In this document: one piece after another, positions 1 through 23,201 of the stretch | Layout: each line of letters opens with the position of its first letter | Position numbering within the stretch: the first letter of the stretch is position 1 | IMG/VR virus record: IMGVR_UViG_3300009537_000188 | Coordinates: 1-23,201 of that record | Source of the DNA: a virus | Reading direction: 5' to 3' (one strand) | Length of the DNA: 23,201 nt | The notes under the pieces: generated by a model | The model's database searches: none | Told to the model about the DNA's origin: nothing | What the model saw: the letters and a program-made list of their open reading frames with translations, nothing else | Position numbers and translations under genes: made by a program

Positions 1-323
1 ATTCCGTAAGTGATATTGTCTGTGTCGTCATTCAAGTCCAAACCCATTTTAGTGGCGGTAGCTTCGTGATAGTAACTATTTATTTGAAATAGTCCTCTGT
101 CTTCGCTCCACCACTGTCCTTTGTGGTAATTTTGATTATTACCAAGCGTCTTATATCTTATGCCCTCACATTTTACTATCGCTAGAGCCAGTTCTGGTTT
201 CACTCCATTTTCCAGTGAGACTCGATATATCGCGTCCTCGATTGATTCGGGTGCGGTATAAGAGTACACAGGATGATAGAGAGAGAAGAACAGAACGAGA
301 GAGACTAGGATTGCAAACCACAA
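1..323 (-). CDS. Membrane-anchored lysozyme or lytic transglycosylase (C-terminus outside window)
   Basis: This partial gene should cleave the glycan strands of peptidoglycan. Residues 2-16 are hydrophobic and form a signal anchor or signal peptide. They are followed by an SLT/lysozyme-like sequence, PELALAIVKCEG at 43-54, in which E53 is the likely catalytic glutamate. The stretch DRGLFQINSYYH at 75-86 is the typical second motif of goose- and C-type-like lysozymes and SLT domains. The reading frame is open back to a stop at 369-371. It contains no ATG before the hydrophobic segment, so I chose TTG at 323, which has AAAGG 11 nt upstream; the start is uncertain. It is the last gene of a lysis cassette with an M23 peptidase and two small membrane proteins. 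The family assignment rests on motifs read by eye, and the frame runs off base 1. Confidence 0.72.
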   Translation of the reverse strand, partial: MWFAILVSLVLFFSLYHPVYSYTAPESIEDAIYRVSLENGVKPELALAIVKCEGIRYKTLGNNQNYHKGQWWSEDRGLFQINSYYHEATATKMGLDLNDDTDNITYG

Positions 324-371
324 GGATATTAGAACCTTTGAGAAAAAAGTCAGATATTTTTGGCTAAACTA

Positions 372-542
372 TTAAACTATCGGCTGTGATGTCTGGAAAC
401 GAAGTCTGATAGAAGTGAGTCCCGTTAGAACCAAGCCCGTAGCTAGTTGAGAATCAACCCAACCAGTTAGAAGTCCAATTCCTCCGAAGATTATTTGCAG
501 AATACCGAACCAGATTGTCTTTGATGCTAATGGTGTTTTCAT
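372..542 (-). CDS. Small holin-like membrane protein
   Basis: This 56-aa protein begins MKTPLASKTIWFG and has two hydrophobic stretches, roughly residues 9-25 and 31-43, separated by a short loop with GWVDSQ. It looks like a two-helix membrane protein. Small proteins of this type sit in phage lysis cassettes and are usually treated as putative holins, which form pores in the inner membrane; that role is inferred from size, topology and neighbours. I chose the ATG at 542 rather than the upstream GTG at 569 because the purine-rich GGGGGAGG lies about 12 nt before it and would otherwise be coding. That ribosome binding site can pair with the start of the long leader (see 543-706). The gene sits between the M23 peptidase and the lysozyme-like gene. 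Confidence 0.62.
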   Translation of the reverse strand: MKTPLASKTIWFGILQIIFGGIGLLTGWVDSQLATGLVLTGLTSIRLRFQTSQPIV

Positions 543-706
543 TTTGTTTGTTATCCTCCCCCGTCTCACTCCTATTAGGTTACTTTCCTCTGGCTTTGCT
601 CGAAACTATCTCCTGTGGTTTTCTCCTATGACTCGCGAGAGGTGAAGCCTGTGCGACTGCTTCCTTCGTGGTAGGGGTGATGCGGGGAGGGATACTCTAT
701 TATACC
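543..706 (-). promoter_or_regulatory. Structured leader of the holin-like gene with a possible mask over its ribosome binding site
   Basis: This is the longest untranslated gap in the lysis region. It starts with a TATAAT box right after the M23 stop. The first transcribed bases would include TATCCCTCCCC (694-684). That is complementary, with one bulged C, to the ribosome binding site GGGGAGGATA (561-552) of the downstream gene. A smaller GAAGC/GCTTC hairpin lies between the arms. GC-rich arms in AT-rich DNA make the pairing notable. No known riboswitch was recognised. A role in delaying holin translation is an inference. Confidence 0.45.
699..704 (-). promoter_or_regulatory. Candidate -10 box (TATAAT) for the lysis leader
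   Basis: A perfect TATAAT hexamer lies 2 nt after the stop codon of the M23 gene and points into the leader of the holin-like gene. No good -35 hexamer is seen at 16-18 nt, and there is no TGn extension. It is supported mainly by the perfect box and its position at the start of the only long untranslated leader here. Confidence 0.35.
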
Positions 707-1273
707 CTATTTCAACCCAAGGAAAGCCTTGAGTGTGGATAAGATTTGGTTCAAGATTGCAAAGACCTTAACGCTGTCTACGGCATAGTAACCATTGAAA
801 TACGTTTCGGGATTTATCGCTCCATGATAGCCATTTTTCTGCTCTAGGTTACCCCAAGTCCAATCGCTCTCTCCCTTAGCGATGGGTTTGATGGCGAAGT
901 GTAGATGGTTTCCTGTAGAGAAGCCCGTATTGTCTGCGTAGCCGATTAAGTCTCCCGCTTTCACCTCCTGTCCTATTCTTACTTGAATGTTATTTATAAG
1001 ATGCCAGTAGATAGACTTCATGTGAGCCTCTCCGCCATCGTACTTAACAACATCTTTGGTTCTTATCACTACTCCGACACCCTCATTGGCATCTAGTCCT
1101 GTGTAGCTAACTATACCGTCATGTGAGGCGTACACAGGTTGGCCGTGTGCAGTTACTATGTCTACCCCGTTGTGTCCATCAATCCCGAATTGTTTATAAA
1201 TCTGCGGGTTTCCTCCGAAGCCTTGAGAAACTGTCCAAGGCTTTACTGGATAAAAAAGTTCGAATCTTGTCAT
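707..1273 (-). CDS. M23-family peptidoglycan endopeptidase (endolysin component)
   Basis: This 188-aa protein belongs to the LytM/lysostaphin-like zinc metallopeptidases, which cut peptide cross-links of peptidoglycan. The zinc and catalytic signature is intact: H34-x3-D38 in GHNGVDIV, H91 in YWHL, and the HxH pair H123/H125 in GNHLHF. The segments QPVYASHDGIVSY, QEVKAGDLIGYADNTG and HLHFAI follow the canonical order of the domain. No signal peptide is present, so export would need a holin or release at lysis. The last 25 residues (about 164-188) form a short hydrophobic and basic tail that could bind membrane. The start ATG overlaps the stop of the XhlA-like gene (ATGA), which suggests coupled translation. 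Together with the lysozyme-like gene it gives the phage separate activities against peptide and glycan bonds. Confidence 0.88.
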   Translation of the reverse strand: MTRFELFYPVKPWTVSQGFGGNPQIYKQFGIDGHNGVDIVTAHGQPVYASHDGIVSYTGLDANEGVGVVIRTKDVVKYDGGEAHMKSIYWHLINNIQVRIGQEVKAGDLIGYADNTGFSTGNHLHFAIKPIAKGESDWTWGNLEQKNGYHGAINPETYFNGYYAVDSVKVFAILNQILSTLKAFLGLK

Positions 1274-1542
1274 AGTCCTAATTTATCTAAAATAATGTTT
1301 CTAATCGCTCCAACAATAAATACTGAAATTGCAACGATAATCGCCAACTTGCCTTTCCAGTTTTCTAGCAACCTCTCTTGCTCCGATACCTTTTTTTCAA
1401 GAGCAAAAGTCTTACTGTTTTGTATTGCTACTCGAGCATCAAGAGACCTCAGCACTTCGCTTTGCCTGCCTGTTTCACTTTTAACATCCCCGAGTTGTTT
1501 TTGGATGTCTAATAATATATTTAAGTGTTGGTCGTGTTCCAT
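1270..1542 (-). CDS. XhlA-like coiled-coil membrane protein of the lysis cassette
   Basis: This 90-aa protein has a long N-terminal helix (about residues 5-65) with heptad-like spacing, including LLDIQKQLGDVKSETGRQ and FALEKKVSEQERLLENW. One hydrophobic segment follows near residues 66-84 (KLAIIVAISVFIVGAIRNII). Coiled coil plus a C-terminal membrane segment is the layout of the hemolysin XhlA family, which accompanies holins and endolysins in many phages and prophages. I infer the same role here; family membership is by architecture, not by search. The start codon directly follows the stop of the 74-aa gene (TAAATG), and the end overlaps the M23 gene by four bases. Confidence 0.65.
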   Translation of the reverse strand: MEHDQHLNILLDIQKQLGDVKSETGRQSEVLRSLDARVAIQNSKTFALEKKVSEQERLLENWKGKLAIIVAISVFIVGAIRNIILDKLGL

Positions 1543-1767
1543 TTATTTAATTATAATTGATGTTAATAATTGTGTATTGCTTACAATGTCTTCTTTCTTG
1601 GCTTCCAATGTTACTATTTGAGCATCAATGGCATTTAATTCCTTCTGTAAATCATCAGGGGTTTTAACTGTCTCTGTTATAATTATTCTACGAGTAATTA
1701 AATTATCGCCATCCTTAACTATCTCTGTCTCATCGCTCACTATGTTTTCTAAAAATCTTGTATGCAT
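1543..1767 (-). CDS. Small coiled-coil protein of the tail module
   Basis: This 74-aa protein has no recognised family. Its first part is charged, with an ITRRIIITETVKTP strand-like segment. Residues 36-70 form a predicted helix (PDDLQKELNAIDAQIVTLEAKK) with coiled-coil character. Short proteins of this form often follow tail fibre genes and may be fibre assembly factors or minor tail proteins, but nothing here decides between these. It starts after a TAAATATG junction with the large adhesin-like gene, so the two are probably translated in a coupled way. Confidence 0.55.
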   Translation of the reverse strand: MHTRFLENIVSDETEIVKDGDNLITRRIIITETVKTPDDLQKELNAIDAQIVTLEAKKEDIVSNTQLLTSIIIK

Positions 1768-1769
1768 AT

Positions 1770-3794
1770 TTATCTTCCTACTCCCATTATCATTAATAAA
1801 TTATTATTTCCAGCAAACACGGGAGAGACTGTGAATGTTGGAGTTGCTATTAATTGATTTCCACCCGTCAATGCTGTTCCTGGGACTGTAACTGTAATTA
1901 TTTCGGTTGCGGTAATATCATAAGCCGATTGTGCTGAAAGTGCAATTGTAACTACTGTATCCGAAGTTCTAACTACTGTTGATGTAGCAAGTTTAGCTTT
2001 TACTTCATTATTCCAACCAAAAGTTTCTGATTGAGCAGATGTTAAGCCATTGATTATATTCTGCCTTTGTCCGTCAAAAGTTCCACCTGAAGCCACCCAA
2101 GTATCTCCTGTAAGAGTTAAAATAATCGTTTTACTACCCGCCACTATATCTGCTTCGGTTATGGAACCAGTTACTGTTCCTGTGAGTCCAACCGAAGCGG
2201 TATTAACAGAAGTTCCAACAACAATTCTTGACCCATATAAACTTCCGCCATTAGTTGTTGCTTTGACATCAATATCTTGGTCTGACGGCATTGTCATAGC
2301 CGAAGATACACCCATATTTACAGGGTTAGTGACTGTAGAGTTTGTGACAGTTACAGGTGTCCCGCCCAGAGTATGCTGAAGAACTATCGTAGAAGTCGTA
2401 GAGGCACAATCTACTTGATGGATATAAGAGTTAGTTACCCCTGACCATTCTGTAGAATCCCATTTGGTTCTAAAGTTTTGGAGTCCTGTTCCTGCGGCAA
2501 GAGAGGTATTAGCTAGGAGGTATTGAGGTTCTAGTTTGGTGAGTCCTGTCGAGGCTATAGTATAAAAACCCAAATCTGTCGAGCCTGATTCCGCAGACCA
2601 CGTATTATTGTCTCTTGTGAATTGCCCATCGCCTGCATATAAATCAGTAGTCGAACCCTTTACCCAAAATCTCGCATTTGTATCTCTTGCCCCCGACCGA
2701 TTTACTTGAAAATAATATTTAGTAGAAGCTGAAAGTGAAACAGGAGAAGCAAAATTAAAATTAGTCCACACACCCTGAATATTAGCCGCGGCGATACTGT
2801 CAGATGTGCCTATTAAAGTTCCGTTGATAGAATTTGAATATACCGTAACAATTAGATTGTCTGTGGGGCTATTAACTGTTACTGGAAGTAACCTAATGGC
2901 AGCAAGTGAATATGCTCCCGTTGTGGTAAAAGACTGACCCACAGCCTGAGCCGTTTCACTACTTGTCCCTGTGCCTCCCTGAACATCGTTAGCCGAGGCT
3001 GTGTTTGACTGAGACTCTTGAAAAGATGCTTGGTCAATAACAATCTTTCCATTGTAGTTAAAGTGACTAGGGTTCATTGTATCGCTATCGACTGATGCGA
3101 TACGATAATGTCTGCCGTCTACTGGGGTAAAGGAGACACGCGTTCTGGTTATTGTGGTTGCGGTGGAAGCCGAAACGATTGTGATTTGCTGGTTTCCGCC
3201 CGTTCCCCAGTTAGCAAAAGAGCCATTGTCTTCTTGGAGATACCAAGAAGTAGAGGACATAGTTGACGAACGAGTGTAGACCACTTCGGCATAGAAAGTT
3301 TTTGTTCCGTCCCAGTTTGCTGAATTATATGTCCAGTATTTAGGTGCAGCATTAGGTATGATACTGGCACTAGATTTTGTTTCCTCGTTTCCGATTTCTA
3401 TTTGAGTTTCGGTGTTGGTTATAACAGAGTCGTTTTGAATGATTATAACCCTGCCCGCTTTAACCTGAACCTGACCAGCAGAGGTGGTGGTGTTTAGAAT
3501 TTCTACCGTTAGGTTGTTGCTTGAACCAGATGGAGTAAAACTGCTACTACGAAATAGTGTAAAGGTAGATGTTCCGCTTGGAACACTAATTTGCACCTGT
3601 TCTGTTCCACCAGGAATACGCAAACGAACAGTTTTGGCACTAGAGTCGTTGTTTATGGCAAGAATTTCAAAATAATAGGTTGCCCCATTAAATTGTGCGG
3701 TGTCTAGAAATATCCTTCCATTTGCAGCAACAGAAGTAGATGTGCTACTTGAAAGCGTTGCATTAAGGATATTTTGTTCTTGCCTTATAATCAT
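1770..3794 (-). CDS. Large beta-rich tail adhesin or receptor-binding protein
   Basis: This 674-aa protein is rich in Ser, Thr, Asn and Val and almost free of Cys, as expected for an exposed beta-structured virion protein. Three regions can be seen. Residues 1-250 contain two beta-sandwich-like stretches, one with TYYFEILAINNDSSAKTVRL and one with a Trp/Tyr-rich carbohydrate-binding look. Residues about 270-420 contain AVGQSFTTTGAYSLAAIRLL and the later KYYFQVNRSG. This resembles the choice-of-anchor type jelly-roll domains that often sit on cell-surface proteins. The last 150 residues include GSITEADIVAGSKTIILTLT followed by TWVASGGTF, a segment I associate with environmental phage proteins. 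Binding to host surface glycans is an inference from composition and position at the end of the tail module, before the lysis genes. Confidence 0.6.
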   Translation of the reverse strand: MIIRQEQNILNATLSSSTSTSVAANGRIFLDTAQFNGATYYFEILAINNDSSAKTVRLRIPGGTEQVQISVPSGTSTFTLFRSSSFTPSGSSNNLTVEILNTTTSAGQVQVKAGRVIIIQNDSVITNTETQIEIGNEETKSSASIIPNAAPKYWTYNSANWDGTKTFYAEVVYTRSSTMSSTSWYLQEDNGSFANWGTGGNQQITIVSASTATTITRTRVSFTPVDGRHYRIASVDSDTMNPSHFNYNGKIVIDQASFQESQSNTASANDVQGGTGTSSETAQAVGQSFTTTGAYSLAAIRLLPVTVNSPTDNLIVTVYSNSINGTLIGTSDSIAAANIQGVWTNFNFASPVSLSASTKYYFQVNRSGARDTNARFWVKGSTTDLYAGDGQFTRDNNTWSAESGSTDLGFYTIASTGLTKLEPQYLLANTSLAAGTGLQNFRTKWDSTEWSGVTNSYIHQVDCASTTSTIVLQHTLGGTPVTVTNSTVTNPVNMGVSSAMTMPSDQDIDVKATTNGGSLYGSRIVVGTSVNTASVGLTGTVTGSITEADIVAGSKTIILTLTGDTWVASGGTFDGQRQNIINGLTSAQSETFGWNNEVKAKLATSTVVRTSDTVVTIALSAQSAYDITATEIITVTVPGTALTGGNQLIATPTFTVSPVFAGNNNLLMIMGVGR

Positions 3795-3795
3795 T

Positions 3796-4209
3796 TTATT
3801 TTGCTGTTATAAGATTGCTGTATTCCACACTTATTTTGGTATCTTCTGTGGGATTAATTTCCTTTAGAAAGTGAAGTTCCACTTGGTTTATGTTTCCTGA
3901 GCCAAGTTCACTTTCGGAGTAATATACTTCATAAGGACACCCCATTTCCTGACCAATAGCATCTCGGTCGTTCCATAAATCTCGGACAATATAAACAGAC
4001 CCCTTTGGTTTAGGAGGATATGTTGGATTGTCCGCCATTATTTCATCAACCACTATCTTTTGTTCTTTAGTAAGTTCCTTTTCAAACTCAAGATATGTTT
4101 TCCCCCCCACATCTCCACTACCAATCGGTTCTATCCCGATTGTATTTAGAATACGCTGGAGCATATTCCACCTGTAACCTCCTTTCACTTGTTCGTAAAA
4201 ATATTTCAT
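3796..4209 (-). CDS. Hypothetical tail-module protein, 137 aa
   Basis: I do not recognise this protein. It is a mixed alpha/beta soluble protein with an aromatic N-terminus (MKYFYEQVKGGYRWNMLQRIL), a helical acidic segment (YLEFEKELTKEQKIVVDEIM) near residues 39-58, and a C-terminal part ending in strands. There is no signal peptide or membrane segment. Both ends join their neighbours through TAAAATG junctions, so it is co-translated with the 417-aa repeat protein and the 674-aa adhesin-like protein. That suggests a fibre accessory or chaperone role, which is inference only. Confidence 0.55.
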   Translation of the reverse strand: MKYFYEQVKGGYRWNMLQRILNTIGIEPIGSGDVGGKTYLEFEKELTKEQKIVVDEIMADNPTYPPKPKGSVYIVRDLWNDRDAIGQEMGCPYEVYYSESELGSGNINQVELHFLKEINPTEDTKISVEYSNLITAK

Positions 4210-4210
4210 T

Positions 4211-5464
4211 TTATTTGTAATAAACTTGTAAGACTATTTCTGAAGCTGCAACTCCTGTTGTATCAGCATCTGCTATACCTGTTACTAATGTAATGCCTAT
4301 GCCTGTTGAAAAGGCGATACCCTTGTCAAAGTTAATAACTAAACCAGCACCTGCTGTATTACCTGGAATCATATAAGTATCTGTTACTCCTGTACCTGCT
4401 GTTGGTGTTCCTGATGTATTATGGAATTTAAGATAACGTGGTGAAGCATTAAGATTAAATGCCACTATTCCATATACTTGTCCTGCACTAGCTTTAACTA
4501 TGGTTGCATTTGTTGAAGCTGCTGAAACAACGTGAGTTTTTAAAAGTCCACCTGATGTTGCTGGAATATCTTGTACTGCATTTGTTGTCCCTGGTGTTGT
4601 TTGGTTGATTGAAACTTGACCTATAACCTTAGTTGTTTCTGCTGTGAGTGTAGCCGCCACTGGAATAGAAGCTTGGTCTGAAGCTAGGGCAACTGCCATA
4701 GAAGCCGACATAGCTTTCTGTCCTAGAGTAGCTGGTAGCTTTGCACTCATAGCAGTCTGAGTTGCTTCCAAGTTAAGTGCTGAAGTGTTTAGGTTAGTAC
4801 CTGCGTTGGCTGTGAAAGCTGTGTTGTCTATTGAGAAACCTGATACACCTTTAGCGATAAGAAGTTCTCCACGAGCAGACGACTGATTTTCAACAACCTG
4901 ACCTGTGGTTACCGTAGGTTGAGTTGAGTTGTAAACACCACCAGTTTGAACTGGGTTTCCAGATTTAGCCGCACCCGAAGCCGCTGCACCTACAGCTGTT
5001 ACGTTTCCAGTAATTGTAGTTGATGTCATTGTTACAGGAATAGAAGACTGGTCAGATGCAAGTGAAACAGCAAGTGCGTTTGCCATTGTTTTCTGTCCTA
5101 ATGTTGCAGGAAGTTTCGCAGACATAGCTGTTTGTGTGGCTTCTAGGTTAAGTGAACCAGAAGTACCTATGTTTGCCGTTACTGTGCCTGTTACTGGTAC
5201 TGAGTCGTTGGTTGCGATTGTTACCCTTTGAGTTCCAGCGTCTCTAACGCCTGTGTTCATTGAGATAGCCTGACCATTCATCTGGGTTAGAGATGTAACA
5301 GTCGCAAGTGTTTGAGTTGCTGCAATCGTTGATTCAACTTTAAGATTCGCTGCTGTTGCATTAGTCGCTGTTACTGGAATTGCACTTTGATTAGACGACA
5401 AAACAACAGGTGCTGATTCTGCCATTAATGCTTGACCCTTTGGTAATGTTGGATTGTATGCCAT
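4211..5464 (-). CDS. Repeat-containing tail or virion surface protein
   Basis: This 417-aa protein is dominated by Ala, Thr, Ser, Gly and Val. A 40-residue unit occurs at 105-144 and again at 230-269. Each starts LNLEATQTAMSAKLPATLGQ and ends with ASDQ(S/A)SIPV. A shorter related unit at the N-terminus (residues 8-32, ending SSNQSAIPVT) makes about two and a half copies. The C-terminal 130 residues (about 290-417) look like a separate beta-sandwich, with GQVYGIVAFNLNASPRYLKF and ending EIVLQVYYK. Such C-terminal domains are common in phage structural proteins. It sits just downstream of the tail fibre, with a TAATATG start junction, so a fibre or virion decoration role is likely but not proven. 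Confidence 0.58.
   Translation of the reverse strand: MAYNPTLPKGQALMAESAPVVLSSNQSAIPVTATNATAANLKVESTIAATQTLATVTSLTQMNGQAISMNTGVRDAGTQRVTIATNDSVPVTGTVTANIGTSGSLNLEATQTAMSAKLPATLGQKTMANALAVSLASDQSSIPVTMTSTTITGNVTAVGAAASGAAKSGNPVQTGGVYNSTQPTVTTGQVVENQSSARGELLIAKGVSGFSIDNTAFTANAGTNLNTSALNLEATQTAMSAKLPATLGQKAMSASMAVALASDQASIPVAATLTAETTKVIGQVSINQTTPGTTNAVQDIPATSGGLLKTHVVSAASTNATIVKASAGQVYGIVAFNLNASPRYLKFHNTSGTPTAGTGVTDTYMIPGNTAGAGLVINFDKGIAFSTGIGITLVTGIADADTTGVAASEIVLQVYYK
4658..4777 (-). repeat. Coding repeat, copy 2 (residues 230-269 of the 417-aa protein)
   Basis: This copy encodes LNLEATQTAMSAKLPATLGQ followed by KAMSASMAVALASDQASIPV. The first 20 residues are identical to copy 1, while many codons differ at third positions. 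Confidence 0.8.
5033..5152 (-). repeat. Coding repeat, copy 1 (residues 105-144 of the 417-aa protein)
   Basis: This copy encodes LNLEATQTAMSAKLPATLGQ followed by KTMANALAVSLASDQSSIPV. The match with copy 2 is much closer in protein than in DNA, so it is an old duplication kept by selection rather than a recent one. Confidence 0.8.
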
Positions 5465-5465
5465 A

Positions 5466-8147
5466 TTATATTATATTCCAATTAGTATTGTTACTAATAA
5501 TGTCCACTGACGACTGGGGACTAATACTAACTGTTGTTGTTCCGTCTATTGTTTGAGATGAGGTTGTGTCTACTGTGATGTTTGCCGAATGGTTATTCTT
5601 AACTGTATATCTGTTTGTGTTAGATATAGCAGTTGGCAAAGTCATTGTGTGAGCCCCAGCGACTAAATAGACATAATCAGTGGAAACGGCAGAACCCATT
5701 GTTCCGCTTCCACTGGTTATGACTATGCTTCTAACTATTCCAGAGCTTCCCGTAATATCTGAAAGATAAGCTATTGTTCCACTCTCTGCTTTAAGTGTAG
5801 CTGTATAAGAAGTTGCAGAAGTATTAGCAGTTGAAATAGTGGTTACTCCAGTAGAAGTTCCCTTCATAGCTAACTTATCTTTGTCAAAAGTCTTTAATCC
5901 AGTTACTGATTGGACTGAAGCAAGTATCATATCTCCTCCTCCTGCTGGTGAAATCCAAGAAGTTCCTCCTGAACCATCAGTTGAAAGAACATAACCATTT
6001 ATCCCAACCGAATCAGGAAGTGTCATTGTCCAAGCTCCTGCTATTGCTTTGGGTTTTACTATTACTGCTCCTGATGTAGAACCTCTTAATTCTATCACAT
6101 CACCAAAAGAACTTTTACCCACCCCCGTATAGATTGCATAGGTATTTCCTGCTCCCGCTTGGTTATCTATTTTTAAACCATAGAAATTCCCCATTGTAGA
6201 ACGAGCCAGTGTTCCTATATTTATTCCATAGGAGTTAGTGATTGTTTCGCTACCAGTTGATGTTCCTCCGAAATCAAATATCTTTAATCCTGTCCATTCA
6301 TTAATAGTTCCACTCGCCCCAGTGTGTTTCATATTAATAGAAATACCCGCACCAAGAGTTGTTATATCGCTTGTTCCACTATGTAAAAGTTGGAAATTTA
6401 ATCCAGTGGCATAGTCTATACTACCCGAACCACCAATTTCAGTTACCCCAATAACCCCTTGAACATTTTGAACAGAACTTCCACCATAAATACCAACATA
6501 ACTGTCTACGCCTCTAACCGTGTTAGTAGCCCCATCTGCCCCGTGTTCTATGTAGGTAGTAAAACCAGCAATCTTACTAATGGTTTTTGTGTTTCCGTAT
6601 TGAGTAAGAATTACATTATCAACACCCAAAACACTTTTTCCGTTAGATACAGGGTCTGCTAATAAATAATCTCTTATTCCAGTTATTACAGTATCTCCAA
6701 AATCAGTATCCACCGAAGCTGTTTCAGTAATATTTAACACCGACTTAGAAGCATAACCCCAACCAAAGGGGTCTACGCCATCAATTAAGGCATCGTTACC
6801 AAATGCAGCATGTTTATTTGCTAAAATATTATGTGCTCCTAAATCTACATCAGTAGTAGCTCCTGTGTAGGGGACGAAATTAGATGAATCAATAGCTCCT
6901 ATGGGAAGTTCAAATCTTGAATTAGTTGAACCATCATAAGATATGGTTACATTAGGAGTTGAAGATGTTACCTCTACTAGAATCTTTAATACAATTCTGT
7001 CTGTTATGTTTAGGTTTAGGTCTGAACCTATAAACACGTTTAATATATATAAATCTTCTGTGGTGGTTAATGCTCCTGAAAAGGCCGAGTCAGTGCCTAT
7101 TTGTGTTTCTGTTCCACCTGTGGTTCTTGAGAATGCTTGAGCGTAGATTTTAGCTCCTCCCGAAGTTCCTTTTTTGGCTCTGACACGAATACCGATAACT
7201 CCCGTAGGTAAAACTGTAACCCCAGGGAAGTTTGCATTAGAAGCAAATGTCGCAAGTATCTGTGGAGTGCCCGCTTGTGTTCCTGTGCAGTTGTTTGTTA
7301 GTAAATTAGTTTGAGTTGTAGGAACGTAGTTTATTATATTCTTAGCTTGTTTATATCCGCCTATGTCTGAAGCCGTATCTACAAAGAAGAAAGTCTGAAG
7401 ACCAGATTGAGGAATATCAATCATTACATCAGAAGAATTATCTATCGGGTTATCCACAACCTGCACACCCGTTCCTTTGAAATTAAGATTAGTTCTTTGA
7501 GTGAGGGGCGTTCCTTCGTCTTGGATAGTGTGTCCGCCACCAGTACCTCCCACCGCCACCAATGGATTACTAATTGTTCCATCTCCTGTAATGGTAGTTC
7601 CGTCTACTTTAATTGTTTTGTTTATTAAAAATTGTGAGCGTTGGTCGAGGATAGAAATAGCTCTGTCAATTCTGCCGTCTAAATCTTTTAATTCTTTCTT
7701 TAGGGGTTCTTTCAACTCCTTCATAACTAGAGGCACAACCTTTTTGGGGTCTGCATCTTGTCCGTCCTCACCATCGAAATAATCCCTGCCTTTGATTGGA
7801 GTATAACCATCTCTGACTTTGATGCTCTTAATTTCTTCCAAGGCTTTAATTGCCGTTTTAAGAGTCTCTTTTGTTTGTTTGCTAAGTATCTCCGTGTGAC
7901 CAGCTATCTCGTCCCTAATGGCTGTTTTGAGCTGTTTCTGGCCGTTCTCAAGCCCCCTTAAAGATTGTTCCAACCTATTAGAAAGGTCTTTGGCTGTTTG
8001 TGTGTTTGATTCTAAAAGTGCAAGTTTTGTCTGTTTAACAGCATCAGTCATAGCCCCCAAAAACTGTACGAGTTGTGCGGGTGTAATGGTATCGTCTCTT
8101 AGGAGGTCAAGGACTTTCTTTAGTTTTTCGAGTTTATTGTCTTGCAT
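5466..8147 (-). CDS. Tail fibre protein, 893 aa
   Basis: Residues 1-110 are a long helical region with heptads (LEKLKKVLDLLRDD, LSNRLEQSLRGLENGQKQLK), suited to a trimeric stalk. GRDYFDGEDGQDADPKKVV near 120-138 is a short collagen-like Gly-rich linker. A shaft with repeats of the type found in phage fibres follows, including TTITGDGTISNPLVAVGG, FVPYTGATTDVDLGAHNILA and KSSFGDVIELRG. The C-terminus carries VTSGSGTMG, GAHTMTLPT and NHSANITVDTTSSQTIDG, a head-tip arrangement often seen in tail fibres of environmental phages. It should be a trimeric host-recognition fibre. An extended -10 box lies only 12 nt before the start. No intramolecular chaperone motif was noticed. Confidence 0.78.
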   Translation of the reverse strand: MQDNKLEKLKKVLDLLRDDTITPAQLVQFLGAMTDAVKQTKLALLESNTQTAKDLSNRLEQSLRGLENGQKQLKTAIRDEIAGHTEILSKQTKETLKTAIKALEEIKSIKVRDGYTPIKGRDYFDGEDGQDADPKKVVPLVMKELKEPLKKELKDLDGRIDRAISILDQRSQFLINKTIKVDGTTITGDGTISNPLVAVGGTGGGHTIQDEGTPLTQRTNLNFKGTGVQVVDNPIDNSSDVMIDIPQSGLQTFFFVDTASDIGGYKQAKNIINYVPTTQTNLLTNNCTGTQAGTPQILATFASNANFPGVTVLPTGVIGIRVRAKKGTSGGAKIYAQAFSRTTGGTETQIGTDSAFSGALTTTEDLYILNVFIGSDLNLNITDRIVLKILVEVTSSTPNVTISYDGSTNSRFELPIGAIDSSNFVPYTGATTDVDLGAHNILANKHAAFGNDALIDGVDPFGWGYASKSVLNITETASVDTDFGDTVITGIRDYLLADPVSNGKSVLGVDNVILTQYGNTKTISKIAGFTTYIEHGADGATNTVRGVDSYVGIYGGSSVQNVQGVIGVTEIGGSGSIDYATGLNFQLLHSGTSDITTLGAGISINMKHTGASGTINEWTGLKIFDFGGTSTGSETITNSYGINIGTLARSTMGNFYGLKIDNQAGAGNTYAIYTGVGKSSFGDVIELRGSTSGAVIVKPKAIAGAWTMTLPDSVGINGYVLSTDGSGGTSWISPAGGGDMILASVQSVTGLKTFDKDKLAMKGTSTGVTTISTANTSATSYTATLKAESGTIAYLSDITGSSGIVRSIVITSGSGTMGSAVSTDYVYLVAGAHTMTLPTAISNTNRYTVKNNHSANITVDTTSSQTIDGTTTVSISPQSSVDIISNNTNWNII

Positions 8148-8158
8148 AGTTTTTTATA

Positions 8159-8167
8159 ATTATAACA
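8159..8167 (-). promoter_or_regulatory. Extended -10 promoter (TGTTATAAT) before the tail fibre gene
   Basis: The perfect extended -10 sequence TGTTATAAT lies 11 nt before the ATG of the tail fibre gene. A start of transcription 6-7 nt downstream would leave a leader of only about 5 nt, so the mRNA would be almost leaderless. The -35 region is poor, as is usual for extended -10 promoters. Thirteen bases overlapping the box, TAATCGTGTTATA (8173-8161), are identical to a site upstream of the portal gene. Confidence 0.5.
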
Positions 8168-8170
8168 CGA

Positions 8171-8275
8171 TTATTTGAAGTCGTTGCTTTTTTCCACCAT
8201 ATCTGTAATACTGTCTGACATGAAAGAAATATTAGCGGGAGCGGTGGTTGTTGGTTTCATTGTGTATTCAATCAT
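8171..8275 (-). CDS. Possible 34-aa small protein between the ejection and fibre genes
   Basis: An open frame begins MIEYTMKPTTTAPANISF and ends 11 nt before the fibre promoter. It starts 18 nt after the stop of the 952-aa gene, on the same strand as all other genes, which favours it over the antisense frame described separately. It has no clear ribosome binding site, no recognisable family, and is short enough to occur by chance. Confidence 0.3.
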   Translation of the reverse strand: MIEYTMKPTTTAPANISFMSDSITDMVEKSNDFK

Positions 8276-8297
8276 GATAGGTGGAGTTTATTTCTAG
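8220..8297 (+). CDS. Possible 25-aa antisense membrane peptide
   Basis: On the plus strand an ATG frame encodes MKEILAGAVVVGFIVYSIMI followed by GGVYF and a stop. It would be a single hydrophobic helix with a short charged N-terminus, similar in form to tiny phage membrane peptides. Its stop overlaps the stop of the 952-aa gene tail to tail in CTAG. It has no clear ribosome binding site or strong promoter and runs against every other gene, so I think chance is the likelier explanation. Confidence 0.15.
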   Translation: MKEILAGAVVVGFIVYSIMIGGVYF

Positions 8298-11152
8298 CGA
8301 AGTTCTAGGTATTTTTTAAGAACATCCGCAGTAAGAACACCCCCTGCTTTTAATTCAGAAAGTTTCTTTTTTAATTCATCCCCGCTTAAACCTTCGGTTA
8401 CTTTAATTACCATGCCCGCCCTTGCGTTTAACTTTGCTTGGTTTGTAACTTTTTCAATAATCTTGCCCTTTTCGTCATCGCTTAGTGATTGATAGTCCTC
8501 CCTACTAAATAAGGATTCCAACTTGTCACTAACGATTTGACCCGCAAACGACCACATTCTTGTGTTTTCTTCCTGTGTCAAGCCCTTAAATCCCTTCCTG
8601 TCTCCTAGTGTGGTTGGAGACACACGAAAACCCGCATCCATTAAACGCCTAAGTTCGGTTGTTACTGGTGTTCCTATGTCTGGGGATGGTCTTGATGGGT
8701 CTATTAGTATTTCTAACGGGTTTCCAACGCTCTCTCTTTCTCTTCCGAGTATATCTACCTGTGGTTCGAGTCCTCGCCTAGCCCCTGGTATTCTTGCTTG
8801 AACTCGTTGGGGGGTTGTCTCTGCCCTTCTTTCCTTTGGGTCTGATGCTCTTGCTACGTCTGACACAATGGTTGGAACGGACGATGCTATTAGGTTTGGT
8901 AAGTAAGTTTTAGCGTATCGCTTTGGGTCTGTGACGGCATTGATAGCATCTTGTAAACCAGTTAGAAACGTCTGTTCTGTAAAAGACTTGGCTCCACCTA
9001 TCAAAGCCTGTGAGAGTGCTTCTGTTGGGCTTCCAGCCTCCTCCAATGCCTTTTGGAAGTGTCCCCCCACCAATAGAATGTTACCCGCTGGTCCAAGTAT
9101 GATGGGGGAACGCCACTTGTCACCAATTTTAATAGCATTGTTTTTAACGCCTTCAGCTTTTTGTAACTCCTGCTCTCTTTCGTCCCCTATTGGGTAGTCT
9201 AATGAAATAAGTCCTTTCTTAGCCATCTCAACACCAATAGCCAAGATTCCTGTACCCGTTAAACCCCTACCTAGACCTTGTGAAAATAATCTTTGGTCGA
9301 ATTTACCCTTTCCAATGTTTTCTATAATAGTCTTGGCAATGCCAACTGGTGAATAGTTAATAATTTGCATAGCAACTGCTGACGGAGTTCTTCCGAACGG
9401 AAGAACTATCTCACCGATTCCAGGTATCTTCTGTATCGTTCTTGCGGCCTCGCCCAACGCTGTCTTGTTTTGGAAAACAGCAGTTGTGGCATCCGCTACC
9501 GCATATCGAATCATCTGTTCTGTAGGGGCTTCTATTACGCCGTTTGCGTACTTAATTAGGTCTGCCCCTTTAAATCCAGCGTTCTTGCCTTGGGCAAGTG
9601 CTTGGTCCATAAGAGAACGAGATAACGCTCCGTAATAGAAAGGCTGGTCCTGTGCTCCAAGAAACCTAAATACAGTGTCGGTATATGCCTGAAAAACCTT
9701 AGCGACTTTTCCCTTACCAAAGTTTACTCGTTTGTAATCTAATTTAGCCGCTATGTTTCTTTCATCGAACCCTGTCTTAAAATATCTCACGCCCTTTTCA
9801 AATCCCTCTGCTACACCACTACCAACGCCTTTTGTCGTTAACACCTTGGTTCTTTTTCCTGTAAATAAAGCTGCGGCACTGTCCACAATAGATGCGGGAA
9901 TGTCTTTTACAATCTCTGATGTGCCGTGGAATAGGTTAGAGAATATGTTTAATCCTTGGGTCTTTATGCCAGTAAGGAGTCCTGCCTTCCACACAGCAAT
10001 AACTTTTTTCATCAGAGGTGTAGGCACTAAGTCTTGGATAAAGTTCTGTAACTTCTGAAATTTCATAGCTTTCTCTGCACCATCTGCCATTCCATTTACA
10101 ACTTTCATTTCTTCAGTAATAAACCTTGCTTGTTCCCCAGATAGTTCAGCTATTCTTTTAGCAAATGGAGCTGTTTCGTTGTATCTCTGTATCTCCCTTG
10201 CGGCAAATCTGACTTGTCCTTCTGGGGTTAGTTTTCCTAGAATAGAGGCGGCTTGAATGGCCCTACCCTGCTCTGTGAGCTTTGGGGCTAGGGTGTTGGC
10301 TATTTCTGCGGCTTTATCATAAAGGGCTGAGACTTGGGCTGGGTCGGTAGCCTTAGCTGCGTCATCGGCATATTTCTTTAGAAGTTCTGAAGCAACAGCA
10401 ACGGCATTGTCGTCTGAACCAGTGAGTGCCATCTTCTCTGCCGTAACGAAGTCATCTCTAATTAGGTTCTTAGCTTTAATAGATAGGACATCAGTAGCCC
10501 TTGGGATATACTGACCAGCTATCCTTTCTGCGTCTGGGATAACTTCTTTTGCACTTGTTATGAATCCACGAGTTTTTTTAATTACATCTTTACCTTTTTG
10601 TATAAATCTTGAAACTTGTTGAGATTCAGTTACCACCTTATCTACCAAGGAAGAGAGTTGTTTGGGGTCAGTTAGGCGAACGGCATCATCTAGGTATTTC
10701 TTGGCTACGTCATCTGCCACACCCATCGTTTGCTTAAAGATTCTTAATACATCATCAGCTTTGTTGGCGTTCTTTAGCAAAGCCACAGCACCAGACTTTG
10801 ACACCTTACCGCCTGGGATTAAATCAGCAGCACCAAGGGCAAAACCTACAAACGGTGCGGCTTTCCCGCTTTCTTTTAAGCCTACCTCTGCACCAAAACT
10901 TCTGGCTGTGATTGGCTTATCCGTACCATAGAGTTGTTTCTGAAAGAAGGTAGATGGTGTAAGTGTCTGTCCTGTCAGAGTAGAAGCTACCCCAGCCGTC
11001 CCACGAAAGAAAGATTGCCCTGATTTCTGAAATCCACCAAGTATCTTTTCCCCTACTTGTTTTGTGGCACTTGGGACTTCACGCACAATGTCCCGAACCC
11101 TCAGGTCCTGTGTAGGTTCAAAGTATTTCCTTATGAAGTCTGATACAGCCAT
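8294..11152 (-). CDS. Large internal virion (ejection) protein candidate, 952 aa
   Basis: This 952-aa protein is mostly helical, with small-residue and Gly-rich amphipathic stretches (GKAAPFVGFALGAADLIPGG near 93-112). Long Ala/Lys/Asp-rich helices lie at 120-400. A central block around 385-560 contains KAGLLTGIKTQGLNIFSNLF and FRFLGAQDQPFYYGALSRSL, which resembles modules found in large polyvalent and internal proteins of podoviruses. The C-terminal 150 residues carry Pro/Arg-rich linkers and a final helical domain (LSGDELKKKLSELKAGGVLT). No catalytic motif was recognised. Proteins of this size beside another large helical protein, in a phage without a tape measure, usually enter the cell with the DNA. 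Its ATG overlaps the stop of the 511-aa gene (TAATG), so the two are coupled. Confidence 0.58.
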   Translation of the reverse strand: MAVSDFIRKYFEPTQDLRVRDIVREVPSATKQVGEKILGGFQKSGQSFFRGTAGVASTLTGQTLTPSTFFQKQLYGTDKPITARSFGAEVGLKESGKAAPFVGFALGAADLIPGGKVSKSGAVALLKNANKADDVLRIFKQTMGVADDVAKKYLDDAVRLTDPKQLSSLVDKVVTESQQVSRFIQKGKDVIKKTRGFITSAKEVIPDAERIAGQYIPRATDVLSIKAKNLIRDDFVTAEKMALTGSDDNAVAVASELLKKYADDAAKATDPAQVSALYDKAAEIANTLAPKLTEQGRAIQAASILGKLTPEGQVRFAAREIQRYNETAPFAKRIAELSGEQARFITEEMKVVNGMADGAEKAMKFQKLQNFIQDLVPTPLMKKVIAVWKAGLLTGIKTQGLNIFSNLFHGTSEIVKDIPASIVDSAAALFTGKRTKVLTTKGVGSGVAEGFEKGVRYFKTGFDERNIAAKLDYKRVNFGKGKVAKVFQAYTDTVFRFLGAQDQPFYYGALSRSLMDQALAQGKNAGFKGADLIKYANGVIEAPTEQMIRYAVADATTAVFQNKTALGEAARTIQKIPGIGEIVLPFGRTPSAVAMQIINYSPVGIAKTIIENIGKGKFDQRLFSQGLGRGLTGTGILAIGVEMAKKGLISLDYPIGDEREQELQKAEGVKNNAIKIGDKWRSPIILGPAGNILLVGGHFQKALEEAGSPTEALSQALIGGAKSFTEQTFLTGLQDAINAVTDPKRYAKTYLPNLIASSVPTIVSDVARASDPKERRAETTPQRVQARIPGARRGLEPQVDILGRERESVGNPLEILIDPSRPSPDIGTPVTTELRRLMDAGFRVSPTTLGDRKGFKGLTQEENTRMWSFAGQIVSDKLESLFSREDYQSLSDDEKGKIIEKVTNQAKLNARAGMVIKVTEGLSGDELKKKLSELKAGGVLTADVLKKYLELR

Positions 11153-12687
11153 TATAGGTCATCAAAATTAATTCCTCCCGATGTGTCTTTTTTAGTGGCT
11201 TTCGACATGATTCCATCGCGGTACTTAATCCATTCTTCTTGGAGTTTCGATGATGTCAGAGATTGTCTTAATTCTGTTTGTATATAATCCTTAAACCATG
11301 CTGGTGGCGTATCTGAGCCAAACCCCTTGGCAAATAAGTCGTCTCGTACTTTTGATGCTTCGGATGTGGTGAGGTCGGAGAGTTTGGTGAAACCGTCTAA
11401 AACTTGTAAGGTTCTAGCAAGAGTGCCACCAGAAGCACCACCAGATACACCACTCAACCTACTTGCAAGCTGTGCATATTGTCTACCGAAGTCTGGGGAG
11501 CTGGTGTTGAGACCATATACAGAGTTAATAAGTGCCGTTTGTCCTGACTTTGCAAACTCAAGAGCGAGTTTCTCTTGAGCGTCTACGTTAGACATCTGCA
11601 TTTCCCAAGCTCTGTCGTTGTTTTTCTTCACGGCGTCTGCTTTAATTTTTTGTTCGTTTGTTAAGAATCCAGAGATTGAATCTACCAGAGCGTTCCTGTA
11701 GTTCCACTCGTTGTTTATCCTTTCCTGTTGGAATGAGGTTACTTGAGTTAGATAGTCTTGAGCTAGTTCTAAGTTTCCTTGTGCGGCAGCTACCTGTGCT
11801 TGAATAGGCAGTGCTCTGATAGCGGCTTCTCGATTAATGGTTGCCTCCTGACCACCATATACGGCTTCAGTAACACCCTCCTGATTGCCGATTTCTCGCA
11901 ACCTGAGTAGGTCTGCGTCTCTTTTTGCCACAACCGAGTTAAGCGAAGCGGTATAACCCGCCAATTCTGCCTTCCTTTGATTTACTTCATTTTGAGCATT
12001 CTGAAACTCTGGCGATGCCTGAACGCTATCCTTTTGTTGGATTAGACTCATTAAGTCTTTTTGAAGGGAGGCCCTTTCCTGACTAGCCTTATCTTCTGGG
12101 CTTCCTCCTTGCATGAACTGACCGTTATCACCCATTACAAATCCGTCTTTAGCTAATAGATTAGCCACACCTGAGTTATTTATCGCACCCACATTGTTAT
12201 ATGTAGGTTTGCTTGGGAAGTTTACCGAAGGGGCTGATGCACTTGAAAGAATGTTGGTGCCGACAGAAGAACTCAAACCGAATGAACTTGTACCGCCAGA
12301 AACGGTTCGGGTGGGAGAATAACTGGAGATTGCAGACGTGCCATAGATAGGGGAACCCAGAGATGAATTAGAACCACCAGAACCTCCCGAGATTGTTCGA
12401 GGCTGTTGAACTGCCAGACCGCCAGAATTAATGGCAGATTGAATACCTGACGAAGACACCCCTCCATAACTCGTGATTGGATTGGCAAACGATACCCCAT
12501 TCGACATCAAGCCCGTGTTTGGTGTGAAAGATGCTGTCCCAGGAAGAATCCCCTTACTTACTGTGAACTGAGATGGATTAACTGGAAAGGACATTCCCGC
12601 ACTGGCCGTTTGAGAAGAGCCCAAGACATTCTTGACTGCTCCGTAAAGATTCTTTGCCCCTTGTTTTATGCTTGATAATATACTCAT
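11152..12687 (-). CDS. Helical internal or tail protein candidate, 511 aa
   Basis: I chose the ATG at 12687 (MSILSSIKQGAKNLYGAVKN) because an extended -10 box lies 10 nt before it and the upstream extension to 12732 would cover that box. The first 20 residues form an amphipathic helix. Residues about 30-185 are a low-complexity Ser/Gly/Asn-rich region without charged clusters. Residues 190-400 are a long Gln/Ala/Glu-rich helical region with coiled-coil potential (QRKAELAGYTASLNSVVAKR). The C-terminus ends SGGINFDDL. The layout fits a virion-internal or ejection protein working with the coupled 952-aa product, but no family was recognised with certainty. Confidence 0.55.
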   Translation of the reverse strand: MSILSSIKQGAKNLYGAVKNVLGSSQTASAGMSFPVNPSQFTVSKGILPGTASFTPNTGLMSNGVSFANPITSYGGVSSSGIQSAINSGGLAVQQPRTISGGSGGSNSSLGSPIYGTSAISSYSPTRTVSGGTSSFGLSSSVGTNILSSASAPSVNFPSKPTYNNVGAINNSGVANLLAKDGFVMGDNGQFMQGGSPEDKASQERASLQKDLMSLIQQKDSVQASPEFQNAQNEVNQRKAELAGYTASLNSVVAKRDADLLRLREIGNQEGVTEAVYGGQEATINREAAIRALPIQAQVAAAQGNLELAQDYLTQVTSFQQERINNEWNYRNALVDSISGFLTNEQKIKADAVKKNNDRAWEMQMSNVDAQEKLALEFAKSGQTALINSVYGLNTSSPDFGRQYAQLASRLSGVSGGASGGTLARTLQVLDGFTKLSDLTTSEASKVRDDLFAKGFGSDTPPAWFKDYIQTELRQSLTSSKLQEEWIKYRDGIMSKATKKDTSGGINFDDL

Positions 12688-12696
12688 GATTTTATA

Positions 12697-12705
12697 ATTA
12701 TAACA
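12697..12705 (-). promoter_or_regulatory. Extended -10 promoter (TGTTATAAT) before the 511-aa gene
   Basis: The same TGTTATAAT extended -10 sequence as before the tail fibre gene is followed by the same TATA run. It ends 9 nt before the chosen ATG, so the transcript would be nearly leaderless. The upstream bases match the other two sites only partly. No convincing -35 box is present. Confidence 0.48.
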
Positions 12706-12712
12706 TTTTTGA

Positions 12713-12976
12713 TTAAGTTTGTGTTCCCACAACCGTCCATGTGGGCACGGTGGCGTTTGTGCAGATATATAAAACTCCCGATATTGCCATTAAGTCCCCG
12801 ACTTCCGCCACTGTCGGGGCAGAAGAAAAGACAGGAACTCGGAGTCGGGTATTGAAAGTAATGTCTTTGTTGAAAACTTGAGAGGAGCTGAAGTTGTTCT
12901 TGAAAAAGGAAGAGGACAATTCTTCAACTTGTTTCCTAAGAGCCGTTATTTGGTCTTGGAGTTCTTGTGGTGTCAT
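12713..12976 (-). CDS. Small fibre-tip-like protein with N-terminal coiled coil
   Basis: This 87-aa protein starts with a heptad helix (MTPQELQDQITALRKQVEEL, residues 1-20). It ends with a beta segment of the kind found at the tips of phage fibres: residues 53-87 contain AEVGDLMAISGVLYICTNAT and finish with WTVVGTQT. Coiled coil plus such a tip suggests a short trimeric fibre or spike. The start overlaps the stop of the 501-aa gene (ATGA), so translation is likely coupled. Fibre-like character is well supported by composition; the exact virion position is unknown. Confidence 0.62.
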   Translation of the reverse strand: MTPQELQDQITALRKQVEELSSSFFKNNFSSSQVFNKDITFNTRLRVPVFSSAPTVAEVGDLMAISGVLYICTNATVPTWTVVGTQT

Positions 12977-14478
12977 GATTTTCCTAATGTTGGTGTGGCT
13001 AGTACCCTAAAGCCTGTTATCTCCCCACCCCCAGTTACACTTTCTAATCTAAAGCGTATTTCGTGGAAGAAAGGAAGAGCTACTCCTGTGCTTTCGATGT
13101 TAATAAACTCCCTAGACAAAGCTCCTGTGGTAGAGAATGTTCCGATTGTTGTCCACGAGGTGTCCGCATCTTTCTTGAACTTAACTGTCATAGAGCTAGT
13201 TGCTGGTAGCGGGGCTGTGTAGATTGTAAAGGAGTCTAGTTTCTTTTTAACAGTTACGTCTCCCATATCAAAGATTTGAGACTCGTAGACAGAGGTAAAG
13301 GCATAGGTAGACACATCGTTTGTTTTGTCCACAGAGCCATCGTTTGAATGGGCTATAAATACATAGTTAGCTGCGTTTCCTATTGCTTGGATTCCTGAAG
13401 TGGTTACGTTCTCGTCAACAAAGTCTAGGGTGAGAGCGAAGTTATAATCTCCGTTCTTTCTGCCGAAAGACCAGATACCCTCGTCATATTCTGTTCCTGC
13501 GGTGTTTGTCATAATCTTAGCTGCCCAGAATAGACGATTGTTATTAACGAACTTTGAAATAGGGATAGTTTTGCCTGTGAGGGCTTTGGTGAAGATTTCT
13601 TTTACCACCTTAGCCGCACCCCCCTGATACACTTGTATCACCATAGACCCCTTACCCGCCCCAGTAGCGTTGTTTAGGTATCTGTCTGTGATACCGACCA
13701 ATACTCCTTCTACGTTACCGAGGACTCTTAAATCTCCCTCTCCCCAGTCTACAGTTTCAACGAATAGGTCTGAAGATAGATTCCAAATAAAGACCTTTGA
13801 TTGTCCGTTGTATGAAGAGACAGGCGAACATCCGATAGCCAAGTATGAACCATAGTTAGCTAGTGAAGTAATCTTGTAATTCGTAGGGACTGTCTTAGCA
13901 CTATCAGTAACAGTTCCTGTTGTGCCGATACGAACAACGACATTGTTATAAGCCATATAAGCGTTCCCGTCTGCTGCGATAACTCCGTTTGCTACAGATG
14001 TAATGGTCGAGGCAACAGTTCCTTGTGAGTCGGTTATAGAGGGAGTTCCCGAAAGCAATCCCCATCTAAATATCTGAGTAGTTCCTTGAAAGCCCCAAAG
14101 GTAATCCTTGTATTCAAAGAAGCAACCATTTTTAACGGCTCCATTTCCTTCTGAAGTTGCTGGTGTTGTCCAAAGACCCACAGTAGCATCTGCTTTTTGA
14201 AGTATTTTTGTAAGTCCAGCTCCAGTTTGTCCTAGTCCGTATAGTTTTGCTGATGTAGAAGCATATACGAAGTCTTGAACAATATATTGTTTTAGGTCAG
14301 TAGCACTTACAGAAGTTTCGGTGTCGGCTTCTAGTGACCTATAAGGGGTAAGTCTTTTAGGATTAGAGAAGATGTCAAAGTGTTTGGTAATCTGAAATTC
14401 AGTAGGTGCGTTCTTCCTGATATCATCACTGATACCTCCGTTGAACTGATTTACATAGATGGGGATTTGTTTAAACAT
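12973..14478 (-). CDS. Tail structural protein, 501 aa (possible nozzle or propeller-like)
   Basis: This beta-rich protein begins FKQIPIYVNQFNGGISDDIR, a start I associate with structural proteins found between connector and fibre genes in environmental phages. Much of residues 90-380 consists of repeated strand units with Trp, Gly and Asn turns (AKLYGLGQTGAGL, DYLWGFQGTTQIFRWGLLSG, RVLGNVEGVLVGITDRYL). These could form a beta-propeller. The last 120 residues (from about 380) look like a separate beta-sandwich, with SMTVKFKKDADTSWTTIGTF. Position after the connector and the small fibre-like genes suggests a tail nozzle or hub, by analogy with podovirus tails; this is inference. The start follows a TAATATG junction. 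Confidence 0.55.
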   Translation of the reverse strand: MFKQIPIYVNQFNGGISDDIRKNAPTEFQITKHFDIFSNPKRLTPYRSLEADTETSVSATDLKQYIVQDFVYASTSAKLYGLGQTGAGLTKILQKADATVGLWTTPATSEGNGAVKNGCFFEYKDYLWGFQGTTQIFRWGLLSGTPSITDSQGTVASTITSVANGVIAADGNAYMAYNNVVVRIGTTGTVTDSAKTVPTNYKITSLANYGSYLAIGCSPVSSYNGQSKVFIWNLSSDLFVETVDWGEGDLRVLGNVEGVLVGITDRYLNNATGAGKGSMVIQVYQGGAAKVVKEIFTKALTGKTIPISKFVNNNRLFWAAKIMTNTAGTEYDEGIWSFGRKNGDYNFALTLDFVDENVTTSGIQAIGNAANYVFIAHSNDGSVDKTNDVSTYAFTSVYESQIFDMGDVTVKKKLDSFTIYTAPLPATSSMTVKFKKDADTSWTTIGTFSTTGALSREFINIESTGVALPFFHEIRFRLESVTGGGEITGFRVLATPTLGKS

Positions 14479-14479
14479 A

Positions 14480-15289
14480 TTATACTTTTAATACCTCGAC
14501 GGTATAGCCGTCTAGCTCATATCCTTTAGAATTTAAGCTCTGAAAAGAAGCCGAGAGCGTTTGATTGGCGGTTGAGTCTATGGCGGCAGTCCCCCTTATT
14601 CGTTTTTTGGCAGAATTTCCCATAGAACCATCAGAAACCCAAAATTCCGCATTCGAGTTGACATATTGTACATTCGTAGCTCCGTTGGCAGTGATTATGG
14701 CTTCCCAAGTAAACGGTGTCTGGACAGTGACGGTAGGAGAAGCCACATCGATATTGGTTCCACCCCAAGTCAACCTGAGAGTGGCGGTCACAGTGCCAGC
14801 ACCACGATTGATGGTTCCGTGAATTATAACCCTTATTGCGTTGGTGGTGCTTAGCGAATTTGCAGGTATTGTGGTAGAAAATATCGTATAAGAACCATCG
14901 GAACTTGATTGATTACCTGCTACTGATGCAGTAATTAACTTAGAAAAGGACAGCAGGGTTCCTAGTCTTGTCGCCAGCTTCGCAGGAGTAACAACAAGTT
15001 TAGCACCGGTTCCGCCCGTAGCTGTGCCGGCAGTTACCTCAGCGTCTGTTGCCTCTTCTACGATACCTCTTGTAGTCTCGCTAGCATTAACATTTCCACC
15101 TGCATCAACGTAGGCTTTAACTGCTTTCTGCGTAGCAATCTTCGTGTCAGAGTTGGCCGCAAGAGAAGTGTCTGTATCTAGGTAAGATGTCTCAATCTTG
15201 TCAGAATTAAGATTGGCAAAGTTGGTATTTATGTTTGTGCGACTGTTTGTGATGAGGTCGCCTGCTGCAATGTTAGTGATAGTTGTCAT
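14480..15289 (-). CDS. Fibre-like structural protein, 269 aa
   Basis: I chose the ATG at 15289 (MTTITNIAAGDLITNSRTNI) because it overlaps the stop of the 62-aa gene in TAATG, while the longer frame would run through that gene. Residues 20-110 carry a motif common in phage fibres: NFANLNSDKIETSYLDTD, then KIATQKAVKAYVDAGG. Residues about 115-269 form a jelly-roll-like domain with IRVIIHGTINRGAGTVTATL and LTWGGTNIDVASPTVTVQ. The protein should be an exposed trimeric fibre or spike subunit near the connector, but its place on the virion is not shown by the sequence. Confidence 0.6.
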   Translation of the reverse strand: MTTITNIAAGDLITNSRTNINTNFANLNSDKIETSYLDTDTSLAANSDTKIATQKAVKAYVDAGGNVNASETTRGIVEEATDAEVTAGTATGGTGAKLVVTPAKLATRLGTLLSFSKLITASVAGNQSSSDGSYTIFSTTIPANSLSTTNAIRVIIHGTINRGAGTVTATLRLTWGGTNIDVASPTVTVQTPFTWEAIITANGATNVQYVNSNAEFWVSDGSMGNSAKKRIRGTAAIDSTANQTLSASFQSLNSKGYELDGYTVEVLKV

Positions 15290-15477
15290 TATGGTTTTGC
15301 TACGTTGGTAATAGAGGAACTCTGTTTTGTTGTGTTTGTAAACAACGACCCAGTTGCTAACCACGTCCTCGTTTCAGAGGCCCAAGTCGACGTAATTGTA
15401 GACCAAAGTTCCCCGAAGGAAACCCTCACGGAGTTGATTAGAGAAGTCGTAGGTTTTGTGGTGTTTGTAATTGTCAT
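15289..15477 (-). CDS. Small 62-aa structural protein with terminal repeats
   Basis: This small frame is supported by TAATG overlaps at both ends, with the connector gene before it and the 269-aa gene after it. It begins MTITNTTKPTTSLINSVRVS and ends FTNTTKQSSSITNVAKP, so a TNTTK-x-(T/S)-S-(L/I) unit appears at both ends. The middle (FGELWSTITSTWASETRTWL) has four Trp. Low charge and repeats suggest a minor virion or fibre-assembly protein. No family is claimed. Confidence 0.55.
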   Translation of the reverse strand: MTITNTTKPTTSLINSVRVSFGELWSTITSTWASETRTWLATGSLFTNTTKQSSSITNVAKP

Positions 15478-16205
15478 TATCGTGAGCTTCTATGCCTTAT
15501 TCTGATTACGTTTGGTTCATCTGTCTCTCTACTTGCGAAGTAGTCGTCTATTACCTGCTCTTCTTTTAAGAGTTCGACGGCCAATACTTGTAAGTTTGGA
15601 AGTCCCAATTCTACAGCCGCATCGTAAGCACCTTTAACAACGAACCCGTTATGGAGGTCGTCTGCCACACCAGGTTGCTTGGTTGTGTCTGTGCCTGCAA
15701 AGTATGAAGGGGCGCGTTGGAAGTAGTATTTTAATTTGTACTTACTTGCATCTGCGGTCGAGGGTTTGCTATCTAGCCTTATGATATTGTCCGCTATTTT
15801 GTCGTAGGCAGTTGGCGTTTCCACATTAATCCCAAAAGAACTGAAACGATAACTCCCAGAGTTAATATCAACTGGAGTTAGTCTGGTCTCGATATTTGTG
15901 GCTATCTCTATAAGAGAAACTGCGGTAAGGTTTGTGATTCTGTTGCCTTGCTGGTCGGTTAAGAACGAATAATCTGACACGTTAGCCGTTAGGCTTTCTG
16001 TCCCCTCTGGTAATGCTGCGTGATTAGTGTCGTCTAGTTGGAAACGTCTGTCCAAGACTTTTCCCCTGGTGAAGATGTGGTTGAGCCAAACATTGCAAGA
16101 ATTAACAATCTTGGATGTTGGCCATTGTGTAGAATCAACACCAGCCTTTGCTCTGACCTGTTGGACTATCCCCGTATTATTTGTTGCTTCTGAAAATGCT
16201 GTCAT
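15477..16205 (-). CDS. Probable head-tail connector (adaptor) protein
   Basis: This 242-aa protein starts NTGIVQQVRAKAGVDSTQWP and continues SKIVNSCNVWLNHIFTRGKV, the two-helix opening typical of gp4-like or gp6-like phage adaptors that dock under the portal. The middle is beta-rich, and the end returns to helices (FVVKGAYDAAVELGLPNLQV, then ELLKEEQVIDDYFASRETDE), which also fits adaptors with a C-terminal helix reaching into the portal. It is the first tail-side gene after the head module. The start follows TAACATG with the coiled-coil gene. The family is inferred from layout and position. Confidence 0.55.
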   Translation of the reverse strand: MTAFSEATNNTGIVQQVRAKAGVDSTQWPTSKIVNSCNVWLNHIFTRGKVLDRRFQLDDTNHAALPEGTESLTANVSDYSFLTDQQGNRITNLTAVSLIEIATNIETRLTPVDINSGSYRFSSFGINVETPTAYDKIADNIIRLDSKPSTADASKYKLKYYFQRAPSYFAGTDTTKQPGVADDLHNGFVVKGAYDAAVELGLPNLQVLAVELLKEEQVIDDYFASRETDEPNVIRIRHRSSR

Positions 16206-16206
16206 G

Positions 16207-16743
16207 TTATTGTTTTTTATTCTTAAATCCCACCTTAAAGTCGTTCATGTGACTAAAGATTGAGGCCACGATTTCTCCGTCCTCTAAGGCAAGAGAGTCA
16301 AAGTCCTCGTACATATCTGCAAGGAAGGGCTTCATCACCTTCCTGCCTAGTGGAATAATCTTGTCGTTGTACTTCTGTGCTTTGAGAGCCATTTTGTTTC
16401 TTTCTGTTTCTTTCTTTTCTTTGGCGTCTTCTAGTTCTTTGTATTTATCTCTTAGTTCTTGAGGTACTTGCTTGGTCATTCTTTCAAAGATTTCCTGCTT
16501 GTACTCCTTCATTAGCTTGATAGCCTTATCCACTTCCTTAGTAAGTTCCTTTTCTTTCTTTAGGATGTCTTTGATGTCTACTTTCTTCTCTTCCTTTTGT
16601 AGTTTAACGTCAATTTCAGCCATTTCTTTCTCTAGAGCTTCGATTTCTTCTGACACACCTCGCCCAATCTTAACCAAATCACTCTTCTTGGTGATAAGGT
16701 CTGCCAGCTTGGCGTTTTCAATTTTAATTACTTTAGGGTACAT
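16207..16743 (-). CDS. Charged coiled-coil protein, 178 aa
   Basis: I chose MYPKVIKIENAKLADLITKK at 16743, just after the HNH stop in a TAATATG junction; the longer frame would overlap the HNH gene. Nearly all of residues 15-145 are predicted helix rich in Lys and Glu (EEIEALEKEMAEIDVKLQKE, KKEKELTKEVDKAIKLMKEY), forming a long coiled coil. A more hydrophobic C-terminal part (FLADMYEDFDSLALEDGEIV) follows. No enzyme motif is visible. Its place between the head genes and the connector suggests a head completion or assembly role, which is a guess. Confidence 0.6.
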   Translation of the reverse strand: MYPKVIKIENAKLADLITKKSDLVKIGRGVSEEIEALEKEMAEIDVKLQKEEKKVDIKDILKKEKELTKEVDKAIKLMKEYKQEIFERMTKQVPQELRDKYKELEDAKEKKETERNKMALKAQKYNDKIIPLGRKVMKPFLADMYEDFDSLALEDGEIVASIFSHMNDFKVGFKNKKQ

Positions 16744-16753
16744 ATTATTTTTT
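16741..16753. repeat. Direct repeat, right junction of the HNH gene (copy 2)
   Basis: The 13 bases CATATTATTTTTT are identical to 17234-17246. On the coding strand both read AAAAAATAATATG: the Lys codons and stop of one gene and the start of the next. Confidence 0.7.
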
Positions 16754-17236
16754 ATTAAACATAGTCTGATAATTAGTCTTTGCTTTATTAGCATAACTGT
16801 CAGTCTTCTTGTGACATGGAACACATAAAGTTCTTCCGTTTTCAATTACCAGTCTAAGTTCTGGGTAATAGGCAAAGGGCTTGATATGGTCTGCGTGTAA
16901 GGTAACTCCACGACTTCCACACTCTTGACATGTGTAGTCATCTCGCTCAAATACAGCTATTCGCCAATCTTTGTACTTTTTGCTCGTTCTAATTTGTTGG
17001 TTAATTGGGGTAATTCCGCCTTTCCACAGGTGGCTTTTTGCTCCCTTACGGGAATTGCTCATTTTCAATCTTGTTTCTGGTGAGTGGTTTTGAACGCCAA
17101 CCCTTCCTTTGTTCCAGGGAATTCTACCCTTTCTGGTTTTGCTCCAGAGTTCTTTCGTGTCTTGGGAGTGTTTTTTCCCTAACATTCCCTTGTAACCCAC
17201 GTGCCCCTCCTTAAATGATGTTGAAGATTTAGCCAT
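16745..17236 (-). CDS. HNH homing endonuclease with NUMOD3-like DNA-binding repeats
   Basis: This 163-aa protein (start ATG at 17236, MAKSSTSFKEGHVGYKGMLG) is a selfish nicking or cutting endonuclease. Residues 8-75 contain several short Lys/Gly-rich units of NUMOD3 type (KGMLGKKHS, TRKGRIPWNKG, RLKMSNSRKGAKSHLWKGG) that bind DNA. Residues 86-145 are the HNH nuclease: ERDDYTCQECG with Cys103/Cys106, LHADHIKPF with D116/H117, N133 in IENGRTLCVPCH, and Cys138/Cys141/His142. Both zinc pairs and the catalytic His are intact. It stands alone between the glycosyltransferase and the coiled-coil gene and both neighbours look complete, so it is not obviously inside an intron. A start further upstream at 17284 would overlap the glycosyltransferase and is less likely. 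Confidence 0.85.
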   Translation of the reverse strand: MAKSSTSFKEGHVGYKGMLGKKHSQDTKELWSKTRKGRIPWNKGRVGVQNHSPETRLKMSNSRKGAKSHLWKGGITPINQQIRTSKKYKDWRIAVFERDDYTCQECGSRGVTLHADHIKPFAYYPELRLVIENGRTLCVPCHKKTDSYANKAKTNYQTMFNKK

Positions 17237-17246
17237 ATTATTTTTT
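17234..17246. repeat. Direct repeat, left junction of the HNH gene (copy 1)
   Basis: The 13 bases CATATTATTTTTT recur exactly at 16741-16753, so the HNH gene is bracketed by identical junctions. Confidence 0.7.
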
Positions 17247-18314
17247 GAATAGTGACTCATATGCTTCTTTCCAACGCCACGCATTATTCTCTATCGAGTA
17301 AGTCTTTTCAACATATTCCTTAGCTTTCTTTCCCATATCTCGTCTTAGTTCCTTGTTAGAGATAAGTGTTTCAATTTGTGCTATCCAACTTGCAGTGTCT
17401 GTGGCTAGTAAAAGGTGTTTAGCGTCCTCTGGATTCACTTCGTAAGGAGAGTCCTTGGTAGGGAATGATTGTCCGATAGTTGGGATTTCTAGCATTGAGT
17501 TCTCTAAGAATTTGAGGTTAGACTTACAGCGATTGAATACTGAATCATATCTAGGAATGATAACCATATCTAGCTTTAGTCCGTTAAGGTACTCGTAGTA
17601 TTCATCTGTTGTCGTATATGAGTGCCATTCTACGTTTACTCTGTTCCAAAAGGCATATTCGTCTACATAAAGTTGCTTGTAGATTTCATTGTTTCCCTCT
17701 GGTGGTAGTGAGAGTAGAACCAAACGAACTCTTGGGTCATTCTGATAGTGTTCTACGATAGGTTTCAAGACTTCAACGTCTGAAGTTACTCCTACTGAAC
17801 CAGTAATGCCTATTCTTACGATGTCTGTTTCGTTTCTTAGTGGTTCTGGGTAGTAGAATGGGTCTACTGTGTTAGGAAGAACTACTACATTGGGATTTAA
17901 AGGTAGGTATTCTTGTCTTAAACACTCGGTGGAACAAGTTACTAGGTCTGCCATTTTGATAAAGGCATCTAGGTTCTTGTTCATTTGACCCAATCCTCGT
18001 TTAACTCTTTCTTCGTTTAGGTAGTCTGTGAACTTTAATCCGCCTGTGTCTTTGTAGGTGTCATCATTGTCAAACACAATCTTCTTGCCTTGTGCCTGTA
18101 GTTGCTTGGCTACTGCTAATAGTGCATCTGATTCTGGTCGATGGAAGACTACTACATCAGCGTCCATAATTGCCCTAGCCTTTTGTTCTGGTGCTGGTGT
18201 TCCTGCCAATGAGAGAGTGGTTCTGTCCCCATCCCATCCGTTCTCCTGTAAAGGAAAGAGGCATCTGACGTTATAACAGCCTTCGAGCGAGGTATGTACG
18301 AAGTATACTTTCAT
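17238..18314 (-). CDS. GT-B fold glycosyltransferase, 358 aa
   Basis: This protein resembles the GT4/GT1 group of nucleotide-sugar glycosyltransferases. Its N-terminal half has VYFVHTSLEGCYNVRCLFPL, DADVVVFHRPES and KKIVFDNDDTYKD. The linker has TCSTECLRQEYL and VVVLPNTVDP. The C-terminal half carries IRIGITGS-like start VRIGITGSVG, DMVIIPRYDSVFNRCKSNLK and FLENSMLEIPTI, which is the donor-binding region with the conserved Glu pair spacing. The final KKAKEYVEKTYSIENNAWRW is the usual C-terminal helix. No membrane segment is present. It starts by an ATGA overlap with the 95-aa gene in the capsid operon, so it is made with virion proteins. It might glycosylate capsid or tail protein; acceptor and sugar are unknown. 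Confidence 0.82.
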   Translation of the reverse strand: MKVYFVHTSLEGCYNVRCLFPLQENGWDGDRTTLSLAGTPAPEQKARAIMDADVVVFHRPESDALLAVAKQLQAQGKKIVFDNDDTYKDTGGLKFTDYLNEERVKRGLGQMNKNLDAFIKMADLVTCSTECLRQEYLPLNPNVVVLPNTVDPFYYPEPLRNETDIVRIGITGSVGVTSDVEVLKPIVEHYQNDPRVRLVLLSLPPEGNNEIYKQLYVDEYAFWNRVNVEWHSYTTTDEYYEYLNGLKLDMVIIPRYDSVFNRCKSNLKFLENSMLEIPTIGQSFPTKDSPYEVNPEDAKHLLLATDTASWIAQIETLISNKELRRDMGKKAKEYVEKTYSIENNAWRWKEAYESLFKK

Positions 18315-18598
18315 TGTTCTAATAGTTCTAGCTCGGCCTTCTTTTCGGCAATCTTGGCTAGTTTAAGGGCTTCTAAGTCTTTCAGGTGCTGTTTTGTCTG
18401 TTCTATTTGCTCTAGCACCGACATTTCGGCTACTGGGGCCACTGGTGTCGCTGGAGCCAATGGGGCTACTGGAGCTTGTTCAACATACTCTGTTGCCACA
18501 GGCTCTATGATTTGTTTTGTTCTAGCGTCAATAATGTTCCCCGCTGGGTCTATTCTGGCACTTTCTTTTCTTATGTTATTTGCGATTATTACTGTCAT
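18311..18598 (-). CDS. Small Pro/Ala-linker coiled-coil protein after the capsid gene
   Basis: I chose the ATG at 18598 (MTVIIANNIRKESARIDPAG), which stands just after a strong inverted repeat; the longer frame starts with TTG inside that repeat. The 95-aa protein has a short N-terminal domain (1-42), a Pro/Ala/Val linker (APVAPLAPATPVAPVAE, about 43-58) and a C-terminal coiled coil (EQIEQTKQHLKDLEALKLAK) rich in Lys, Glu and Leu. Small proteins right behind the major capsid gene are often capsid decoration or head accessory proteins. That role is inferred from position only. Confidence 0.6.
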   Translation of the reverse strand: MTVIIANNIRKESARIDPAGNIIDARTKQIIEPVATEYVEQAPVAPLAPATPVAPVAEMSVLEQIEQTKQHLKDLEALKLAKIAEKKAELELLEQ

Positions 18599-18657
18599 AT
18601 TGTTTGCAGATTTGCCCTTGGAAGTCTCAATCTGCATTGATTCCAAAGGCAAACAAT
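18599..18657 (-). promoter_or_regulatory. Inverted repeats between capsid gene and 95-aa gene
   Basis: The 13-base arms TTTGCCTTTGGAA (18653-18641) and TTCCAAGGGCAAA (18623-18611) pair with one G-U. An outer pair ATTGTTTGC (18657-18649) and GCAAACAAT (18607-18599) reaches the start codon of the next gene and shares bases with the first stem. It begins 7 nt after the capsid stop. There is no U run, so it is more likely an RNA stability, processing or translation-control element than a classical terminator. Confidence 0.5.
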
Positions 18658-18664
18658 TAAGTGA

Positions 18665-19515
18665 TTAAGAGACGGTCAGGATAGTTACACCTGCGTTATC
18701 TCTGTTCTGCACTACACCGTAGAGCAAGTCTGCGGTTGTAAGAGTTGAGAGGTAATCTGGGATGTAGTTAGACTGAACACGAACACCATATCTACCTGTC
18801 ATTGAGCTACCTAGAGAGCCACCTGCTCCTAATGGAGAGGTTGCGAAGTGCAAAGCATCTCGGTTAGCCAATGCATTGTATCGTCCAGCTGTTCCTGAAA
18901 CGTATTGAACGTTTGCTGAAACGTAAACTGGAATACCATACAGGGTTGCTCGTGGGAGCTTTGCTGTAGGGTCGTTAACTGGAGAATTGACTGCGAGTGA
19001 GAACTTATCAAGATTCTGTACTTGCTTCCAAAATGTATTTGGGTGCATGAAGAATGCTGTGTCTGACTGTGTGTCAATTCCTACCGATTCAAGAGTTGTG
19101 ATAGCTGCACGGATTTCACTGTCGGCTAGGTTAGTAGTCGAAGCACCTGCTTTTGCTGTGAAGTTCTTGAAGAGGTTAGCGAGTGCGACTTCTAGTTTCT
19201 TGGCCATAGTGTAACCAGCACTTCTTGCATACCTCTCTTGGAGGAAGTAAGAATGCTTTACTTGAGCTGCTTCCTTGTCTTCGATAGCGAACGAAACTTC
19301 AAACCACTGGTCTACTGTAAGAGTAACCTTAGTGTCCGTAGGGGCATTAAGAGTAACTGCAGTAGCGTTGGTCTTAGCGTTTGCTGTGAATTCAGTCAAG
19401 TTAGGAGTGTAAAGGGTTGAACCTCCACCTGATAGCTCGTCTGAACGGTCTACGAAGAAGTCTGCAATCAAGAGTTTCAATTTGAAGAACTCATTGATTT
19501 TCTCCCCCCATAATA
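18665..19515 (-). CDS. Major capsid protein, exon 2 (residues 19-301)
   Basis: This exon encodes almost all of the HK97-fold major head protein. It opens with the split Leu codon and then LWGEKINEFFKLKLLIADFF, VDRSDELSGGGSTLYTPNLT, a typical N-arm for this kind of coat protein. The rest includes VDQWFEVSFAIEDKEAAQVK, an Ala-rich spine helix region (GYTMAKKLEVALANLFKNFT), a P-domain-like segment around TLESVGIDTQSDTAFFMHPN, and the end DLLYGVVQNRDNAGVTILTV. A TTG at 19480 could in principle start a 271-aa product, but it would lose the conserved N-terminus. Joined with exon 1 (55 + 851 = 906 nt) it gives exactly 301 codons plus stop. Its position after portal and scaffold supports the assignment. 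Confidence 0.88.
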
Positions 19516-20214
19516 CTTGTTGTTACTATTCCTTTCGGAACGCCTAGAGCATTTCTGCTAGGTCAGTGTTTTTATTTATAGACACTGGTCGGACTATTGC
19601 ATACCTTTCGGCTCACTTCGCTTAGTCTCTGCAAGTCCTCGTTGATTAAGAATTTTTAACTGCTTGTATATATCTGTTCTAGCTTTGTTGATTGACTCAC
19701 GATTAACATTAGTTATCTCCACTTGAGTTTCTTCTAGCTTAATTATTAATTTTGCTTGTCGCTCTTTAACAATTAGGTAAGGAAGAAGTTTTTTAGCTAT
19801 TGGTATAACTCTTGTCATACCTCTGAACTCTAAAGACGATTTATTTGAGCAATTATTGTTAGGGTTTTTTCTATCCCCACTTATCTTGTTGACAGATAGA
19901 TTTCCATAACCGATAAAGTTTTTAATTGCTTTTAATACTTCGTCATTGCGAGTTACTTGAGATATTTTTAGGACTGGGGTGTAGTAATATCCATAATGAT
20001 TGTCCCTATGCTTGATTTTAATAAGAGGACTATCCATTTTCCTTACTAGACCGAAGTATCCTTCGCCGTCTATAAAGCCAGCTATATATTCAGGTGTTAT
20101 ATTCATACACAACTAGTGTATCATATAACTATTCTTAATGTCAAGGTTCTTGAGCGTTGTCCTGTCGGATTTTCGCCATTGATTAGAAGTGATTTGAATC
20201 CCCCTATTATGTCA
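19516..20214 (-). ncRNA. Group I self-splicing intron in the major capsid gene
   Basis: All core helices can be paired on the minus strand. P1: exon AUCCCCU (20221-20215) with guide GGGGGAU (20204-20198), ending in the expected U-G. P10: CAUAAUA (20211-20205) with exon 2 start UAUUAUG (19515-19509), 7 perfect pairs. P3: UCACUUC (20192-20186) with GAAGUGA (19619-19613). P4: GGCG/CGCU (20177-20174, 20156-20153). P5: UCC-GACA-GGA. P6: CAAG-AAC-CUUG. P7: GACUA (19627-19623) with UAGUC (19596-19592). The 3' end has hairpins CAGUGU/ACACUG and UUCC-GAAA-GGAA. The last base is G. Splicing restores the capsid frame exactly. The subgroup is not assigned. Confidence 0.9.
19594..20106 (-). CDS. Intron-encoded LAGLIDADG homing endonuclease
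   Basis: This 170-aa protein (ATG at 20106, MNITPEYIAGFIDGEGYFGL) carries one LAGLIDADG motif at about residues 8-16 (IAGFIDGEG). The conserved acidic residue is D13 and the packing glycines are present. One motif implies action as a homodimer that cuts an intronless capsid allele and spreads the intron. Further features of the fold are visible: KIKHRDNHYGYYYTPVLKIS, VTRNDEVLKAIKNFIGYGNL, FRGMTRVIPIAKKLLPYLIV and KERQAKLIIKLEE. The C-terminal codons run through the intron core, and the TAG stop lies in the 3' strand of P7, so ORF and ribozyme share sequence. Expression is probably from the unspliced capsid transcript; no reliable promoter of its own was found. Confidence 0.88.
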   Translation of the reverse strand: MNITPEYIAGFIDGEGYFGLVRKMDSPLIKIKHRDNHYGYYYTPVLKISQVTRNDEVLKAIKNFIGYGNLSVNKISGDRKNPNNNCSNKSSLEFRGMTRVIPIAKKLLPYLIVKERQAKLIIKLEETQVEITNVNRESINKARTDIYKQLKILNQRGLAETKRSEPKGMQ

Positions 20215-20269
20215 AGGGGATGTTTGATGCCAGCGTTGTGCTGGTCATCGTGTCTGTTGCGAATGCCAT
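20215..20269 (-). CDS. Major capsid protein, exon 1 (residues 1-18 and first base of codon 19)
   Basis: Fifty-five bases encode MAFATDTMTSTTLASNIP plus the T of a Leu codon, the usual N-terminal sequence of this type of phage coat protein. The exon lies 15 nt after the scaffold stop. There is no clear Shine-Dalgarno; the upstream bases are A-rich. If the intron is not removed, translation ends after 20 residues at a TAA inside the intron loop. The exon ends in CCCCT, which pairs with the internal guide to form P1. It is far too short to be found by length-based gene calling, so an automatic annotation would give a capsid protein truncated by 30 residues. Confidence 0.87.
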
Positions 20270-20284
20270 TTGTAATGTTTGTAA

Positions 20285-20791
20285 TTAACCCATTATCTTC
20301 TTGAAGGCTTTCAAGTGTTCCTCACGGGTCATATCAGGTTTAATTTCGGATGTATCTCTCGATTCACCTGAACCTTTTGAAGCACCTAACCTAGCGTCTT
20401 CTCTCTTCTTCTTTGCGGCCATACTGGCTTGATATGCAATAAACATATCGTCTTTTAGTGCTTCTTGAAGAGAAGTACCATTGCCTTTGGCAATAATCTT
20501 CGCTTTGTCGATTTCTTCATCTGATAACCCCCGAGCAATCAACTTTAGTTCTTCTGGAAGTTGTGAGTCGTTGGTAATGTTGGTTTCTTTGGGAACGGGC
20601 TTATTCTTGTCTGCATCGTAGGCCATAGCCTTGCGTTGCATAGTCTTAAACTTCGCCTTCGGAATAGAGATGGTTTCCTCTTCTTCCTGAGGTTTCTCCT
20701 CCACGTTTTCAGTTTCGGTAGTTTCCTCTGATGTTTCTTCTTCTTCCTGTTCTAGAACATCTTCTCGAACACTTTCATTTTCTGGTTCCAT
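20285..20791 (-). CDS. Capsid scaffolding protein
   Basis: This 168-aa protein has a very acidic N-terminus (residues 1-40, mostly Glu and Thr: EDVLEQEEEETSEETTETEN). Helical segments follow (AKFKTMQRKAMAYDADKNK, LPEELKLIARGLSDEEIDKA), and the basic C-terminal part ends EEHLKAFKKIMG. An acidic, helical, Cys-free protein between portal and coat genes is the standard pattern for phage scaffolds, whose basic helical end binds the coat protein during prohead assembly. No protease domain is fused. The ATG at 20791 is preceded by two small hairpins rather than a ribosome binding site. Confidence 0.78.
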   Translation of the reverse strand: MEPENESVREDVLEQEEEETSEETTETENVEEKPQEEEETISIPKAKFKTMQRKAMAYDADKNKPVPKETNITNDSQLPEELKLIARGLSDEEIDKAKIIAKGNGTSLQEALKDDMFIAYQASMAAKKKREDARLGASKGSGESRDTSEIKPDMTREEHLKAFKKIMG

Positions 20792-20809
20792 GAAATGATA
20801 AATGGTTAG

Positions 20810-20869
20810 TCGTTGATGGTAGGCAACGATACCTTAATAATTTGTGGTTATTCGTCCGAACACCACAAA
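20810..20869 (-). promoter_or_regulatory. Two hairpins in the leader of the scaffold gene
   Basis: In the 88-nt gap before the scaffold gene, TTTGTGGT and ACCACAAA (20869-20862 and 20848-20841) form an 8-bp stem with a smaller TTCG/CGAA pair inside. TCGTTG and CAACGA (20829-20824 and 20815-20810) form a second stem. The first is followed by TTATTAA, a weak terminator-like tail. They may act as attenuator or processing sites that set scaffold and coat levels apart from portal. This is inference from structure alone. Confidence 0.38.
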
Positions 20870-20879
20870 ACGGAGTAAC

Positions 20880-21098
20880 TCATCTCGAATGATTCTTTTG
20901 TTCCCTGAGGTCTTCCTTCTTGGGAAAGAGAACTTCTAGGTTTTCAAAGGCTTCGTCTATTACTTCTTTGGCTTCGGCCATTGCTTGTGTGTCTTCTTTT
21001 GCAAAGACCTTCTCCAATGCCTTGACCTCCAAATACTGCTGTAAGTAAGCCTTAACCTCTTCCCTCATCCCCTCGTTTATGTAGAAGTCTTTTAACAT
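20880..21098 (-). CDS. Small head-module protein, 72 aa
   Basis: The protein is acidic and helical (FYINEGMREEVKAYLQQYLE, AKEVIDEAFENLEVLFPKKE) with no recognised domain. A small helical gene between portal and scaffold is common in podovirus-like and siphovirus-like head operons. Its start follows the portal stop in a TAATATG junction, so it should be translated by coupling to the portal. A role in head assembly is inferred from place. Confidence 0.6.
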   Translation of the reverse strand: MLKDFYINEGMREEVKAYLQQYLEVKALEKVFAKEDTQAMAEAKEVIDEAFENLEVLFPKKEDLREQKNHSR

Positions 21099-21099
21099 A

Positions 21100-22893
21100 T
21101 TATTGAGGGTTAGTTGCTAGACTCATCTTTCGTTTTGGTGCGGGGGCTGGCTGTGGAGGTATCATCTCGTTCTTCTTAGCTTGCTCGCTGATGGCTGTAG
21201 TTATCTGTATCGGACTAATACCTGCATCTGCTAACTCAACGATTCTAGCTAGGAGTTGTGATGCTACTGGGTCGCTTGCCAAGTTAGGATTAGAAGCATA
21301 GGTAAGAAGAATGTTGTTTAGGCTTTCTAGTGTGGCTGCCTTATTCCTTTGTTCGCCTGTTACGTTTACAGTCACTTTAGCCTTTAGGTTCTTGTAGAAT
21401 CCCTTTGGAATCTCGATGAATCTCTGGCTCTTAGTTTGTTTAATGAACTCGTCATAGTTATTAACAAACGCTTCGTATTCCTCTATTGTGAAGTCTCCTC
21501 CCGCCAGAATCTTCTCCTTAGCCTGTTCTATTGCGTGGTGGTTTGAGAACTTAGAGTCAATCTCCTTTAGTTCTTCTGGTGAGAAGTCATAGGATAGGAT
21601 GTGTTCCTTGTTAAGATTCTGAGATAGATAAGGCATAATCCAATCCTCAAATAGTTCTGTGATAAAGATACCAAACTCTTGCTGTAAGACCTTAAATACC
21701 GATGAAGATTGCTGTAGAACGGTTGCTTGTAGTCTAAATGGAGTGCCTGATGGTGGTGTTTCCCCTCTCTGTGCTGAATAGGCTGAAGTTGTCTTCTGTA
21801 ATTGGTCATACCACTGCGTTACTATCAAGCTGTATTGGTTTAATCCACCACTAGGAAGGAGATTGAGAGCGGTAATTGGCTTGTTGTCCTCTGTTTCAAG
21901 GATAGTTCCATCGTCTGTTTCAGTAAGTAAGTTCCTTCCTTTGAGTTTCTTGGAAGCAGTCTGACCAATAACCTTGGTGGTATATTCCATTGCTCTGTAT
22001 TGTTTGAGAATAGCGTCATTTGTCCACACTTGAGCCTCTTCGCCTTCTTCCATAACTCCTACACCGAAAGCTCTGCCCGCTTTAGGCTTGCGAGCTAGGT
22101 ACTTGTAGACCTCTTCGGTATTATCCTCTGAATACATTATCTCAAAAGCATCGCTATCTGTTTGTTTCTCTTCCTCTGTTGGGTTGCCTGCTATGTAGTA
22201 GAGTTGATATGAGAATTTGTTCTTATCTTTATCTGTATATTTCTCTCCATTAGCGTCCTTGAAAGTGGCTTGTGAGAACGTTCCTCTTACCTCGTAAACC
22301 GGTACAGTTCTGTTGGTTGTTGAGTTCTCTAGTTGTTTGAGGATTCTCTTAACACCCTCCTTGTTCCATTCTGTCTTTTCAGCAATCTCAATAGCTGTTA
22401 GCCAGTGGGTTTCCACTATTGGTCTGCCTATAATCTTTCGTTGGTCTGTGATTAGGTTCTTCCATTCAGGCATCTCAATGGTTAGTTTTCCATCTTTCAT
22501 TACCTTCTTAACAAGAAGTGAGCCATAACGAGTATGCGTATCTCTCATGTCGTTCAAGGTCTTGGCAAAATCACTCTCTTTCATCCACACATCAATATCT
22601 TTAGACAAAAGCCACGACTCTAAGTAGTGGTTTGAATCATCAGATGTAACGTGTATATCCTTAGTATCTAAGTCCTTGGCGGAGTTCTCTACGTCACAAA
22701 TAGCGTTGAGAATCTGCATAAAAGGCTTCTCTCTGCCCAATTCGTCTTTCTGACCGTTCAAATACTTTGAGTTGTTGTAGAACTCAATAGTCCTTATTTG
22801 TTTCTTCTGTGAGAAGGGTAAACCGTCAACCAAGTCTATTGTCTTGTCGTAGTTTACCTTAATCTGTTCTAGTTCGGTTTTTATGGATAGCAT
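21100..22893 (-). CDS. Portal protein, 597 aa
   Basis: The portal is the dodecameric ring at the capsid vertex through which DNA enters and leaves. Sequence features agree with the family. An N-terminal helical region (LEQIKVNYDKTIDLVDGLPF) is followed by FMQILNAICDVENSAKDLDT, a stretch where portals carry their early strands. A stem-like region has MRDTHTRYGSLLVKKVMKDG and EMPEWKNLITDQRKI. The clip/wing part contains WTNDAILKQYRAMEYTTKVI. The crown-like C-terminus is helical and Gln/Pro-rich (PPQPAPAPKRKMSL). The size is within the normal range of 450-750 aa. It follows a likely terminase end and precedes scaffold and coat genes. An extended -10 box lies 55 nt upstream, with GGAG before the start. 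Confidence 0.82.
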   Translation of the reverse strand: MLSIKTELEQIKVNYDKTIDLVDGLPFSQKKQIRTIEFYNNSKYLNGQKDELGREKPFMQILNAICDVENSAKDLDTKDIHVTSDDSNHYLESWLLSKDIDVWMKESDFAKTLNDMRDTHTRYGSLLVKKVMKDGKLTIEMPEWKNLITDQRKIIGRPIVETHWLTAIEIAEKTEWNKEGVKRILKQLENSTTNRTVPVYEVRGTFSQATFKDANGEKYTDKDKNKFSYQLYYIAGNPTEEEKQTDSDAFEIMYSEDNTEEVYKYLARKPKAGRAFGVGVMEEGEEAQVWTNDAILKQYRAMEYTTKVIGQTASKKLKGRNLLTETDDGTILETEDNKPITALNLLPSGGLNQYSLIVTQWYDQLQKTTSAYSAQRGETPPSGTPFRLQATVLQQSSSVFKVLQQEFGIFITELFEDWIMPYLSQNLNKEHILSYDFSPEELKEIDSKFSNHHAIEQAKEKILAGGDFTIEEYEAFVNNYDEFIKQTKSQRFIEIPKGFYKNLKAKVTVNVTGEQRNKAATLESLNNILLTYASNPNLASDPVASQLLARIVELADAGISPIQITTAISEQAKKNEMIPPQPAPAPKRKMSLATNPQ

Positions 22894-22980
22894 AAATGAT
22901 TAAATTTATGTCTCCAGTTTTCCTGCTAGACAGTTATTACTGTATACAAGTATAACACGATTACACGTGTCAATACAACA
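22894..22980 (-). promoter_or_regulatory. Promoter and leader of the head operon
   Basis: The sequence TGTTATACT (22957-22949) is an extended -10 box, with TTGTAT 18 nt upstream as a partial -35 and an overlapping TTGACA. It shares the 13 bases TAATCGTGTTATA (22963-22951) with the tail fibre promoter. An 8-bp palindrome, ACACGTGT, lies just upstream and could be an operator. The leader has GGAG about 20 nt before the portal ATG; between them ATAAAT and ATTTAT could fold and bring the two closer. Confidence 0.55.
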
Positions 22981-23118
22981 TTATCTTAAAAATATCTTCT
23001 GCTCTCTCTGAACTATGAAATAATCTACCTTACCAGTAGCGTCTTTCTGTATGGTTACAGTCTCAAAGGGCTTCAGTTCCCTCAATATCTCTAGGATTTT
23101 CTTCTCGTTTTCTGTCAT
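22981..23118 (-). CDS. Small hypothetical protein, 45 aa
   Basis: The frame starts by an ATGA overlap with the preceding gene and encodes MTENEKKILEILRELKPFET followed by VTIQKDATGKVDYFIVQREQ and KIFLR. It has an N-terminal helix and a short beta hairpin. Coupling, position and normal codon use support it, but no family is recognised. It lies directly before the head operon promoter. Confidence 0.6.
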   Translation of the reverse strand: MTENEKKILEILRELKPFETVTIQKDATGKVDYFIVQREQKIFLR

Positions 23119-23201
23119 CTTGAGCTTTTCTTATTATATCTCATCTTTGCTTCTATTCTATCGTTTCTTTCAACAGGGTCAGGCACTTCTAGTATCTTCC
23201 T
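23115..23201 (-). CDS. C-terminal end of a probable terminase large subunit (partial)
   Basis: Only 28 residues are in the window, starting RKILEVPDPVERNDRIEAKM and ending RYNKKSSR. They are charged and helical. The position directly upstream of the portal gene is where the large terminase normally sits, which is the only reason for the name. No terminase motif is contained in the visible part. Confidence 0.35.
   Translation of the reverse strand, partial: RKILEVPDPVERNDRIEAKMRYNKKSSR

Follow-up and report, generated by a model that had tools for sequence, protein, structure and literature searches.

The window, by which we mean the whole 23,201-nt stretch of viral DNA analyzed here, carries on its minus strand a major capsid gene in two pieces. 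Joining 20269-20215 to 19515-18665 yields 906 nt that read in frame as a 301-amino-acid major capsid protein. Exon 1 reads ATGGCATTCGCAACAGACACGATGACCAGCACAACGCTGGCATCAAACATCCCCT on the minus strand from 20269, while exon 2 begins TATTATGGGGGGAG downstream of a 699-nt insert and ends with a stop at 18665, giving the predicted spliced junction ...AACATCCCCT/TATTATGGGG.... The exon coordinates, the in-frame join and the peptides proposed in a sequence-only reading of this DNA proved exact. The features of the gene and its insert are as follows.

20215..20269, minus strand: first exon of the major capsid gene, spanning codons 1-18 and base 1 of codon 19; in relatives without an interruption, residues 1-19 align with it
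18665..19515, minus strand: exon 2 of the major capsid gene, from the remainder of codon 19 to the stop; phrog_267 major head protein
19516..20214, minus strand: group I intron, 699 nt, with terminal G; P1/P10 guides, conserved core, model match ending at 19516, covariation
20198..20221, minus strand: P1, exon AUCCCCU (20221-20215) with intron GGGGGAU (20204-20198), U.G at the splice site; from sequence
20205..20210, minus strand: P10 guide AUAAUA, pairing with the exon 2 start UAUUAU (19515-19510) at 6/6 positions
20186..20191, minus strand: P3 5' strand CACUUC, pairing with GAAGUG at 19619-19614
20149..20177, minus strand: P4 (GGCG/CGCU), P5 (UCC/GGA) and the P6 5' strand (CAAG); pair counts over eight introns
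20115..20144, minus strand: probable promoter within the intron (TTGACA, 18 bp, TG-n-TACACT), with its -35 box overlapping P6/P6a
19594..20106, minus strand: ORF of 170 aa within the P6a loop for a LAGLIDADG homing endonuclease with a single motif; PF00961, PDB relatives, sibling ORFs
19516..19638, minus strand: ribozyme 3' half, with the P6 3' strand, P7, the P3 3' strand, P8, P9, P9.1, P9.2 and terminal G; model R1

A scan of IMG/VR with exon 2 returned 36 loci, about two dozen of which aligned across the junction, and a capsid profile scan gave 80 loci among the matches listed, partly on the same contigs. Most of these relatives encode an uninterrupted capsid protein. One alignment took in 15 relatives of the joined protein. 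The relatives are colinear with it from residue 1-3 across the junction, with no gap at codons 18/19, and this establishes the empty-site sequence without recourse to an RNA model. As the proposed restoration of the N-terminus implied, the 30 N-terminal residues upstream of an internal TTG are kept in the relatives, with P18 and W21 invariant. The score against PHROG 267 (major head protein) rises from 59.1 bits for the exon 2 product alone to 68.9 bits for the joined protein. Read without splicing, the capsid frame closes after 20 codons, at TAA TAG within the guide sequence, so that a gene caller would be misled by a truncated ORF; the call is indeed 271 aa from the internal TTG at 19480 (18665-19480), as had been foreseen.

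The window and its relatives are metagenome contigs, and no isolate was matched at the sensitivity used. INPHARED searched with the capsid and portal gave no match, and a prophage search of GTDB genomes with the capsid profile confirmed no relative. At 20269-20290 and at the relatives' starts, no obvious Shine-Dalgarno sequence precedes the capsid start codons, and the leaders are A-rich.

The insert has the architecture of a group I intron. The core helices P3, P4, P5, P6, P7 and P8 are all present, and the P10 guide directly precedes the P1 guide. P6 is formed by CAAG/CUUG and P7 by GACUA/UAGUC, whose 5' strand has the arrangement G-(A bulge)-G; after P8 (GCC/GGU) come P9, P9.1 and P9.2, and G is the final intron base. 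Thus every helix named from the sequence alone (P1, P3, P4, P5, P6, P7 and P10) and the terminal G were found, with P8, P9, P9.1 and P9.2 besides. The U.G pair of P1 at the 5' splice site and the 3' terminal G are shared by the window and all siblings at the same site. P5 is short and there is no large P2. Subgroup IA introns have extra P7.1/P7.2 helices, which are absent here.

To compare the helices, we used eight introns at the codon 18/19 site, those of the window and of loci L038, L020, L027, L078, L084, L085 and L116, the last in a very divergent capsid. Summed over the introns, pairs were kept in 48/48 cases in P3, 32/32 in P4, 24/24 in P5, 40/40 in P7, 48/48 in P9 and 55/56 in P1, and the pairs of P8, P9.1 and P9.2 were kept as well. 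Compensatory changes support P3 (at four positions), P4, P5, P7 and P8, while the pairs of P6 are invariant and therefore uninformative. Because the helix strands for these counts were written out by hand, independent support comes from a pair count made by a tool on a sequence-only alignment. With the window left out, P7-P9.2 scored 0.807 for covariation, compared with 0.308 +/- 0.043 when shuffled and at most 0.14 when slid, and 17/23 pairs had changed on both sides. A search with the P3-P5 pattern found a ninth intron, L119; L117, a match from a pattern search, lies in an unrelated gene and was rejected as a chance match. Over nine introns P10 formed 50/54 pairs, against 30.4 +/- 4.2 when guides were dealt to other exons, with 0/10,000 deals as high, so the guides track the exons they serve. 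Covariation excludes a chance origin of the pairings.

A covariance model of the 3' half (model R1), built from seven sibling introns with the window left out, found the window at 130.7 bits (E 7.5e-33); the match spans 19638-19516, with the terminal G as its last base. The check suggested at the outset, RF00028, gave no match on the window even at E 10, most likely owing to the ~500-nt P6a insert that carries the ORF. At the same site, the ORF-less 227-nt intron of L027 reached 41.3 bits (E 1.9e-9) with RF00028, whose gathering score is 50 bits, and the ORF-less sibling L020 only 12 bits; two introns at another site exceeded the gathering score. That the major capsid gene contains a group I intron with these splice sites is thus borne out by covariation and by the sibling-built model.

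The RF00028 miss and the 271-aa call from TTG 19480 would both fit a capsid gene broken by a degenerate endonuclease insertion, with exon 2 starting at the internal TTG and the pairings incidental. Given the 30 conserved N-terminal residues with invariant P18 and W21, the strong covariation of P7-P9.2 and P10, and the R1 match, we consider this extremely improbable. LAGLIDADG proteins occur also in inteins and archaeal introns, so the insert might in principle be removed as an intein, a group II intron or an archaeal bulge-helix-bulge intron, or be passed over by translational bypassing. This too has a negligible probability: stop codons lie two codons past the junction, so the insert is no intein; the ORF matches no reverse transcriptase family; and the helices are of group I type and are kept by eight other introns at the same place.

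The sequence-only reading had omitted the LAGLIDADG ORF within the intron. This ORF matches PF00961 (E 3.3e-7, 31.6 bits against a cutoff of 23.1) and has the motif IAGFIDGEGYF, with the acidic residue present. Searched with its profile, the PDB yields single-motif LAGLIDADG enzymes, namely 3e54, I-MsoI (3fd2) and I-CvuI (5a72), with a best E of 1e-8. Like these, it has one motif in a chain of ~170 aa and would be expected to dimerize; the sequence similarity is only distant, and its activity is a prediction. An AlphaFold model of the endonuclease (mean pLDDT 48) was too poor for use. The 3' end of the ORF overlaps P6, P7, P3 and P8, whose strands encode its last residues, RGLAETKRSEPKGMQ, and the stop codon falls within the P7 3' strand. 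The ORFs of three sibling introns are 55-71% identical to it and have a conserved core in common. Full ORFs are found in the window, L038, L078, L085 and L119; L084 retains a 48-aa remnant with an internal deletion, L116 a C-terminal remnant, and L020 and L027 have none. Such a series from full to remnant to no ORF is what a homing cycle of gain, decay and loss predicts.

Upstream of the ORF, boxes similar to TTGACA and TACACT, 16-18 bp apart, recur in five other introns with an ORF or its remnant (L038, L078, L085, L084 and L116) and are missing from the two ORF-less introns L020 and L027. A general promoter scan was not beyond chance (2 found, 2.9 expected). The boxes are probably the intronic promoter of the endonuclease, conservation being the one line of support. 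We also considered a translational switch by a start-codon hairpin (AUACAC/GUGUAU) and rejected it: the hairpin is present in the window, but folding is no better than in shuffles and the siblings fold differently.

Introns interrupt the capsid gene of the relatives at four sites: codon 4/5 (site C), codon 18/19 (site A, that of the window), codon 72 (site B) and codon 74 (site D). Site C, after codon 4, is occupied in L024, L090, L096, L102 and L103; site B, within codon 72, in L019, L020, L103 and L105; and site D, within codon 74, in L022, L027, L029 and L030. Three genes carry two introns each, L020 (A+B), L027 (A+D) and L103 (C+B). At sites B, C and D the junctions read in the relatives restore the capsid frame in all cases, model R1 matches most introns (E 1e-9 to 1e-19), and the ORF-bearing introns carry HNH-type genes. 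In the site C introns (L096, L024, L090, L102 and L103), the HNH genes follow the ribozyme core and the first exon has only 12 nt of coding sequence. The sites in codons 72 and 74 lie six bases apart, with introns at 3243-3999 in L019, 4126-4333 in L020, 1109-1857 in L022, 3183-3999 in L029 and 2874-3640 in L030; several ORF-bearing introns there show, by eye, TTGAcT-like and TATGAT-like boxes 17 bp apart before the HNH gene.

Altogether, 17/78 distinct capsid genes carry an intron; since the ranking of loci went by match length, this count of interrupted genes is probably too low. Carriers are scattered over the capsid tree. The fewest changes on the 78-gene tree are 15 for any intron and 7 for the seven site A carriers, as scattered as shuffled labels. 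Site A itself is polymorphic for presence and absence, and relatives lacking the interruption reach 86% identity. The junction follows the first base of codon 19 (CCC T/TA) in the window and L038, and falls between codons 18 and 19 (CCT/...) in the other six site A capsid relatives. P1 needs a T immediately before the junction, and 8/8 site A carriers among the capsid relatives have one; of 60 intronless alleles, only 19 have CCT as the Pro18 codon.

Between distant phages, the intron cores are more identical than the exons. This suggests horizontal transfer but is not proof, since structured RNA evolves under constraint and no such excess is seen in the endonuclease ORFs. A close relative of the window intron lies at 8547-8930 of L116, in a very divergent major head protein (phrog_283/267), at the equivalent place directly before Thr-Leu-Trp. 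The introns of all four sites could represent one ribozyme lineage, repeatedly retargeted within one gene by rewriting of the P1/P10 guides and by exchange of endonucleases (LAGLIDADG in P6a; HNH after P9 or between P1 and the core), with the one-nucleotide shift of splice register at codon 18/19 as one such step; we put this forward tentatively, at somewhat less than even odds.

Elsewhere in the window, a glycosyltransferase gene (17238-18314, minus strand; phrog_7162) lies close downstream of the capsid gene and has a homologue in 94 of the searched loci. A free-standing NUMOD3-HNH endonuclease ORF (16745-17284, minus strand) lies between it and the next gene, and model R1 found no intron there. 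This ORF is absent from L008, L014 and L019; its relative in L003 is placed in front of the glycosyltransferase, and L020 matches its first 44 codons only.

Taken together, the boundaries, fold, covariation, intact ORF and patchy distribution, all established by sequence comparison, lead us to assign a probability of about 96% to the 699-nt insert being a mobile group I intron, with the capsid RNA spliced to give the 301-aa product and the intron spreading by homing. The capsid pre-mRNA would fold into the P3-P9 ribozyme and, as we infer, splice itself. Guanosine bound in P7 would attack after the U paired with G in P1; the freed end of exon 1 would then attack after the terminal G, aligned by P10, joining the exons into the mRNA for the 301-aa capsid protein. 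Transcription of the LAGLIDADG ORF, probably from the intron's own promoter, would lead to a dimeric endonuclease. This enzyme is predicted to cut close to the conserved Ile-Pro-X-X-Trp codons in capsid genes that lack the intron, which repair would then copy into them.

An intron that splices but has lost mobility, its LAGLIDADG protein being inactive or only a maturase, is an unlikely though appreciable alternative. The ORF is eroded or lost in sibling introns, so loss of mobility is common in the family, and the protein differs from the solved single-motif enzymes (best E 1e-8). The window ORF is nevertheless full length, its motif is IAGFIDGEGYF, its core is common to three siblings at 55-71% identity, promoter-like boxes precede it, and the introns are scattered in distribution. 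We therefore favor the mobile intron.

In the td intron of phage T4, the endonuclease ORF lies in P6a. The td intron and its endonuclease I-TevI resemble the window in having the ORF in a peripheral loop and a promoter inside the intron; the td late promoter is proven, whereas that of the window is predicted (PMC2988022). I-TevI is a GIY-YIG enzyme, unlike the LAGLIDADG protein here.

Among capsid introns, that of mycobacteriophage LittleE (Cluster J) has been shown to splice by RT-PCR and N-terminal sequencing, in a study that also cites Tuc2009 (PMC3706429). LittleE is similar to the window in its ~0.8 kb insert in the major capsid gene, an exon 1 ending in U, an intron ending in G, a LAGLIDADG-like ORF and intronless relatives (PMC3706429). 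It differs in that its ORF lies on the opposite strand and its group I assignment was tentative (PMC3706429), whereas in the window the ORF, placed in P6a, runs in the direction of the capsid gene and covariation supports the fold; the two phage groups are unrelated. Group I introns also occur in core genes of crAss-like (Delta, Zeta) and Jug phages (PMC7886860, PMC12363816), and one crAss-like Zeta capsid gene is split by introns into five fragments (PMC7886860), a precedent for a multi-intron capsid gene. Those are large gut phages, whereas the longest contigs related to the window are ~40 kb and the four sites appear in different relatives as scattered alleles. Group I introns bearing endonuclease ORFs are thus already known from capsid genes, and the window is a well-resolved further case, not a new kind of element. 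The expectation that capsid introns are known but uncommon holds in its first part, given LittleE and the crAss-like phages; in this clade they are not rare, with 17/78 genes at four sites.

These results correct how an essential gene is annotated in a phage group that is uncultivated and has no match among sequenced isolates at the sensitivity used, and about a fifth of the sampled capsid genes in the clade are interrupted. Four insertion sites, two endonuclease families and alleles that are intact, eroded or empty coexist in this clade, a natural series that can serve tests of intron movement, of endonuclease loss and of how guides are kept matched to changing exons. Its capsid introns are a good case for studying the spread of such elements.
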